A DNA stretch of 64,000 nt from a marine bacterium B5-7 (GTDB taxonomy: Bacteria > Pseudomonadota > Gammaproteobacteria > Arenicellales > CAJQKF01), in NCBI GenBank assembly GCA_021604525.1, contig BQJD01000001.1, positions 186,001 through 250,000 of the forward strand. The letters run 5' to 3'. Shown here in pieces: positions 1 through 64,000 of the stretch; positions within the stretch are counted from its first letter, which is position 1; each line of letters begins with the position of its first letter. The notes below the pieces were generated by a model. That model searched no databases and was not told the origin of the DNA. It saw nothing but the letters and a program-made list of their open reading frames with translations. Position numbers and translations under genes: made by a program.

Positions 1-465
1 ATTTTGATTTTCGAACAACTTCAGGTATGTCGTGGTATTTATCGACTCATCGATACAATCCATTTGTCCAGGGAGCCCGAAGACAGGATTGTCCTTGCTA
101 TCGAAATTTCGCGCCATATCACGAAAAGTCGGGGTATGGAAACCACTCAATTGTTCCATTCTGGCAATGGCTCTTTGAATGGCCAGCCGTTCTTCTTCGG
201 CATTGGTTGGTTGTCGACCGAAAGCAGCGACCAATGACTTCCAATGATTCTCATTAAGGGTGATCATCTCTTTGGTGCTACAGGTAAAGTCGTAACAGAT
301 CGGAATTGTTATGGCGAAGGGTTTGACTGTTTCAGTAATCGTTGCACTGGCTGTTTCAATACCACTGGCAGACGACTGCACTGGTAAGCCGATAATCGTG
401 CACAGCAGGAACGATCTTATTATGTTTGGCGCCAGGAATCGGCTGTTGAAGAATGTTGTAGGCAT
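1..465 (-). CDS. conserved hypothetical exported protein, C-terminus cut by window edge
   Basis: An open reading frame of 155 codons runs off the left edge without a stop. From the ATG at 465 it begins with arginines and a hydrophobic stretch (FLLCTIIGLPVQ, about residues 23-34) ending in small residues, which reads as a signal peptide. The mature part contains ICYDFTCSTKE, then a segment around LVAAFGRQP, and a motif PGQMDCIDESINTTTYL near the visible end. I recall proteins with this PGQMDC-D-S-NTT-YL signature as conserved hypotheticals in gammaproteobacteria, but no function. The reading frame is distinct from the overlapping plus-strand frame at 311-811, which I take as a shadow. The start is uncertain because no clear ribosome binding site precedes 465. 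Confidence 0.6.
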   Translation of the reverse strand, partial: MPTTFFNSRFLAPNIIRSFLLCTIIGLPVQSSASGIETASATITETVKPFAITIPICYDFTCSTKEMITLNENHWKSLVAAFGRQPTNAEEERLAIQRAIARMEQLSGFHTPTFRDMARNFDSKDNPVFGLPGQMDCIDESINTTTYLKLFENQN

Positions 466-522
466 GTTGATCGAAAGCTGTCTGAATTTTTTCCGGCAAG
501 GGGATAATAACAATGAAACGCG

Positions 523-1503
523 TTATCCAGTACTCAAACATCGTGCAAATATCAACGGATCCACATTGCCACCAGAGCAGATCACTAGAGTAGTTTTCCC
601 TGCAACAGGAATCTGTCCATCCAGCACGGCTGCCAATGCCACCGCCCCGCCCGGCTCGACCACGATTTTGAATCGATCAAATGCCATTCGCATGGCCCTT
701 AAAACCGAATTATCATCAACAACAATTCCACCCGCCAGATGCTTACGATTGATCTCAAAGGTTAATTCGCCCGGTTCAGGAGTGACGATAGAATCGCAAA
801 GCGAGCTATAACCCGGTGTATTGCGAAGTCGTTTGCCGGCACTTAGTGATCGTGTCGTATCCTCAAAATGTAGCGGTTCGACCGCGTAAACTTCACACCT
901 CGGGAATCGATGGTGCATGGCAAGTGAAACGCCGGCAATAAGGCCACCACCACCGCACGGACTCAGTAGCTGATCGATCGACACATTCAGATTACCAGCC
1001 TGTATACAGGTTTCAAGGCCCACCGTCCCCTGCCCCGCGATGATATGGAAATCATCATAAGGTTTAACCAGGGTCGCACCTGTATTGTTTGCAATTTCTG
1101 CTCCAATCGCCTCACGGGATTCAATTTCGCGGTCATATTCAACGATGGTCGCACCCATAAGTCGGGTGTTTTCTTTTTTAATCTGTGGTGCATCAAACGG
1201 CATCACGATGGTTGCCGGGATGCCGAGTCGTTTGGCCGTCGCCGCAACACCCTGGGCATGGTTACCAGAAGAATAGGCAACTACCCCGCGATTGCGCATC
1301 TTTTCGGGGATTGCATTCACCTTGTTCCATGCTCCCCGTATCTTGAAAGATCCCGTGACCTGAAGGCATTCTGCCTTGACCAGAATACGTCCCCCGAGTT
1401 GTTTATTGACTATCTCGGATTCAAGCAGCGGCGTGATACGCGCTACAGTGTCGAGAAGCTGTGAGGCGCTTGTAATATCTTCGATAACCGGAAGTTCAGG
1501 CAT
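523..1503 (-). CDS. PLP-dependent threonine/serine dehydratase (fold type II)
   Basis: This 326-residue protein belongs to the fold-type II PLP family of threonine ammonia-lyases, serine dehydratases and serine racemases, which deaminate threonine or serine to 2-oxo acids in the cytoplasm. The PLP lysine is K54 in GSFKIRGA, the substrate loop is SSGNHAQG at 78-85, and the phosphate-binding glycine loop is CGGGG at 183-187. SGGN near the C-terminus (about 311-314) is the usual cofactor-ring contact. It has no C-terminal ACT regulatory domain, so it resembles catabolic threonine dehydratase or serine racemase more than the isoleucine-regulated IlvA. The gene is monocistronic in appearance. The exact substrate cannot be decided from sequence. 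Confidence 0.85.
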   Translation of the reverse strand: MPELPVIEDITSASQLLDTVARITPLLESEIVNKQLGGRILVKAECLQVTGSFKIRGAWNKVNAIPEKMRNRGVVAYSSGNHAQGVAATAKRLGIPATIVMPFDAPQIKKENTRLMGATIVEYDREIESREAIGAEIANNTGATLVKPYDDFHIIAGQGTVGLETCIQAGNLNVSIDQLLSPCGGGGLIAGVSLAMHHRFPRCEVYAVEPLHFEDTTRSLSAGKRLRNTPGYSSLCDSIVTPEPGELTFEINRKHLAGGIVVDDNSVLRAMRMAFDRFKIVVEPGGAVALAAVLDGQIPVAGKTTLVICSGGNVDPLIFARCLSTG

Positions 1504-1587
1504 GGTGTTCCTGGTCAGGAATTATTGTGTATTTATCAGGTTGTCGCATTATCCCCGATCAATTGAACTGGTGCATATAAAACGGCG

Positions 1588-1619
1588 AAAAAAACGGCCA
1601 GCGAATGCTGACCGTTTTT
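1588..1619 (-). terminator. rho-independent terminator of the nonapeptide-repeat gene
   Basis: Read on the minus strand, AAAAACGG-T-CAGC pairs with GCTG-G-CCGTTTTT around an ATTC loop, a 13-bp stem with one T-G wobble, followed by a run of T. It lies just beyond the stop codon of the repeat protein at 1641. Confidence 0.85.
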
Positions 1620-1640
1620 CAATCTCTTGTTTGAGCGAAT

Positions 1641-2318
1641 CTAGTTTGCTAAAGCCGCCGTCGAATTCATGCTGTTATCGGCTACTGTATCGGGGTCGAT
1701 GAGACCATTCAGGAAATTGGCAACCGAGCTGAAGTAGTTCACGCCTGCGCCACCCCCAACGACACCCTTGGGTGCGTCGAATACTTTATACGAGTTGGTA
1801 TCAAACCAGGCAGCATAAGTTTCGCTATCAACATACGGCTTGTAGTTATCGAGATTAAAAGCCTGCAGGTAGTTGTCAGGATTCAGCGCATGCAGATAGG
1901 CGTGTGGTGTCATCCAGTACACATAGGTGTTGGGATCGAGATAAGTTGAGTAACTTGCCGGATTAAACCACGCTAGCCAGTTCGAGGGATTCATGAACTG
2001 CATATAAAATTCTGGCTTCACAAACTGGGCATATGTCGCTGGATTGGTAAATGCCATGTGCCAGGAAGTATGGGTTCTGGGGTTCAACATCACTGCCCAC
2101 CCTGCCGGATGTGCGGGGTTGAATTCCATGGTGGTTCCAGGCATCGGTGCGTGTGCGAACCAGGTTGTCGGCTGAAGTAGTGACACTTCTGCATCAGATG
2201 CATTAGCCGCATAATCATCCTTGGTTAAATTCCGGGATTCGGAAGCTGATATTGCACTTGCGCTTAACAAGGTCACTGCCGTAAGGGCGCCTGCAATAAA
2301 GTGGGTAAATTGTTTCAT
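1641..2318 (-). CDS. exported protein with tandem aromatic nonapeptide repeats, function unknown
   Basis: I do not recognise a named family. The 225-residue product starts with a clear signal peptide (MKQFTHFIAGALTAVTLLSASA, cleavage after about residue 25). Residues 92-181 form ten tandem units of exactly nine residues with consensus [N/D/T/K]P-x-x-[Y/W]-x-x-[aromatic]-[hydrophobic], for example NPSNWLAWF, NPASYSTYL, DPNTYVYWM and NPDNYLQAF. Two longer units starting NPAHP (67) and NPRTH (79) precede them, and a glycine-rich segment (VVGGGAG) follows. The tail is short and polar. An AGAGGT ribosome binding site, a plausible sigma70 promoter and a strong terminator frame it as a single-gene transcript. 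The regular Pro and aromatic spacing suggests an envelope-associated repeat fold, which is inference only. Confidence 0.8.
   Translation of the reverse strand: MKQFTHFIAGALTAVTLLSASAISASESRNLTKDDYAANASDAEVSLLQPTTWFAHAPMPGTTMEFNPAHPAGWAVMLNPRTHTSWHMAFTNPATYAQFVKPEFYMQFMNPSNWLAWFNPASYSTYLDPNTYVYWMTPHAYLHALNPDNYLQAFNLDNYKPYVDSETYAAWFDTNSYKVFDAPKGVVGGGAGVNYFSSVANFLNGLIDPDTVADNSMNSTAALAN
1776..2045 (-). repeat. ten tandem 27-bp coding repeats (nonapeptide array)
   Basis: These 270 bases encode residues 92-181 of the exported protein as ten consecutive units of nine codons. The period is exact at the protein level. At the DNA level the units have diverged, so this is an old and probably selected array, not a recent slippage expansion. 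The last three units lose the proline (NLDNY, DSETY, DTNSY) but keep the central tyrosine. Confidence 0.85.
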
Positions 2319-2384
2319 TGGGTGTTAGACCTCTACATTGGATTAGTTAGTTAAATCGACTCGGATTGCTTCACTTTGACCGCT

Positions 2385-2413
2385 AGTATATTAGCATATT
2401 CGAATACTATAAA
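2385..2413 (-). promoter_or_regulatory. candidate sigma70 promoter for the nonapeptide-repeat gene
   Basis: On the minus strand TTTATA (2413-2408) and TATACT (2390-2385) are separated by 17 bases, about 65 bases upstream of the ATG at 2318. The -10 box overlaps an imperfect palindrome, GCTAGTATATTAGC, which could be an operator. Confidence 0.5.
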
Positions 2414-2696
2414 TATGTAACTACCATCTGGAGATAGAGACCTGCCCAAAAGATATAGTTAACCGTCATACTGTGGAAACCGATATTCTCACTCAGCGCC
2501 ATATTCCCGCCCATGAATGGCCAATAGTTGATATATCGTCGGAATTGCATAGCTGTTTATTATTAACGGTATTTGTCGAATTTCTAATTGACTGTATCAA
2601 GTGCGCTGTTAGACAATTGACCCATCTGTCGGCGCCCGTCGGGTGTCAAATCAATCATGTGCCGACATACCTCTTTTTTAATGGAATACAACGTAA
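2414..2696. other. intergenic stretch, upstream region of the bactofilin gene
   Basis: AT-rich divergent spacer between the repeat-protein gene and the bactofilin gene. I see no convincing gene, RNA or repeat in it; the short open frames on either strand show no recognisable protein features. Confidence 0.5.
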
Positions 2697-2711
2697 GTGG
2701 AAAATCCAGAT

Positions 2712-3233
2712 ATGACCCAGAGCAAAGACCAGACCGAAAGTGCTGCAGACCAACGCGATGCCGGCGGCCCATCAATCCGAAGTGGCGGCAGCGATAGCAG
2801 CAAAAAGGCAGCTTCAATCGGCCCATCCATCACTATTCATGGTGATGTCACCGGTGAGGAAGATCTTATAGTTGCCGGCACCATCGAAGGCACGGTCAAC
2901 CTCAAGGAAAACAACCTGGTGGTCGACGAGAACGGCCACATCATGGCGAACATAACCGCACGTATAATCCGTGTCGATGGCGAAGTTAAAGGTGAACTTA
3001 GAGCAAGCGAGAAAGTTGTAATCAAGCCAACCGGTAACGTCAATGGCGATATCCGCTCACCTCGTGTCGTGCTGGAAGACGGTTCCCAGTTCAAGGGTTC
3101 AATCGATATGGAATCCGATAAATCAATGCTTGGATCGGATCGTGGACATCCGCCACGTCTACGTCCGACCTCACCGCGTCCGGTACGTCCAGGTCGGGAC
3201 AAACTGGACAGTACAGACAAGCTGACCAACTAG
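2712..3233 (+). CDS. bactofilin (polymer-forming cytoskeletal protein)
   Basis: Bactofilins form nucleotide-independent filaments at the membrane and position cell wall or envelope enzymes. The 173-residue protein has a polar, disordered N-terminus (about 40 residues rich in S, Q, D and G), a central right-handed beta-helix of the DUF583 type with the typical repeating pattern (ITIHGDVTG, LIVAGTIEGTVN, ARIIRVDGEVKGEL, VVIKPTGNVNGDI), and a basic proline-arginine tail (RPTSPRPVRPGR). The start could be ATG 2712 or the in-frame GTG at 2697 five codons earlier; neither has a strong ribosome binding site. The gene is followed by a terminator and stands alone. Confidence 0.88.
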   Translation: MTQSKDQTESAADQRDAGGPSIRSGGSDSSKKAASIGPSITIHGDVTGEEDLIVAGTIEGTVNLKENNLVVDENGHIMANITARIIRVDGEVKGELRASEKVVIKPTGNVNGDIRSPRVVLEDGSQFKGSIDMESDKSMLGSDRGHPPRLRPTSPRPVRPGRDKLDSTDKLTN

Positions 3234-3259
3234 GTTTGTCTCCAGACGCACTGTGAAAT

Positions 3260-3289
3260 AAAAATGCCGCCGTTTGAGGCGGCATTTTT
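3260..3289 (+). terminator. rho-independent terminator after the bactofilin gene
   Basis: AAATGCCGCC pairs with GGCGGCATTT around a GTTTGA loop, a 10-bp stem followed by T residues, 27 bases after the bactofilin stop codon. The A-rich left arm could also make it work for the minus strand. Confidence 0.88.
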
Positions 3290-3329
3290 ATCAAGCCTGC
3301 TTTTTAGATAGGTTCCAGTTATTCCCCGT

Positions 3330-3500
3330 CTAGTTGGCAACAGCCTGGCTAAGTACCAGCGTGACGACAACGAGGCTAAATGACGTTAATAAAGCAATAG
3401 CGACACTATAGACGACTAACCCTGCCCAATTCCGCCACGCCTCGGTCAACCGATTTTCACGTGACGATTTCCACAACGAGAGAATCAAATGTGCGTTCAC
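3330..3500 (-). CDS. 56-residue single-pass membrane protein, function unknown
   Basis: This small gene starts with GTG at 3500, and the GTG shares bases with the TGA stop of the gene upstream (GTGA overlap), the usual sign of translational coupling. The product has a short polar, basic N-terminal part (SLWKSSRENRLTEAWRNW) followed by one long hydrophobic segment (residues 27-51, GLVVYSVAIALLTSFSLV and on) and ends in VAN. That is the shape of a small inner-membrane protein with a cytoplasmic N-terminus. I do not recognise the family. The coupled arrangement with the 74-residue neighbour is the main support that both are genes. Confidence 0.55.
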   Translation of the reverse strand: MNAHLILSLWKSSRENRLTEAWRNWAGLVVYSVAIALLTSFSLVVVTLVLSQAVAN

Positions 3501-3721
3501 TTGAACTTCTCGTCTGACCGATGCGGCGAGTGACTCGTATCCATATTTCGATTTACAGGGATGCCGGGTAAGTTCATACCTCGATTGATAGTGACCGCAT
3601 CAGCAAGTGACATTCCCGGCCGGTACGGAACCAACGGGCCGGGTATTTTCTCCGGATGGTCGAACAATAATTCATCAGAAAGTGGGACAAAGATTGGTTT
3701 GTTCATGGCGGTAAGGGACAT
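3497..3721 (-). CDS. 74-residue conserved hypothetical protein
   Basis: The protein contains MNKPIFVPLSDELLF followed by a proline-rich stretch (PEKIPGPLVPYRPG). I recall short proteobacterial hypotheticals beginning with a similar KP-FVP-SDELLFEHPE sequence, but no function is known to me. The ATG at 3721 gives 74 residues; the internal ATG at 3706 matches the usual start of such proteins better and would give 69. Its stop overlaps the GTG of the small membrane protein downstream by four bases, so the two form a coupled pair. The gene is divergent from the response regulator gene at 3890. Confidence 0.6.
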   Translation of the reverse strand: MSLTAMNKPIFVPLSDELLFDHPEKIPGPLVPYRPGMSLADAVTINRGMNLPGIPVNRNMDTSHSPHRSDEKFK

Positions 3722-3889
3722 TCACTATAGTGAGAGGACTCGACGTCAACACTACAGCATGAGTTAATGCAATTACCCGGTGCAATTCGTGGTGAAAAGG
3801 TGGCAAGTTAACGGTATGTTGTGGTGTAACTCTTAAAGCGATGTAATCTCAGTTAAAATCCCGAGCCCCATAACAGAAAGCTGATTAAT

Positions 3890-4585
3890 ATGAGCCGTTC
3901 TATAGCCATTGTTGAAGATGATCGGGACCAGCGTGAGAATTATCGTGACGCCCTCCTGGCGCATAACTATGACGTGCAGCTATACAGTAATCGCAGTGAA
4001 GCCCTGCGTGCGTTTAACACGCGCCTGCCGGATCTGGCGATATTGGACATCATGCTCCAACATGAAATGGACGGTGGCTTTGATCTGTGTCGCGAGCTTC
4101 GATCAATGAGTCCTGACCTGCCGATCATATTCCTGACTGCACGTAACAGCGACATCGACCGTGTCTCGGGTCTTCGACTCGATGCCTGGGACTACCTGAC
4201 CAAGCCAGTTAATCTTGAGTTTCTGGTGGTTCGCGTTAATTCATTATTCCGCATTGCCGATACCCTTCATGCACCGGACGATACAACCGAAAAGCTCATT
4301 ATCGGGCCACTTGAGTTGAATCAGAGCACCATGTCGGTTCGCTGGAATGATGAACCGATAAGCCTCACCCTCACTGAATTCTGGTTGGTGGAAGCGCTTG
4401 CGCGACGCCCCGGTCATGTCAGAACCTACGATGGGTTAATGCAGGTCACTCGTCAAAGCTATGTCGAGAAGAACACGATCAATGGCTATATTCGAAGGAT
4501 CCGCAATAAATTCAAGCAGGTCGATCCATCATTCGGCATGATTGAAACGGTCTTTGGAATCGGTTACCGCTGGCAGCCCGACTGA
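3890..4585 (+). CDS. pdsR: OmpR-type response regulator, PdsR-like
   Basis: A 231-residue two-component response regulator. The receiver domain (1-120) has the acidic pair E9-D10, the phospho-acceptor D53 (LAILDIM) and K105 (YLTKPVN); the winged-helix DNA-binding domain follows (about 135-229, ending in the typical FGIGYRW). The sequence GGFDLCRELR-MSPDLPIIFLTAR-SD and LTLTEFWLVEALARRPGHV closely matches what I remember of PdsR, the response regulator of the proteobacterial dedicated sortase system. The kinase gene follows 13 bases downstream on the same strand. No sortase or sortase target lies in the window, so the regulated genes are not visible here. Confidence 0.85.
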   Translation: MSRSIAIVEDDRDQRENYRDALLAHNYDVQLYSNRSEALRAFNTRLPDLAILDIMLQHEMDGGFDLCRELRSMSPDLPIIFLTARNSDIDRVSGLRLDAWDYLTKPVNLEFLVVRVNSLFRIADTLHAPDDTTEKLIIGPLELNQSTMSVRWNDEPISLTLTEFWLVEALARRPGHVRTYDGLMQVTRQSYVEKNTINGYIRRIRNKFKQVDPSFGMIETVFGIGYRWQPD

Positions 4586-4598
4586 TCGGCGACGCTTG

Positions 4599-6791
4599 AT
4601 GGCCTGGTTGTTTCGAGATCAACGAAATTGGCGCTTTAGTCTTCGCACCAAGTTTCTGCTACTCGTACTGGCAATCCTCACCCTGCCCTGGATGGGCATA
4701 CGCTACGTTAATGACATGAAGCGCTTTTTGCTGCAGGGTCAGGAAGATGCACTGTTGTTGATGGCAAGAGCAGTCGCTACCGTATTAAATGATCGCGAAG
4801 AACTTTTCAGACCGGATACCGGCGTACCTGAGTTGATCGGCGGTCGTAACGACCTGTACGCGCATCAACTTCCAAACTATCTGCAACTCGATGGGGACTC
4901 AGCTGATTGGGGTGATCAACTTGATAACCTGCGTGACTTTACCGGCGCGCTTGGTGAAGAGTGCACGGCAGATTATCAACCACTAACCCTGTCGGTTCGG
5001 CATTTATTGGGTTATCGCGGCCAGTTTCTCTATGCACTGTTCGAAGTGGACGATGATAAGGTGCTGTATCGCGAAAACGATTTCAGGCGCCTGGATCACA
5101 GCGATCAGATTCGCATGTCCATCCAGAATCTGCCGGATGATATCAATCGCTACCTTCTGTTGACTCGTACGAGCGGAAGAATGAGTGTCTATCTAATGGA
5201 TGAGGACTGGCGCTATCCACTAACCGGCGAGTCGATAACCGATATTAATGCGGTTATGAAGGAAACAGAAAGCGGTTATACCGTTGAGATTCGTCTGCCA
5301 CGCTTTATGCTGCGCTCATCGTCACGGGTTGGATTTGAAATTGTTGATGTCGATGATCCCGAAACACGTACGATTCGTGATGTGATTACGACGTACCCGC
5401 GATCGGATAATCCGCAATTGAGCCGCGTCATGATTCACTCGCCTGAGCTCGCCAAGATACTCGGTGGGCTGAACCGCCAGGTTGCAAGGATATGGATCAT
5501 AGACGGAAAAAGACGGGTCAGGGCCGTCGTAGGCAGTCTCGGCGGGATTGTCAGTAATGCCCCGGACGGGAATGATTTCACCCGTTGGTTTTATGATATT
5601 ACCGATTCGTTCTTCAGTTGGATTCTGCAATTGCCTGAAGAAGAATTTACCGACGTTGAATCCAATGTCACTCACCGTTCGGATGTCATCATCGATAGCG
5701 CGCTAAATGGCGATACACAATCAACTCGCCGGATGTCAGTTGATAATCGATCGGAAATTCTGGCTGCGGCAACACCTATTAGAAGTAGTGATGGAGTGAT
5801 CGGTACGGTACTGGTAGAGCAAAGTTCTACTGAAGTGCTGAAATTACAGCGTCAGGCAATGAAGTCGATCGCAGTGGTTGCATTAGTCGCATTCGTGATC
5901 ATCACCTTGACCCTGTTTGCGTTTGCAACCCAATTGACGATCCGGATTCGCAAATTACACTATGCCACAGAGCATTCGATCACGCCTGAAGGTAGAGTTA
6001 GAAGTGAATACAATGAAGCATTCCCACGCGGTGGGCGTGACGAAATTGGTGATCTTTCCAAAAGTATTACCAGCATGCTTGGTCGATTGAGTCAGTACAC
6101 AAAATACCTGGAAGCCATGCCGGACACTTTGGCCCATGAGTTAAACAATCCGCTTAATGTTGTGTCTTCTTCACTTGAAATTCTTTGTCGGGATTCTAGT
6201 GAAGCCGCAGACAGTCCCTACATGGTGCGGGCGCGTAAAGGTCTGGTCAGACTACGTTCGATCCTTACCAGCCTGACAGAGGCGGCTAATCTCGAAGAAG
6301 CTCTTCAGTACGAAGATCTGGAAAATTTTGATTTATGTGAAGTGGTTGAAGGGTGTGTCGAAGGTTATCGGATCAGCTTTCCTGATCACAGATTTATCCT
6401 TAACAGGAAGGCAATGAGACTTCCTGTAGCCGGTGCGCCGGATCGATTCGCACAACTACTCGACAAATTGATAGATAACTCGGTGGACTTTGGAGAGCCG
6501 AATGGCTCCATTGAACTTTCGCTTGCGGAAACGGGTAACTTTGCTGTGATGACAGTCAGCAATCAGGGTTCCAGCCTGCCTGTCGACATGAAAGAACGGT
6601 TATTCGATCCCATGGTTTCTGTCGGTCGCAAAGATGCCACACAAGCACATCTTGGACTTGGCCTTTTCATCGCACGATTGATTGCAGAGCATCATCATGG
6701 TGACATAACTGCCAGTAATATCGAAGAACCTGCCGGTGTATGCTTCACTGTACGCCTGCCACTACGGGCTAACGCCGGCATATCTGCATAG
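4599..6791 (+). CDS. pdsS: membrane sensor histidine kinase, PdsS-like
   Basis: Partner kinase of the adjacent response regulator. From ATG 4599 (730 residues) it has a first membrane segment near residues 15-30 (KFLLLVLAILTLPWMG), a large periplasmic sensor region of about 370 residues, a second membrane segment (SIAVVALVAFVIITLTLFAF), a HAMP-like linker, a dimerisation helix with phospho-acceptor H513 in TLAHELNNPLNVV, and an HATPase domain with the N-box DKLIDNSVDF and glycine box LGLGLFIARL. The opening FLLQGQEDALLLMARAVATVL resembles kinases of the dedicated sortase system. An upstream in-frame ATG at 4542 would overlap the regulator gene and is less likely. Confidence 0.85.
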   Translation: MAWLFRDQRNWRFSLRTKFLLLVLAILTLPWMGIRYVNDMKRFLLQGQEDALLLMARAVATVLNDREELFRPDTGVPELIGGRNDLYAHQLPNYLQLDGDSADWGDQLDNLRDFTGALGEECTADYQPLTLSVRHLLGYRGQFLYALFEVDDDKVLYRENDFRRLDHSDQIRMSIQNLPDDINRYLLLTRTSGRMSVYLMDEDWRYPLTGESITDINAVMKETESGYTVEIRLPRFMLRSSSRVGFEIVDVDDPETRTIRDVITTYPRSDNPQLSRVMIHSPELAKILGGLNRQVARIWIIDGKRRVRAVVGSLGGIVSNAPDGNDFTRWFYDITDSFFSWILQLPEEEFTDVESNVTHRSDVIIDSALNGDTQSTRRMSVDNRSEILAAATPIRSSDGVIGTVLVEQSSTEVLKLQRQAMKSIAVVALVAFVIITLTLFAFATQLTIRIRKLHYATEHSITPEGRVRSEYNEAFPRGGRDEIGDLSKSITSMLGRLSQYTKYLEAMPDTLAHELNNPLNVVSSSLEILCRDSSEAADSPYMVRARKGLVRLRSILTSLTEAANLEEALQYEDLENFDLCEVVEGCVEGYRISFPDHRFILNRKAMRLPVAGAPDRFAQLLDKLIDNSVDFGEPNGSIELSLAETGNFAVMTVSNQGSSLPVDMKERLFDPMVSVGRKDATQAHLGLGLFIARLIAEHHHGDITASNIEEPAGVCFTVRLPLRANAGISA

Positions 6792-6832
6792 GCGGTATCC
6801 TTGATCGTCGAGTTCTGCTTTTAGATCAGTTC

Positions 6833-7123
6833 TTAAACAAAGAACTGTTGAGTAATCTCAAATACACTGTCTTTCAACTCATGTTGTTCCACATTGATAA
6901 CATCAATGAGTTTTTCTGTTTGTTTTATCAGTTGTGGCAAGCGTTCTTCTTCGTTCACCAATAACCACATGCGGCTACGATTCGGAGGGTTCCCGGCAAT
7001 CGGCCTGACCATCACACCTTCGAGATTGTAGGATCGACGGGCGAACAGCCCGCAAACGTGGGACAACACGCCGGGATGATTATTAACCGTCAGCTTTAAC
7101 ACGGACAACCTGTCATGACTCAT
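6833..7123 (-). CDS. ilvN: acetolactate synthase I, small regulatory subunit
   Basis: The 96-residue ACT-domain protein is the length of E. coli IlvN and shares NHPGV-(S/T)HVCGLFARR and WLLVNEEERLPQ. In the family this subunit binds valine and confers feedback inhibition on the catalytic subunit in branched-chain amino acid synthesis. Its ATG overlaps the TGA of ilvB by four bases (ATGA), so the two are translationally coupled. It is the last gene of the leader-ilvB-ilvN operon and ends tail to tail with the kinase gene. Confidence 0.93.
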   Translation of the reverse strand: MSHDRLSVLKLTVNNHPGVLSHVCGLFARRSYNLEGVMVRPIAGNPPNRSRMWLLVNEEERLPQLIKQTEKLIDVINVEQHELKDSVFEITQQFFV

Positions 7124-8829
7124 GCTGTCTGTCCATGAATCATGTCCCGGTTTGCGCCTCCGGGGGCGACCATTGGAAATACCATTTCTGTTTCAGCAAT
7201 CGGAATATTAATGACACAAGGACCCTGTTCAAGAAGAGCAGATTTGAGGTCCAATAATGGGTTGTCTGATACAGCCAGATTTACACCCTTCATTCCCATG
7301 CCCCTGGCTGTCAGAGCAAAATCCACCTCTTGTTTGAATTTTACTGCTGAAAGATTTTTCTCATAGAACAAGGTTTGCTGCTGACGAACCAGGCCAAGAT
7401 GATTGTTATTCAAAATGACAACTTTAATATCCAGATCATGTTCTGCTGCTGTAGCCAGTTCCTGAATATTCATCATTAAACTGCCATCACCCGTAAAACA
7501 AATTACTTTACGTTCAGGTTGTGCCAATGCCATGCCAATGGCGGCTGGCAAACCGAATCCCATGGTACCCAGGCCACCGGAGCTGGCCCATTGGCGTGGT
7601 CGATTGAATGGATAGACTTGAGCAACCCACATCTGATGCTGCCCCACATCGGTGGTAATGTTGACTGAGTCGTCCAGTAAAGATGCAACGGTTTTAATGG
7701 CTCCGTATGGACTGAACAAGTCGTCTTGACCATTAAGTATCAACGGATATTTTTCCTTAAGTTGTGCAACTCGTTGTCGCCAGAGCGGTCGCTGACTTGG
7801 TTCAAGGATTTCGTTTGCAGATGTTAAAACCTCGCCTACATCCGCGCGAATTGATAACACCGGGTTCAGAATTTTGCCAATTTCGCTATGGTCAATATCA
7901 ACATGTACGATATCGGCTTTCGGGCAAAAGGCAGCTACCTTACCGGTAGCGCGATCATCAAATCGTACTCCCATGCCAATTACCAGATCACATTCCTCCA
8001 GCACAAGATTGGTATATGGCGCGCCATGCATGCCCAGCATGCCGAGTGACAGTGGGTGACCGGAAGGTAAAATTCCAAGTCCCATGAAAGTTTGTATTGT
8101 TGGTAAATCCAGTTGCTCCGCAAATTGAAGCAACGCTTTCGAGGCACCGGCATAAATGATACCGCCACCGATCATCAGGATCGGCCGTTCGGCATGTCTG
8201 ATTTTTTCCAGCATTCGTGTTACTTGCTGGATATCAAATATCGGATTCATTTTCCGCACGCCCGGTTCCGGGAACTGCTCAATCTCAATAATCTGATTTT
8301 GAACGTCCTTGGGAATATCAATCGATACCGGTCCGGGTCGACCGGATAATGCTATCTCAAAGGCCTGTGGAATGACTTCCAGCAACTCTTTTGCAGAACG
8401 AACCATCCAATTGTGTTTGGTAATCGGAAGCATTAAGCCAAAGGTGTCGATTTCCTGAAATGCATCCGTACCAATCATGGCCTGATGAACCTGGCCGGTT
8501 ATCGCAATCAATGGTATGGAATCCATTTTTGCATCAGCAACAGCAGTGACCAGATTGCTGGCACCTGGACCTGAACTGGCAAAGCAGACCTGGGCTTTGC
8601 CAGTGGCGCGTGCCATTCCTTGTGCAATAAACCCTGCCCCCTGCTCATGTCGCGCCAATATGTGCTTGATGGTGGAGCGCGTGAGTGCATCATACATCGG
8701 CAGATTGGCACCACCTGGTATGCCGATGATGTGGGTGATGCCCTGTCGCTCGAGTAATTTGATCAACAGTTCGGAACCGCACAGACGATATTCTGTGCAA
8801 GGTTCTGTGTCGGTAGCTGGATTCGTCAT
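7120..8829 (-). CDS. ilvB: acetolactate synthase I, catalytic subunit
   Basis: A 569-residue thiamine diphosphate enzyme that condenses pyruvate with pyruvate or 2-oxobutyrate, the first shared step of valine, leucine and isoleucine synthesis. The N-terminal domain carries the catalytic glutamate E62 (ARHEQGAGFIAQG), the central domain binds FAD, and the C-terminal domain has the ThDP/Mg motif GDGSLMMNIQEL to ILNNNHLG. Length and the ilvN partner fit the valine-sensitive isozyme I (562 residues in E. coli). Expression is probably attenuated: a leader peptide gene and a terminator hairpin lie between the promoter region and the start codon. Confidence 0.95.
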   Translation of the reverse strand: MTNPATDTEPCTEYRLCGSELLIKLLERQGITHIIGIPGGANLPMYDALTRSTIKHILARHEQGAGFIAQGMARATGKAQVCFASSGPGASNLVTAVADAKMDSIPLIAITGQVHQAMIGTDAFQEIDTFGLMLPITKHNWMVRSAKELLEVIPQAFEIALSGRPGPVSIDIPKDVQNQIIEIEQFPEPGVRKMNPIFDIQQVTRMLEKIRHAERPILMIGGGIIYAGASKALLQFAEQLDLPTIQTFMGLGILPSGHPLSLGMLGMHGAPYTNLVLEECDLVIGMGVRFDDRATGKVAAFCPKADIVHVDIDHSEIGKILNPVLSIRADVGEVLTSANEILEPSQRPLWRQRVAQLKEKYPLILNGQDDLFSPYGAIKTVASLLDDSVNITTDVGQHQMWVAQVYPFNRPRQWASSGGLGTMGFGLPAAIGMALAQPERKVICFTGDGSLMMNIQELATAAEHDLDIKVVILNNNHLGLVRQQQTLFYEKNLSAVKFKQEVDFALTARGMGMKGVNLAVSDNPLLDLKSALLEQGPCVINIPIAETEMVFPMVAPGGANRDMIHGQTA

Positions 8830-8862
8830 GATCTGATTGTCAGTTGATAGTTGTTAAGGGCG

Positions 8863-8897
8863 AAAAAAAACCCTTCGACTTGCGCCGAAGGGTTTTT
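8863..8897 (-). terminator. attenuator hairpin of the ilvBN operon
   Basis: On the minus strand AAAACCCTTCG pairs with CGAAGGGTTTT, an 11-bp stem, followed by a run of T. It starts 24 bases after the leader peptide stop and ends 33 bases before the ilvB start, which is the position expected for a transcription attenuator. Confidence 0.88.
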
Positions 8898-8920
8898 AGA
8901 TAGTTATGTCTAACAAACCG

Positions 8921-9031
8921 CTACGGCATGGTTTCTCTAATTACTACTACGACGACAGACACAACGATACCCACCACGGCGCTGGCCAGCGGTGTAATTA
9001 ATCGAAGAATTGTATGTGTCGTTAAGACCAT
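8921..9031 (-). CDS. ivbL: ilvBN leader peptide, 36 residues
   Basis: A small reading frame upstream of the ilvB attenuator encodes 36 residues. Half of them are branched-chain amino acids: ten Val, four Ile and four Leu, with a dense run AVVGIVVSVVVVVI near the C-terminus, including five Val codons in a row (GTC GTC GTA GTA GTA). This is the design of IvbL in E. coli: when charged tRNA-Val is scarce the ribosome stalls in the run and an antiterminator can form. The peptide ends RETMP before TAG. No strong ribosome binding site is visible. The antiterminator pairing was not worked out. Confidence 0.85.
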   Translation of the reverse strand: MVLTTHTILRLITPLASAVVGIVVSVVVVVIRETMP

Positions 9032-9228
9032 GAACGTAAACAGATTGTTTGGTTTGCTCGTGCCCGGCAAAAGTACTACAACAATGTGGCTGTGGTCAAC
9101 TGCTGATTCTCATAATGTAAAATTATTCGAAATCGCCGGTCCGATACAGTGTACTTGTATTGTGAGATTGTAGTGTCAGCACTTTGGACTTGGACCACGA
9201 TATGGTGAATCAGACGGCTGAAGATGAC

Positions 9229-9810
9229 TCAATCCGAGTATCCGCTGGATCGAACTGACTCGATAATACCTGCGGCAGAGCCCTTGCCTTTTTTGATTTC
9301 CGAGTCGTTAAGGCCCTTGAGTTCATGTGGAAAGACAAGCCACTGGTCAGTTGTATGGATGTAGTAATCCGGCGCCCTGGTCGTTTTGTTATTACCCGGT
9401 TTGTACCAGGGCGTAGCCACACGAACTTCACGCGGCATGTTGCGACGTGTTCGTTCGGAAAGGGTTTTTATTACTGCATCAATACTACGTCCACTGTCGA
9501 ATACATCATCGACAATTAGCAGCGCATCTTCCTGATTGATATTGCGGACGATATACCCAAGCCCATACACCTGAACCTCAGTTGATTGGGTGCCGATACC
9601 GGTATAGGAGGAAGTCCGAATGGCGATATGGTCTGTCTCAACGCCAACATAGTCCATCAGCTCCTGAACCGCGATTCCAACCGGGGTGCCGCCGCGCCAG
9701 ATTCCGATAATGAAGTTCGGTTTAAAGCCGCTCTTCAGAATATTGGCGGCAAGCTGGAATGAATCATCCAGTAATTGCTGCGCGCTGATGTAGATTTTAT
9801 CCGGCATCAC
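9229..9810 (-). CDS. purine phosphoribosyltransferase (hypoxanthine/xanthine type)
   Basis: This 193-residue type I phosphoribosyltransferase joins a purine base to PRPP in the salvage pathway. The PRPP-binding signature is ALLIVDDVFDSGRSI at 96-110, and the early loop IIGIWRGGTPVG at 34-45 is the usual pyrophosphate loop. WLVFPHEL near 157 resembles the base-binding C-terminal region of bacterial xanthine or hypoxanthine-guanine enzymes. Two adjacent ATG codons (9810, 9807) could start it. It stands upstream of the ilv leader on the same strand, about 200 bases away, and has no other obvious partner. Base specificity cannot be decided. Confidence 0.8.
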   Translation of the reverse strand: MMPDKIYISAQQLLDDSFQLAANILKSGFKPNFIIGIWRGGTPVGIAVQELMDYVGVETDHIAIRTSSYTGIGTQSTEVQVYGLGYIVRNINQEDALLIVDDVFDSGRSIDAVIKTLSERTRRNMPREVRVATPWYKPGNNKTTRAPDYYIHTTDQWLVFPHELKGLNDSEIKKGKGSAAGIIESVRSSGYSD

Positions 9811-9846
9811 TTATCCCGCTATACGGAGCCTGCATTTGCCTGATTG

Positions 9847-9933
9847 TGGTGCCCGGGGCCGGACTCGAACCGGCACGAGGTTTCCCTCGAGGGATTTTAA
9901 GTCCCTTGCGTCTACCAATTTCGCCACCCGGGC
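9847..9933 (-). tRNA. tRNA-Leu (UAA)
   Basis: An 87-nt cloverleaf with 7-bp acceptor arm GCCCGGG/CCCGGGC, a long variable arm typical of leucine tRNA, T-loop GGTTCGAGTCC and an encoded CCA. The anticodon loop CTTAAAA gives TAA. Confidence 0.95.
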
Positions 9934-10070
9934 GCTTTGACTTACATTTTATAATTGGCATTGAGTCTGAAGGCGGCGATTTTACACCAGAATTCACTAA
10001 GGTCGCAGAGCGATAAGCACAGTAACTTTTTGGCCCTGCCGGCAGTAGTTGTACTGCGCTTGGTTTTATC

Positions 10071-11489
10071 TCAAAGGGAATCCTCATAAAACTGACTGAG
10101 TGAGTTTGCATAGTAATAAAGCAAGGCCACAAGATTCTGATTGGCTTTGTAGTTGCCGTCAGCATTTCGAAGAATCATTTTACGGCTGGTCACCAGGGTC
10201 AGTGCATGATCGAATGTGTCATCTATCGAATCTTTGACAAGAACTACATGACAATTCGATTGTTCAAGTATGGCATGGAGCGCTTGAAACCGACACCGCA
10301 TCGCCTCCTCTGACAAGACCAGTTGCGGATCGTTTATCCAAATGCGACAGAGCAGAGGCACCGGAGTTGCTGGCATCAGGTTCGAGATATTGCCGATCAA
10401 TTCAGACCCCAGAAACTCGATTTGTTCGAAGCGTTGTATACGCGACAATCCGGGCCAGTCTATGTCCCGTTGCCGGGTCCACTCACCAAAAGAAATTGGC
10501 CCACCGAACGCCGCACAGGCATAACCATAGACGCGTCGGCGCAGAATCAATTCCTGGATAAGGTGAATGCCGAATCCGATCGCCTTACGCGCGACGTAGG
10601 ATCGACCCATCTTGCGAAACTCATGTGATGAGTAGCGAATCATGTTTTTGTCTTCAGCAATGCGGTCATAATTGATTGCCACCGGAATAAACACAAGATC
10701 CGCTGAAGTATCTGGGTTGAATCTCTCTGTCACATAGCTCAACAGACCCAGTCGAGGTTCACCGACCCTGCCGTCGGGGGATAATTGTCCTTCAAGGAAT
10801 ATCGCATGGGGTACACGAGCCGTGGTCGCCAACTGCACGTAACGCTTTATCAATAACCGGTACAAAGGATCGCCCGAATCTCGACGAACGAAATAACCCC
10901 CTGCCATCCGCATCAATGGTTGAATCGGCCACATGCGTGACCACTCGCCAACACCGAACGAGAGCATCGTACGTTTGGCAGTGAGAAAGTTTGCAACTAC
11001 ATAGTCGATGTTACTTCGATGGTTAATAATGAATACCACTGCAGCCTGATCGCTGACTCGGGCCATACTGCCCTCGTCAGCGAAATTGATGCGGACACGA
11101 TAAAGCGAGCGTAAGGTGCTACGCGCCAATCGATAACCGATTCGGAAATAGAAGTAGGGATTGAAGCCCGGCACGATGTCCCAGGCAATACGCCAGGTTT
11201 CGCGTTGGAGTTTATCGACCGGTACGCCTCGTTGTTGGGCAATCTCCTTGACTCCCTCTTCTACAATTTCATCGCTGGCCAAACGATCCGCGAGAACCCG
11301 ACGTCGTGTCAGGGTGAATGGTGACAGGTTAAGTTGCAATAACGGATTAATCTCGTCCACTATATGTCGGGAGCGCACATTCCAGAAGCTGGCCCATAAC
11401 GGGAATATCACGACCCGGATAACGACCAGGATAAAGGCACTTAGCAGGATAATAAAAATCCAAACGGGGAGTGTAATTGTTGCGTTCAA
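10071..11489 (-). CDS. membrane-anchored PlsB-like glycerol-3-phosphate acyltransferase family protein
   Basis: The 472-residue protein has an N-terminal membrane segment (residues 8-32) and an acyltransferase domain with the four standard motifs: NHRSNID (H157 and D162, catalytic HX4D), GGYFVRRDSGDPLY (197-210), FLEGQLSPDGR (231-241) and VFIPVAINYDR. In the family these bind glycerol 3-phosphate and transfer acyl groups at the inner membrane to start phospholipid synthesis. It is much shorter than E. coli PlsB (over 800 residues) and resembles only its catalytic half. It follows the alpha/beta hydrolase gene with a 9-base gap, so the two are probably one operon acting on lipids or storage esters. 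Confidence 0.8.
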   Translation of the reverse strand: MNATITLPVWIFIILLSAFILVVIRVVIFPLWASFWNVRSRHIVDEINPLLQLNLSPFTLTRRRVLADRLASDEIVEEGVKEIAQQRGVPVDKLQRETWRIAWDIVPGFNPYFYFRIGYRLARSTLRSLYRVRINFADEGSMARVSDQAAVVFIINHRSNIDYVVANFLTAKRTMLSFGVGEWSRMWPIQPLMRMAGGYFVRRDSGDPLYRLLIKRYVQLATTARVPHAIFLEGQLSPDGRVGEPRLGLLSYVTERFNPDTSADLVFIPVAINYDRIAEDKNMIRYSSHEFRKMGRSYVARKAIGFGIHLIQELILRRRVYGYACAAFGGPISFGEWTRQRDIDWPGLSRIQRFEQIEFLGSELIGNISNLMPATPVPLLCRIWINDPQLVLSEEAMRCRFQALHAILEQSNCHVVLVKDSIDDTFDHALTLVTSRKMILRNADGNYKANQNLVALLYYYANSLSQFYEDSL

Positions 11490-11498
11490 GATTTCCGC

Positions 11499-12953
11499 TC
11501 AAGTATTCAGACGAGACAGGATCTCATTGAAACGCTCCAGTGGACGAGTATTACGAATCATCGTCATGGGGACTGAGAAGTGGCCCCGACGCCAGATAAA
11601 TCGGTTTTCTGCCGGCACTTGCCACGCATCGATGAGTCCGAGCCCGCTATCGAATGGAGTCACGTGATCATAGCGTCCCAACACAGTGACTATGTTCGAA
11701 GGCGACACCACTGGCGGAGACTCCCAATCGGGATCGAGAATTGGGATATAACGATCTGACTTTCCCCTCGACCATCCATTTGCTTCCATAGCTTCGCGTG
11801 CTTTCCAGACCTTTGCCAAGGCCCCTCGAATGAGCGCATCCTGCTGACGACCGGAATGCGTGATCAATAACATGGCCTCTGGACGTAGATGCTCAGGCCA
11901 GTTCCGTGCCACATCGGCGCAAAGCAAACACATCAGCGCGCCAAGACTCGAGCCACCTATGGCAACCGGGCCTGTACTCGTCCGACGTGCCCAATCGATT
12001 AAAACAGACCACTCACGTAGTGCGCCGCAATATGCATCCAGTGGTCCGATTGGAGAACGGGCGACAATCGTCTCACCGGAATATTGGCCGGGTAATCGGC
12101 GCCGTCCATGCCACGGTGCCTCGGGACGAATTACCCGAATACCCATGCGGCATAGGCCATCAACCTCATCCACTAATCCGTGCCAGTGATCGAATTCAAC
12201 GCATATACCGTGGCCAAATATGATAGTTGGTGGGTTTATTACGCCTTCCGGCTCATATACATGGGCGTAAACAATGTCATCAAGACGACTTGAGGGAGAT
12301 GGAAAGCGAAGCCAGTAATCAGTGCCAACCGATCCAGGAACCCTGCGGGAGACATCGATTTCAGGCATTTTCTCTGGAGGAGCGAAAAATGGCGCCCGTT
12401 CTTTCTGAGCATCATCGTACACAGCGGCGACTTCGGTTGGCGATGGAGTTTGCGCAGATACGATAGGGACAGGGTGCTTTAGAAGGAACCGAAACAGTCG
12501 TCTGGTGGTATTTAATGCATGCTGGTGATCCCGGCGAGCAGTTTCAATTGCGACCAGTTCTTCCGCGCGTTGCTCTCCGTCACCGAAAAAAGCGCGTTCC
12601 CATGTTGCATCGACGGCCACAGCGGCAGCACGTGCGGCTTCAACCTTGAACAAGGCCCCCTGAACACGACCGAGGTCTACATTGTCTGAGGCTAACGGAA
12701 TCTCAGCAAGAAACCGCTCTGGAGTTCCGTTTGAGACTGTGGCAGCAGCCCAAAGTCGCGACAATGGGAAAAAATACTTTACCAGCATCCACAACGACAG
12801 GCGATCAAACCAGGGATAAGCCAGTAACATCCCCATGGCGCCGCGTATGCGGCGCTCCGTTGAATCATCAGGTCGAAGTCGAGGGAGCCACTCAGACGCG
12901 TTATTGATCGATATCGGACTTGCTAGTTCGCTTGTAACTTTTCTGCTTGGCAT
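11499..12953 (-). CDS. alpha/beta hydrolase family protein
   Basis: A 484-residue protein whose C-terminal half (about 225-484) is an alpha/beta hydrolase. The oxyanion segment is IIFGHG (245-250), the nucleophile elbow GGSSLG with S336, the acid D429 in LGRYDHVTP and the histidine H458 in RRGHFSVP, giving a full triad. The N-terminal 200 residues are unassigned and partly helical. There is no signal peptide. The gene lies 9 bases upstream of the PlsB-like acyltransferase, which suggests a shared transcript and a lipid or ester substrate; that is inference from context. Confidence 0.78.
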   Translation of the reverse strand: MPSRKVTSELASPISINNASEWLPRLRPDDSTERRIRGAMGMLLAYPWFDRLSLWMLVKYFFPLSRLWAAATVSNGTPERFLAEIPLASDNVDLGRVQGALFKVEAARAAAVAVDATWERAFFGDGEQRAEELVAIETARRDHQHALNTTRRLFRFLLKHPVPIVSAQTPSPTEVAAVYDDAQKERAPFFAPPEKMPEIDVSRRVPGSVGTDYWLRFPSPSSRLDDIVYAHVYEPEGVINPPTIIFGHGICVEFDHWHGLVDEVDGLCRMGIRVIRPEAPWHGRRRLPGQYSGETIVARSPIGPLDAYCGALREWSVLIDWARRTSTGPVAIGGSSLGALMCLLCADVARNWPEHLRPEAMLLITHSGRQQDALIRGALAKVWKAREAMEANGWSRGKSDRYIPILDPDWESPPVVSPSNIVTVLGRYDHVTPFDSGLGLIDAWQVPAENRFIWRRGHFSVPMTMIRNTRPLERFNEILSRLNT

Positions 12954-13277
12954 CGTACTTCAGGACGTTCGTGGATTTTGGTGCGTATAGTCTAGACTGT
13001 ATTTGTCGATTCTCATGCACATCATTGCTTGCTTAAGCGATTGCCTGTCTCCAGGCACGTATACAATCGCTTACATGCCCTCTCTGTAGAATGTATTACA
13101 CAGGGGGTAACCTTGGTGGGGTTAGTTGAAGTGCTTACAGGCACGGTTGTAACATGCCAAAAAGGCAGAGAAAATCCGGGTACTTCTGCTACCGACTGAA
13201 TGATGCCATATAGATCAAGGAGACAGACTCGGCCCCTGTGGTCAGCTTATCGGATTACAGACTATCAGGATTATAGT
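12954..13277. other. gene-free stretch between the hydrolase gene and tRNA-Cys
   Basis: About 320 bases without a credible open frame. It contains a nested stem at 13035-13072, where AAGCGATTG and CAATCGCTT flank an inner GCCTG-TCTC-CAGGC hairpin. The rest (13081-13260) is GC-mixed and could carry a small RNA or leader, but I recognise no known RNA family. Confidence 0.4.
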
Positions 13278-13298
13278 CACCCGGGGTGAACCCGGGTG
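13278..13298 (-). terminator. hairpin downstream of tRNA-Cys, possible terminator
   Basis: A perfect 8-bp inverted repeat CACCCGGG-GTGAA-CCCGGGTG lies 12 bases past the tRNA-Cys 3' end. It lacks a clear T run on the minus strand, so it may be a weak terminator or a processing stem. Confidence 0.45.
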
Positions 13299-13309
13299 CG
13301 GAGGATGTT

Positions 13310-13383
13310 TGGAGGCTGGGGTCGGAATCGAACCGGCGTCCACGGCTTTGCAGGCCGCTGCATAACCACTCTGCCACCCAGCC
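13310..13383 (-). tRNA. tRNA-Cys (GCA)
   Basis: A 74-nt cloverleaf with acceptor GGCTGGG/CCCAGCC, D-arm GCAGAGTGGTTATGC, anticodon loop with GCA, T-loop GGTTCGATTCC and encoded TCCA end. Confidence 0.95.
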
Positions 13384-13599
13384 GAAGGCTCGCGATAATA
13401 CCATTTATCAGCCTGAATGTGACAGATGTAAGAACACCGAATATGTTCCATCCAGATTCAGGATGAGGATGTGAATAGCCTATGAGCAGACAGATAAGTC
13501 GAAATTATCGATTGAGTGTTTAGATTGAGATAACCAGGTCGCTGGCGGGAATGTACTGGCTTAGCCGGCCTGCGTTCCGTGTTGTCTCAGGACATTGAA

Positions 13600-13625
13600 T
13601 GGTCCGCCTGTTTCCAGGCGGACCA
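13600..13625 (-). terminator. hairpin downstream of the sulfatase gene, possible terminator
   Basis: An 11-bp perfect stem TGGTCCGCCTG/CAGGCGGACCA with a TTTC loop lies 13 bases after the sulfatase stop. There is no T tract, so rho-independent termination is uncertain; it could protect the 3' end instead. Confidence 0.5.
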
Positions 13626-13637
13626 GTATGTTCTCAA

Positions 13638-15161
13638 TTACTGCTTGGGTGTGAAACTGCCACTTTCCTGTCGTGGCGGAAACTCCACAAATGTCTTCAT
13701 GTGCTCAGCCACAAAATTGACTAGTGGCGCTACAGCGAACATTCGTCGCACCACCCAATCGTCATAGTAGGAGGACTCTTCCGGCATCATTTCAAACGGA
13801 TCTGCTCTCAAATCGACGAACAGCGGTGCCTTACGCAGTTCCTGCCCCTTGAACCAAGCTTCAATACCGTGGTGGTCCTGGGTACTGAAATGCGCCTTAA
13901 AGTCACCGACGCGAACTGCACCGAGCGTCCCGTCGTCGACCCAGGCGAAGAACTCGTTACGTGGCCAATCATCAGACTCACCGGTCAGACTCGGCAGCAG
14001 ATTGTAGCCGTCGAGGTGAACACGGTACGTTTTGTCACCAATAGTGACACCATCCAGCAACTGTTTCTTGATATCGGGAGCGCCAACAGCCGCCAATAAT
14101 GTCGGAACCATATCCTCAAGCGAGATAATGTCGTTTGACACCTGACCACCTTTAATTTTCGCCGGCCAGCGGATCATGAACGGTATACGGATACCACCTT
14201 CCCAGGTGGTAGCTTTCTCACCGCGAAAGGGAGAGGTGCCACCATCAGGCCAGCTAAATTTCTCCGCACCATTATCGGTGGTGTAAATAACGATCGTATT
14301 ATCGGCTATGCCAAGTTCGTCCAGCTTGGCCAGTAGCTCACCAACCTGACCATCATGTTCGACCATGCCATCAGCATGTATGCCGCGCCCCGTCTTACCT
14401 CGCGACTCGTCCTTTAGGTGAGTGAAGATATGCATGCGAGTTGTATTGAACCAGACAAACCACGGCTTATCCTGCTTTTCCTGACGCTCGATGTAATCGA
14501 ATGCGGCCAAGAGAAACTCCTGATCCACAGTTTCCATACGTTTACTGGTCAAAGGCCCGGTATCCTCAATCTTGCCATCGGCTGATGACCGGATCACACC
14601 ACGAGGCCCCCAACGTTCTTTGAACGCCGGATTTTTCGGATAGTCGGGATTCTCCGGTTCCTCCTCGGCATTAAGATGATAAAGATTGCCGAAAAACTCG
14701 TCGAAACCGTGATTGGTTGGCAGAAACTCATCACGGTCTCCAAGGTGATTTTTCCCAAACTGACCGGTGGCATAACCGTATGGTTTAAGTAGTTCGGCAA
14801 GAGTTGGGTCTTCAGACTGCAACCCGACAGGGTCGCCGGGCATGCCGATCTTCAGTAGACCTGTGCGCTTCGGCGACTGGCCAGTAATAAAAGCCGCTCT
14901 ACCGGCCGTACAGCTCTGCTGACCATATGCATCTGTGAAGCGGATACCTTCTTCTGCAATGCTGTCGATATTCGGCGTCCGATATCCCATTATTCCGTCA
15001 TTATAGGCACTGGTATTGAACCACCCGATATCGTCACCCATGATGACCAGAATGTTAGGCTTATCGGTTTCGGCGAATGCATTAGCAGATGCAAAAATGG
15101 TGAGACAGAAAACCAAAATGCCTGCAAGACCAAGTCGTCCACAGGATTTTATTGTGTGCAT
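13638..15161 (-). CDS. secreted arylsulfatase, type I sulfatase family
   Basis: A 507-residue sulfatase that would hydrolyse sulfate esters outside the cytoplasm. It has a signal peptide (hydrophobic residues 10-24, cleavage after ANAFA at 30). The metal-binding DD is at 43-44 (VIMGDDIGW), and the catalytic Cys C84 lies in CTAGR, which fits the C-x-[P/A]-x-R signal for conversion to formylglycine. KNHLGD, HIFTH and TTDNGAE are further active-site segments. The ATG at 15161 is chosen because AGGAGGT stands six bases upstream; a start nine codons earlier has no such site. No formylglycine-generating enzyme is in the window. The neighbouring type II secretion operon is a possible but unproven export partner. 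Confidence 0.9.
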   Translation of the reverse strand: MHTIKSCGRLGLAGILVFCLTIFASANAFAETDKPNILVIMGDDIGWFNTSAYNDGIMGYRTPNIDSIAEEGIRFTDAYGQQSCTAGRAAFITGQSPKRTGLLKIGMPGDPVGLQSEDPTLAELLKPYGYATGQFGKNHLGDRDEFLPTNHGFDEFFGNLYHLNAEEEPENPDYPKNPAFKERWGPRGVIRSSADGKIEDTGPLTSKRMETVDQEFLLAAFDYIERQEKQDKPWFVWFNTTRMHIFTHLKDESRGKTGRGIHADGMVEHDGQVGELLAKLDELGIADNTIVIYTTDNGAEKFSWPDGGTSPFRGEKATTWEGGIRIPFMIRWPAKIKGGQVSNDIISLEDMVPTLLAAVGAPDIKKQLLDGVTIGDKTYRVHLDGYNLLPSLTGESDDWPRNEFFAWVDDGTLGAVRVGDFKAHFSTQDHHGIEAWFKGQELRKAPLFVDLRADPFEMMPEESSYYDDWVVRRMFAVAPLVNFVAEHMKTFVEFPPRQESGSFTPKQ

Positions 15162-15413
15162 TGTAAACCTCCTAAAATAATTGAACATTTGCTTGATCTT
15201 CTCCCCTCTCCTGGGGGTTAGTTAAGAATAGCCAAAATCTGGTTGGTTGGTAAAGCGATTATGGTATCAGGTCTGATCCCTCAAACTACCAGTCCCACTT
15301 GTGCAAAATATTCTTGTTCCAGAATATGATGCTCCTGCAAGACCGATTGATTCTCCTGATAGCAAGTTTGTTTCCGTGTCGATATGCGCCAGAATGAGGA
15401 TGAATTCAAGCCG

Positions 15414-17582
15414 CTACTGAAGCACTGCCCAACCACTTTTCTTTATTGCCTCCAATCGCTCGGCATATTCAAGGGTTACCGAACGAGCCTGTTCATTATC
15501 TTTGACTACGGATGGCTTGATGGTCACCAGTAGTTCGGTGTTACGGTTATCCCGCTTGCGTCGACCGAACAGTCCTCCGATTCCCGGAATACGACTGAGA
15601 ACAGGTATTCCGCTACGTCCCCTGTCGGCACGCCTCCGGATCAGCCCACCAAGAATGACCGTACTACCGCTTTGAACCGCTACCGACGTCTGGATGGTAC
15701 GACGGAGCACTTCACGGTTACCTGTGATGGGTTCGATGTCTCCCGGATCACTCACCTCCTGAGAGATGTCGAGATATACCATGCCACCAGGATTAACCCG
15801 TGGTTTTACATCAAGTATCACACCGGTGTCACGAAACTGAACTGTACTGATTGTATTAGGTTGGTCATTCGATTCGTTGAATGTAGTGGTCACGACCGGG
15901 ATCTGATCGCCCACATTGATATTGGCGGTATGATTGTTTAGAACCATCAATGTAGGTGCCGACAAAACATTGACTGAAGTAAGACTGTCCAACGCGCGAA
16001 TCAAAGCAGTTACATCATCAGTGATCAGATCATAGGCAAACGATGAAGCGTTTGCACCAGGGACCGGTAGCCCGAATGTGAAGTTTTCTCTGGAGTTGTT
16101 CGTATCGTCTTTGAGAAACCACTGTACCCCGAATTCAAGTTGATCGTTGAGTGTGACTTCAATGATCTGGACTTCTACCAGAACTTGCAGAGGAATGGTA
16201 TCCAGTTTTTGTATCGCTGATACTACCTGACGATATTGAGACGGTGTGGCAACGACCAGCAAGGAATTTGATTCTTCAACTGCCGTGATTCGCGCTACCG
16301 ATGCGGAAGCCTGCTGTTGGATGTCTGGGTATGACCGGGTTGCGGTGGCGGTAGGTAGCTCGGCGACCACATTACTGGAAATCTCAGCCAACTCAAGTGT
16401 GGGTGCGATCTGCCCAATATCCGTACTTGTCAGACTTGGCTTCTCCTGTTCAATGTTCCAATCTGCGAATAGTCCATTCAATGTCGCTGCTAGCACCGTT
16501 GCCTCGACATTGAGTACTTCTATGACGTACAAACTTTGTCTGTCGCCAGACCGCACAGATTTGTCCAGACGCTTAATCCATTCTTCGGCTTGATCAAGTT
16601 GATGGGGTTGTCGTGCCAATACCATCAACGATCCCAGTCTTTCCATTGGTACGAAGCGGATTCCACTGATCGTTGTGGTTGCGCCATCGTCAGATTTGAA
16701 TAATTGCTGTAAATCAGTCACCAGATCTGTAACGGAAACGTTTCCTATAGGGAATATACCTACAGAAACTCCCACCAGCCAGTCAACATCAAACATGGCA
16801 ATGGTGTCGATGTACAGATCCAGTTCTTCCCGAGTTCCAGCAAGAATTAGAACATGACGTTCGTCATCTATGGATAGTATTGATGACGACCTAACGAATG
16901 GTTCCAGCAACGAGGCCATTTCAGTTGCAGCGATATAATCAAGAGGTACAACCACCACGCGATAGCCGCCCCCCTTCAGACTGGCTGTGGACGATGGCCG
17001 TAACCGGCCGGCAACCGCATCGGTGATTGGAACTACACGTACCAGCTCAGGTGTGTCAATGATCGCTGCCCCAACAACGGAGAGGAGTGATTCCAGTACC
17101 GACATCACCGTATCTCGATGCATCGGTCGTGCTGTCGAAAATGTGATATTGCCCTCAACCCCAGGCTCAATAAGATAGTTTCGGTCAAGCACCTCACCCA
17201 GGAATGACTCCACTACATCACGCAATGGCGCCTGTTCAAAATTAAAGGTGACATTGCCCTTGGACGATGGCGTTGAGTCGTTGAAATCGTCCAACACCCT
17301 CACATAGCTGCCGCTACCATAGGATTTATAAGCAGTGAAAACATTATCGTCGACGGGTTCTGCAGAAGCTTGATTTTGGCCCGGGTCGGTAAGTACCTGA
17401 ACAGGCTCTTCAATCACTGAGTGGGGGGTGTCTTCTGATGCGATGGGCACATGTGAACGGCTACAACCAATAATTAACAGACTGGTCGCAAGCATTACTA
17501 TCGTACCCCGCTGTAAGGTTCGAGCGACCGATTTTGCTTTATCGACCACCAGTTCACATTCCCTTGAGCTATTTGGTTTCAT
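15414..17582 (-). CDS. gspD: type II secretion outer-membrane secretin GspD, lipoprotein
   Basis: The 722-residue secretin forms the outer-membrane channel of the type II secretion system. A lipoprotein signal peptide ends at LLIIGC (C40), as in XpsD. Then come the N0 domain (FNFEQAPLRDVVESFLGEVL), N1-N3 domains (YRVVVVPLDYIAATEMASLL; ILAGTREELDLYIDTI), and the C-terminal secretin core (LVEVQIIEVTLNDQLEFGVQW, VLSAPTLMVLNNHTA, VQFRDTGVILDVKPRV, GGLIRRR, IPVLSRIPGIGGLFG). It is the last gene of the eleven-gene operon, about 50 bases after the GspC/XpsN-like gene. The lipid anchor suggests sorting by Lol rather than a separate pilotin. Confidence 0.95.
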   Translation of the reverse strand: MKPNSSRECELVVDKAKSVARTLQRGTIVMLATSLLIIGCSRSHVPIASEDTPHSVIEEPVQVLTDPGQNQASAEPVDDNVFTAYKSYGSGSYVRVLDDFNDSTPSSKGNVTFNFEQAPLRDVVESFLGEVLDRNYLIEPGVEGNITFSTARPMHRDTVMSVLESLLSVVGAAIIDTPELVRVVPITDAVAGRLRPSSTASLKGGGYRVVVVPLDYIAATEMASLLEPFVRSSSILSIDDERHVLILAGTREELDLYIDTIAMFDVDWLVGVSVGIFPIGNVSVTDLVTDLQQLFKSDDGATTTISGIRFVPMERLGSLMVLARQPHQLDQAEEWIKRLDKSVRSGDRQSLYVIEVLNVEATVLAATLNGLFADWNIEQEKPSLTSTDIGQIAPTLELAEISSNVVAELPTATATRSYPDIQQQASASVARITAVEESNSLLVVATPSQYRQVVSAIQKLDTIPLQVLVEVQIIEVTLNDQLEFGVQWFLKDDTNNSRENFTFGLPVPGANASSFAYDLITDDVTALIRALDSLTSVNVLSAPTLMVLNNHTANINVGDQIPVVTTTFNESNDQPNTISTVQFRDTGVILDVKPRVNPGGMVYLDISQEVSDPGDIEPITGNREVLRRTIQTSVAVQSGSTVILGGLIRRRADRGRSGIPVLSRIPGIGGLFGRRKRDNRNTELLVTIKPSVVKDNEQARSVTLEYAERLEAIKKSGWAVLQ

Positions 17583-17634
17583 GCGAGTTACTCATTTTCC
17601 GGCATTTTAATAGCCAGTTGTTTCCTTGCTATCG

Positions 17635-18162
17635 TTATTGGTTATCAATTGTTTGTGTGATCGGCAATCGTGATTCATAAACGGTGTCCCCGTTTTTCAT
17701 CTTGATAGTCCGATCTGTAATTTCGGTAACTTCCCAGTCGGCTACGCTATCTCCTGATTCAAGACGCAGGGAGACGTCCGAATTATTGTCATGTGCGAGA
17801 GCAATTGATCGGCCGTCGATTATCATGATCCCAACAAGGTCGAGCGAAGGTGGTTTCGGCAACGGCTTAGGTTTTGGTGGCGGCGGAGGTGGTGACTTGG
17901 GCTTTGGTGGCGGCTGATATAACAATGGTCTGCGACTTGCATGAAATAACGGTCGATCAATAACTACCGTGTAGTCAGCAAGCTTTGAAGGAAAGCGGAC
18001 TGGCTCTGCGATCACTGATGTATCTACATCGACAACAGGTTGTGGGTGTGCAATCGCAACAGTCGGTATGGTTTTATTCGTGCCAACTCCTAAGAGACGT
18101 ATAGCAAGAATGATCAGAATCAATATCAGTGTTATTGTCAGCACACTGCCAGGCCGGATCAT
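17635..18162 (-). CDS. gspC: type II secretion inner-membrane coupling protein, GspC/XpsN-like
   Basis: The 175-residue protein has one N-terminal membrane segment (9-25), then a periplasmic homology region (YTVVIDRPLFHASRRP, 64-79) and a C-terminal domain (LDLVGIMIIDGRSIALAH and on). Between them lies an unusual linker of alternating proline and lysine (about 84-105, PPPKPKSPPPPPPKPK). In the family this protein links the inner-membrane platform to the secretin. The order after gspM and before gspD matches xpsN in the Xanthomonas Xps operon, so XpsN may be the better name. Its start overlaps the gspM stop as ATGA. Confidence 0.75.
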   Translation of the reverse strand: MIRPGSVLTITLILILIILAIRLLGVGTNKTIPTVAIAHPQPVVDVDTSVIAEPVRFPSKLADYTVVIDRPLFHASRRPLLYQPPPKPKSPPPPPPKPKPLPKPPSLDLVGIMIIDGRSIALAHDNNSDVSLRLESGDSVADWEVTEITDRTIKMKNGDTVYESRLPITQTIDNQ

Positions 18163-18764
18163 GTGTGCTTCTCCTTGGTGCTCAGATATCCTTTCAATCG
18201 AAACCGTACCGATAAAGGGGCGTGATGTTGTTCCGGTGAAGTCGGTTTCCAGCGCATGCCCTTACGCCATAGGGATAACTGATCGACATATAGCAAAGGC
18301 ACGCTGGATTCGAGGTTATGTATCAGGCGATAAACTCCCGCGAGATCGCAATTCAACTCCACAATCACGGATACGGATGCAAATGGGTCGGCACCGTCTT
18401 CCGAGTCTTCCGCCATACTTTCAATGGCACAGTTGGAGCCTCGTCCCCCTGCTCGTATCGAAGCACTAAGCCGTTCGCGTAGTGCAGCAGCAGCCGTATT
18501 GGCAGCATCTTGTTCGAGCAGGTATTTCTGATTCCCGGATTCGTCGAGGCGCTTTAAAGCACGTTCAATGGAGGGCCTTTGATTTGCCTGATTTTTAAGC
18601 GCCACGACTTTTAGGTTTAATGAATCAATTTCATCGATAACATCCTCTCGGCGTTGCTCTATCGGCATCACCACGAAGAGATAAATCAGTGACAGAAAAC
18701 CGATTGTCAGGATAACGGGGAGAAACCGATTAACGATCTGTTCGAATGGCAAGCGCGGAAACAT
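18159..18764 (-). CDS. gspM: type II secretion platform protein GspM
   Basis: A 201-residue bitopic protein with an N-terminal membrane segment (FLPVILTIGFLSLIYLFVVMP), a coiled-coil region (REDVIDEIDSLNLKVVALKNQ) and a C-terminal ferredoxin-like domain. It would partner GspL in the inner-membrane assembly platform. The ATG at 18764 is preferred because AAGGAGAT lies just upstream; it still overlaps the gspL 3' end by 35 bases. A longer frame from 18806 exists. The family is poorly conserved, so the call rests on position between gspL and the GspC-like gene plus topology. Confidence 0.8.
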   Translation of the reverse strand: MFPRLPFEQIVNRFLPVILTIGFLSLIYLFVVMPIEQRREDVIDEIDSLNLKVVALKNQANQRPSIERALKRLDESGNQKYLLEQDAANTAAAALRERLSASIRAGGRGSNCAIESMAEDSEDGADPFASVSVIVELNCDLAGVYRLIHNLESSVPLLYVDQLSLWRKGMRWKPTSPEQHHAPLSVRFRLKGYLSTKEKHT

Positions 18765-19866
18765 CCGGATCTCCTTCCATGGTGAATTCGAGACTGAATC
18801 GTTCACCGCCGCTTCTGGGATTGCGAACTACTGGTGAGATAAAGCGAACGTCTTTTATAGTTTGTGCTTGATCAAGATGAGGAACCAGTCGCGAGGCTTG
18901 GCTGGATTCGCCATGTATTCTAACGATACCTGACTCATAATCGAGTCGATATAGCCAGGTATCATCATCGATAAGCAAGGTGATCTGTTTCAGCAAGTCG
19001 ATCACTTTGGGTTCGGTATTTTTTCTTGCGACCAGGAACTTCGCGGCTTTCACGGCAGTATTCAAATTGCTTGAAAGATCGGCTGTGGCCTGTGCTGCTT
19101 CGGTTAGACTTGTTGCCTGCTTGCTTAACAGATCGCGGTGCAGTTCCAAACGGTGTTGGGTCAGGCTGATATCTACGGCGAGCGATACCAGAACAGCGAG
19201 GAACAAAGCCAGATTGATCAGGGCACGCAGCGGTCTGCGTTTACGACGCAATAACGGGTCCAGAAGATTGTATTCAGATGCAACGAGTTGATCCTGCTTC
19301 ATGCAAACAACATCGACGCCATCAAGGATTAGACCAGACTCGTTAAGTTGTTTAACATGATCTGATAACGATTTAATCGGCGCGGCAACTAGCTGAGCAT
19401 CTCTTGGAACTGACGCATCATGACTTGCGTTTGATTCCGTGACTTTTACATCAAACCAGACTTCATCGACTGTCCAGGGTGTGAGACGGTCCAACTCGTT
19501 GACAGCTATCCGTTTGATCCATCTCACAGCCGAACCTGGAATCTGAAAATCGCAACTTAAGATGAGCGAAGCGTCGATCCCAAAATACACAGGTAATGGT
19601 CTGCGTTTAAAACTTTTCTTGTGGCTTTTTATATCAGCGAAAATATTCCCGCTATCTGAGCGTCCCAGTAATATCGATTCCTGATTCGTCACACGCCAAC
19701 ATAACCAAGTGCCGTTATCCCGTGTAATCAACAACCGTTCCTGATTACCCAACAACCATAGCCGGATCGAATCAGGCAGACACCCGATGAGTTCTGAGAG
19801 CCACCAGCGATACATCCGTTCAGGTGTCAACCCGGCGAACATGCGGATGGAAAGACCATCCATCAT
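18730..19866 (-). CDS. gspL: type II secretion platform protein GspL (PilM/PilN-like)
   Basis: A 378-residue protein with a cytoplasmic actin-like N-terminal domain (about 1-210), one membrane segment (RALINLALFLAVLVSLAVDI), a coiled coil and a periplasmic PilN-like domain containing LLKQITLLIDDDTWLYRLDYESGIVRIHG. GspL recruits the ATPase GspE to the platform. It overlaps gspK by four bases (ATGA) upstream and gspM downstream. Sequence conservation is low as usual for GspL; order and domain layout support the name. Confidence 0.85.
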   Translation of the reverse strand: MMDGLSIRMFAGLTPERMYRWWLSELIGCLPDSIRLWLLGNQERLLITRDNGTWLCWRVTNQESILLGRSDSGNIFADIKSHKKSFKRRPLPVYFGIDASLILSCDFQIPGSAVRWIKRIAVNELDRLTPWTVDEVWFDVKVTESNASHDASVPRDAQLVAAPIKSLSDHVKQLNESGLILDGVDVVCMKQDQLVASEYNLLDPLLRRKRRPLRALINLALFLAVLVSLAVDISLTQHRLELHRDLLSKQATSLTEAAQATADLSSNLNTAVKAAKFLVARKNTEPKVIDLLKQITLLIDDDTWLYRLDYESGIVRIHGESSQASRLVPHLDQAQTIKDVRFISPVVRNPRSGGERFSLEFTMEGDPDVSALAIRTDR

Positions 19867-20708
19867 CCCTGCTCCCTGATAATTGTTGAAGCCCAGTAAG
19901 ATGCCCTACCTGAAACATCACTATCTTGATGAAGCATCTGGAATGGCCTGCCATCACCATGAGTTCTTAGTTGCACTGTAGCCCTGATTTCGGTACTGGT
20001 CCCGGTGGGCAGGCGAGCTAATACATGCACGGTGAACAGTTGAGGCGTTTTGGCATTCCCGCTAATGTCTTCGCTTTCAGTATCGTCGTGATTAAGAATG
20101 CGACTCCAGCTCGGATTGCCACGACTATCCTTACCTGACTGATCTGTATTGCTTCCATAGATACTGATGGCATTAACCATGCGTTCAAAGTCATCACGAG
20201 TTATGCCGTTGACCTGAAGCAGCTCATCAATTTGCTGAAATGGTGCATCGCGACTTCCATGATTACGACCCATACTGCGATACTGATCATCCTCGGCACC
20301 ATTCGGACTCACTTGGTGGTCCTTATCACGCCAGTCGATGATGGAAGCGGCGATAGTGGACACACGTTGTCCAGCGACTCCCGCCAGTCGTAAAAAGCTT
20401 TCAAGCGTCTCTTTATCAGCTCGATTCGAACTGAGCTTCGAAGCTTCATCCACTACTGCCCAACGGATCTCTGAGTCTTGAAGCTGTAGAGTTCCTCTGT
20501 ATTGTAGAGATGTGGTGTGAACCAAAAAGTTGAACAAGATTTGATTCAAGCCTGCTTCAGCAGCCATTCGTGCCCGCGTTGTTTCAACGACGTGACGGCT
20601 CAGCAAATGATCACTTTTTATCCTGGCGGTAAAACTGCCGGCTACCAGCGAAATCAGCATTGCTCCCCAAAGGGCAATCAACAGTGCAGATCCTCTCTGT
20701 CGATTCAC
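19863..20708 (-). CDS. gspK: minor pseudopilin GspK
   Basis: A 281-residue protein with a short leader and hydrophobic helix (SALLIALWGAMLISLVAGSF) lacking the Glu at +5, which is typical for GspK at the pseudopilus tip. Inside, WAVVDEASKLSSN, the aspartate-rich IIDWRDKDHQVSPNGAEDDQY and a helix-hairpin-like segment FQQIDELLQVNGITRDDFERM match the large GspK insert domain. ATGA overlaps with gspJ and gspL show tight coupling. Confidence 0.9.
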   Translation of the reverse strand: MNRQRGSALLIALWGAMLISLVAGSFTARIKSDHLLSRHVVETTRARMAAEAGLNQILFNFLVHTTSLQYRGTLQLQDSEIRWAVVDEASKLSSNRADKETLESFLRLAGVAGQRVSTIAASIIDWRDKDHQVSPNGAEDDQYRSMGRNHGSRDAPFQQIDELLQVNGITRDDFERMVNAISIYGSNTDQSGKDSRGNPSWSRILNHDDTESEDISGNAKTPQLFTVHVLARLPTGTSTEIRATVQLRTHGDGRPFQMLHQDSDVSGRASYWASTIIREQG

Positions 20709-21406
20709 AATTTCTTCCTGCGAGATTGAAAGCGGGCGCGTGGTGCCACCACGAGATTTGGCCAGGGTGTGGCGTCATTGGCAGTGATTTGAATTCGAAC
20801 GAGATCCGGCATGCCATCGCGTTCATCCCATCGATTCAACCACTGACCCTGGCCATCTTCCGCATCAAAACGGTAATAACTGAACTTGATATCTCTAAGG
20901 ACATCGACAAGCGTAACGACGGTGCTGGATGACTCATCGTTTAAGTTTGAATTTCGTTCTGCACCTGGGTGCCGCATCATGTTTTGCAAATCATCTGGTG
21001 CAGGCGGAGGAGAAAGGTGAATCCGTAACACACTACCCGACGCAACTGATTGTTCTTCCAGGCGATGTACCTGTGGCCCCCCTGGTCCGGCGTAACCGGA
21101 CAGCGGAGCAACGAAGGTCATCGATCTTTCGTCACCACGGAACACCACCCTATCCTTGTTATTGACATCAAACGGAGTAAAAGTCATTCCGGTAATCTGG
21201 CGCCTTAAGAATCGTCGCGCGACACGCAATTCCTCATTCACCCCGGTTGCTTTATCCGCCGCTTCACCGGCTTTTATGCCGGTTACCAGCGAAGTACTCA
21301 CTAATGCCATCATGATGGCCAGAACGGAGATGGAGGCAATGACTTCAATCAATGTAAACCCGGCATGACGACGAGATGAACCACTACGGTAATACGTGGA
21401 CTTCAT
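20705..21406 (-). CDS. gspJ: minor pseudopilin GspJ
   Basis: A 233-residue type IV pilin-like protein. The prepilin peptidase site is HAG16|FTLIE with E21 at +5, followed by the N-terminal hydrophobic helix. The body has the GspJ features FLRRQITGM, VVFRGDERSMTFVAPLSGYAG and LLxDIKFSYYRFDAEDGQGQW near the C-terminus. It overlaps gspI upstream and gspK downstream by four bases each. Confidence 0.92.
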   Translation of the reverse strand: MKSTYYRSGSSRRHAGFTLIEVIASISVLAIMMALVSTSLVTGIKAGEAADKATGVNEELRVARRFLRRQITGMTFTPFDVNNKDRVVFRGDERSMTFVAPLSGYAGPGGPQVHRLEEQSVASGSVLRIHLSPPPAPDDLQNMMRHPGAERNSNLNDESSSTVVTLVDVLRDIKFSYYRFDAEDGQGQWLNRWDERDGMPDLVRIQITANDATPWPNLVVAPRARFQSRRKKL

Positions 21407-21882
21407 GTCGAGCCTTCAGCACTACGTTCACCATTTAATCGTAGTGTCTCAAACCGTGTGTGTTTTTCCTTTGATCCGTCAAGCCAGAAGATGGTGACTT
21501 GTACATTCCATAACGTTATCCGAGACGAACCACGATCAATCGCTGATATCTCCAGAGGTTGAAGTGTCAGTGTCCATCGAAATCCATCTTCGAATTTGCC
21601 GCTGGAAGAACCGTTTCTAAACGGTTTTTCAGTACCGATGGACTCCATTAGAGATTCCCCGTGGATGGCAGCACGCAGATAGTTGGAAGCATCGGTCAAG
21701 TGACGTGCGCTCGATCCCATGGCCTCCATCATCACGGTTAAAGTAAGCCCGAGAATGACAAAGGCGACCAGCACTTCAACTAAAGTGAATCCGTCCTGTG
21801 ATCTGTTCAGACGCTTGTTGACATACTTACCCGGATGTTGCTCAGTGCATTGACGTTGCAAACGTATTCGGCTCGATGTCAT
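21403..21882 (-). CDS. gspI: minor pseudopilin GspI
   Basis: A 159-residue pilin-like protein with the processing site QDG31|FTLVE (E36 at +5) and a following hydrophobic helix VLVAFVILGLTLTVMMEAM. The C-terminal part (FRWTLTLQPLEI, LWNVQVTIFWLDG) matches the small GspI fold. The leader of about 30 residues is long; the ATG at 21882 abuts the gspH stop as TAATG. Prepilin peptidase GspO is not in the window. Confidence 0.92.
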   Translation of the reverse strand: MTSSRIRLQRQCTEQHPGKYVNKRLNRSQDGFTLVEVLVAFVILGLTLTVMMEAMGSSARHLTDASNYLRAAIHGESLMESIGTEKPFRNGSSSGKFEDGFRWTLTLQPLEISAIDRGSSRITLWNVQVTIFWLDGSKEKHTRFETLRLNGERSAEGST

Positions 21883-22409
21883 TAGTGAGAATTCCGATCC
21901 GCGCCCGGCTCGTTACGAACAGCAACACGCCCGCTTAACCAGTCCACCTGTACTTCACGATGAAAATTTGGTGCCGAGATCACCACGCTGCCACCAGTTG
22001 AACTACCGTCAGGAAAAAACTTTAACCCGGCGACATGTTCACCGGTCACCTCAGAACGCGCTGTTTTCAGCTTGACGATCACTCCGTCGGGAAAGTGTCG
22101 TTCATCATCCAAATCAGCTATACGGTAATGTCGGTTGCTAAGGTCGAATTCCGCAACGGTCTCCATCCGTGTAGTAATAGCCCTGGTACGCATACGTCTT
22201 AAATCCGATGCCAGCGTGCCGGCAAACCCGGCCATATTATCGGAGTCGTCGAAGATGCGGATGTTAGGCACCAGTACCGCCATGGATATCCCTAGCAGTA
22301 CCATAACGACGAGCACCTCCAGCAAAGTAAATCCTCGAGCTTCATATTGTTGACTGCGATTGCATACGCTCAATGACAAGCTATAGTTCCCAGTTAGCGA
22401 TATCACCAT
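21882..22409 (-). CDS. gspH: minor pseudopilin GspH
   Basis: A pilin-like protein with processing site ARG|FTLLE and helix VLVVMVLLGISMAVLVP. From ATG 22409 it is 175 residues with a 26-residue leader, preceded by GGAGGCGAAGG that could serve as ribosome binding site inside gspG. An in-frame TTG at 22379, just after the gspG stop, would give a more usual 16-residue leader. The body (ITTRMETVAEFDLSNRHYRI, WLSGRVAVRNEPGADR) fits the GspH/FimT fold. Confidence 0.88.
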   Translation of the reverse strand: MVISLTGNYSLSLSVCNRSQQYEARGFTLLEVLVVMVLLGISMAVLVPNIRIFDDSDNMAGFAGTLASDLRRMRTRAITTRMETVAEFDLSNRHYRIADLDDERHFPDGVIVKLKTARSEVTGEHVAGLKFFPDGSSTGGSVVISAPNFHREVQVDWLSGRVAVRNEPGADRNSH

Positions 22410-22830
22410 TACGACCTTCGCCTCCATTGCTACCATCCGCGCCAAGCGACATAAGGTCATAGTCCCCATGTTCACCCGGAAACTGGTAGATATATATCGC
22501 GCCCCACGGGTCTTTTAAGCTTTTTCTCTTAACGTATGGACCATTCCAGTTCGAGACGTTGGAAGGTTTTTCCACGAGATCCTCTAGTCGTGCTGGATAG
22601 TTACCGGTATTGAGGCGAAAAATATCCAGATCAGCACCCAGCTTCTCGATCTGTGCTCGCGCCGCATCGACTTTTGCGGCATCCAGATGATGGATTACAC
22701 GGGGAGCAACAAGTCCACCCAGCAACCCTAAAATAACCAGCACAACCAATAACTCAACCAAACTAAAACCCTGGTATTGCGAGTGCTTATATCGGTTGTT
22801 ACCTGGGAAGTATTTCTTGTCTGCAGGCAT
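22381..22830 (-). CDS. gspG: major pseudopilin GspG
   Basis: The 149-residue major subunit of the secretion pseudopilus. The processing site is YQG21|FSLVE with E26 at +5, and the body carries the family signature DLDIFRLNTGNYP, LKDPWGAIYIYQFPGEHGDYDL and SLGADGSNGGEG, including the calcium-binding C-terminal loop. ATG 22830 is chosen because AGGAGA stands seven bases upstream; a longer frame begins at 22857. Confidence 0.96.
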   Translation of the reverse strand: MPADKKYFPGNNRYKHSQYQGFSLVELLVVLVILGLLGGLVAPRVIHHLDAAKVDAARAQIEKLGADLDIFRLNTGNYPARLEDLVEKPSNVSNWNGPYVKRKSLKDPWGAIYIYQFPGEHGDYDLMSLGADGSNGGEGRNGDIANWEL

Positions 22831-22840
22831 AACTTGTCTC

Positions 22841-24046
22841 CTAGATAACGAGGTCATTGATACTCAATATGGCCAGAAGTATTGCCATCACGATGGTGGC
22901 AATAATCACGGCCATTACCAACACCAGGGCGGGCACCAGTATTGAAAGTAAACGATCGATGAGTGTGGAAACTTCACCTTCATAACGCATCGCTATGCGT
23001 TCCAGCATCTCCGCGAGTCGCCCGGTTTCCTCCCCTACCCCAACCAGGTGTGCGGCAAACAACGGCATGTAACGACTTCCACTAAATGCCGAAGATAGTG
23101 ACCCGCCGCGGTGAACTTCTTTCGATAAGTTTTCCAGAGTTTTGGAGAAAGCCCTGTTTCCTGACGTGGAAGCGGAAAGCTCTATCGCTGCGATAATCGG
23201 TACACCGCTACCAACCAATGTCGACAAGGTTCGTGTGAATCGAGCAGTTTCCACACGCCGACACAGAGTCGCGCTCAAGGGCATGGTCAACAACCAATGA
23301 TCCAGTAATGTTCTTGTAACGGGATACATGAAGAGCATGCGCAGGGAAAATAACAGGCCTCCAATAAGTAGAGGTATCCAGACCATGTGGTTTTCAAGAA
23401 AGCGACTGGTCTCGATCACTATTCGGGAAATCAGGGGAATGTCTGCGCCCATGTCTTCAAACATGGTTTCAAACTGGGGTATCACCCAGATCATCAAAAT
23501 AAGAACAGAAACGAGGGTCAAGACCAGTAGCAATGCGGGATAGATCAACGCGGAGACGATACTGTCCTTGAGTTTGCGACTCCTTTCCAGATGATCAGCA
23601 AGTCGGCTCATGGTGGCTGCCAGCACGCCTCCTGCTTCGCCGGCGCGAACCATGCTGAGATAGGTGGGCGAGAACCCTGGTATGGCCGCAAGCGCATCCG
23701 CGAAAGAACTACCCTTTCGAATAGCCTCTCTGGCCTTCGTGGCCAGGACACGCATTCGTTGATCGACCCCGTCGCCATCAAGGATTGACAGCGCTCTGTC
23801 CAGAGTCAGATCAGCAAGGAGAGTGCTGGCTAACTCACGGGTAAAACGGGTTAAGGTATCCCCATCAATCGTGCCACGTTTACCGGATAATCCCCTTGGT
23901 GAACGGACCGCTGCACTACGAGTATCAATAGGCAACATACCGTCGTTTCGAAGCCGCTCCATGACGATATGAGCCGTATCGGCGTTCATCACGCCACTGA
24001 CATATTTTCCGCTTGCATCGATAGCCTGGTATTGAAAATCGGGCAT
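22841..24046 (-). CDS. gspF: type II secretion inner-membrane protein GspF
   Basis: A 401-residue polytopic platform protein with two repeated GspF domains (about 70-190 and 270-395), each with FTRELASTL/FTRTLSTL-like starts, and three membrane segments (SALIYPALLLVLTLVSVLIL, MVWIPLLIGGLLF, VPALVLVMAVIIATIVMAIL). It works with GspE, GspL and GspM to extend the pseudopilus. It starts 14 bases after gspE and ends 10 bases before gspG. Confidence 0.96.
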   Translation of the reverse strand: MPDFQYQAIDASGKYVSGVMNADTAHIVMERLRNDGMLPIDTRSAAVRSPRGLSGKRGTIDGDTLTRFTRELASTLLADLTLDRALSILDGDGVDQRMRVLATKAREAIRKGSSFADALAAIPGFSPTYLSMVRAGEAGGVLAATMSRLADHLERSRKLKDSIVSALIYPALLLVLTLVSVLILMIWVIPQFETMFEDMGADIPLISRIVIETSRFLENHMVWIPLLIGGLLFSLRMLFMYPVTRTLLDHWLLTMPLSATLCRRVETARFTRTLSTLVGSGVPIIAAIELSASTSGNRAFSKTLENLSKEVHRGGSLSSAFSGSRYMPLFAAHLVGVGEETGRLAEMLERIAMRYEGEVSTLIDRLLSILVPALVLVMAVIIATIVMAILLAILSINDLVI

Positions 24047-24060
24047 GGATTTAATACCGG

Positions 24061-25875
24061 TCAGGTTGAATCCGCGCTTGTTACCCGCTGGATCTCTTCC
24101 AGAGTAGTAAAGCCGTGAGCCAACTTATCAATGCCGTCTTCGTACATGGTGATCATGCCCTCACTTCGGGCGGCCTCATGAATGGTGGAAGCATCAGCGT
24201 CGGCAATCACCAGTCGTCGGATGTTGTCGCTCATGGTCAGGCATTCAGCGATGGCGACTCGACCGCTATATCCACGGCCTCCACAACGATCGCAACCCAC
24301 TGCAACATAGGATGCAGAGCTGTCAGGATGTGATGATGTCTGATTTGAAAGAGTTGCAAGCCCGGATGTGACAGGCGTCTTGCAGTGATCGCAGAGTCGA
24401 CGAACAAGCCGCTGTGCGACAATCGCGTTTAGCGTTGAGGTCAGCAGATAGTTACGCACACCCATATCAAGGAGTCGTGTGATGGCGCTTGCCGCATTGT
24501 TGGTATGCAATGTAGATAGTACAAGATGTCCAGTCAGTGCTGACTGTATGGCGATGCGAGCCGTTTCCAGATCGCGCATTTCGCCGATCATGATGACATC
24601 CGGATCCTGTCGGACAATGGCCCTCAATGCGTTGGAAAAATCGAGGCCAATGGAGGGCTTCACCTGGATCTGATTAATCCCTGTAAAGTGATACTCAATG
24701 GGGTCTTCAACGGTGATGATTTTTCGAACCTCATCATTTAACCCGTTCAGAACTGTGTATATCGTGGTGGTTTTACCGCTACCCGTAGGGCCCGTTACCA
24801 GTACAATCCCGCGAGGCAGGCCAAGCACCTCTTCGAATCTGGCGCGTGTCGTACCGTTATAACCCAGGGCATCAAAGTCGAGTGTGGTGGAGTCGCGTTC
24901 AAGTAGTCGCATGACCACGCTCTCGCCATACATTGTTGGAACCGTGGATACACGAAGATCCAGATCTCTGCCTTCGATACGCAACTTGATACGACCATCC
25001 TGTGGAAGACGTCTCTCCGCTATATCGAGGCGCGCCATGATTTTAACTCTGGAAATAATGGCAGACACCGAACTTACCGGTGGTGCTTCTACCCACCGCA
25101 ACAGCCCATCGATTCGAAAACGAACTACCAAAGCATCTTCGAAAGGTTCGATATGAACATCGGAAGCCCGTTCCCGAACGGCACGCTTGAGTAACCAGTT
25201 GACCACCCGAATAACCGGCGCCTCGGAGGCCATGTCGCGAAGTCGTTCGACATCTTCCTCATCGGCTAACGTGGCGCTGCCATAGTCATCCGTTAACTGG
25301 TCAATATCGGAGCGGGTCTCTCCATAAACACGATTCAACGCCGATTGAATATCCGATGCAGTACCGACATGCGCACAAACCGGTTTGCCTGTTGCCAGGG
25401 TCATCGCCTGCCGGGCGTAGTGGTTACGTGGATTCGCCATCGCCACCACTAAAGTTTCTTCAGACAGTGTTGGTATCACGGACTGATCCTTCATGAAGCG
25501 CACCGATAATCGGCTATCTTCGACGGGTAAATCGGGATAATCTTCACGAGTGACCCGATTAATATCGAGTACGTCCGCATAGCCATCTGCCAGATCATCC
25601 TCTGACAAATGACCAAGATCGGTCAGTAGCGAAAAAATATTATCCGCTTTGGTTTCAGTCGTTGAGTTATCAGGGCTCGACATGCGAAGACATCTCATGA
25701 CGTCGTCTTGCGAAATTTTTGACGCAGATACCAGATATTCGATCAGCGGGTCGGCAAGCAGATTCTCAAGTAAAGTCGACGATGCCCCGAAAGTACTGTC
25801 AGAAGATTTCTGATCGGTTGGCGGTAACTCTACGGTCGTGGCCGTAGTTGGAATATTTTGTTCCCTGACCTGCAT
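24061..25875 (-). CDS. gspE: type II secretion ATPase GspE
   Basis: The secretion ATPase, 604 residues from ATG 25875. It has an N-terminal GspL-binding domain, N2E (ASDVHIEPFEDALVVRFRIDG), Walker A GPTGSGKTTT, the Asp box (TVEDPIEYHFTGINQIQV), Walker B DPDVIMIGEMRD, the His box (LTGHLVLSTLHTN) and a zinc-binding CDHC...CDRC module near the C-terminus. ATG 25875 follows AGGAG at 11 bases; the longer frame from 25929 has no ribosome binding site. It is the first gene of the operon, whose order E-F-G-H-I-J-K-L-M-C/N-D matches Xanthomonas xps rather than the E. coli gspC-O order. Confidence 0.96.
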   Translation of the reverse strand: MQVREQNIPTTATTVELPPTDQKSSDSTFGASSTLLENLLADPLIEYLVSASKISQDDVMRCLRMSSPDNSTTETKADNIFSLLTDLGHLSEDDLADGYADVLDINRVTREDYPDLPVEDSRLSVRFMKDQSVIPTLSEETLVVAMANPRNHYARQAMTLATGKPVCAHVGTASDIQSALNRVYGETRSDIDQLTDDYGSATLADEEDVERLRDMASEAPVIRVVNWLLKRAVRERASDVHIEPFEDALVVRFRIDGLLRWVEAPPVSSVSAIISRVKIMARLDIAERRLPQDGRIKLRIEGRDLDLRVSTVPTMYGESVVMRLLERDSTTLDFDALGYNGTTRARFEEVLGLPRGIVLVTGPTGSGKTTTIYTVLNGLNDEVRKIITVEDPIEYHFTGINQIQVKPSIGLDFSNALRAIVRQDPDVIMIGEMRDLETARIAIQSALTGHLVLSTLHTNNAASAITRLLDMGVRNYLLTSTLNAIVAQRLVRRLCDHCKTPVTSGLATLSNQTSSHPDSSASYVAVGCDRCGGRGYSGRVAIAECLTMSDNIRRLVIADADASTIHEAARSEGMITMYEDGIDKLAHGFTTLEEIQRVTSADST

Positions 25876-25929
25876 AAACCCATTCGCTCCTACGCCCCTA
25901 CATTCCAACATGGCTATATGAAAAACCAT

Positions 25930-26455
25930 GTTTGTATTTTTGGATTCCTGGTGCGCGAATGACGGTATATGTCACGCTTGACTGCGTCAACAAATCGATC
26001 AGTAACTATTTATCATCACCATTGCTCACGAACATCGGTTCATCAACACGATCGTGATACACGACGTAGGAATGAAAATATTGGCCATCGAAAACTGGAA
26101 ACAGTTCCCGGGACAATGATCAGATTCAACGACCAGGAGTAATGAAACAGATCATCACGAGTGGGAATTACCCGGAGCACCGCCGAATGCGAGAGGAATT
26201 TCTTTAGGTTGGAGTCGAGGTTATGGGCAAGCCTTTAATACACATGCAGACAACAAGATGGCTAACCAATCGAATGTGTTTGAAAGGAATTAAATAGCAC
26301 TACAAAATATCGGTTGTGCGCTAACGAATCACGGGCGGCAAAACGCGAGACCATTTGGGACAAAAAAATAGGCATAAAATTGGGAAAAGTTATACCTCAT
26401 TTATACCTCCGATCATATATGTATCGCAAACAGGTCATTGATTAATATGAGATAT
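25930..26455. other. gene-free stretch between tRNA-Gly and the secretion operon
   Basis: About 520 bases with no credible gene. It must hold the gspE promoter. Next to the tRNA 3' end, at 26391-26410, two direct copies of TTATACCTC occur 3 bases apart; on the minus strand they read GAGGTATAA, a pattern I associate with the arm-site regions beside tRNA-integrating elements. No integrase remnant could be made out. Confidence 0.4.
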
Positions 26456-26530
26456 TGGAGCGGGAAACGAGATTCGAACTCGCGACCCCAACCTTGGCAA
26501 GGTTGTGCTCTACCACTGAGCTATTCCCGC
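26456..26530 (-). tRNA. tRNA-Gly (GCC)
   Basis: A 75-nt cloverleaf with acceptor GCGGGAA/TTCCCGC, D-arm GCTCAGTGGTAGAGC, anticodon loop TTGCCAA giving GCC, T-loop GTTCGAATC and encoded TCCA end. It follows pgsA on the same strand, as glyW does in E. coli. Confidence 0.96.
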
Positions 26531-26687
26531 TTGATTCGGCATGAGACGCTTTATGGATAAGTGTCTTGTACGGCAGGCGCTTGATTCTATCCACAGTGCC
26601 TCAGGTGTCAAGTAGCCTTTGATAAATTACTGAAAAAAAGCAGATGAAATCGATACTTTAACCATTGAACCGGGATATTTACGAGTT

Positions 26688-27275
26688 TTATTGTGTGTTC
26701 TCTTCGGTAAGAGACGGCCAGGCTGCCCGAAGGTAGACGAACATGGACCACAGGGTCAGGGCACCGGAAAGATATAGCGCAACCTCACCTATTTTGAATA
26801 TCGGCAAACCGCGGAACGGATCGTAGTAAAGCAACAGGGATATCGCAATCATCTGCATAGTCGTTTTGACCTTGCCGATCATGCCAACGGCGACGCTACT
26901 GCGTGCGCCAACCCCTGCCATCCATTCCCGCAGTGCTGATATTGTGATTTCCCTGCCGATGATCACGCTGGCGGTGATAGTAAACAATACTTTACTGTAG
27001 ACGTTATCGAGCACTTTGACATCGCTTGCCAGAAGGATCAACGCAGTGGCAACCATCAGTTTATCGGCAACCGGGTCGAGAAATGCACCGAATGGCGAGC
27101 CTTGATCAAGCTTTCTAGCGAGGTATCCATCCAGCCAGTCGGTGATTGCGGCAAGGACAAAGAGGAAGGTAACAACCTCATTTGAATCTCGCCACGGCAT
27201 GAAATATACGACGACGATAATCGGGATTATCAGTATGCGGATTATGGTCAGAATATTTGGCGCGTTTAACGGCAT
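26688..27275 (-). CDS. pgsA: CDP-diacylglycerol-glycerol-3-phosphate 3-phosphatidyltransferase
   Basis: A 195-residue inner-membrane enzyme that makes phosphatidylglycerol phosphate from CDP-diacylglycerol and glycerol 3-phosphate. The CDP-alcohol phosphotransferase signature DGYLAR-x8-GAFLDPVADK is intact (about 48-71: DWLDGYLARKLDQGSPFGAF), with four to five membrane segments around it. The start PNILTIIRILIIP is typical for PgsA. It begins three bases after uvrC, the common gammaproteobacterial uvrC-pgsA arrangement. Confidence 0.95.
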   Translation of the reverse strand: MPLNAPNILTIIRILIIPIIVVVYFMPWRDSNEVVTFLFVLAAITDWLDGYLARKLDQGSPFGAFLDPVADKLMVATALILLASDVKVLDNVYSKVLFTITASVIIGREITISALREWMAGVGARSSVAVGMIGKVKTTMQMIAISLLLYYDPFRGLPIFKIGEVALYLSGALTLWSMFVYLRAAWPSLTEENTQ

Positions 27276-27278
27276 TAT

Positions 27279-29084
27279 TTATGGGTTCAGAGTTAGATGT
27301 ATTTTCTCAGCCAACATCCTGTTTATGCCGGGAACTTTGGTCAAGTCTTCGACTCCCGCTTTCCTGACCTCTTTCAATCCGCCGAAGTGATGAAGCAATG
27401 CACGTCGTTTTGCGGGACCGATACCTGGTATCTCATCAAGCCTTGAGGCAGTCCTCGATTTTTGTCGTCGTGCCCGGTGCCCTGTAATTGCAAACCGATG
27501 CGCTTCATCCCGAATGGCCTGAACCAGATGAGAAGCCGGCGATGCCGGGTCGAGTATAGTGGGCGGACCTTTGGGCGACAAGAACAGTCGTTCCTGTCCT
27601 GCCCGACGTTCCAGCCCTTTTGCCACCCCGACAATCACAACCCCGGATACGCCAAGGTCATCGAGAATGCTGATTGCCCTTGAAAGCTGTCCTTTGCCAC
27701 CATCAATCAACAGCATATCCGGCAACCTGCCCTCCCCGTCCAAAACTCGTCGATAACGCCGTTCAAGAGCCTCGGCCATAGCCGCATAGTCGTCACCATG
27801 AGTCTGTTTGCGGATATTAAATCGTCGATATTCAGAGTTCATTGACCCCTGCTGATCGAATACGACACAAGATGCGACGGTCTTCTCCCCCATGGTGTGA
27901 CTGACGTCGAAACATTCCAGACGATCCGGTAATCGCTCGAGATTCAGTATTCGCGCCAGATCCTTGAAGCGATCCAGATTGCGGCCACGGTCTTCGAGAT
28001 CGCGTTCGAGATGGCTTGCCGCATTGATTCTGGCCATATCCAGCCAACGATCCCGCCGGCCACGCACCTGGGTTTTTATGATAACGCGTCGCCCGGCTGC
28101 CTCACTCAGTGCATTCTGAATGAGATTATTGTCGTCAATATCTTCATGGGTGATGATCTCGCCCGGCGATTTATGACGCAGATAGTGCTGCGAGATGAAT
28201 GCCGACATGATTTCGCTTTCATCCGTATTTCGCGGTGCAGTATTCAAGAAAAATTGTTGGCCGAGATTCCGGCCGTCGCGAACGGTTAACAAAGCAATGC
28301 AGAATCTGCGATCTATCCGGGCGATGGCCAGCACATCTACATCTCCATCAAGATGGGCGACAAATTGGCCGGTTTTTATTTTTCGCAGTTGGCGAATCCG
28401 ATCACGATAACGCGCGGCTTCTTCAAAGCCAAGACGCTCGGCGGACTCCGTCATGCGACGATTCAGCTCCGCATCCAGCGTGGTGTCGTCACCTTCCAGC
28501 AACAGACTCGCCTGACGGATATCATCGCGATAATGTTCAGCATCAATCTCGCCAGTACATGGCGCGCTGCAGCGGCCTATCTGATATTGCAAACATGGTC
28601 GCGTGCGATTCTTGAAAACGCTGTCCTCGCATTGCCGCAAGGGAATTATCTTGTGAATCTGATTGAGTACTTCGCGAACCGCTCCCGCATTGGCATAGGG
28701 ACCAAAAAACCGGCCTGGGCCGCGGGTTGAACCCCGGTAGAATTTCAGGCGTGGAAATTCTTCATCGCTTAAACAGATGTAGGGATAACTCTTGTCGTCC
28801 CGCATCATGACGTTATAGCGCGGTTTGAGCTCCTGTATCAGGTTGTATTCAAGCAACAGCGCCTCACTGTCACTGCGGGTAATATGAACCTCCATTCGCT
28901 CGATGTGCGTGACCAGGGCCAGGGTTTTCGCCTCCAGCCCACTGGCGCGGAAATAGCTTGAAATCCGCTTCCTGAGATTTTGTGCTTTGCCGACATACAA
29001 GCACTTTTCGTTCGCGTCATACATTACATAGACGCCAGGCTGTGTTGGCGCACTGCTTGCAAATTGTTTACCGTCAAAACTCAT
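27279..29084 (-). CDS. uvrC: excinuclease ABC subunit C
   Basis: The 601-residue nuclease cuts on both sides of lesions in nucleotide excision repair. It has the GIY-YIG domain (PGVYVMYDANEKCLYVGKA, about 17-35), the UVR motif (LNRRMTESAERLGFEEAARYRDRIRQL), the RNase H-like C-terminal nuclease (ECFDVSHTMGEKTVAS, LLIDGGKGQL) and tandem helix-hairpin-helix motifs (IPGIGPAKRRALLHHFGGL). It sits between a uracil-DNA glycosylase gene 15 bases upstream and pgsA downstream; the gacA/uvrY regulator often found before uvrC is absent. Confidence 0.97.
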   Translation of the reverse strand: MSFDGKQFASSAPTQPGVYVMYDANEKCLYVGKAQNLRKRISSYFRASGLEAKTLALVTHIERMEVHITRSDSEALLLEYNLIQELKPRYNVMMRDDKSYPYICLSDEEFPRLKFYRGSTRGPGRFFGPYANAGAVREVLNQIHKIIPLRQCEDSVFKNRTRPCLQYQIGRCSAPCTGEIDAEHYRDDIRQASLLLEGDDTTLDAELNRRMTESAERLGFEEAARYRDRIRQLRKIKTGQFVAHLDGDVDVLAIARIDRRFCIALLTVRDGRNLGQQFFLNTAPRNTDESEIMSAFISQHYLRHKSPGEIITHEDIDDNNLIQNALSEAAGRRVIIKTQVRGRRDRWLDMARINAASHLERDLEDRGRNLDRFKDLARILNLERLPDRLECFDVSHTMGEKTVASCVVFDQQGSMNSEYRRFNIRKQTHGDDYAAMAEALERRYRRVLDGEGRLPDMLLIDGGKGQLSRAISILDDLGVSGVVIVGVAKGLERRAGQERLFLSPKGPPTILDPASPASHLVQAIRDEAHRFAITGHRARRQKSRTASRLDEIPGIGPAKRRALLHHFGGLKEVRKAGVEDLTKVPGINRMLAEKIHLTLNP

Positions 29085-29099
29085 GCGCAGGATTGTTTG

Positions 29100-29780
29100 C
29101 TAATTCGACAGGTGTTTTCTGACAGATCGAAATACATCCTCGAACATCGCCTCGGTAAGTCGCTTGGTCTGGGTGTTATAACGGCTGCAGTGATAACTCG
29201 AAAATATTGTGAGGTCGTTGCCGACATCCCATTGCCTGGCATGACCAAACGGTGCGTCAGACTTTTTCACATCAAGACTCTTGATAACCGCACCATGGGC
29301 GATCGAACCCAGTGCAAGAATTGCGGCGCCCGGCTTCAATGAATCAATCTCGGTTTTAAGATATGGCCGACACTGGTTGATCTCCGCGGCGACCGGTTTG
29401 TTCTCTGGTGGCAGACACTTGACTGCATTGCTGATCCGGCAATCGTGCAGAATCAGACCGTCCCCTGATCCGGTTGATTCTGCACGATTTGCAAACCCGA
29501 ATTGATGCAGCATTCGATAAAGCAACAGGCCCGCATGGTCGCCTGTAAACGGACGGCCACTGGCATTTGCTCCGTGTTTGCCGGGCGCCAGACCCACCAC
29601 CAGTAAGCGTGCATCCAGATCGCCAAAAGGCGGAACGGGCCGGCAAAAGTAGTCCGGATGGTCAGCCTTAACTTCGTCGAGAAAATCGGCAAGCCGCGGG
29701 CACAGCCGACAATTCACGTCGTACCAACCTCGTTGCTGAAAAGCCTGGTCAATTTTCATGCTACTGCTTATTTTCGACAT
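29100..29780 (-). CDS. family 5 uracil-DNA glycosylase (UdgB-like)
   Basis: A 226-residue DNA repair enzyme that removes uracil or related deaminated bases. Motif A is GLAPGKHGANASGRPFTGD (63-81), lacking the polar catalytic residue of family 1, as expected for family 5. Iron-sulfur cysteines appear in NCRLCPRL (24, 27), VKCLPP and NQCRPYL. The second motif reads SYHCSRYNTQTKRLT; in the family I expect HPS, so proline is replaced by cysteine. ATG 29780 is chosen; a GTG lies directly before it. It precedes uvrC by 15 bases on the same strand, probably a repair operon. Confidence 0.85.
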   Translation of the reverse strand: MSKISSSMKIDQAFQQRGWYDVNCRLCPRLADFLDEVKADHPDYFCRPVPPFGDLDARLLVVGLAPGKHGANASGRPFTGDHAGLLLYRMLHQFGFANRAESTGSGDGLILHDCRISNAVKCLPPENKPVAAEINQCRPYLKTEIDSLKPGAAILALGSIAHGAVIKSLDVKKSDAPFGHARQWDVGNDLTIFSSYHCSRYNTQTKRLTEAMFEDVFRSVRKHLSN

Positions 29781-29851
29781 CACATCAATTATTCGGGTCT
29801 TGGTCAGGAAATTGGTAGAATACGCGATTTTTTAGACTGGACCTCACAGCC

Positions 29852-30415
29852 ATGAAAATATCCGCCTCGGACGTACGTGTAGGCAACCTTATTGAATACC
29901 AGAACAAGTTGTGGCGCGTATTGAAGAAAAGCCATGTCAAGCCCGGCAAGGGGGGCGCTTTCGCCCAACTTGAAATGAAGGAAATCAGCCAGGGAACCAA
30001 ACTCAACGAGCGATTCCGATCTGAAGACAAGCTTGAAAAGGCTCATGTCGAAGTTCGCCAAATGCAATATCTGTATCTCGATGGTAGCCAACTGGTGTTT
30101 ATGGATCTTGAGACTTACGAGCAGCTTTCAATGGCTGCTGAGGATCTTGAAGATCAGGTCGGCTACTTGTTACCCAATACCGAGGTGCAAATAAACTTTC
30201 ACAATGATGTTCCCATCGGCTTTGAGCTACCGGCCAATGTTGTGCTTCAGGTGGTTGACACCGAAGGCGTAGTAAAAGGACAAACCGCCTCGGGATCGGG
30301 TAAACCCGCTGAACTCGAAACCGGTATCCGAGTGGCCGTACCGACATTCGTCAATATTGGCGACCGTATCAAGGTTAACACCGAAACTGGTGAATATGTG
30401 GAGCGGGCTGAATAA
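29852..30415 (+). CDS. efp: translation elongation factor P
   Basis: The 187-residue factor relieves ribosome stalling at polyproline. The N-terminal KOW-like domain has KSHVKPGKGGAFAQLEMKE with the lysine that is usually beta-lysylated (KPGKGG), followed by two OB domains ending GDRIKVNTETGEYVER. The gene is divergent from the uracil-DNA glycosylase gene, 71 bases away. Modification enzymes EpmA and EpmB are not in the window. Confidence 0.97.
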   Translation: MKISASDVRVGNLIEYQNKLWRVLKKSHVKPGKGGAFAQLEMKEISQGTKLNERFRSEDKLEKAHVEVRQMQYLYLDGSQLVFMDLETYEQLSMAAEDLEDQVGYLLPNTEVQINFHNDVPIGFELPANVVLQVVDTEGVVKGQTASGSGKPAELETGIRVAVPTFVNIGDRIKVNTETGEYVERAE

Positions 30416-30480
30416 TCCAGCAGACAAATACCAATCCGTTATACGAACTGCCAGGCCTGCTGGCATTGCTCCAGGCGAGA

Positions 30481-31551
30481 CTACGCGATGCGCCTGGTGC
30501 CAGTCTGATCTATCAATAATTCCAGGGTGCTGGCAAATGCGACAACGCGGTCGTCCGCACTTTTGGAATCAATCGATACGGCCGGTCCTTTGAGAATTCG
30601 AATATCGACATTGTGATGGTCTGCCGAACAACCTGCTTCGATGTCATCAAGACCATTTAACACTTCGATTGCTGCTGGCTGATCGTTACACACGAGTAGC
30701 AGATCGCAACCCGCTGTCCGTGCAGCCTGTGCCCGTTCAAGTGGCCCACCAGCACGATGGGCACCGGCCATAGTCAGGTCGTCACTGAAAATGATGCCAG
30801 TAAACCCAAGTTGTTTCCTCAAAATTTCCTTGAGCCAGAAACGTGAGTAAGTCGGCAGGTAAGAGTCAATATTCCGGTAGTCAACGTGCGCTGTCATGAC
30901 CGCTTCGACGCCGGATTCGATCAACCGCGCAAAGGGTTTCATGTCCTCGTTTGAAAGCGTAGTCAAGTCGCGATCATCCGTCGGCGTTTCAAGATGAGAA
31001 TCCTGGCTAACGCCACCGTGACCCGGGAAGTGCTTGATAACGGCCGCCATTCCGGCTTCGTGCATTCCATCGATCCATTCCTGACACAATTCGGCTGCAA
31101 TTTCCGGATCGGCATGAAATGCACGATCGCCGATGACACTGCTTACTCCGTGATTAACGTCAGCAACCGGTGCGTAACTTAAATCGACACCGGCCCGCTT
31201 TAATTCCCATGCCATGGTAAACGCGGTTTCACGTGCCTGTCGCCTGGCATCCTGTGGATCTGACTGGTACAGCGCTCCGAATTTTGCAACCGGTGGTAGT
31301 GAACTGAAACCTTCGCGAAAACGCTGAACCCGCCCACCTTCCTGATCGACGGTGATGAGGAAATCATCATCGGTGATATCACGTATTTCGCTACACAGGT
31401 CGCGAAGCTGTGATTCGCTTTGATAATTACGTGCGAACAGGATGATGCCGGCCAGTCGAGGATGAATCAGCATCGCTCGTTCACCAGACGCAACCCGATG
31501 ACCTTGAAGGTCGGCAATTATGCAGCGTGCTGAGTTGACGTCGGAATTCAT
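30481..31551 (-). CDS. nagZ: beta-N-acetylhexosaminidase NagZ
   Basis: A 356-residue glycoside hydrolase family 3 enzyme of cytoplasmic peptidoglycan recycling, cleaving GlcNAc from anhydromuropeptides. Signature segments are ITVDQEGGRVQR, the mobile catalytic loop KHFPGHGGVSQDSH with the Asp-His dyad, and the nucleophile segment IIFSDDLTM. It ends convergent with efp and starts 11 bases after the tyrosine phosphatase gene, with which it is probably co-transcribed. Confidence 0.96.
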   Translation of the reverse strand: MNSDVNSARCIIADLQGHRVASGERAMLIHPRLAGIILFARNYQSESQLRDLCSEIRDITDDDFLITVDQEGGRVQRFREGFSSLPPVAKFGALYQSDPQDARRQARETAFTMAWELKRAGVDLSYAPVADVNHGVSSVIGDRAFHADPEIAAELCQEWIDGMHEAGMAAVIKHFPGHGGVSQDSHLETPTDDRDLTTLSNEDMKPFARLIESGVEAVMTAHVDYRNIDSYLPTYSRFWLKEILRKQLGFTGIIFSDDLTMAGAHRAGGPLERAQAARTAGCDLLLVCNDQPAAIEVLNGLDDIEAGCSADHHNVDIRILKGPAVSIDSKSADDRVVAFASTLELLIDQTGTRRIA

Positions 31552-31561
31552 TTGGCTCTGC

Positions 31562-32044
31562 TCATGTTGCCTCGTTTATGCGTATTTGCAGATCGTTAAT
31601 GAGTCCGGCCCCGGCCGCTTCAATCATATCCAGCACTCGATCAAACCCACCATCGCCACCATAGTATGGATCAGGTATTTCGGAAACTCCGAAGGTTGTA
31701 TCAAAATCCATAAACAACCGGATTTTACTCTGACAGGAATCTTCAGCCATTTCCGTTAATGCCTGAATATTCGCTGCATCCATTGCCAGAACATAATCGA
31801 AACGTTCAAAGTCATCCGCTTGAATTTGTCTTGCAACCAGGTGATCCAGAATAATTCCACGACGTCTGGCAGCCTCGCGTGAACGGGGGTCGGGTGCATT
31901 ACCGACATGCCAGTCAGCAGTACCTGCCGAATCGACTTCAACCTGTTGGTGAAGAGATGCTTGCTGAACCAAATCACGAACAACGCCTTCAGCCGTTGGT
32001 GACCGGCAGATGTTACCGGTGCAAACAAATAATACCTTGATCAT
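31562..32044 (-). CDS. low-molecular-weight protein tyrosine phosphatase
   Basis: A 160-residue phosphatase with the P-loop CTGNICRS (C8 nucleophile, R14) and the general-acid segment DPYYGG (about 131-136). In gammaproteobacteria such enzymes often reverse tyrosine kinase signalling in capsule or envelope control, but the substrate here is unknown. Its start overlaps the kdsB stop by four bases (ATGA). The kdsB-ptp order matches Pseudomonas. Confidence 0.93.
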   Translation of the reverse strand: MIKVLFVCTGNICRSPTAEGVVRDLVQQASLHQQVEVDSAGTADWHVGNAPDPRSREAARRRGIILDHLVARQIQADDFERFDYVLAMDAANIQALTEMAEDSCQSKIRLFMDFDTTFGVSEIPDPYYGGDGGFDRVLDMIEAAGAGLINDLQIRINEAT

Positions 32045-32811
32045 TCTGGCTGCCTCTCGAAAATTCGTATAACACTCTCCAGGTCGTGAATCGTATCAAC
32101 GCCGGGACCTGGCAAACAACTGGCCTTGAGTACCCGAATACGTTCGCCATTGTATAACGCACGCAATTGTTCCAGTTTCTCAACCTTTTCCAGATCCGTA
32201 GGTGGTTCGGAGGCAAAACGTTTAAGGTATCCGGCGCGGTATGCGTACATGCCGATGTGTTGATAGACTCGGGCAGGCTTGTTCGGCCAGCGCGAAGCCA
32301 ATCCACTGTCATCCCTTGCCCAGGGGATTGGTGCACGGGAAAAATACATCGCATAGCCATGACGATCTGTCACCACCTTGACTACCGAGGAATCAGTATA
32401 GTCGCGCTGGCTACGTATCTCTTTTGATACCGTGGCTATCGCGGCATCGGGATCATCAGCCAGGCCATCTGCGACCTGATGAATGAGTTGTTCAGGAACC
32501 AACGGTTCATCACCCTGCAGATTTACAACAATACGATGATCTTCTATACCCTTTCTGGTAACAACTTCTGCAAGTCGGTCGGTGCCTGACTCATGATCAG
32601 GGGATGTCATGACAACATTGGCGCCAAACTTCTCGCAAACGTGGCGGATAGCGTCGTCGTCCGTTGCAATCAATATATTACTGGCGCGTGAACGAGACGC
32701 GCACTCGTACACGCGTTGCAGCAAGGTTTTGCCGGCCACATCGCGAAGTGGTTTACCCGGCAACCGGGACGAGGCGTATCGGGCGGGAATGATGATATCG
32801 AAATCAGTCAT
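32041..32811 (-). CDS. kdsB: 3-deoxy-manno-octulosonate cytidylyltransferase
   Basis: A 256-residue enzyme that activates Kdo to CMP-Kdo for lipopolysaccharide core synthesis. The nucleotide-binding N-terminus is IIPARYASSRLPGKPL, followed by IATDDDAIRHVCEKFGA, NLQGDEPLVPE and PGVDTIHDLESV at the end. ATG 32811 is chosen because the protein family starts here and it abuts the lpxK stop (TGAGATG); a longer frame from 32883 overlaps lpxK. Confidence 0.96.
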   Translation of the reverse strand: MTDFDIIIPARYASSRLPGKPLRDVAGKTLLQRVYECASRSRASNILIATDDDAIRHVCEKFGANVVMTSPDHESGTDRLAEVVTRKGIEDHRIVVNLQGDEPLVPEQLIHQVADGLADDPDAAIATVSKEIRSQRDYTDSSVVKVVTDRHGYAMYFSRAPIPWARDDSGLASRWPNKPARVYQHIGMYAYRAGYLKRFASEPPTDLEKVEKLEQLRALYNGERIRVLKASCLPGPGVDTIHDLESVIRIFERQPE

Positions 32812-32812
32812 C

Positions 32813-33841
32813 TCAATGCGGTAAGTGCTGGATAAGGGGTAGCAATCGACGTTCGAGTTCGAGCACGATTGCTGGTGCGACATCGAGATCGAGAATCGCT
32901 ACAAAGATACGCTTATCGGTAAATTCAGACAACTTTACCGCGTCTTTCTCCGTGATGAGTATCGCATCGAAGCCAAGGGCGTCCAGATCCTTTGGTTGAT
33001 ATACATGATGATCTGGAAAGGCTCGCAGTGTACCGTTGATACCAAGCCCGGTCATCGTATTCATAAAACGTTCAGGACGGGCAATCCCGGTAACGAACAA
33101 TATCTTTCTATTAATGAAATCCACTGCCATTCGGCTTTGTTCTGGTGAAGCCAGACTGCGAAACCCGCTTACCAATGGAGTAATACCGTGTTCCGGATTA
33201 CCATATTCAACTATCAGATCAACATCTTCAAGACGCGATAACGGTTCACGAAGCGGTCCCGCAGGAAGACACCAGCCATTACCGATACCGCCTGTTGAAT
33301 CGTGAAGCGCAATCTCAAAGTCCCTCTTAAGCGCCAGATGCTGAAGGCCATCGTCGCTAATGATCACATCGCACGATCCTTCCTGCAGTAAACGTTTGCA
33401 GGCCTGACCACGGTCTGGTCCCGTCACCACAACTGCACCTGTTCTCTGTGCAAGTAGAACAGCTTCATCGCCAACCATGGATGGCGATGTTTTCATGTCT
33501 ACTTTCTGTGGCCACACAGTCGAGTCACCACCATAACCCCGCAGAACAATTCCCGGAATACATCCCTTCGATCGCAACCATTCCACCAGCCACATGGTAA
33601 AGGGTGTCTTGCCATTTCCACCGACCGTAATATTTCCAACCACAATGACCGGACAAGGTGCACGATAATGAGCAAACAGATTGATTCGATAAAGCAGCCG
33701 GCGAAAAGCCATAACCGTGCAATAGATAATCGACAACGGATACAGGGCTATACTTGCGGCCGTTCGTCGTTGCCAGATACGCTCCAGCTTCGCTGCAAGT
33801 GTTTGTCTTGAATTGAACTTCAAACTGGTCACGTCAATCAC
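32813..33841 (-). CDS. lpxK: tetraacyldisaccharide 4'-kinase
   Basis: An inner-membrane kinase that phosphorylates the 4' position of the lipid A precursor. It has an N-terminal membrane helix (ALYPLSIIYCTVMAFRRLLYR), Walker A VGNITVGGNGKTP, then DEAVLLAQRTGAVVVTGPDR and VIISDDGLQHLALKRD. The start is uncertain: the frame is open far upstream, but the region after the msbA stop offers only GTG codons at 33841 and 33832 and TTG at 33823. GTG 33841 gives 342 residues, a normal length. The order msbA-lpxK-kdsB is conserved. Confidence 0.92.
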   Translation of the reverse strand: MIDVTSLKFNSRQTLAAKLERIWQRRTAASIALYPLSIIYCTVMAFRRLLYRINLFAHYRAPCPVIVVGNITVGGNGKTPFTMWLVEWLRSKGCIPGIVLRGYGGDSTVWPQKVDMKTSPSMVGDEAVLLAQRTGAVVVTGPDRGQACKRLLQEGSCDVIISDDGLQHLALKRDFEIALHDSTGGIGNGWCLPAGPLREPLSRLEDVDLIVEYGNPEHGITPLVSGFRSLASPEQSRMAVDFINRKILFVTGIARPERFMNTMTGLGINGTLRAFPDHHVYQPKDLDALGFDAILITEKDAVKLSEFTDKRIFVAILDLDVAPAIVLELERRLLPLIQHLPH

Positions 33842-33878
33842 GTCCAGTGCAAGATTGGATCGAATGATGATCGATGGT

Positions 33879-35639
33879 TCAAGATTCCTGATTGTAGTAC
33901 AAACGACTGTAAGCTCCAGTTCGTTGTAGAAGTTCTTCATGGCGACCTGATTCAACCACACGACCTTTATCGATCACATAAATTCTATCGGCTTTCACAA
34001 TGGTCGATAATCGATGCGCTATGACGATTATTGTGCGTTTGCCCGCCAGTAAATCGATTGCAGTACGCACCAGTTGCTCTGACGTATTATCGAGTGATGA
34101 AGTCGCCTCATCAAGAATCAGAATCGGTGCCTGACGATACAATGCTCGGGCAATCACGACCCGTTGTTTCTGTCCACCCGACAATCGACCGCCTTGTTCT
34201 CCCACGCGGGTGTCGATGCCCTTATCGAGCGTTTGAATAAAATCGGTTAATTGCGCTGTTTCAATAACTTCTGATAATCGTTCACTATCGATATGAGGTT
34301 CGCCATAAGTGATGTTATTGGCAATCGAATCATCGAATAAAAAGTTATTCTGGGTGACCAGCGCCACGTGACGACGTAGTTCATTCTTGCTGTATTTTTC
34401 CAAAGGTTGGCCATCAATGGTTAGCAAGCCGTCATCACGTTGGTAAAACCCGAGCAGTAATGACACAACGGTCGACTTGCCGCTACCAGAAGAACCAACC
34501 AGGGCAATAGTCTGCCCGGCGGAGACTTCGAGGTTAAAATCGTTGAGTACCGGTGGCCCACCAGGAATATAGCCAAATCGAACGGAAGAAAATTTAATGT
34601 TGCCGTTGATCATTTCGGGTCGAAGGTCACCACCGGGATGCTCTTCCGGCAGATCCATAACACGAAAAATACTACGCGCCGCGGCGACGCCCGTTTGTAT
34701 GATCTCGTTGACCTTGGCAAGTCTCTTCAGCGGTGCCTGCAATAACATGACAGCGCCAAGATATGACACGAACGTACCCGGACTGACAATTTTCCCGCCG
34801 GCGCCACCCATGGCAAAAAATATGATGATCGATACAGCAATACCGGCGACAAACATGATTATCGGAACGCTGGCCGCAGAAACACCGGCCTTGCGCATGG
34901 AGAAGCGGCGATTACCACGATTCGCAACATCGAACTTTTTTTCTTCAGCAGTATACCCACCGAATACCTTGATGACCTGGTGACCTTGAAAGGCCTCCTT
35001 GGCAACCTGGGTTATATCTCCCATACTGTCCTGGATCCGCGTACTGGTATAGCGAAATCGCTTGCTCATTTTATTAACCAGAAATGCGATCACCGGAGCA
35101 ATTGCCAGGAACACCAGGGTGAGTTGCCAACTCAACCAGGCGAGCCAGCCCAACAGGATAATTGCAGTAAAAGTGTCCTTGAAAACTATTCGCACGGCCG
35201 TTGTCGATGCCTGCGCAACCTGTTCAACATCGAATATCAGTTTTGATACCAATTCCGATGTCGGGTGGTTATCGTAATGTGCCATGGGCAGATGGATCAT
35301 GCGGCGGAACATATCTGCACGTAAGTCGTAGATGATCTTGCGACCTACCCACTGCACACAGTATCCATCAATGAACCCGGCGATACCGCGAACAACAAAC
35401 ACGGCCATGAGAATGATTGGTGTCATACGAATGACTGCCTGGTCGCGATTGACAAAGCCCTCGTCCATGATTGGCTTGAGCAATGCAGCAAACCCGGCTT
35501 CCGATGCGCCACTGATAAACATGGCGAGGACGCCAGCCAAAAACACCCAACGATAAGGCCAGGCATACGTCAGCAGTCGTCGGTAGTCGCCACCTGGGCT
35601 GGGTCGATCCCGAGCCTCGAATTTGCCTTTACCGGCCAA
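33879..35639 (-). CDS. msbA: lipid A flippase MsbA, ABC exporter
   Basis: A 586-residue half-transporter that flips core-lipid A across the inner membrane. The N-terminal half has six membrane segments; the ATPase domain has Walker A GSSGSGKST, the signature LSGGQKQR and Walker B ILILDEATSSLD followed by the H-loop IVIAHRLSTI. It follows exbD by 8 bases and precedes lpxK, which supports MsbA over other lipid exporters. Confidence 0.95.
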   Translation of the reverse strand: MAGKGKFEARDRPSPGGDYRRLLTYAWPYRWVFLAGVLAMFISGASEAGFAALLKPIMDEGFVNRDQAVIRMTPIILMAVFVVRGIAGFIDGYCVQWVGRKIIYDLRADMFRRMIHLPMAHYDNHPTSELVSKLIFDVEQVAQASTTAVRIVFKDTFTAIILLGWLAWLSWQLTLVFLAIAPVIAFLVNKMSKRFRYTSTRIQDSMGDITQVAKEAFQGHQVIKVFGGYTAEEKKFDVANRGNRRFSMRKAGVSAASVPIIMFVAGIAVSIIIFFAMGGAGGKIVSPGTFVSYLGAVMLLQAPLKRLAKVNEIIQTGVAAARSIFRVMDLPEEHPGGDLRPEMINGNIKFSSVRFGYIPGGPPVLNDFNLEVSAGQTIALVGSSGSGKSTVVSLLLGFYQRDDGLLTIDGQPLEKYSKNELRRHVALVTQNNFLFDDSIANNITYGEPHIDSERLSEVIETAQLTDFIQTLDKGIDTRVGEQGGRLSGGQKQRVVIARALYRQAPILILDEATSSLDNTSEQLVRTAIDLLAGKRTIIVIAHRLSTIVKADRIYVIDKGRVVESGRHEELLQRTGAYSRLYYNQES

Positions 35640-35647
35640 GTTCGTAT

Positions 35648-36082
35648 CTATGGAGTATCAATGGTTGCAAAGGTAATGCGCAGCAATTCAAGACGTCTGG
35701 CTACATCCATTGCCTGTACCACAGCACTGTGTGGTGTATCGCGATCTGCACGAATCACAACAACCGGATTATTCGCTCCGGCCACAGCTTCCTGCATGGC
35801 TCGATACAGCGTTTCTTCATCGGAGTTGATCAAAGGTTTTGGTGCATCATCAGCCGGTCCACGTATTGCATATTCCTTGCCACGTGAGATTTGTATTTCA
35901 AGAATCGGAGTATCTTCGGCAATCTTCTGCTCAACGCTTGCTTCCGGTAGACGAATCTGTAGTTGGCTTTCACGATTGAAGGTTGTTGATACCATGAAAA
36001 AAATCAACAACAAAAACACCACATCAATCAGGGGGGTCAGATTGATTTGCAGGTCTTCATCATGACGCTGATAGAACTTCAT
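35648..36082 (-). CDS. exbD: ExbD/TolR family proton-channel protein
   Basis: A 144-residue protein with a short cytoplasmic start, one membrane helix with the conserved aspartate (NLTPLIDVVFLLLIFFMV) and a periplasmic domain ending in ALRVVxA-like VVIRADRDTPHSAVVQAMDVA. With ExbB it forms a proton-driven motor. Linked to msbA-lpxK-kdsB it may energise an envelope process rather than TonB uptake; that is inference from conserved location. It overlaps exbB by four bases. Confidence 0.92.
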   Translation of the reverse strand: MKFYQRHDEDLQINLTPLIDVVFLLLIFFMVSTTFNRESQLQIRLPEASVEQKIAEDTPILEIQISRGKEYAIRGPADDAPKPLINSDEETLYRAMQEAVAGANNPVVVIRADRDTPHSAVVQAMDVARRLELLRITFATIDTP

Positions 36083-36690
36083 GCTTCACGTTCCCCGTGA
36101 ACGTACTCAAGGAACCTGAGCGCTTCCTGCTCCATATTGACTGCAAGCTCAGCAACTCGACCACGAAAGTAACGATGAAACATCAGGCTCGGTATACCGA
36201 CTGTCAGCCCTGCTGCTGTGGTTATGAGCGCCTTTGAAATACCGCCAGCAAGGACCGTGGGATTACCGACGCCGGCGGTGGTAATTGCAGCGAATACATC
36301 GATCATGCCGATTACCGTACCGAGCAATCCCAATAGCGGGGTGATGGCGGCAATTGTGCCAAGCGCATTGAGATAGCGCTCCAGGTCGTGAATAACATGA
36401 CGCCCCGCTTCTTCCACTGCTTCCTTCATCACGACCCGATGTTGCTCGATATTGACCATGCCGGCAGCCAGGATTCGTCCAAGAGGCGAGCCTCTGCGAA
36501 TTTCCGATACTTTCGCCGGGTCGAGTTCGTCTTCGTCGAGTATTTTTTCCACCTGATCCATCAGACCAAATGGGGTAACTGCGCTGCGTTTAAGTGTCCA
36601 GAAGCGTTCGATCACGATTGCGAACGATATGACCGAACAGAGGATAATTACCCAGACTAAAATACCGCCGGATTGGATAAGTTCAAACAC
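36079..36690 (-). CDS. exbB: ExbB/TolQ/MotA family proton-channel protein
   Basis: A 203-residue polytopic protein with membrane segments near residues 10-28, 108-130 and 145-170. The family core GTIAAITPLLGLLGTVIGMIDVF and GISKALITTAAGLTVGIPSL is intact. It starts the exbB-exbD-msbA-lpxK-kdsB-ptp-nagZ run. The transposable element lies between it and comEC, its usual neighbour. Confidence 0.93.
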   Translation of the reverse strand: MFELIQSGGILVWVIILCSVISFAIVIERFWTLKRSAVTPFGLMDQVEKILDEDELDPAKVSEIRRGSPLGRILAAGMVNIEQHRVVMKEAVEEAGRHVIHDLERYLNALGTIAAITPLLGLLGTVIGMIDVFAAITTAGVGNPTVLAGGISKALITTAAGLTVGIPSLMFHRYFRGRVAELAVNMEQEALRFLEYVHGEREA

Positions 36691-36837
36691 GTTTAGTTAA
36701 CCGCATATTGCCTGTGAAAACGTTGGAAACCATACAAATTGAATGCCCGGTGCGATCGCGAATTGCCATCCGGCGCGGTCAGGCATTTTGTAACCGCGCC
36801 ATTCTATCAGACTTGCACCCTGTCGTAGTTGCACCTG

Positions 36838-36845
36838 AATTACCC
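36838..36845. repeat. target site duplication, left copy (AATTACCC)
   Basis: The 8 bases directly outside the left inverted repeat are AATTACCC and match exactly those outside the right one at 39820-39827. Confidence 0.9.
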
Positions 36846-36864
36846 GGTAGTGTCTTAGTTTGAA
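36846..36864 (+). repeat. left terminal inverted repeat of the element
   Basis: GGTAGTGTCTTAGTTTGAA, one mismatch to the right repeat. The stop codon of the transposase gene (36855-36857) lies inside it. Confidence 0.9.
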
Positions 36865-37736
36865 TTCTTCTTTTTATACTGCCGAGGTCGCTTCGGTGCC
36901 GAAGCCTTCATGTCGATTAGTTCTAATATCCACGAAATATCTCGAAGCCCTTCCACCAAACCAGCTTCCATTGCTGGCGTCACTCGCAACGACTTGTGAA
37001 TCCGACAGAAGTTATAGTGAACGAAGTAAAGCGACAACATATGGACATGATTGTCTATCTTCTTGCTGAATGCGTTGGTCAAACGGGTGAACCGACGCAT
37101 TGACATGCGCATGGTCAGATTTTGCCGTTCGACGTAACTAGTCGAAATATGATCCGGGTCTGGATTGCCGCTGATCAACTCCCGTTTCGTGCCAATACAG
37201 TCTGCTGGACTATATCGCAACTGCTCAGGCTTCGGTGCGTCACCGTATATTTTAATCAACTGGGCGTAGTCAACATCGCGCCCAAAAGCGTTTTCAACGG
37301 CATCCAGGTAGACGCGGTGTCCATCGGTGGTTAATTGGCAGCGATTAGCGAGACGATCTGAAACGTCCTGCATGAACTCGTTGGCATATCCAGCATCCCG
37401 GCCGCCCACGAGATATGAAATGATCAGCTTGCTTTCAGCACCAATTGCGGTCCACGTCCAAACGTCGCCAGCGCCTTCTGGCGCAGCTTTAGCTGAATCG
37501 ACATTCTTGTGTTTGGCGTAGCAGAACGACCAGATTTCGTCGCACTGCACTCGGCGAGATTCGACCTCTCGGACTGCCTTATTGTGGTATTCCGCGCATG
37601 CTTCGCCCGCATCCACCAACAACTTGGTTACCGTATTGATGGACACGCCAGCGATACGACTGATGGAACGCATGGAACTGCCTTCCAACAGCATGTTTAG
37701 AATCAGGCACCGCTTTTCGTGGGACAGCTTGTTCAT
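36855..37736 (-). CDS. IS1-type DDE transposase
   Basis: A 293-residue transposase from ATG 37736. The N-terminal helix-turn-helix reads LLEGSSMRSISRIAGVSINTVTKLL. The catalytic region has the first acidic site at CDEIWSFCYAKHKN, the second at TDGHRVYLDAVENAFG, and the third at STSYVERQNLTMRMSMRRF, followed by YFVHYNFCRIHKSLRVTPAM. It matches what I recall of single-frame IS1-family transposases common in alphaproteobacteria. There is no frameshift as in classical IS1. It follows the 69-residue gene by 45 bases and may be read from the cargo promoter. It appears intact. Confidence 0.92.
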   Translation of the reverse strand: MNKLSHEKRCLILNMLLEGSSMRSISRIAGVSINTVTKLLVDAGEACAEYHNKAVREVESRRVQCDEIWSFCYAKHKNVDSAKAAPEGAGDVWTWTAIGAESKLIISYLVGGRDAGYANEFMQDVSDRLANRCQLTTDGHRVYLDAVENAFGRDVDYAQLIKIYGDAPKPEQLRYSPADCIGTKRELISGNPDPDHISTSYVERQNLTMRMSMRRFTRLTNAFSKKIDNHVHMLSLYFVHYNFCRIHKSLRVTPAMEAGLVEGLRDISWILELIDMKASAPKRPRQYKKKNSN

Positions 37737-37781
37737 GCCCCGAATCATACCGAATAAAATGCTTAATATCAAGCATTATTT

Positions 37782-37991
37782 TCATTTCGAAACCCATTGA
37801 TGTGCTCGACTACCCCTGCCATATGGAAATGGTATCGGCTCATCAGGCACATCGTTGTCGGGCAATGACTCAATGAAGTCTAACCCGCCCATTCCCTTTT
37901 TCTCGGCATCCTGTGTAAGGCGATCAAGCAGGTCGCTAAACTGATTAGCGCCTTCACTACGACGCCCATGTTGTCGCTTAACGTCGTTCAT
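37782..37991 (-). CDS. 69-residue passenger protein, function unknown
   Basis: A small, charged protein (MNDVKRQHGRRSEGANQFSD start; then a helix LLDRLTQDAEKKG and a proline-rich acidic tail DNDVPDEPIPFPYGRG). I do not recognise it. Its ATG overlaps the stop of the protease gene by four bases, so it is translationally coupled to the protease and may be its partner or regulator. It lies 45 bases before the transposase gene. Confidence 0.65.
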   Translation of the reverse strand: MNDVKRQHGRRSEGANQFSDLLDRLTQDAEKKGMGGLDFIESLPDNDVPDEPIPFPYGRGSRAHQWVSK

Positions 37992-38908
37992 AACACTTGC
38001 CTCATACCACTTTGACCTTTAGTGTGAATAAAACCTCGATAACCCATCTTTCTTGCGAAATCCACTGCCAATCCATGATAATTGCGAATATGCTCGTTGA
38101 CTTCCGGATCTTGTCCAAAATCATCTATCAGAAGATCAATATCACTGGCTTCCAATTCTCGCATGGATATTCCCCGACCATGCGAATGCCAGCGATCAGC
38201 CTTTCCGAGCATTCTAGCGACTTGTTTGGCTCTATCTCGTCGCATCGCGGCTGTGACACGCCTCTTTCTCGTTCTAGTTGTTTTCCAATTTTTAAACTTA
38301 TACTTCGGCAACCACTCCATTACTAAAGACTGACCATGCTCAATTGCCTGTTCAATATGGAACAATTTCGCTGGATCAAAACGCTTAATTAAAAATGCAA
38401 GTTCCGCCTTTGTAGCATTTGGTAACTGTGATCTCGAACTGTTAATTCGTTTCGTAAGTTCTTCAAATTTAGCTAAATACCCAGCGCCGGGTAATAGTTG
38501 TCCATCCTCATCCTGATACTGAGGGTCGATTGGACCTAGGACAGAATAATAATCCATAAAAATTTTATCTCCCGAAAGAACTAGCACAGTTCCCGCAGAG
38601 TAGGCGTGACCGGGAACCACGAAATATACCTCCCTGTAATGTTTTCTCATTACTGACACCATTCTTTCAACGACTTCGATATAACCGCCGTTTGTCTCCA
38701 AAATCACAATTAACCGATGTTTTAAACCATCCTCACTATCATTGTCTTGGGACACCATATCTTCAATAACGACGCGTAATTCGTCGTCAAGTGGCGATTG
38801 GATTCCACACCAAATAAACATACAATCGCCTTCTAAAGCACTGCCAACTTTTTCGTTCATGTCGGACAAGACGATGCTGACTAAGTGATTGGCATTAATC
38901 GCCTCCAC
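37988..38908 (-). CDS. SDH-type Clp-fold serine protease, passenger gene
   Basis: About 306 residues from GTG 38908, which has AGGAGG just upstream. It matches the serine dehydrogenase proteinase group of Clp/S49-like peptidases: LIVILETNGGYIEVVERMV (oxyanion strand), the nucleophile segment VPGHAYSAGTVLVLSGD, then DYYSVLGPIDPQ. The C-terminal half has WHSHGRGISMREL, typical of the group. There is no signal peptide or membrane helix, so it is probably cytoplasmic. A longer frame to 38977 overlaps the upstream gene. It is coupled to the 69-residue gene. Why a transposable element carries it is unknown. Confidence 0.82.
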   Translation of the reverse strand: MEAINANHLVSIVLSDMNEKVGSALEGDCMFIWCGIQSPLDDELRVVIEDMVSQDNDSEDGLKHRLIVILETNGGYIEVVERMVSVMRKHYREVYFVVPGHAYSAGTVLVLSGDKIFMDYYSVLGPIDPQYQDEDGQLLPGAGYLAKFEELTKRINSSRSQLPNATKAELAFLIKRFDPAKLFHIEQAIEHGQSLVMEWLPKYKFKNWKTTRTRKRRVTAAMRRDRAKQVARMLGKADRWHSHGRGISMRELEASDIDLLIDDFGQDPEVNEHIRNYHGLAVDFARKMGYRGFIHTKGQSGMRQVL

Positions 38909-38927
38909 GGCACCTCCTGGATTCCCA

Positions 38928-39155
38928 CTAACTTTTTTTCGATCTAGACCATCTAGCAGCCGCCGCTCTACGAGCAATCTCAGATCTTTCCCCGGCCGTT
39001 AGTGAGGACGCACGAGCGCGACCGCCAGCCTTTCCAGACTTCACGCGGTTGCTCTTGGGATTATCTTCAATTTCGCCAGTGGCAATTTTTGCTACCATGA
39101 CGGCAGCACCGATTAAATCCGCTGGCCGGGTTTCCCCGTTTGGACCTTTCGGCAT
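38928..39155 (-). CDS. 75-residue basic passenger protein
   Basis: Small basic protein. The first part has PADLIGAAVMVAKIATGEI, the second a KSGKAGGRARASSLTAGERSEIA stretch ending RRAAAARW; I recall this GKAGGRAR-LT-ER-EIARKAA pattern in small proteins next to mobile genes, possibly nucleic-acid binding. A perfect AGGAGGG ribosome binding site stands seven bases before the ATG at 39155. It is the first gene of the minus-strand cargo operon that runs into the protease, the 69-residue gene and the transposase. Confidence 0.75.
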   Translation of the reverse strand: MPKGPNGETRPADLIGAAVMVAKIATGEIEDNPKSNRVKSGKAGGRARASSLTAGERSEIARRAAAARWSRSKKS

Positions 39156-39372
39156 AAGTAACCCTCCTAACCTGATCCAGGATCAATACAAGTATGCGGA
39201 TTCGTATCAACCGAATCAAGCTAACTTTACTTTTCTGTCGCCACGAAAAGGTGATTCTAGAGATCGTGAAATTAATTTCAAAACGACGAAAAACAACTCG
39301 TAAGAGCATGATTTCTTATCCACATTTTTCGTATGTTATCATGCAAAGTCCATCCACACAGGAGAAGCGACC
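39156..39372. promoter_or_regulatory. divergent promoter region inside the element
   Basis: A 217-base AT-rich spacer between the 75-residue gene (leftward) and the 53-residue gene (rightward). A TATCAT -10-like hexamer at about 39345 would suit the rightward gene. No operator was identified. Confidence 0.35.
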
Positions 39373-39534
39373 ATGCCTAAAAAGTCGCCCTGGCACTCGA
39401 TTAAACAATCAGTGCACCATAATAATACAAACTGCAACACGGGAAACAACATCGAAAAGGAAAACCTCCGAACTGGCGCCGGTGGTAAACCGCTTTGCCA
39501 AGAGTGCGAGAAACTCAGCCAACAGGGTCGATAA
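39373..39534 (+). CDS. 53-residue passenger protein with CxxC motif
   Basis: Small protein starting MPKKSPWHSIKQSVHHNNT, with NNIEKENLRTGAGGKPLC and a CQEC pair near the end, suggesting a metal-binding knuckle with an upstream Cys/His. I recall near-identical short hypotheticals near mobile elements. GGAG lies nine bases before the ATG. It is the only cargo gene on the plus strand, and its last 20 bases overlap the end of the 94-residue gene tail to tail. Too short for most gene finders, but the conserved sequence and ribosome binding site support it. Confidence 0.7.
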   Translation: MPKKSPWHSIKQSVHHNNTNCNTGNNIEKENLRTGAGGKPLCQECEKLSQQGR

Positions 39535-39799
39535 ACGTTAGTTCCCAAAACGGTCCGGTAGGCTCCAAATCAATTACGGACCAAACTCGCCGTAGTGCAG
39601 CAACTGGAAGTCCATGCACCTGCGCTGCGGCGAGTGCTCTAAGCCCCTCAGACTTTCCTCCATGGAATCGAACGGTCGGTTCCAGAAAAGAATGACCCTT
39701 CCCGCCTTGGCATGACTCATAAGTCTCCACGCCAGCCTCACGAAGCACGATAACTGCCCGGACGATTCCCGCGTCTAGCGGTGGATCAAAGTCACCCAT
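39515..39799 (-). CDS. 94-residue passenger protein, conserved hypothetical
   Basis: The protein begins MGDFDPPLDAGIVRAV and contains VETYESCQGGKGHSFLEPTV, RALRRVW-like ALRRVWSVIDLEP and GPFWELTF. I recall conserved hypotheticals with the ESCEGG-GHAYPEPTVRFHG signature in alphaproteobacteria, of unknown function. The ATG at 39799 is directly at the inner edge of the right inverted repeat, so its promoter must be in or beyond the repeat. A TTG two codons earlier lies inside the repeat. Confidence 0.75.
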   Translation of the reverse strand: MGDFDPPLDAGIVRAVIVLREAGVETYESCQGGKGHSFLEPTVRFHGGKSEGLRALAAAQVHGLPVAALRRVWSVIDLEPTGPFWELTFIDPVG

Positions 39800-39800
39800 T

Positions 39801-39819
39801 TTCAAACTGAGACACTACC
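39801..39819 (-). repeat. right terminal inverted repeat of the element
   Basis: Read inward on the minus strand, GGTAGTGTCTCAGTTTGAA, 18 of 19 identical to the left repeat. Confidence 0.9.
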
Positions 39820-39827
39820 AATTACCC
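39820..39827. repeat. target site duplication, right copy (AATTACCC)
   Basis: Exact copy of 36838-36845. It contains the TAA stop codon of comEC (39822-39824, minus strand), so the gene end was preserved by the duplication. Confidence 0.9.
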
Positions 39828-42287
39828 ATCTTCATTGACAGGCTGACTTCGCCACGGTGTATGCCAAACCTGCCAGTAGCTCTGTCGGTAGCTACCGATG
39901 TGAGGTCCACCCGTAGAGAATTCGACCACTACGCTGCCGTTTACCGCAGTGTCGTACAACAATACATCGTGTCGCTTAAGGCGATTGACAACATCCGGGT
40001 GAGGATGCCCGAAATTGTTGTACAGGCCACGGGAGATGATCGCAATTTCGGGGTCGACATGTTGCAAAAATCTATCGCTGCTGGATGTTTTGCTACCATG
40101 ATGCGCAACCACCAGTACATCTGAGGCTAATGTTAGCCCGTAGCGCTCTACCAATGCTGTCTCGGCAGGTTTACCAATATCCCCTGTCAGAAGTACACGA
40201 CCGTATGGCGAAGTTACTCTCAAAACGCATGATCGATCATTATGCCGAGGGCCAAATTCATCAATGGGGGATAGAATCTCGAATAACACGCCATCCCAGT
40301 GCCAGCCAAATCCCTGACGGCAAGGCAGGATTGGCCTGTCATTAAAACGTTCGCTGGACAGAATAACCAAAGGAGTGTAACGGTCGAGAACCGTTGATAT
40401 GCCGCCCGCGTGGTCGCGGTCACCGTGACTGATGATGAGCTTGTCGAGAGTGTCGACTCGGGCATACTTGAGATATGGAATAACGACGATGCGACCCATG
40501 TCGTAGCCACTGGTGAAGCGAACACCAACATCGAACAATAACGTGTGGTTCCGGGTTTTAATGACATTCGATAAACCCTGCCCTACATCCAGAACACGCA
40601 GCTCAAATTCACCATTATGTAATGTGACAGGTGCAGTTGCCATCAATAATGAGAGGGCTACTACGGCGAGTGGGTATTGTCGACGAATGCGCGGTAATGC
40701 ACCGAGAACAACAGCCAGCATGAGTGCAAGTCGAATTAACGTGTCAATATTGACCGATATAGAAGAAGCAGACCAAGATGAGATCGAATCGAGTAATGAT
40801 TGCATGGGCGATAATGCGCTGGCTGAAAGTTGCAGAAACATTGCTGCGGCGTCAATCCAGCCACTGAGCCACAGACATAGGGAAAGCAGTGCGCAGGGCA
40901 CAACGGTCAAACCGAAATATGGAATGGCAAACAGATTGACCAGTGGCGAAATCCATGACAACTCACCGAAGAAGACAGCGCTTAAGGGTAACACTGCGGC
41001 GCTCACCGCCAACTGTACAAGAATCCAGCCTGTAATCCATTGACGCAAACGCGCGGGAAGGTGAGACTGCATCCTCTCTTCAGGAACTGATTGAATCGCC
41101 CGGCTTCGGCACCAGTGGGCATAACCGATAATGGCAGCGACTGCACTGAAAGATAACCAAAACCCTTGAGACAATGATGCCAGGGGATCAACTATCAGCA
41201 CCGCACAAAGAGCTACCAGGAAAGTATACCAGCCGAGTACGCGTCGACCAGTGAGGAAGGCAATGTACAGCACAGTCAACATCAGCAATGCACGCTGCGT
41301 CGGTAACGAAAAGCCGGCAAACCACGCATAGTACAAAGTAAATGGTAAAGCCATGATGGCCGCCAGACGCTGGGCGGCAACATACAACAACATGCGGGGA
41401 AACAAACGAAATACAAACTTCAATAAAGCAAAGGCAAGGCCGAATACCAGTGCGATGTGTAGTCCGGATACGGCAATAAGATGACCCGTTCCAGTTCGAC
41501 GAAATATCTGCCATTGGTATTCGTCGATGGCGCTTCGATCACCAAGCGTTATTGCCTGGATGATTCCCGTTGCCCTGCTACCCGCCAGTACATGTCTGGT
41601 GAAATCAGCATATGCGGTCTTGATTCCAGCGGACAATAGCCCTTGTGCGGATGCGCTTAGTAATTGGTTTTCGTTATCTTTTCGAATAGATCCGGACGCG
41701 ACCAATCGCCTTTGAAATGCCCAACGTTCATAGTCGAACCCTCCGGGATTCATAAGACCATGAATCCCTCTCAACCGGACCTTCAGCCGCCAACGTTCGC
41801 CTCTGTTGAACTGTTGTGTACAGTCGTAGCAATTCAGTTTTATAGTGCCGAACTTTGAATATGGGAGCCAACTCAATGATGCTGCGCGGCTGCCGGGTAA
41901 GGGTTTGTCTAGGCGAATCTCAATCCGGGTCAATCCGTCAAAATGCTGAGGCATTGAATCGATACGTCCTTGAATGACAGTTTCAATGGACTTACCACCG
42001 GGTAACTGGTAATCGAGCCAGTATTGTGTGATAAAACCTGCATACAAATAGCCAACCGATGACGCCAACAACGCCATTGTTATCGGATAGTGAGATTTGA
42101 TCAGGCTATGATAATCAAGCCGGGAATGCGCAACGAAATGAATCGAACGTTGTCCGTTTAATACCAGGCTGGTAGCAATCAGCACCACCATGAAAATAAG
42201 GCTGTTTACAAGTCCGGTCGACGGCAGGATCGGAATAAGTGAAAAACTTATGACGCCGAACACGAACGATAACGCAATCATGCGCAA
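39822..42287 (-). CDS. comEC: DNA uptake channel protein ComEC/Rec2
   Basis: An 821-residue protein for DNA passage across the inner membrane in natural transformation. It has N-terminal membrane segments and an OB-like domain (about 1-230), the competence core with GTGHLIAVSGLHIALVFGLA and many membrane helices (to about 550), and a C-terminal metallo-beta-lactamase domain with LRVLDVGQGLSNVI and the metal motif ISHGDRDHAGG, then VVAHHGSKTSSS. It is full length. The transposable element inserted exactly at its stop codon without changing the protein. The neighbouring DUF2062 gene is divergent, as in Pseudomonas. Confidence 0.95.
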   Translation of the reverse strand: MRMIALSFVFGVISFSLIPILPSTGLVNSLIFMVVLIATSLVLNGQRSIHFVAHSRLDYHSLIKSHYPITMALLASSVGYLYAGFITQYWLDYQLPGGKSIETVIQGRIDSMPQHFDGLTRIEIRLDKPLPGSRAASLSWLPYSKFGTIKLNCYDCTQQFNRGERWRLKVRLRGIHGLMNPGGFDYERWAFQRRLVASGSIRKDNENQLLSASAQGLLSAGIKTAYADFTRHVLAGSRATGIIQAITLGDRSAIDEYQWQIFRRTGTGHLIAVSGLHIALVFGLAFALLKFVFRLFPRMLLYVAAQRLAAIMALPFTLYYAWFAGFSLPTQRALLMLTVLYIAFLTGRRVLGWYTFLVALCAVLIVDPLASLSQGFWLSFSAVAAIIGYAHWCRSRAIQSVPEERMQSHLPARLRQWITGWILVQLAVSAAVLPLSAVFFGELSWISPLVNLFAIPYFGLTVVPCALLSLCLWLSGWIDAAAMFLQLSASALSPMQSLLDSISSWSASSISVNIDTLIRLALMLAVVLGALPRIRRQYPLAVVALSLLMATAPVTLHNGEFELRVLDVGQGLSNVIKTRNHTLLFDVGVRFTSGYDMGRIVVIPYLKYARVDTLDKLIISHGDRDHAGGISTVLDRYTPLVILSSERFNDRPILPCRQGFGWHWDGVLFEILSPIDEFGPRHNDRSCVLRVTSPYGRVLLTGDIGKPAETALVERYGLTLASDVLVVAHHGSKTSSSDRFLQHVDPEIAIISRGLYNNFGHPHPDVVNRLKRHDVLLYDTAVNGSVVVEFSTGGPHIGSYRQSYWQVWHTPWRSQPVNEDG

Positions 42288-42346
42288 TGAGTAGCCTCCA
42301 TGGCAGGGGAAATCCTTGATTCGGAATTTAAAATAAGGTTCGTTGC

Positions 42347-42856
42347 GTGCCGAAAAAATACTTGAAACAAATACTGCCGAGTGCGCCTAATATTCGAAAA
42401 ATGACAGGTGTATCCTGGTTTTCCAAGTGGCTCGGCGATGACAATCTCTGGCACATCAATCGCCGGTCGGTATCTCTTGGCGTCGCAATCGGGCTATTTT
42501 ACGGCTTCTGGCCCGTACCTGTACAAACCCTGTTGGCGCTGGTTACTGCGATCCTGATTCGCGCCAATCTACCGGTCAGCGTTGTATTTGTGTGGATATC
42601 CAACCCTGTAACTGTTGTGCCGATTTATGGCGCTTGCTATACGCTCGGCGCCTGGCTACTTGGAACACATATCAGACCCATATCCGAACATACATTTAAA
42701 GCCATCAGTCAGAATATCGGCGCATTATGGGTTGGATGTTTGATACTTGGCGCGATAAGCGCTGTTTTCGGTTGGCTGTTGGTGAGAATTTTTTGGAGTT
42801 GGCGAGTCCGATTGTCCTGGAGTGAGCGCAAACGTCGCCGCAAGAATTTACATTAA
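42347..42856 (+). CDS. DUF2062 membrane protein
   Basis: A 169-residue protein starting with GTG at 42347. It has a basic N-terminus, SVSLGVAIGLFYGFWPVPVQTLLAL (first membrane helix), VSVVFVWISNPVTVVPIYGACYTLG (second) and a third helix before a basic tail ERKRRRKN. This is the DUF2062 layout. Its usual place beside comEC and lol genes in gammaproteobacteria points to an envelope role, but function is unknown. Its TAA directly abuts the stop of the convergent cation efflux gene. Confidence 0.88.
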   Translation: MPKKYLKQILPSAPNIRKMTGVSWFSKWLGDDNLWHINRRSVSLGVAIGLFYGFWPVPVQTLLALVTAILIRANLPVSVVFVWISNPVTVVPIYGACYTLGAWLLGTHIRPISEHTFKAISQNIGALWVGCLILGAISAVFGWLLVRIFWSWRVRLSWSERKRRRKNLH

Positions 42857-43774
42857 TTACTGTAGAGATCTATGACCGATGATCCATGGATCACTACACG
42901 TGTGGGCAGAACATTCAATTTCCAGCGTTGTATGGGATATGGAAAATCGTTCGTGAAGTGCACGTTTTACGATCTCCTTTATGGTATCGGCATTTTTCCA
43001 CTCGCCTGGTTCAATGACAATATGAGCATCCAGGGCATTTTCATGTTCCTGCATTTGCCATAGGTGAAGTTGATGAACGCTGGAGACACCTGTCGTAGCA
43101 CGTATTTCCTTGAGGACACTTTGTGTATCAATATCGGGCGGGCTGCCGAGCATCAATATGCGTATGACAGAGCCTACTTCATTAAAAGATATCCAGAGGA
43201 TATAACCGGCGATCAAGAGAGTCACCAGAGGATCAACAAAATTCCAGTCATATAGAAGGACCAAGGTTCCAGCTACGATCACGGCAATTGAACCCAGTGC
43301 ATCGGCAACATTGTGTAAAAAAGCGGCACGGATATTCATGCTTTGCTTTGACAGGGAGTAAGTCAGCGCAGCGGTGGCAAGATCGACCACTAACGCGATG
43401 CCGGCAATTATCAAAACCAGTTTACCGTCTATGCCTTGGGGATCAGTGAATCGCAGAATCGCCTCATAAACCAGGTAAAAACCAATCACGATTAATGTGG
43501 TGTAGTTAACCAGGGCCGAGACCATTTCCGCACGGCCATAGCCGAAGGTCATTTTGTCATCAACAGGTCGTCTGGCTACTTTTCGGGCAACAAATGCAAT
43601 GATGAGAGAAATGGCATCTGAAAAGTTATGCAGGGCATCCGCTATGAGTGCAAGACTGCCTGAAAGCAGGCCGCCAACGACTTGTGCGGCTGTTAAAACA
43701 AGATTGACAGCCACTGCCCAAAAAACACGAGCATCCCCGGAGTCTGAACTAATATGGTGGTGATGTCCTGCCAA
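42857..43774 (-). CDS. cation diffusion facilitator family metal efflux protein
   Basis: A 305-residue divalent metal-proton antiporter with six membrane segments. The metal site residues are in HNFSDA (helix II) and HNVADA (helix V), the H-x3-D pairs of zinc-type family members. A histidine-rich start (AGHHHHISS) and a C-terminal cytoplasmic domain with HQLHLWQM complete the ZitB/CzcD pattern. Zinc is the likely substrate; cadmium or cobalt is possible. It ends tail to tail with the DUF2062 gene with no spacer. Confidence 0.92.
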   Translation of the reverse strand: MAGHHHHISSDSGDARVFWAVAVNLVLTAAQVVGGLLSGSLALIADALHNFSDAISLIIAFVARKVARRPVDDKMTFGYGRAEMVSALVNYTTLIVIGFYLVYEAILRFTDPQGIDGKLVLIIAGIALVVDLATAALTYSLSKQSMNIRAAFLHNVADALGSIAVIVAGTLVLLYDWNFVDPLVTLLIAGYILWISFNEVGSVIRILMLGSPPDIDTQSVLKEIRATTGVSSVHQLHLWQMQEHENALDAHIVIEPGEWKNADTIKEIVKRALHERFSISHTTLEIECSAHTCSDPWIIGHRSLQ

Positions 43775-43813
43775 CTTGGATCCTTCGAAACGGTTACCTG
43801 AACTTCACACTTG

Positions 43814-44494
43814 TCAGGCCAATTGAAAAATTAACGAAACCGGTTTTCCTGACAATGCGTTAACGCTCTCGCGATATTCGACAATTCCATACCCGGTCTG
43901 TTCAATTGTATCAGTCCATGAATCGAATGTACGGTAATACCAAGGCATTGGCTGCCAACCTTGTGAAGGGAAACTATTAAAATTCTCTTCGCGCCAGCCA
44001 TTTTCACATTCGTTGTTACCGTCCATCGACAACGGATGAACTGTTTGGATCAACAGATTCCCATCCACGGTGAGCAGTCTCTTGCAAGCTGTCAGGATGG
44101 GAATAATGTCCTCATCAAACAGTGAATAGTTGAAGATTATCAGATCGAACTGACCTTCAACAGAGGCGGGATTATTAGTAATCGTTTCGTAATCCAGCAC
44201 CAGGTAAGTAGACGACCTGTCAGACAATCGTGCCGCTTCGATGAGTTCGGAGCTGATATCGACACCTACGGCTGTACATTTACTGATTTCAACAAGTTTG
44301 CGAACAAGCCAACCTTCGCCGCATCCCATATCAAGTATATGCACTGGCTCAAGCGATAATACTGCATCCAAAATTGCCCGGTTTGTCGTATCCTTTCTGC
44401 TCTGTATTTGTCCACTGCGCACTGCTTTTACCCAGTGCCCGGCGTTTGTATTCCAGATTTGTTTCAATCGTTCATTAATCGATGATGCTTTCAA
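43814..44494 (-). CDS. class I SAM-dependent methyltransferase
   Basis: A 226-residue methyltransferase. The SAM-binding motif I is HILDMGCGEGWLVRKL (about 52-67), motif II GVDISSELIEAAR, and motif IV FDLIIFNYSLF. The C-terminal part contains PWYYRTFDSWTDTIEQTGY. The substrate is unknown; the family includes small-molecule and lipid-linked methyltransferases. It sits between lolD and the cation efflux gene on the same strand with gaps of about 40-55 bases. Confidence 0.85.
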   Translation of the reverse strand: MKASSINERLKQIWNTNAGHWVKAVRSGQIQSRKDTTNRAILDAVLSLEPVHILDMGCGEGWLVRKLVEISKCTAVGVDISSELIEAARLSDRSSTYLVLDYETITNNPASVEGQFDLIIFNYSLFDEDIIPILTACKRLLTVDGNLLIQTVHPLSMDGNNECENGWREENFNSFPSQGWQPMPWYYRTFDSWTDTIEQTGYGIVEYRESVNALSGKPVSLIFQLA

Positions 44495-44548
44495 GGCCCT
44501 GTTCCCGTTTCCTTGAACAACTGTTATCTGAGCAATCGTTCGGAGAAA

Positions 44549-45238
44549 TTACAGTGGATTGAGCACGCCATTAACAATCTGGAAAGTTCGATCAAGGCGT
44601 GAGGCGAGTTCATGATCATGGGTCACAAGCACCAAGGCGCTACGCTTGTTATATGCAAGGTCTTGCATCAACTCAAAAACGTGTTCTGCGTTTTCAGAAT
44701 CGAGGTTGCCGGTCGGTTCATCTGCAAGAACACAATCCGGTTGAGTGACCAGTGCACGCGCAATTGCCGTGCGCTGACGTTCACCACCAGACAATTCACC
44801 GGGCTTATGATGCAGACGCGCGCCAAGCCCGGTACGTGTCAACATATCTTCCGCACTCGCCAATGCTTCCTTTGGTGCGGTACGACGAATCAGCAAAGGC
44901 ATCGCAACATTTTCAACCGCTGTGAACTCAGGCAGCAGATGATGAAACTGATACACAAACCCCATGCCGTAATTTCGTAATGCTCCTCTTGCCCGTTCTT
45001 TAAGCTTGAATACATCGAGACCATTCAAAAAAACCTGACCATGAGTTGGACGCGCAAGTCCACCTAAAATATGAAGCAATGTGCTTTTACCCGCACCGGA
45101 TGAGCCAATGATCGCAATCGCTTCGCCAGGCGCTACAGTCAAATCGATATTCTTTAACACCTCCACTTGAAGTGGGCCTTCTGTGAAAGTCTTGCTTACG
45201 CCTCGACACTCAAGTACAGGCGTGTTGACGTCACTCAT
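44549..45238 (-). CDS. lolD: lipoprotein-releasing ABC ATPase LolD
   Basis: The 229-residue ATPase of the LolCDE complex, which extracts lipoproteins from the inner membrane. Walker [10 protein letters not shown], signature LSGGERQR, Walker [13 protein letters not shown] and H-loop LVLVTHD are all present. ATG 45238 overlaps the lolC end by eight bases; a longer frame to 45349 is only antisense-free overlap with lolC and is rejected. No separate lolE was found here. Confidence 0.95.
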
Positions 45239-46478
45239 AACGAAGTGCCTCTGCGGGCTGGGTTTTTGAAGCGCGCCACGCCGGGTAGATTGTGGCAAAC
45301 AGACCCATAACCAGCGATGCACCGAGAATACGCCACACATCATCCGCATGCAATTCTGCGGGGAAATCGCTTATCACATAAATATTTGCAGGGAAAAATT
45401 CTATTCCGAGAAGTGATTCAAGCATTGGCACCAGGGTTTCCACGTTAAGCGCGGTAAGCACGCCGGTCACCGCACCGAGTGCCGTTCCAATCAATCCAAT
45501 CACAACCCCTTGAATCATGAATACAGTCATGATGCTTGAAGGACTAAACCCGAGGGTGCGAAGAATTGCAATATCAGGCTGTTTGTCGGTTACCAGCATC
45601 ACTAATGTTGAAACGATATTGAATGCAGCCACCGCGATTATCAACATCAGAATGATAAACATGACGCGTTTTTCTACTGCCAATGCGCCAAAGAAATTCC
45701 GATGCTCAATGGTCCAGTCACTTAGTGAATAGTCGCCACCAAGCATGTCCTCAAGGGAATATCGAATGCGGGCAACATCATAGACATCATCAACAACCAG
45801 TCGCAGACCGGTTACATGACCTTCGGTATTGAGCAAACGCGCAGCATCGTCGATATGAATCAGAGCGATACTGCTGTCATACTCATACATATTGAGCCGA
45901 AACAGTCCCGTTACGGTAAATCGTTTGAGTCTCGGCAGTAAACCGGCGGGCGTAATTCTTCCCTGTGGCGCCACCAGGGTAACTTTGTCCCCCACATCAA
46001 CGCCTAATTGCCTGGCAAGTTGATAGCCAAGAATTATCCCCCATGCACCCGGCTGCAGATCGTTGACACTTCCAGCGATCAATGAAGACAGAATACGTGA
46101 GACGTCTTTCTCGGCATCCGGCGAAACTCCACGAATTAACGCGCCACTCACTGCGCCACCATGGGTCAACATTCCTTGCGCGGTTATATAAGGTGCAGAA
46201 TCGAGTACCCGCGGATTACTTTCTATTCGCTCTGCTACCTCGGGCCAATTGTCGAGTGAACCGGCACGAGTGGATACCGTTATATGGGACGCGGTGGCGA
46301 GGATACGGTCGCGAAGTTCCCGCTCGAAACCGTTCATGATGGACATAACGGTAATCAATGCCCACACGCCGAGGGCAATACCGAACATCGACGTCAGCGA
46401 GATAAATGATATGAAATGGGTTCGCTTCTTGGCACGCGTATAACGCAGACCAATGAGCAGTTCGAGTGGGCGAATCAC
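45231..46478 (-). CDS. lolC: lipoprotein-releasing permease LolC/LolE family
   Basis: A 415-residue permease with a first membrane helix ([30 protein letters not shown]), a large periplasmic domain and three C-terminal helices ([26 protein letters not shown] and on). It ends [18 protein letters not shown], as LolC/E proteins do. Only one permease gene is present next to lolD, so it may act as the single LolF-type homodimer. The promoter likely lies in the very AT-rich spacer 46479-46560. Confidence 0.94.
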
Positions 46479-46593
46479 TGTGATAATTTACTTCAATTAT
46501 ATTTATTAACGTATTGTTATTATTAAATATCTAATATTCTTAGTAACAAACGTAATGCGTTTGGATTGCCACTAGGCAATTCTTGCATTTTCA

Positions 46594-48105
46594 TCAATCC
46601 GGACGATGTTCCGCACGCATGTGCGGAAAAAGGATGACATCACGAATCGAAGGGCTATTGGTAAACAGCATCACCAGCCTGTCGATGCCGATGCCCTCAC
46701 CCGCTGTCGGCGGCATGCCGTATTCTAGCGCGCGAATATAGTCTGCATCGAAGTGCATGGCTTCCTCATCACCCGAGTCCTTTGCATTTACTTGTGCCAT
46801 GAACCGTTCAGCTTGATCTTCAGAATCGTTCAGTTCGCTGAAGCCGTTGGCGATCTCGCGACCGCCAATGAAAAGCTCGAAGCGATCGCTCACATCCGGA
46901 TTGGAGTCATTACGCCTTGATAACGGAGAAACCTCAACCGGATACTCAATGATAAATGTTGGTTGTCGTAGTTTATCTTCACAGGTTTCATCAAATATGT
47001 CGGTGAGCACTTTTCCAGGTCCAGCGGAAGGATTCTTTTCGATCCCGAGTCGACTGGCATGGGCAGTGAGCGCTGCAAGATTGCCAATATCATCGCGACT
47101 GATCTCAGGATTAAACTGACATACAGCCTCGGCCATGGTAATGCGCCTGAATGGCGCGTTGAAATCAAAGACTTCGTCCTGATAGTCAACGGTTCCAGAA
47201 CCACCCACATTAACGGCAAGGGTACGGAACATTTCTTCGGTGAAATCCATCAATTCATGATAGTCAGCGTAAGCCCAATAAAATTCGAGCATGGTGAACT
47301 CGGGATTATGTCGAGTACTCAAGCCTTCGTTACGGAAATTACGGTTAATCTCGAATACCCGTTCAAATCCACCGACCACCAGGCGCTTGAGATATAACTC
47401 CGGCGCGATTCGCAAGTACAACTCCATGTCGAGGGCGTTGTGGTGCGTGACGAATGGACGTGCAACCGCACCGCCCGGTATCGCCTGCATCATGGGTGTT
47501 TCAACTTCAAGGAACTGGTGTTGAATCATGAATTCACGAATGTGACTGATGATCGCGACTCGTGTCTTGAATCGTTCACGGGTTTCCTCGCTCATCATGA
47601 GGTCGAGGTAACGCTGCCTGTATTTGAGTTCCTGGTCGGCGATACCGTGATATTTTTCAGGCAATGGGCGCAATGACTTGGTCAGAAGCCTCAAGGAGTC
47701 TACCTTAATGCTGAGTTCACCCGTTTTGGTTCTGAATAACGTACCACTGACGCCAATGATGTCGCCAATATCAAGCTTTTTAAAAAGCGTATTATACGCT
47801 CCTTCAGGCAAGGCATCACGTTGCACGAAGAGCTGAATACGACCACTGACATCCTGTATATGCGCGAAACTTGCCTTGCCCATGATACGTCGGGTCATCA
47901 GTCGACCCGCTACCGTAACCCGGATACCCGATTCGACTAATTTTTCGTCGTCCAGGATGTCGTATTCGTTGAAAATTTCTGCAGCGAACGCATCTCGCCG
48001 GAAATCGTTGGGGAACGCGTTACCCTCTTGTCTGAGTGATGAAAGCTTGGCGCGACGAGTGGAGATTTGTTCGTTGTTGTCTTGATCCATGATTCGTATC
48101 GTCAT
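46594..48105 (-). CDS. lysS: lysyl-tRNA synthetase, class II
   Basis: A 503-residue enzyme, close to the E. coli length. It has the N-terminal OB anticodon-binding domain ([25 protein letters not shown]) and a class II core with motif 2 ([18 protein letters not shown]) and motif 3 ([11 protein letters not shown]). [25 protein letters not shown] is diagnostic for LysS. The ATG at 48105 overlaps the prfB stop by four bases; an alternative ATG is at 48090. prfB-lysS is a conserved operon. Confidence 0.97.
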
Positions 48106-49206
48106 TGAGTAACGCCGGCCTTGAGACTGGCCTCGATAAATTTCATCAGGTCGCCATCCAGAACGCCCTGGGTATTGCCGGTTTCGACGCCGGTTCGAAG
48201 GTCTTTGATTCGTGATTGATCAAGTACGTATGACCGAATCTGGCTGCCCCAGCCGATATCTGCCTTGGAATCTTCAAGATTCTGTTGCTCTTCGCGTTGC
48301 TGTTGCATCTCGCGTTCAAATAATCGTGCCTTGAGCATCGCCATCGCTTCAGCTCGATTACGATGCTGTGAACGATCATTCTGACACTGCACGACAATCC
48401 CGGTCGGGTTGTGGGTGATACGAACCGCCGAGTCGGTACGGTTAACATGCTGACCACCGGCGCCACTGGCCCGGTAGGTATCGATACGAAGATCCGCCGG
48501 ATTGATCTCAACCTCGATGCTTTCATCGACTTCCGGATAGACGAACACCGAGGCAAATGAAGTGTGTCGGCGGCTACCTGAATCGAATGGTGATTTTCGT
48601 ACCAGCCGATGGACTCCGGTTTCGGTGCGTAGCAATCCATAGGCATTCTCGCCGGTGACTTTGACCGTAGCGCTTTTAATCCCGGCCACATCGCCTTCGG
48701 ATTTCTCAATCAGCTCGGCTTTCATTCCCTGTGCCTCAAAAAAGCGCAGATACATCCGCAACAGCATTTGCGCCCAATCCTGCGCTTCGGTGCCACCCGA
48801 GCCAGACTGGATATCGACAAAGCAGTTGGCGGAATCCATGGGACCTGAGAACATTCGCCGGAACTCAAGTTTTTCAAGTGTTCGTTCAATTGAATCGACA
48901 TCGCGGGATAGTTCGATGAGGGTTTGTTCGTCCTCTTCCTCACGCGCCAGCTCAAGGAGTTCTGCGGAGTCCTTTACAGCAGATTCCAGATTCTGCAGGC
49001 CTTCGACCACTTCTTCTAGCCTCGCACGTTCCTGTCCAAGTTCCTGGGCTTTTTCAGGGTCATCCCATACGTCCGGCTGTTCAAGCTGAAGCATGATCTC
49101 CTCAAGACGTTCCTTACGGCTGTCGAAGTCAAAGATACCCCCTGAGTGAGCCTATGCGTTGTTCGAAGGATTCGAGCTTGGTATTCAGAGTATTGAAGCT
49201 TTCCAT
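48102..49206 (-). CDS. prfB: peptide chain release factor 2, with programmed +1 frameshift
   Basis: RF2 recognises UGA and UAA stop codons. Translation starts at ATG 49206; codon 25 is CTT and codon 26 is an in-frame TGA (49131-49129). After a +1 shift at CTT-TGA-C the frame continues D-F-D-S-R-K to the stop at 48102, giving 367 residues (365 in E. coli). The shift site is preceded by the internal Shine-Dalgarno AGGGGG. The peptide-anticodon region SPF and the catalytic GGQ ([17 protein letters not shown]) are present. The break is therefore regulatory, not a pseudogene. Confidence 0.96.
49126..49147 (-). promoter_or_regulatory. RF2 autoregulatory +1 frameshift site
   Basis: Minus-strand AGG GGG TAT CTT TGA C: an internal Shine-Dalgarno three bases before the slippery CTT, then the weak UGA-C stop context. 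Identical in layout and codon position to E. coli prfB. Low RF2 increases shifting and so RF2 synthesis. Confidence 0.93.
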
Positions 49207-49465
49207 GGATCTGCTGCAACAGTCACGTGTTGACCGGTTAATGTTGAGAATACGGATGATATCGTAGGGATTTCGCGTCATTATTCAACGCGCCGCAAGG
49301 ATACCGGAAATCAGTGCCGCTTCCTATAACCTCCAACGTCTTTGTGATACTTGAAAAATAGCCTGAATCGGTTGTTTATCGCAGACAGCTTGGTTGAGTT
49401 AATGGATGCAGTACTGCAAAATACCTCGCTTTGTCCTGTAGCCACCATGAAGCGCGTTTAATACG

Positions 49466-51031
49466 ATGAAGTTAGGCATTCCAAAAGAAACGGTCGCTGG
49501 CGAAAACCGTGTAGCGACCACACCCGACGTTATCCCACAGCTTAAAAAGCTCGGCTACGAAGTCATTGTCGAACGCGGTGCCGGCAGCAATGCGAGCCTG
49601 GATGACGAGGCATACCGTCGCGCTGGTGCCGTTATCGCCGAAACTGCGTCCGAGGTCTGGAACACGGCAGACATTATTTTGAAAGTCCGTGCACCGGTTG
49701 TCGACCCTGACACCGGGGTGGACGAAGCCGGCTATCTGCACGATGGGCAAACACTTATTTGCTTCTTCTGGCCAGCACAAAATGAAGAACGCATGAAACT
49801 GTTGGCAGCCAAGGGCATCAATCTGTTATCTATGGACTCGGTACCGCGTGTCTCCCGTGCCCAGAAACTCGACGCATTGAGCTCAATGGCAAACATTGCC
49901 GGCTACCGGGCAGTGGTCGAAGCGGCTAATCAATTTGGGCGCTTTTTTACCGGCCAGATCACCGCTGCCGGCAAGGTGCCGCCAGCCAAAGTGATGGTGA
50001 TCGGTGCCGGTGTTGCCGGTCTTTCTGCCATCGGCACGGCGGGTAGTCTCGGTGCAATAGTGCGTGCTTTCGATACTCGCCCTGAGGTCAAGGAACAGGT
50101 TGAAAGCATGGGTGCCGAGTTCCTTGAACTTGAGTTCGAGGAAGATGCCAGTGGTGAAGGCGGTTATGCCAAGGTTATGAGCAAGGAGTTCATCGATGCG
50201 GAAATGGCCTTGTTTCGTGAGCAGGCACGTGAAGTCGACATCATAATTACCACGGCTTTGATTCCCGGCAAGCCGGCGCCGGAACTGATTACCGTGGACA
50301 TGGTTGAATCCATGCGACCTGGCAGTGTGGTGGTCGATCTCGCCGCCGAACAGGGCGGTAACTGTGCGCTCACTGAGAAAGACAGGGTTGTTATCCATAA
50401 TGGTGTGAAAATTATCGGCTACACCGACCTGACCAGTCGTTTGGCAACCCAGGCAAGCCAGTTATACGCAACCAACATCCGTCATTTGCTCACCGAACTG
50501 ACTCCTGAAAAGGACGGTGAAATGGTGATTAATATGGAGGATGTAGTTATTCGCGGAACAACCTCCATCAAGGGTGGAGAAATCACCTGGCCACCACCAG
50601 CTCCCAAATTGAGTGTTACCCCCCCGAAGCCAAAACCCTCTCGTCCTGTGAAAACGCCGGAGGTCGACACCAAAGCCTCACGTACAAAAAAAGCTATCAC
50701 GACGACCATTGGAATGCTGGTCGGCCTGACCGCCATATTATGGGTGGGGTCGGTGGCGCCGGCTTCCTTCATGCCGCACTTTATCGTGTTCGTGCTGGCC
50801 TGCTTCGTTGGCTGGCAGGTGGTCTGGGCGGTAACCCCTGCCCTGCATACCCCATTGATGAGTGTCACAAACGCAATCAGTGGAATAATTGTTATTGGTG
50901 CGCTGCTTAAGATTGACTCGAGCCAAATCGTTGTCTGGATTCTTGCAGCGGTTTCAATTTTGATCGCCACGGTAAACGTTGTGGGCGGCTTCCTGGTCAC
51001 TCAGCGTATGCTGAAAATGTTCCGTAAATAA
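49466..51031 (+). CDS. pntA: NAD(P) transhydrogenase subunit alpha
   Basis: A 521-residue subunit of the proton-translocating transhydrogenase that moves hydride between NADH and NADP+. The N-terminal domain I has the NAD-binding [22 protein letters not shown] (about 176-197) and [12 protein letters not shown]; a proline-rich linker (about 385-402) leads to four membrane helices at the C-terminus. Domain I and membrane part are fused as in E. coli PntA. pntB follows 9 bases downstream. Confidence 0.96.
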
Positions 51032-51040
51032 GGTCGACTC

Positions 51041-52435
51041 ATGAGCTCTGGAATCGTAACTTCAGCCTATATTGCCGCCAGCATCCTGTTCATTCTGAGC
51101 CTTGGCGGGCTTAGCAACCAGGAGTCGGCCAGGCGCGGGAATCTCTATGGCATGATCGGCATGGCTATCGCCATTGTCGCCACCATCGCATCAAATAACG
51201 TCAACGCATATACCACCATTATCATTTTGATGGTAATCGGCGCCAGCGTGGGTATGTTTGTCGCCATGCGCGTCGAGATGACTGCCATGCCGCAACTGGT
51301 CGCAATGTTGCACAGTTTTGTGGGATTGGCAGCAACCCTGGTTGGCTTTGCCAGTTACATCGACCATTCGATTGTGCTGGAAGGCGCCGAGAAAACCATT
51401 CACGACGTTGAGATATATCTGGGCATCCTGATCGGTGCTGTGACTTTTACTGGTTCGATCATTGCTTTTGGCAAGTTGCAAGGCGTAATCGGCAGCAAGC
51501 CGCTGATGTTGCCTGGACGACACCTGATCAACGCCGCAATTGGTATTGCCTGTATCTGGCTCGGCTCGGTGTTTCTTGGCAGTGAATCCACCGCTGACGG
51601 CATGCTGCCGTTAATCGCCATGACGATCCTTGCCCTGATATTCGGCGTGCACATGGTCATGGCCATTGGTGGTGCCGATATGCCTGTCGTCATATCCATG
51701 CTCAACAGTTATTCAGGATGGGCTGCGGCAGCTACAGGCTTCATGTTGTCCAATGATCTGTTAATCGTTACCGGTGCGCTGGTTGGCAGTAGTGGTGCGA
51801 TACTGAGCTACATCATGTGCAGGGCAATGAATCGTCGATTCGTCTCCGTCATCATGGGCGGTTTTGGCACGACCAGTAGTTCGTCTGCTACCAGTGAAGC
51901 GGGAGAATATGTCGCTACCAATATTGATGAAGCGGCAGAGCTGTTAAGGGAAGCGTCCAGCGTAATCATTGTGCCCGGGTACGGCATGGCGGTTGCCCAT
52001 GCACAACACCCGGTGTCTGAACTAACCCGGATTCTTAAAGAACAAGATACGAGTGTCCGATTTGCGATTCATCCAGTCGCCGGTCGTATGCCCGGACACA
52101 TGAATGTGCTGCTCGCCGAAGCCAAGGTGCCCTACGATATTGTCCTTGAGATGGACGAGATTAATGACGACTTTAAAGATACCGATGTCGTTATTGTGAT
52201 AGGTGCAAATGACACGGTGAACCCTTCGGCTCTGGATGATCCATCCAGCCCCATCGCCGGCATGCCGGTTCTTGAAGTCTGGAATGCGCGTAACGTGATC
52301 GTTTCCAAGCGCAGCATGGCAGTCGGTTATGCCGGTGTGGAAAATCCGTTATTCTTCCACGATAACACCAAGATGCTGTTTGGCGACGCCAAGGACAGCG
52401 TAGACGGTCTGGTTGCAGCGTTAGCAGCCAGGTAG
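51041..52435 (+). CDS. pntB: NAD(P) transhydrogenase subunit beta
   Basis: The 464-residue beta subunit has nine or so membrane helices in the first 260 residues and a C-terminal NADP-binding domain III with [42 protein letters not shown] and [15 protein letters not shown]. An AAGG ribosome binding site precedes the ATG. It is translated right after pntA and ends convergent with sucD. Confidence 0.97.
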
Positions 52436-52510
52436 AACCGATTGGTACCGGCAGAAAGCCCTTAATTCAGGAATTTCTCAAACAGATTCGACATAAGATA
52501 ACGTGTTAAT

Positions 52511-52532
52511 CCGGTGGAATTCTATCCACCGG
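52511..52532. terminator. hairpin between convergent pntB and sucD
   Basis: An 8-bp perfect stem CCGGTGGA/TCCACCGG with loop ATTCTA. No T run on either side, so termination is only likely by position. Confidence 0.45.
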
Positions 52533-52578
52533 AATACACATTTGTGGCGTTGATTGTTTCGATGGAACCGGGTCCGTA

Positions 52579-53454
52579 CTACAGACGCGAACGCATCAGC
52601 TCACCAATCTCTGCCGGGTTACGGGTAACCGAGACCCCAGCTTCCTCGAGCGCGGCAATCTTTTCGCTGGCGGTACCCTTGCCTCCCGAGATAATTGCGC
52701 CGGCGTGGCCCATACGCTTGCCCGGGGGTGCCGTGACGCCGGCAATGAAGGCTGCGACCGGCTTACTCATATTGTCTGCAATCCACTCGGCGCATTCTTC
52801 TTCATCTGTACCGCCGATTTCCCCGCACATAACCACGGCGTCAGTGTCAGGATCGTCGTTGAATAACTTCATGACATCAAGATGCTTCAGGCCATTGACC
52901 GGATCGCCACCAATCCCGACGCAGGTCGATTGACCAAGACCGAGCTTGCTTAACTGGTCGACCACTTCATAAGTCAGTGTACCGGAGCGCGACACGACGC
53001 CGATGCGGCCTTTTTTGTGAATATAGCCTGGCATGATGCCGATCTTGATTTCTTCTGGTGTGATCACGCCCGGGCAGTTGGGACCAACCAGAATGGTTGC
53101 ACTATCACGCATGCGCGCGCGTGTCATGATCATGTCCTTAACAGGTATTCCTTCGGTAATACAGATAACAACCTCGATTCCGGCATCAACAGCTTCGCCA
53201 ATGGCGGCGGCCGCAAAAGGTGGAGGCACATAAATGACGGACACATTGGCATCGGTTGCCTCACGCGCTTCAGTAACGGTATTGAATACCGGCACACCTT
53301 CGACCTCCATGCCACCTTTGCCCGGTGTTACGCCAGCCACATAGCAGGTCTTGCCGTTAGCGTAGTCGATACTGTGATGAGTGTGGAATTGCCCGGTTTT
53401 ACCGGTAATTCCCTGGGTGATGACCCTTGAATCCTTATTAATCAAAATAGACAT
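52579..53454 (-). CDS. sucD: succinyl-CoA synthetase subunit alpha
   Basis: A 291-residue subunit of the TCA cycle enzyme that couples succinyl-CoA cleavage to nucleotide triphosphate formation. The CoA-binding N-terminus is [19 protein letters not shown], and the phosphohistidine segment is [24 protein letters not shown] 53454 starts five bases after the sucC stop; the longer frame is an overlap with sucC. Confidence 0.97.
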
Positions 53455-53458
53455 AGCT

Positions 53459-54622
53459 TCAGTTTCCTGCGACGGCCGACACTTTTTCAGCAGCATCGGC
53501 CATATTGGTAGCGGTGATGATCTCGATGCCGGACTGTTCGATAATCTCGCGTCCCTTTTCGACATTCGTGCCTTCGAGTCGAACCACAAGCGGCACTTTC
53601 AAATTGACTTCACGGGCTGCATTGACCAGTCCTTCGGCGACCACGTCGCAACGCATGATGCCACCAAAGATGTTCACCAGAATTGCCTTAAGCTTGTCGC
53701 TTTTAAGCATGATCTTGAACGCTTCAGTAACCTGCTCGGTGGTCGCACCGCCACCGACGTCGAGGAAATTGGCAGGTTCTGCACCGTACAATTTAATGAT
53801 GTCCATTGTCGCCATCGCGAGACCTGCGCCGTTGACCAGGCAGCCGATATTACCGTCCAGGGAAATATAGCTGAGACCGAATTTTGCCGCTTCGATCTCG
53901 TCCGGATCCTCTTCATCAAGGTCACGCATCTCAAGCAATTCCGGATGTCTGTAAAGCGCGTTATCATCAAAATTTATCTTGGCGTCCAGGGCGATAATCC
54001 GGTCGTCATTCGTAACGATCAAGGGATTGATTTCAGCCAGCGATGCATCCTTGTCCCAGAATGCCTGATAGAGCTTTTTAAACAGTTCTGCGGCCTCTTC
54101 GATGGCTGACACGGGTATACCAATATCCGCAGCTAGTGAACGTGCCTGCTCGTTCGTTAAACCTGCTTCAGGATCAATGAGTTCCTTGTGAATTTTCTCA
54201 GGAGTCTCTTCAGCAACTTTTTCAATCTCGGTGCCGCCTTCAGAACTTGCCATGAAAACAACCTTCTGACTGCTGCGATCCACCACCAGACCGATATAAA
54301 GCTCGTCCTTGATATCTGCACCTTCTTCAACCAGGAGACGTTTAACTACTTGTCCTTGTGGCCCAGTCTGGTGTGTTATCAATGTCATACCCAGAATTTC
54401 ATCGGCGTAGCTCTTGACCTCGTCGATGCTTTTGGCAACCTTTACGCCACCGCCCTTGCCTCTCCCGCCTGCATGAATCTGCGCCTTGACCACCCAGACC
54501 TCACCGCCCAGATCCTGAGCGGCGCTGACGGCGTCGTCGACGCTAAAGCAGGCTACTCCGCGTGGCACAGCGACATCGTACTCCCGCAGGATTTGTTTAC
54601 CCTGATATTCGTGAATCTTCAT
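53459..54622 (-). CDS. sucC: succinyl-CoA synthetase subunit beta
   Basis: The 387-residue ATP-grasp subunit. It starts [17 protein letters not shown] and has [20 protein letters not shown] (nucleotide-binding), [19 protein letters not shown] (metal site) and [17 protein letters not shown]-like [16 protein letters not shown]. It is upstream of sucD in one operon. The 140-bp repeat copy lies 54 bases upstream of its start. Confidence 0.97.
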
Positions 54623-54675
54623 ATTGGAATTTCGTTAACCTCGAAATTAATGGTTAAAAAATCTATCGGACTTTT

Positions 54676-54815
54676 AGAACCTGTCTCAAAACGAGCGAAG
54701 GCCGCCAAAACAAGGCAAAAATAGAGAAAACAAGCAATTTACATGAATAAATGAGCATTTGAGCCAGCATTTAACACCTTTATTGGGGGATTGCAGCCAT
54801 TTTGAGATAGATTCT
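54676..54815. repeat. 140-bp interspersed repeat with inverted ends, copy A
   Basis: Imperfect copy, roughly three-quarters identical by eye, of 62001-62140 and exactly the same length. Ends AGAACCTGTCTCAAAA and, inverted, AGAATCTATCTCAAAA form a terminal inverted repeat (13 of 16). It lies between the malic enzyme gene and sucC, and its right edge contributes bases of the malic enzyme TAG stop. It encodes nothing credible and resembles a MITE. Confidence 0.85.
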
Positions 54816-56034
54816 AGTCAGTTTGTTTACGCGCCGCTTCTTCCACTTTGGGTACTACCCAATCAAACAGACGCGGGTCAAACTGCTTGGGAAGAATGTA
54901 ATCCGGACCGAATTCCATTTGCTCAACGCCGTAAGCTTCAAGCACTTCCGGTAATACCGGTTCACGAGCGAGTGAGGCTAGTGCATCGACTGCGGCTAGC
55001 AGGATCGACTGATTGATGTATCGCGCGCGTGCGTTCAATGCACCGCGAAAGATGAAAGGAAAACACAGCGCATTGTTTACCTGGTTAGGATAATCAGAAC
55101 GACCTGTAGCGATAATGCTGCCAGGCTTCGCCTCGTAGGCATCAGCGGGGTCGATCTCCGGATCCGGATTCGACAACGCGAAAACAATGGCCCGCTTGGA
55201 CATTCGTTTGACCATTGCCTTGGAAACCAGTGAAGGTCCTGATACACCGATCAACACATCGGCCCCAAGCATTGCTTCGTCGAGTGTCCTAAGTGGTGTG
55301 TCGATCGCAAAAGCTTCCTTATAAATATTGAGATCGTCTCGACCGGTGTGAATTACGCCACGGCTGTCCACCATGACGATATTCTGTTTCATGGCGCCTC
55401 GTGCGATCAACAGTTTGGATGTGGCAATTCCAGCCGCCCCGGCACCGAGCACTACAATACGAACATCTTCGATTCGTTTGCCCTGGATTTCCAGTGCATT
55501 TATTAATCCAGCACAAGTAATCACGGCCGTGCCGTGCTGATCATCGTGAAAAATTGGAATTTCAAGACGATCGCGTAGTGCCTGCTCGATGACAAAACAG
55601 GCCGGTGCGGCTATGTCCTCGAGATTAATACCGCCAAAGGTCGGTGCAATATTCACTACAGTCTCGATAAACGCCTCGGTGCTAGGTGCATTGACCTCGA
55701 TATCGAACACATCGATATCAGCAAAACGCTTGAAAAGCACCGCTTTACCTTCCATGACCGGTTTACCAGCGAGCGCACCGACCCGACCCAGACCGAGCAC
55801 TGCCGATCCATCAGTAATGACTGCAACCAGGTTGCCCTTATTGGTGTAACGGTAGGCATTCTCGGGGTTTTCGTGGATTCGGCGAACTGGTTCAGCCACC
55901 CCTGGTGTATAGGCAAGGGATAAATCCAAAGATGTCGTAAATGGCTTGGTCGGTTGAATGGAAATCTTTCCAGGTCGGGGAAGTTCGTGATAGTCGAGCG
56001 CCTGTTGGGACGATATATCACTGTGATCGTTCAT
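54814..56034 (-). CDS. malic enzyme, single-domain form
   Basis: A 406-residue enzyme that oxidatively decarboxylates malate to pyruvate. It has LAYTPGVAEP (substrate), DIAAPACFVIEQAL, the metal/catalytic FHDDQHGTAV and the dinucleotide-binding VVLGAGAAGIATSKLL, then FALSNPDPEIDPADAY. It lacks the C-terminal phosphotransacetylase-like domain of MaeB-type enzymes. NAD or NADP preference cannot be read. The TAG stop overlaps the edge of the repeat copy A. It starts four bases into the sulfurtransferase end (ATGA). Confidence 0.92.
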   Translation of the reverse strand: MNDHSDISSQQALDYHELPRPGKISIQPTKPFTTSLDLSLAYTPGVAEPVRRIHENPENAYRYTNKGNLVAVITDGSAVLGLGRVGALAGKPVMEGKAVLFKRFADIDVFDIEVNAPSTEAFIETVVNIAPTFGGINLEDIAAPACFVIEQALRDRLEIPIFHDDQHGTAVITCAGLINALEIQGKRIEDVRIVVLGAGAAGIATSKLLIARGAMKQNIVMVDSRGVIHTGRDDLNIYKEAFAIDTPLRTLDEAMLGADVLIGVSGPSLVSKAMVKRMSKRAIVFALSNPDPEIDPADAYEAKPGSIIATGRSDYPNQVNNALCFPFIFRGALNARARYINQSILLAAVDALASLAREPVLPEVLEAYGVEQMEFGPDYILPKQFDPRLFDWVVPKVEEAARKQTD

Positions 56035-56927
56035 TCACCCGGCTCCATATCGCCGACCGATGTCATCTTCGTTTCGACCGGGCGAGCAGCATCATCAACC
56101 CATTGACTGAACGATCCGGGGTAAAGACGTGACCCGTGTAATCCTGCGATTTCCATGGCAATCAGGTTATGACATGCAGTCACGCCGGAACCACACATGT
56201 GAATTACCCGTGTTGGATCAAACCCACTGCCCAGTATCGATTCAAATCGCATACGCAATTCGTCTTCGGATCGAAAAGTTTTATCCGAATTCAGGTTATC
56301 TGCAAATGGCGCATTTATAGCGTGTGGCACGTGTCCGGCAACCGGATCAATGGGTTCCCTCTCGCCGTTGTATCGTTCGACTTCGCGAGCATCCAGTATT
56401 GTAAGATCGGATTTTCCCGAAGCGATATCCATGATCGTATCGATCTCTTCGGTCGCAATCCTTGCTGGTGTTCGAGTAATGGTTCCTCGTGTGGTCATGG
56501 CGTTGACTTTGTTAGCAGTCGATTCCAATGGGTATTTCGCACTCGACCAGGCATTAAATCCGCCATCGAGTAAACGGGCGTTTTCGATACCCAGCCAACG
56601 CAGCAACCACCAAAATCGCGACGCCAGCGCACCACCGACATGATCATAGCCAACCACCATGGAAGTATCGTTAACGCCGTGGCTTTCCAGCCAACCGATA
56701 AATCGCTCGCGATCAGGAAGTGGGTGACGACCGGCGTGTGGTTGACTGGTGTCGGACAAATCGAGGTCGAGATTGGCGTAATACGCTGAAGGAATATGCC
56801 CCTCATCATACAGACGCTTACCTTGTGCTGGGTCCATCAATGAAAACCGGCAATCGAAAATCACCGTGTCCAGCTGTCCGTAACATGATGCGAGAGTTTC
56901 GGTGTTAATAATTGGGAGGTTATCCAT
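56031..56927 (-). CDS. sseA: thiosulfate/3-mercaptopyruvate sulfurtransferase (tandem rhodanese)
   Basis: A 298-residue protein of two rhodanese domains. The N-terminal domain is inactive (VIFDCRFSL, VVGYDHVGGALASR), the C-terminal domain has the active cysteine C245 in the loop CGSGVTACH. A CGSGVTA loop points to 3-mercaptopyruvate sulfurtransferase rather than thiosulfate rhodanese. It overlaps the malic enzyme gene by four bases and is first in the run. Confidence 0.92.
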   Translation of the reverse strand: MDNLPIINTETLASCYGQLDTVIFDCRFSLMDPAQGKRLYDEGHIPSAYYANLDLDLSDTSQPHAGRHPLPDRERFIGWLESHGVNDTSMVVGYDHVGGALASRFWWLLRWLGIENARLLDGGFNAWSSAKYPLESTANKVNAMTTRGTITRTPARIATEEIDTIMDIASGKSDLTILDAREVERYNGEREPIDPVAGHVPHAINAPFADNLNSDKTFRSEDELRMRFESILGSGFDPTRVIHMCGSGVTACHNLIAMEIAGLHGSRLYPGSFSQWVDDAARPVETKMTSVGDMEPGE

Positions 56928-57235
56928 AGACGCTATAAATTTCCAAAACCTGGGCTATAAACAAAGGCGATAAACAGGGCAATAATGAAAGCTCAATATA
57001 TTAAAAGACCTGCTATGGAGATAGTTTATTCGCGGGTAAATGTAACCTTGGGCAAACCTGCCATGCCAATAGCGGCAAATGGCGAAAAAAGATTTAGCGT
57101 CGGTCCGCTTACGAATTGTTCTTCAAATTGATATCAATCGGTGGCGATAATCAGTTTCTTTTCTTCAAGGTAGTAAACCACAGTCATGCAAATCTGGTAC
57201 CCAAATCACAAATTCGGGCGGTAATTTGGCAGTTA
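56928..57235. other. gene-free stretch between sseA-like gene and tRNA-Ser
   Basis: About 300 bases. I see no credible gene; it should contain the sulfurtransferase promoter. Nothing else recognised. Confidence 0.45.
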
Positions 57236-57326
57236 TGGCGGAGAGACAGGGATTCGAACCCTGGGAAGGCTATGAACCTTCAACGGTTTTCAAGACCGCC
57301 GCTTTCGACCACTCAGCCACCTCTCC
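57236..57326 (-). tRNA. tRNA-Ser (UGA)
   Basis: A 91-nt class II cloverleaf with acceptor GGAGAGG/CTCTCC, long variable arm, anticodon loop CTTGAAA giving TGA, T-loop GGTTCGAATCC and encoded GCCA end. Confidence 0.95.
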
Positions 57327-57660
57327 TGTAAATATCGCAACGCACAATTTAAAAAACCGATCCGACCACTCACCCTCTAAATGCGCGCAACCGTCACATA
57401 AACCATACTACTAACATGAATTTGTACTTGACCAGTCGCTCCAGCTACATTTTCACGGTATTCTGCATAACACAGATATCAAGGGAAATCGCAACTTTCA
57501 GTATAAATCTGGACGAAATACAACAATCCTGGCTTTGCACAGTGGGTGTTTCAAACCGGCAGTAATGCGATGCAACGGTAATTTGCCGAACACTCGCAAC
57601 AAGTTGTAATTATATGAATTTTCACCCATATTCTCTACCCGTTGATTACATCTATTACAC

Positions 57661-57688
57661 TTGATTTTCCATCAATAGATGCTACTTT
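57661..57688 (+). promoter_or_regulatory. candidate promoter of the BI-1 family gene
   Basis: TTGATT and TACTTT separated by 16 bases, about 30 bases before the TGGAGA ribosome binding site. No better candidate is seen in the 400-base spacer 57327-57725. Confidence 0.4.
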
Positions 57689-57725
57689 AGTGGTTGCTAG
57701 TTAATACTTTTTGGAGATTTACGCG

Positions 57726-58397
57726 ATGAGCAGAGTTAATCCAGCCGTAACCCGTGCGGGTATCAGCGGTATTGAAGTCAACAAAGTGTTGAAAAACACT
57801 TATATGCTGCTTTCCGCAACATTGTTGTTCAGTGCCCTCACAGCCGGGTTGTCCATGGCGTACAACTGGCCATACCCCGGCATGATTTTAACGATGGTCG
57901 GCTATTTTGGACTCCTGTTTGCTACTCAGCGATTCAGAAACTCTAGCCTGGGTCTGGTATTCGTATTTGCGCTGACCGGATTCATGGGTCTTACACTTGG
58001 GCCAATTATTAGCTTTTACGTAAAATCCATACCAAATGGCGGCCACCTTGTAATGACCGCCATGGGTGGTACCGGTGTCATATTCCTCGCCCTATCTGGA
58101 TATGCGCTTACCAGCCGCAAGGATTTCAGCTTCATGGGCGGTATCCTGATGGCAGGTATCCTGGTTGCGTTTCTTGCGGGTATTGGTGCGGCAGTATTCT
58201 CGATTCCAGCCTTGTCGCTGGCAGTTTCGGCGATGTTTATTCTGCTGATGTCGGGCATGATCCTGTGGCAAACCAGTGAAATTATTCACGGCGGCGAAAC
58301 CAACTACATCATGGCGACCATCACCTTATACATCACCATCTATAATCTGTTCCTCAGTCTGTTGCAGATTCTCGGAATTTTTGGTGGAGACGATTAA
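57726..58397 (+). CDS. Bax inhibitor-1/YccA family membrane protein
   Basis: A 223-residue protein with seven membrane segments, typical of the BI-1/YccA/YbhL family of pH-sensitive channels and FtsH modulators. LKNTYMLLSATLLFSALTAG, the central GLTLGPIISFY and the C-terminal ITLYITIYNLFLSLLQILG fit the family pattern. ATG 57726 is chosen since TGGAGA stands upstream; a TTG at 57711 is an artefact of the open frame. A strong terminator follows, so it is a single-gene unit. Confidence 0.93.
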   Translation: MSRVNPAVTRAGISGIEVNKVLKNTYMLLSATLLFSALTAGLSMAYNWPYPGMILTMVGYFGLLFATQRFRNSSLGLVFVFALTGFMGLTLGPIISFYVKSIPNGGHLVMTAMGGTGVIFLALSGYALTSRKDFSFMGGILMAGILVAFLAGIGAAVFSIPALSLAVSAMFILLMSGMILWQTSEIIHGGETNYIMATITLYITIYNLFLSLLQILGIFGGDD

Positions 58398-58453
58398 CTG
58401 TTGAGTAACATATGAGCCGATCCCCAGACTTCAACACTGGCGATTGATATAAC

Positions 58454-58488
58454 AAAAGCCCCACTTTTCTTCAGGTGGGGCTTTTTTA
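58454..58488 (+). terminator. rho-independent terminator after the BI-1 gene
   Basis: AAAGCCCCAC pairs with GTGGGGCTTT around TTTTCTTCAG, followed by TTTT. It ends the BI-1 transcript and may also serve the convergent sulfhydrylase operon. Confidence 0.9.
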
Positions 58489-58528
58489 TTCAGCTCACTA
58501 ACAAAGGGAATCCTGGACAACAGGCAAG

Positions 58529-60327
<1,799 letters not shown>

Positions 60328-60373
60328 CGATATTATTCCGTATCAATTCCTGGCATTACAGATAACTGTACGA

Positions 60374-60958
60374 TTACCACGACACGGCGCCAAGTTCGAA
60401 AAAGGTCCCTGCGCTCTCAATACCGAAAACCTGTTTTCCATTATTACTATGCTCACACCCAAGATCGGTTAGTCGATAAAACACACTACGCGTGAGTCGT
60501 GCAACGAGTTGATCACGTACACGAATATAAGGGATTTCTGTATCACCGTTCGGGGGTATTGCCATCCATAGTGGATGTTTGTCATCAAGCTGCACTTTCT
60601 GATTTACATTGGTACCGAATATAATCAGTTGGGAGTCATCGGTCACGGAGCATTCAAAATCAGTCGCAATAAAAGGTGCATCCTCAACCGTGATTCGTAA
60701 TTTCTCACTCGGTGAAACCAGATAATACTGGTCGTCTTCACAGATCAATACTTTGGCCAGCAGGTTAACCAGCCGTTGACGTTTAAATACAGTGCCCTGG
60801 TAATACCATTTACCGTCGGCACGAATGACAAGATCCATATCGCGAGCTGTCGATGGTTTCCAATTAGCGACGGGGGGCAATGACTGTTTCTGCAATTCAT
60901 TAAGGAAATCAGTAAATCCCGAGCTATCTGTCTGACCATTTATACGAGGTTGATTCAC
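60374..60958 (-). CDS. DUF1285 family protein
   Basis: A 194-residue cytoplasmic protein with LPPVANWKPSTARDMDLVIRADGKWYYQGTVFKRQ, then YYLVSPSEKLRITVEDAPFIATDF and TRSVFYRLTDLG, which I recall as the DUF1285 pattern. No catalytic function is known to me. It lies 12 bases after the thioesterase gene, part of the five-gene run. Confidence 0.85.
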   Translation of the reverse strand: MNQPRINGQTDSSGFTDFLNELQKQSLPPVANWKPSTARDMDLVIRADGKWYYQGTVFKRQRLVNLLAKVLICEDDQYYLVSPSEKLRITVEDAPFIATDFECSVTDDSQLIIFGTNVNQKVQLDDKHPLWMAIPPNGDTEIPYIRVRDQLVARLTRSVFYRLTDLGCEHSNNGKQVFGIESAGTFFELGAVSW

Positions 60959-60969
60959 GCTACTGTGTG

Positions 60970-61365
60970 TTAGCTCTGAGAAATCGGTCGTGGAATACCC
61001 GCTGCATCTACCGCAACAAAAGTATATAAAGCTTCGGTTACTTTCTCTTCGCTATGTTCCGGGCTGCCGCGTCGGATTACCCAGGTTTCAATTCGCACAG
61101 CAATAGATGTACGCCCGAGTTTGTCGGTTGTGCAGTAACAACTCACCTGGTCTCCAACGTGTACCGGCTTGTAGAAAGTCATGGCATCTACAGCAATGGT
61201 TACTACCCGACCAGCAGCAATATGTGAGGCGTAGGTACCACCAGCCAAATCCATTTGAGACATCAGCCAACCACCAAATATGTCTCCATTGGCATTGGCA
61301 TCGGCGGGCATGGCAACAGTTCGAAGAGACGGAATACCACCGGCAGGCCGGGAATCAGTATTCAT
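60970..61365 (-). CDS. yciA: acyl-CoA thioesterase, YciA-like hotdog fold
   Basis: A 131-residue hotdog thioesterase. LRTVAMPADANANGDIFGGWLMSQMDLAGG carries the catalytic aspartate segment, and FYKPVHVGDQVSCYC and VTEALYTFVAVD complete the family. In the family it hydrolyses a wide range of acyl-CoA esters. The ATG overlaps the upstream AhpD-like gene by four bases. Confidence 0.93.
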   Translation of the reverse strand: MNTDSRPAGGIPSLRTVAMPADANANGDIFGGWLMSQMDLAGGTYASHIAAGRVVTIAVDAMTFYKPVHVGDQVSCYCTTDKLGRTSIAVRIETWVIRRGSPEHSEEKVTEALYTFVAVDAAGIPRPISQS

Positions 61366-61940
61366 CGCGGCTCTCGAGCCATATTATAAAACTCCTTATT
61401 GGGACGTATGCTGATTAAATTCGCCATTCGATTTGATAAGGCAAAAAAAGCAGTTATCGCCCCAATATCCCAGACGTCCTCACGACTGAAGCCATGATTA
61501 GCCAAAACTCCAATATCCTTGTCGGTAACCGCAACGGAATGTGTTGCGACCTTGAGCGCGAACTCAAGCATCACTTTTTGTCGTTCGGTTATATCGGCTT
61601 CGCGATAATTTAACGCTACCTGATCCGCGACAAACGAATTCTTCTCGTAGATTCTTAATATTGCGCCGTGAGCAATTACACAATACAAGCACTGATTTGC
61701 ACCGCTGGTTGCAACAACGATCATCTCCTTCTCCGACTTGCTCAATCCGCCTTCGCGAAGCATCAATGCATCGTGATAATCGAAAAAAGCACGAAATTCA
61801 TCAGGACGATGGGCAAGCGCTAAAAAAACATTGGGAACAAACCCGGCTTTCTCCTGAACATCGAGTATACGTTGACGAATATCCTCATCGAGCGATTCGA
61901 GTGCCGGGATCGGATAGCGACTGACGGTTGAGTCGTTCAT
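61362..61940 (-). CDS. AhpD-like peroxidase-related protein
   Basis: A 192-residue carboxymuconolactone decarboxylase-fold protein with the redox motif C84-LY-C87 and a following H91 (NQCLYCVIAHGA), as in AhpD and peroxidase-related proteins. The C-terminal SREDVWDIGAITAFFALSNRMAN matches the family repeat. It starts the five-gene operon that runs to metY. The substrate is unknown; a peroxide or thiol role is suggested by the CxxC. Confidence 0.88.
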   Translation of the reverse strand: MNDSTVSRYPIPALESLDEDIRQRILDVQEKAGFVPNVFLALAHRPDEFRAFFDYHDALMLREGGLSKSEKEMIVVATSGANQCLYCVIAHGAILRIYEKNSFVADQVALNYREADITERQKVMLEFALKVATHSVAVTDKDIGVLANHGFSREDVWDIGAITAFFALSNRMANLISIRPNKEFYNMAREPR

Positions 61941-62000
61941 GATGTGTTCGTAAACTTAAATGATCTTGAATAATCGATGACGTTAAGACAACAAGTCTCC

Positions 62001-62140
62001 AGAACCTGTCTTAAACTGAGTGAAGGCTGCCAAGACAAGGCAAATGGCAGGGGAAACGCGCAGTTTACATATGTAAATGAGCATTTGAACAAGCAGATAA
62101 CACCGTATTGGTGGGCTGCAACCATTTTGAGATAGGTCCT
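62001..62140. repeat. 140-bp interspersed repeat with inverted ends, copy B
   Basis: Second copy of the repeat at 54676-54815, same length and same orientation. Ends AGAACCTGTCTTAAA and, inverted, AGGACCTATCTCAAA. It lies between the AhpD-like gene and the ligase gene, and its right edge gives part of the ligase TAG stop. A short open frame across it (61937-62164) is not a gene. Confidence 0.85.
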
Positions 62141-63380
62141 AGTCGTACTCACGGACATCCTCAATTACCTTGCCATCGTTGGGAAGCGAATCTGCGTCGA
62201 CAAACTCCACACCAGCACGAACCTTGCAAAGCTCACGTATCGTATCTATCAGGCTGGATTCAAGGGACTCATCGGGGTTTTCAACGAAACATCGCAGGAT
62301 GACAACGTCCTGCTGATCTTCATTTGAAACCAGTAATCGGAATTGCTTCACTGATTCATGACGAGCCGCGACCTCATTGACCTGCTCCGGTCGAATGAAC
62401 ATGCCACGAACCTTTGTCGTTTGGTCGGCACGCCCCATCCAGCCCTTAATTCGCTGGTTGGTGCGACCGCAAGGACTTACTCCAGGCATGATGGCGGAAA
62501 GGTCGCCAGTAGCAAAACGAATCAAAGGGTAATCCGGGTTTAGTACTGTAACGACTACTTCGCCTACTTGTCCGGGGCTGAGTGGTTGTCCACTGCCCGG
62601 TTGAACAATTTCAAGAATGACGTCTTCATCCATGATCATGCCGTCAAGGGCGTGTGTTTCATAGGCAATTAATCCGACATCAGCAGTCGCATAAGTCTGA
62701 AAAATTTTAATCCCGCGTTCGCCTAGTTCCTTGCGAAGACTTTCTGGTAAAGCCTCACCTGATACTGATGCCTGTTTAATACAGCTTAAATCCCGGCCAA
62801 GACTATCGGCACGATTGAGCAGGATATGTAAAAACGATGGCGTGCCGACATATCCATCGGGTTTTATCGCCTCGATGACATCTATTTGCTGTTCTGTTTG
62901 CCCAACTCCACCAGGTATAACACCACAACCTAAGGCAAAAGCCCCTGATTCCAGCATGGAACCGGCAGGAGTTAAATGATAGGAGTACGTATTGTGAATG
63001 ATTTGACCGGCTCTGAATCCGGCTGCAAACAACGCTCTTGCCAATCGCCAGTAGTTGGGTCGGCTGATTTGCGGTTCAAAGATTGGACCTGGGGATGCAA
63101 ATATTTTTTGCCATGACTCCCTGGGCGCAGCTACCAAATCACCGAACGGTGGGTCTTGCCGTTGACGTTCGACCAGGTCGGATTTACGCGTGAGGGGTAA
63201 AGTAGCCAATGAGTCACGGTCAGTGACTTCTCGAGGGTCGATATGTGCCAGGATGAGTCCATAAGCCTTGGTGTTATCGCGTGCATGCGCAACGTGTTCG
63301 GCTAGTCGAGTAAAGAGTTCACTTTCTCGCTGCTCCGGATCGCGCGTCTCCCGCGCATCGTAGAAGCGTGTGTCGTTCAT
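62139..63380 (-). CDS. phenylacetate-CoA ligase-like AMP-binding protein
   Basis: A 413-residue PaaK-like adenylate-forming enzyme that would activate an aryl or acyl acid to its CoA thioester. LPLTRKSDLVERQ and FASPGPIFEPQ (near the start), IHNTYSYHLTPAG, IPGGVGQTEQQ, KQASVSGEAL, YATADVGLIAYE and TGDLSAIM and KGWMGRADQTTKVRGMFI are the AMP-binding and hinge segments. The phosphate-binding loop reads SPGPIFEP instead of the usual S/T-G-rich form, so activity may differ. It is followed on the left by repeat copy B. It follows a LivF-type ATPase gene by about 60 bases, as in acyl or amino acid uptake loci. Confidence 0.85.
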   Translation of the reverse strand: MNDTRFYDARETRDPEQRESELFTRLAEHVAHARDNTKAYGLILAHIDPREVTDRDSLATLPLTRKSDLVERQRQDPPFGDLVAAPRESWQKIFASPGPIFEPQISRPNYWRLARALFAAGFRAGQIIHNTYSYHLTPAGSMLESGAFALGCGVIPGGVGQTEQQIDVIEAIKPDGYVGTPSFLHILLNRADSLGRDLSCIKQASVSGEALPESLRKELGERGIKIFQTYATADVGLIAYETHALDGMIMDEDVILEIVQPGSGQPLSPGQVGEVVVTVLNPDYPLIRFATGDLSAIMPGVSPCGRTNQRIKGWMGRADQTTKVRGMFIRPEQVNEVAARHESVKQFRLLVSNEDQQDVVILRCFVENPDESLESSLIDTIRELCKVRAGVEFVDADSLPNDGKVIEDVREYD

Positions 63381-63440
63381 TTACTGTTCCGTGCGATACG
63401 TTGTATTTGTTCGACTGAATGATTAAGCGCGATGTTCGAA

Positions 63441-64000
63441 TTATGCGAGCCAGCGTTTTCTTCGCCGATAGTGTTTAACGTCGCGAAAGCTCTTGCGATT
63501 GCCGCCACTCATGCCAAGGTAGAACTCTTTTACATCCTCGTTTTCAGCAAGCATTTTAGCCTCACCATCCATCACAACACGTCCGTTTTCAAGGATGTAC
63601 CCATAGGTGGCATATTTCAAGGCTATAGTCGTATTCTGTTCAGCCAGCAGAAAGGTCACACCTTCTTTGCGATTTAATTCGGAAACTATCTCAAATATTT
63701 CATCAACAAGCTGTGGGGCGAGTCCCATGGATGGTTCGTCAAGAAGTATGAGTCGCGGACGAGCCATTAATGCCCTGCCAACAGCTACCATTTGTTGCTC
63801 TCCACCCGACGTATATCCCGCTTGGGAACGACGGCGCTCTTTAAGACGCGGAAAGTAGTTATAAACTTTATCGAGATCGGCCTCAATTCCGCTTCGGCCA
63901 TCCTTGCGTGTGTAGGCGCCGGTTAACAGATTTTCCTCAACGGTTAGATGTTCAAAGCAATGGCGACCTTCCATTACCTGTACAACTCCACGCTTAACCA
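63441..64000 (-). CDS. livF: branched-chain amino acid type ABC transporter ATPase, LivF-like, N-terminus cut
   Basis: The C-terminal part (about 186 residues) of a LivF-type ATPase, cut by the right window edge. The Q-loop region reads GVVQVMEGRHCFEHLTVEENL, then the signature TSGGEQQMVAVGRAL, Walker B RLILLDEPSMGLAP and H-loop FLLAEQNTTIAL. The Walker A segment lies beyond the edge. The neighbouring PaaK-like ligase suggests import of an organic acid or a hydrophobic substrate, not only an amino acid. The C-terminus has a basic tail (HYRRRKRW). Confidence 0.9.
   Translation of the reverse strand, partial: VKRGVVQVMEGRHCFEHLTVEENLLTGAYTRKDGRSGIEADLDKVYNYFPRLKERRRSQAGYTSGGEQQMVAVGRALMARPRLILLDEPSMGLAPQLVDEIFEIVSELNRKEGVTFLLAEQNTTIALKYATYGYILENGRVVMDGEAKMLAENEDVKEFYLGMSGGNRKSFRDVKHYRRRKRWLA

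What the first reader, a model, noticed from the sequence alone, without database searches (positions are those of the whole stretch)
37988..38908. SDH-type Clp-fold serine protease as cargo, coupled to a 69-residue protein
A cytoplasmic serine protease with nucleophile segment YSAGT shares a four-base stop-start overlap with a tiny charged protein and follows a basic 75-residue protein. The tight arrangement suggests a functional unit. Proteases with small partners occur in toxin control and phage defence, so a stability or defence role is conceivable, but nothing here proves it.
Basis: inference. Interest (0 to 1): 0.6.

Follow-up and report, generated by a model that had tools for sequence, protein, structure and literature searches.

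The report
Transposon-borne protease with small partner
A small jumping gene carries a protein-cutting enzyme that, across many bacterial phyla and prophages, almost always travels with the same kind of tiny partner protein; because sister copies of this jumping gene carry known anti-virus or toxin-antitoxin modules in the same slot, the pair is probably an unrecognised module of that sort, though nobody has tested it.

Summary
The 306-aa Clp-fold serine protease (37988-38908, -) overlaps a 69-aa ORF by ATGA and follows a basic 75-aa ORF. All lie in an intact 2,974-bp IS1-like transposon with 19-nt inverted ends and an 8-bp target duplication, absent from the same site in three relatives. Protease plus small protein is a real unit: 149 of 153 relatives, from many phyla and phages, have a 48-85-aa ORF directly downstream (control genes 24-25%); both genes are under purifying selection. 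The 75-aa protein belongs to the transposon: it sits with the same transposase beside unrelated cargo. That cargo includes RosmerTA (RmrT/RmrA), a PD-Lambda-2-like peptidase gene, HipA-like/DUF3037, Panacea and Fic genes. In prophages the pair mostly lies directly behind the CI repressor, the rexAB position. Best reading: a mobile toxin-antitoxin/defence-type module with the protease as effector and the small protein as its inhibitor or cofactor. Pairing, fold, selection and exchange of cargo are shown; toxicity, inhibition, trigger and target are inferred. PADLOC has no matching model and I found no paper on it. Chromosomal copies show no defence-island enrichment.

The parts
36838..36845 (.). 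target-site duplication, left copy AATTACCC
   Evidence: identical to 39820-39827
36846..36864 (+). left terminal inverted repeat GGTAGTGTCTTAGTTTGAA
   Evidence: 18/19 complementary to 39801-39819; same TIR in sister elements
36855..37772 (-). IS1-like transposase (likely start ATG at residue 13 of the ORF; stop codon inside the left TIR, as in sister elements)
   Evidence: (NF033558 9e-19 but below cut-off; PF03400 just above cut-off)
37782..37991 (-). 69-aa small partner; conserved IPFPYG...W motif near C-terminus
37988..37991 (-). ATGA stop-start overlap of protease and small gene (same -4 offset is the commonest in relatives, 28 loci)
37988..38908 (-). Clp-fold serine protease, PF01972; putative triad Ser104-His243-Asp128
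38928..39155 (-). 75-aa basic protein, hallmark of this transposon family (GG-x-ARA-x2-L-...-R-x-EIARxAAxxRW); a homologue is annotated 'histone H1'
39515..39799 (-). 94-aa ORF at the outer end of the element, extra cargo of this copy only; no family match
39373..39534 (+). 53-aa ORF, doubtful gene, no match
39801..39819 (+). right terminal inverted repeat TTCAAACTGAGACACTACC
39820..39827 (.). target-site duplication, right copy AATTACCC (overlaps the comEC stop codon)

Best explanation
A two-gene toxin-antitoxin/abortive-infection type module carried by a cargo-bearing IS1-like transposon. The protease is the effector. The small protein, translationally coupled to it, is its dedicated inhibitor (or, less likely, obligatory cofactor) and binds through its conserved C-terminal Y-x-L-x2-P-[FY] / PFPYG...W motif. 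Both are made continuously; when the partner is lost or displaced (for example on phage infection or loss of the element) the protease would cleave a host or phage target and stop growth. Shown: the pairing, the Clp fold and invariant Ser/Asp/His, purifying selection, mobility, exchange of cargo with known TA/defence modules, placement behind cI in prophages. Inferred: inhibition, trigger, target, defence phenotype.
For: Small ORF downstream in 149/153 relatives vs 24-25% of control genes; small partners of transposon-borne and E. coli prophage copies share L-x3-G...[YF]-x-L. dN/dS 0.03-0.07 (protease) and 0.10-0.31 (small). S104, D128, G74, G75 invariant in 165 proteases, H243 in 164; AF2 model pLDDT 94 with ClpP fold, Z 13.9. 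In sister transposons the slot between the 75-aa gene and the transposase holds RmrT/RmrA (PADLOC 1e-97 / 3e-191), a PD-Lambda-2_B homologue (2e-40), HipA_2 + DUF3037, Panacea + partner, Fic; RosmerTA and PD-lambda-2 are tested defence systems (PMC10440598, PMC9519451). In 21 of 38 prophage loci the gene directly upstream is a Peptidase_S24 (CI-type) repressor. The small gene can stand without the protease (2 E. coli prophages; two extra copies in L052), while 17/17 E. coli proteases have it.
Against: No PADLOC match to either gene (only E 0.01 for the small protein) and no enrichment of defence families beside chromosomal copies. No experiment. The small gene is less constrained than the protease. 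A stop-read-through protease-small model left the conserved motif disordered (pLDDT under 50), so docking is not predicted. Orphan small genes are few.
Confidence: 0.5

Rival explanations
1. The protease is a regulatory enzyme of the mobile element or prophage (for example cutting a repressor or controlling transposition), and the small protein is its adaptor or activator rather than an inhibitor.
For: Position next to cI in prophages; Clp-type proteases often use small adaptors (general knowledge); the protease is the more strongly constrained gene.
Against: The same pair sits in unrelated settings without a shared regulator: transposons, Rhizobium multiubiquitin/E1 operons, housekeeping neighbourhoods, phage immunity regions. 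Other cargo in the same transposon slot is TA/defence-like.
Confidence: 0.22
2. A pure addiction or stability module: same protease-inhibitor chemistry, but its benefit is retention of the element, not phage defence.
For: Carried on small transposons, plasmids and prophages; patchy phylogeny mixed across phyla.
Against: Much other cargo in the slot belongs to families with tested phage defence; expression with CI in lysogens suits exclusion of other phages (inference from position).
Confidence: 0.17
3. Reversed roles: the small protein is the toxin and the protease is the antitoxin that degrades it.
For: In RosmerTA the peptidase-domain protein is the antitoxin (PMC10440598).
Against: The small protein has no hydrophobic segment and exists without the protease in two E. 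coli prophages and as extra copies in L052; the protease almost never occurs without it.
Confidence: 0.07
4. A relict phage head-maturation protease with a scaffold-type partner, carried along without its own function.
For: Weak match to NF045542 head maturation ClpP-related (8e-6, below cut-off); some distant relatives lie among phage late genes.
Against: Core relatives lie in immunity regions, chromosomes and transposons, not beside capsid genes; strong purifying selection in both genes.
Confidence: 0.03

Closest known systems
RosmerTA (RmrT/RmrA) and PD-Lambda-2
   Same: Two-gene TA-like modules with a peptidase-domain component, in the same cargo slot of the same transposon family
   Different: Their peptidase is an XRE-ImmA/IrrE (M78) protein; here it is a Clp-fold serine protease and the partner is only 50-75 aa
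SDH-type Clp-fold serine proteases (PF01972, NF047768)
   Same: PF01972 matched above cut-off; Clp fold; G-G and A-x-S-A-G-T motifs
   Different: Well below the NF047768 cut-off (53 vs 250 bits); family matches cover only residues 67-132; longer helical C-terminal part and a dedicated small partner
ClpP (peptidase family S14)
   Same: Fold: VIA-align Z 13.9 over 184 residues
   Different: Asp128 stands about where ClpP has its catalytic His and the invariant His243 lies in the C-terminal part; no AAA+ partner gene seen next to it; below PF00574 cut-off
Lambda rexAB (position)
   Same: Gene pair directly behind cI in lambdoid prophages, hence expected to be expressed in the lysogen
   Different: Unrelated proteins; exclusion function not shown
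Transporter IS (tIS) of the IS1 family
   Same: IS1-like DDE transposase, GGTAGTG-type TIRs, 8-bp duplication, passenger genes
   Different: Hallmark 75-aa basic protein and interchangeable TA/defence-like cargo; no such description found in the searched literature

Membership tests
PF01972 SDH_protease | Pfam gathering score 31.3 bits | tested here: met
   43.8 bits, residues 68-132
NF047768 SDH family Clp fold serine proteinase (equivalog) | curated cut-off 250 bits | tested here: not met
   53.1 bits
ClpP / peptidase S14 (PF00574) | Pfam gathering score 20.2 bits | tested here: not met
   19.0 bits
ClpP / peptidase S14 (PF00574) | Clp/crotonase fold | tested here: met
   Foldseek prob 1.00, VIA Z 13.9, rmsd 4.3 over 184 aa
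ClpP / peptidase S14 (PF00574) | Ser-His-Asp triad in that order in sequence | tested here: inconclusive
   S104, D128, H243 conserved in 164-165 of 165, i.e. order S-D-H; geometry could not be measured, no coordinates available
IS1-family transposon with passenger genes (tIS) | IS1-type transposase | tested here: inconclusive
   PF03400 24.5 vs 24.1 bits (met); NF033558 68.1 vs 100 bits (not met)
IS1-family transposon with passenger genes (tIS) | terminal inverted repeats and short target duplication | tested here: met
   19-nt TIR, 8-bp TSD here; TIR + 8-bp TSD in 11 sister elements
IS1-family transposon with passenger genes (tIS) | passenger genes not needed for transposition | tested here: met
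   Cargo differs between elements and one 1,365-bp element carries only the 75-aa gene and the transposase (L264); inference from anatomy
Type II toxin-antitoxin system | two short adjacent or overlapping co-directional genes that co-occur | tested here: met
Type II toxin-antitoxin system | toxin inhibits growth, antitoxin protein neutralises it by binding | not testable with these tools
   needs expression assays
Known anti-phage defence systems (PADLOC-DB 2.0.0) | match to a library model | tested here: not met
   protease: none; small protein: only E 0.01 to a candidate model
RosmerTA | ImmA/IrrE (M78) peptidase antitoxin | tested here: not met
   No M78 domain in the protease or small protein

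The most novel reading that the evidence does not exclude
The Clp-fold protease and its small partner are an unrecognised, very widespread anti-phage/toxin-antitoxin system with a Ser-Asp-His ordered triad, spread by a family of IS1-like transposons (hallmark: the 75-aa basic protein) that act as vehicles with an interchangeable slot for TA/defence modules, and also by prophages in the cI operon.
Probability: 0.4. Interest if true: 0.82.

Novelty: new variant of a known kind. Interest (0 to 1): 0.62.

Why it matters
It gives a concrete, testable candidate: a two-gene module found in many phyla and in E. coli prophages (17 of 5,426 complete genomes hold the protease) that neither PADLOC nor the papers searched describe. 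It also suggests that very small transposons, about 2.4-3 kb, carry single defence-type modules in an exchangeable slot, which would help explain how such modules scatter outside defence islands.

Tried and rejected
(1) That the 75-aa protein is the third member of the protease unit: rejected, it accompanies the transposase with other cargo and is commoner than the protease (19 vs 2 of 398 genomes). (2) Defence-island enrichment of chromosomal copies: 143 neighbours, mixed housekeeping families, few defence hits. (3) Lys204 as general base (SppA-like dyad): rejected, not conserved in distant relatives. (4) One HMM for all small partners: found only 49/79 and 7/76; too diverged, so a positional test was used. 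(5) Genome search with the small-partner profile found nothing in 398 genomes, uninformative because it missed even the window. (6) A 23-nt inverted repeat between the small gene start and the transposase gene as an antisense element: not conserved in sister elements. (7) Stop-read-through protease-small model to see docking: small protein gives two helices and a disordered tail, inconclusive. (8) Literature on this protease pair, multiubiquitin-protease operons and IS1 cargo: nothing relevant. (9) Joined-flank blast for the empty site was too diverged; gene spacing was used instead.

Full report
Observation. The window encodes, on the minus strand, a 306-aa protease (37988-38908, GTG start), a 69-aa ORF (37782-37991) that begins inside the protease stop codon (ATGA), and a basic 75-aa ORF (38928-39155) ending 19 bp before the protease. 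Pfam assigns PF01972 SDH_protease (43.8 bits, cut-off 31.3); the small ORFs have no family.

The carrier. Inverted repeats 36846-36864 / 39801-39819 (18/19) are bounded by a perfect 8-bp duplication AATTACCC, so the element is 2,974 bp. Its transposase (36855-37772) is IS1-like (PF03400 just above cut-off, NF033558 below). It lies between comEC and an exbB/tolQ-like gene; in two genomes of the same genus and one of the same family these genes are only about 120-140 bp apart, so the site is empty there. The window genome holds one copy of the protease.

Is the pair real? A scan of 84,980 species' genomes found 311 relatives, and viral contigs 90; the best 80 of each were read. Of 153 proteases with enough sequence, 149 have a 48-85-aa same-strand ORF starting within -25 to +60 bp of the stop; control genes of the same loci have one in 24-25% of cases; the -4 overlap is the commonest spacing. 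Related sequences inflate such counts, but the set covers Proteobacteria, Acidobacteria, Planctomycetes, Chloroflexi, Patescibacteria, Bacteroidota, Firmicutes and phages, and the protease tree mixes phyla. The small proteins diverge fast but share an architecture: N-terminal helices, then [YF]-x-L-x2-P-[FY] near the C-terminus, in the window's clade (I)PFPYG...W with Pro56, Tyr57 and Trp66 invariant in 11 sequences. Pairwise dN/dS is 0.03-0.07 for proteases and 0.10-0.31 for small genes.

The enzyme. An AlphaFold2 model from 62 relatives is confident (pLDDT 94, pTM 0.92) and has the ClpP fold (Foldseek probability 1.00; VIA Z 13.9, rmsd 4.3, 184 aligned). Among 165 proteases Gly74, Gly75, Ser104, Ala105, Thr107, Gly125, Pro126 and Asp128 are invariant and His243 is kept in 164, while Lys204 is lost in distant members. 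Inference: the triad is Ser104-His243-Asp128. Asp128 is 24 residues after the Ser, about where ClpP has its His (25 after), so the order differs from ClpP.

Contexts. (a) Prophages: in 21 of 38 viral loci the next gene upstream, same strand, is a Peptidase_S24 CI-type repressor; in E. coli the order is cI-protease-small, or cI-membrane ORF-protease-small, the place where lambda has rexAB (general knowledge). (b) Rhizobium plasmids: multiubiquitin-ThiF-DUF6527-protease-small. (c) Plasmids of Methylosinus and Leptospira. (d) IS1-like transposons. (e) Chromosomes without a visible mobile element; their 143 neighbours are mixed housekeeping genes, with few defence matches.

Asymmetry of the pair. 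In E. coli 17 of 5,426 genomes have the protease and all 17 have the small gene; two more have the small gene alone behind cI. In L052 one protease-small pair is followed by two tandem repeats that keep an intact small gene but only a C-terminal piece of the protease. This fits a protective or limiting role of the small protein, but the numbers are few and several split proteases could be assembly errors.

The 75-aa gene and the cargo slot. A profile of the 75-aa protein found matches in 19 of 398 genomes of the phylum, although the protease occurs in only 2. Around the best of those matches stands the same IS1-like transposase. Transposase-selected loci confirm it: 8 of 9 other genomes, 4 of 4 plasmid loci and 12 of 21 viral loci carry the 75-aa gene upstream of the transposase (34 of 46 in the pooled set). 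Eleven sister elements have TIRs and an 8-bp duplication; one of 1,365 bp has only these two genes (L264). The cargo between them varies: RmrT/RmrA (L280; TIRs not detected there), PD-Lambda-2_B homologue plus a 161-aa gene (L238; like layouts in L263, L282, L283), XRE-M78 plus a 222-aa gene (L239), HipA_2 plus DUF3037 (L236), Panacea plus a 334-aa gene (L268), Fic (L256), a distant SDH-type protease with a 68-aa gene (L281), and the present protease with its small partner (window, L045, L055, L060, L063, L072). RosmerTA and PD-lambda-2 are experimentally tested TA-type phage defence systems (PMC10440598, PMC9519451). Transposon-borne proteases are scattered over the tree, so capture happened more than once or loss is common. 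Five cargo proteins from other sister elements (L233, L234, L237, L259, L269) had no family match, so 'defence-type' cannot be claimed for every element.

Mechanism. Best supported: protease = effector, small protein = inhibitor or cofactor, made in a fixed ratio by translational coupling, released on some trigger. Shown: pairing, fold, selection, mobility, slot exchange, cI-operon position. Inferred: binding, toxicity, trigger, target. A read-through model of protease plus small protein predicted two helices and a disordered tail, with no evidence for or against docking.

Verdict. It is filed as a new variant of a known kind (mobile TA/defence-type modules); the defence claim itself is open.

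Noticed in passing
window 37018-37040 and 37968-37990: 23-nt inverted repeat (21/23) between the 3' part of the transposase gene and the start of the small gene; not seen in sister elements.
   Followed up: yes
window 39515-39799 and 39373-39534: Two extra ORFs at the outer end of this copy of the element, with no family match and not found in sister elements.
   Followed up: partly
L264 4557-5921: Smallest element of the family: 1,365 bp, only the 75-aa gene and the transposase, 8-bp duplication CACTGGCA.
   Followed up: partly
L052 6001-8115: One protease-small pair followed by two ~500-bp tandem repeats (91% identical), each with a protease fragment and an intact small gene.
   Followed up: partly
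L207 3179-4184: E. coli prophage with the small gene directly behind cI and no protease: orphan partner.
   Followed up: partly
L031-L033, about 3000-7100: Rhizobium plasmids: multiubiquitin, E1-like ThiF, DUF6527, protease and small gene in one run; the protease frame is broken in two of the three records read.
   Followed up: partly
L235 2780-4223: Sister transposon cargo: a 421-aa protein without Pfam match (start looks Ntn-hydrolase/proteasome-like by eye) followed by a 65-aa gene, a second possible enzyme-plus-small-partner pair.
   Followed up: no
L281 2267-4900: Acidiphilium plasmid element with a distant SDH-type protease and a 68-aa gene, both inverted relative to the transposase, 8-bp duplication AAGCCGAG.
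   Followed up: partly
L209 1744-3771: Porphyromonas phages carry a relative of the protease next to a HicA/HicB pair between head-tail genes.
   Followed up: no
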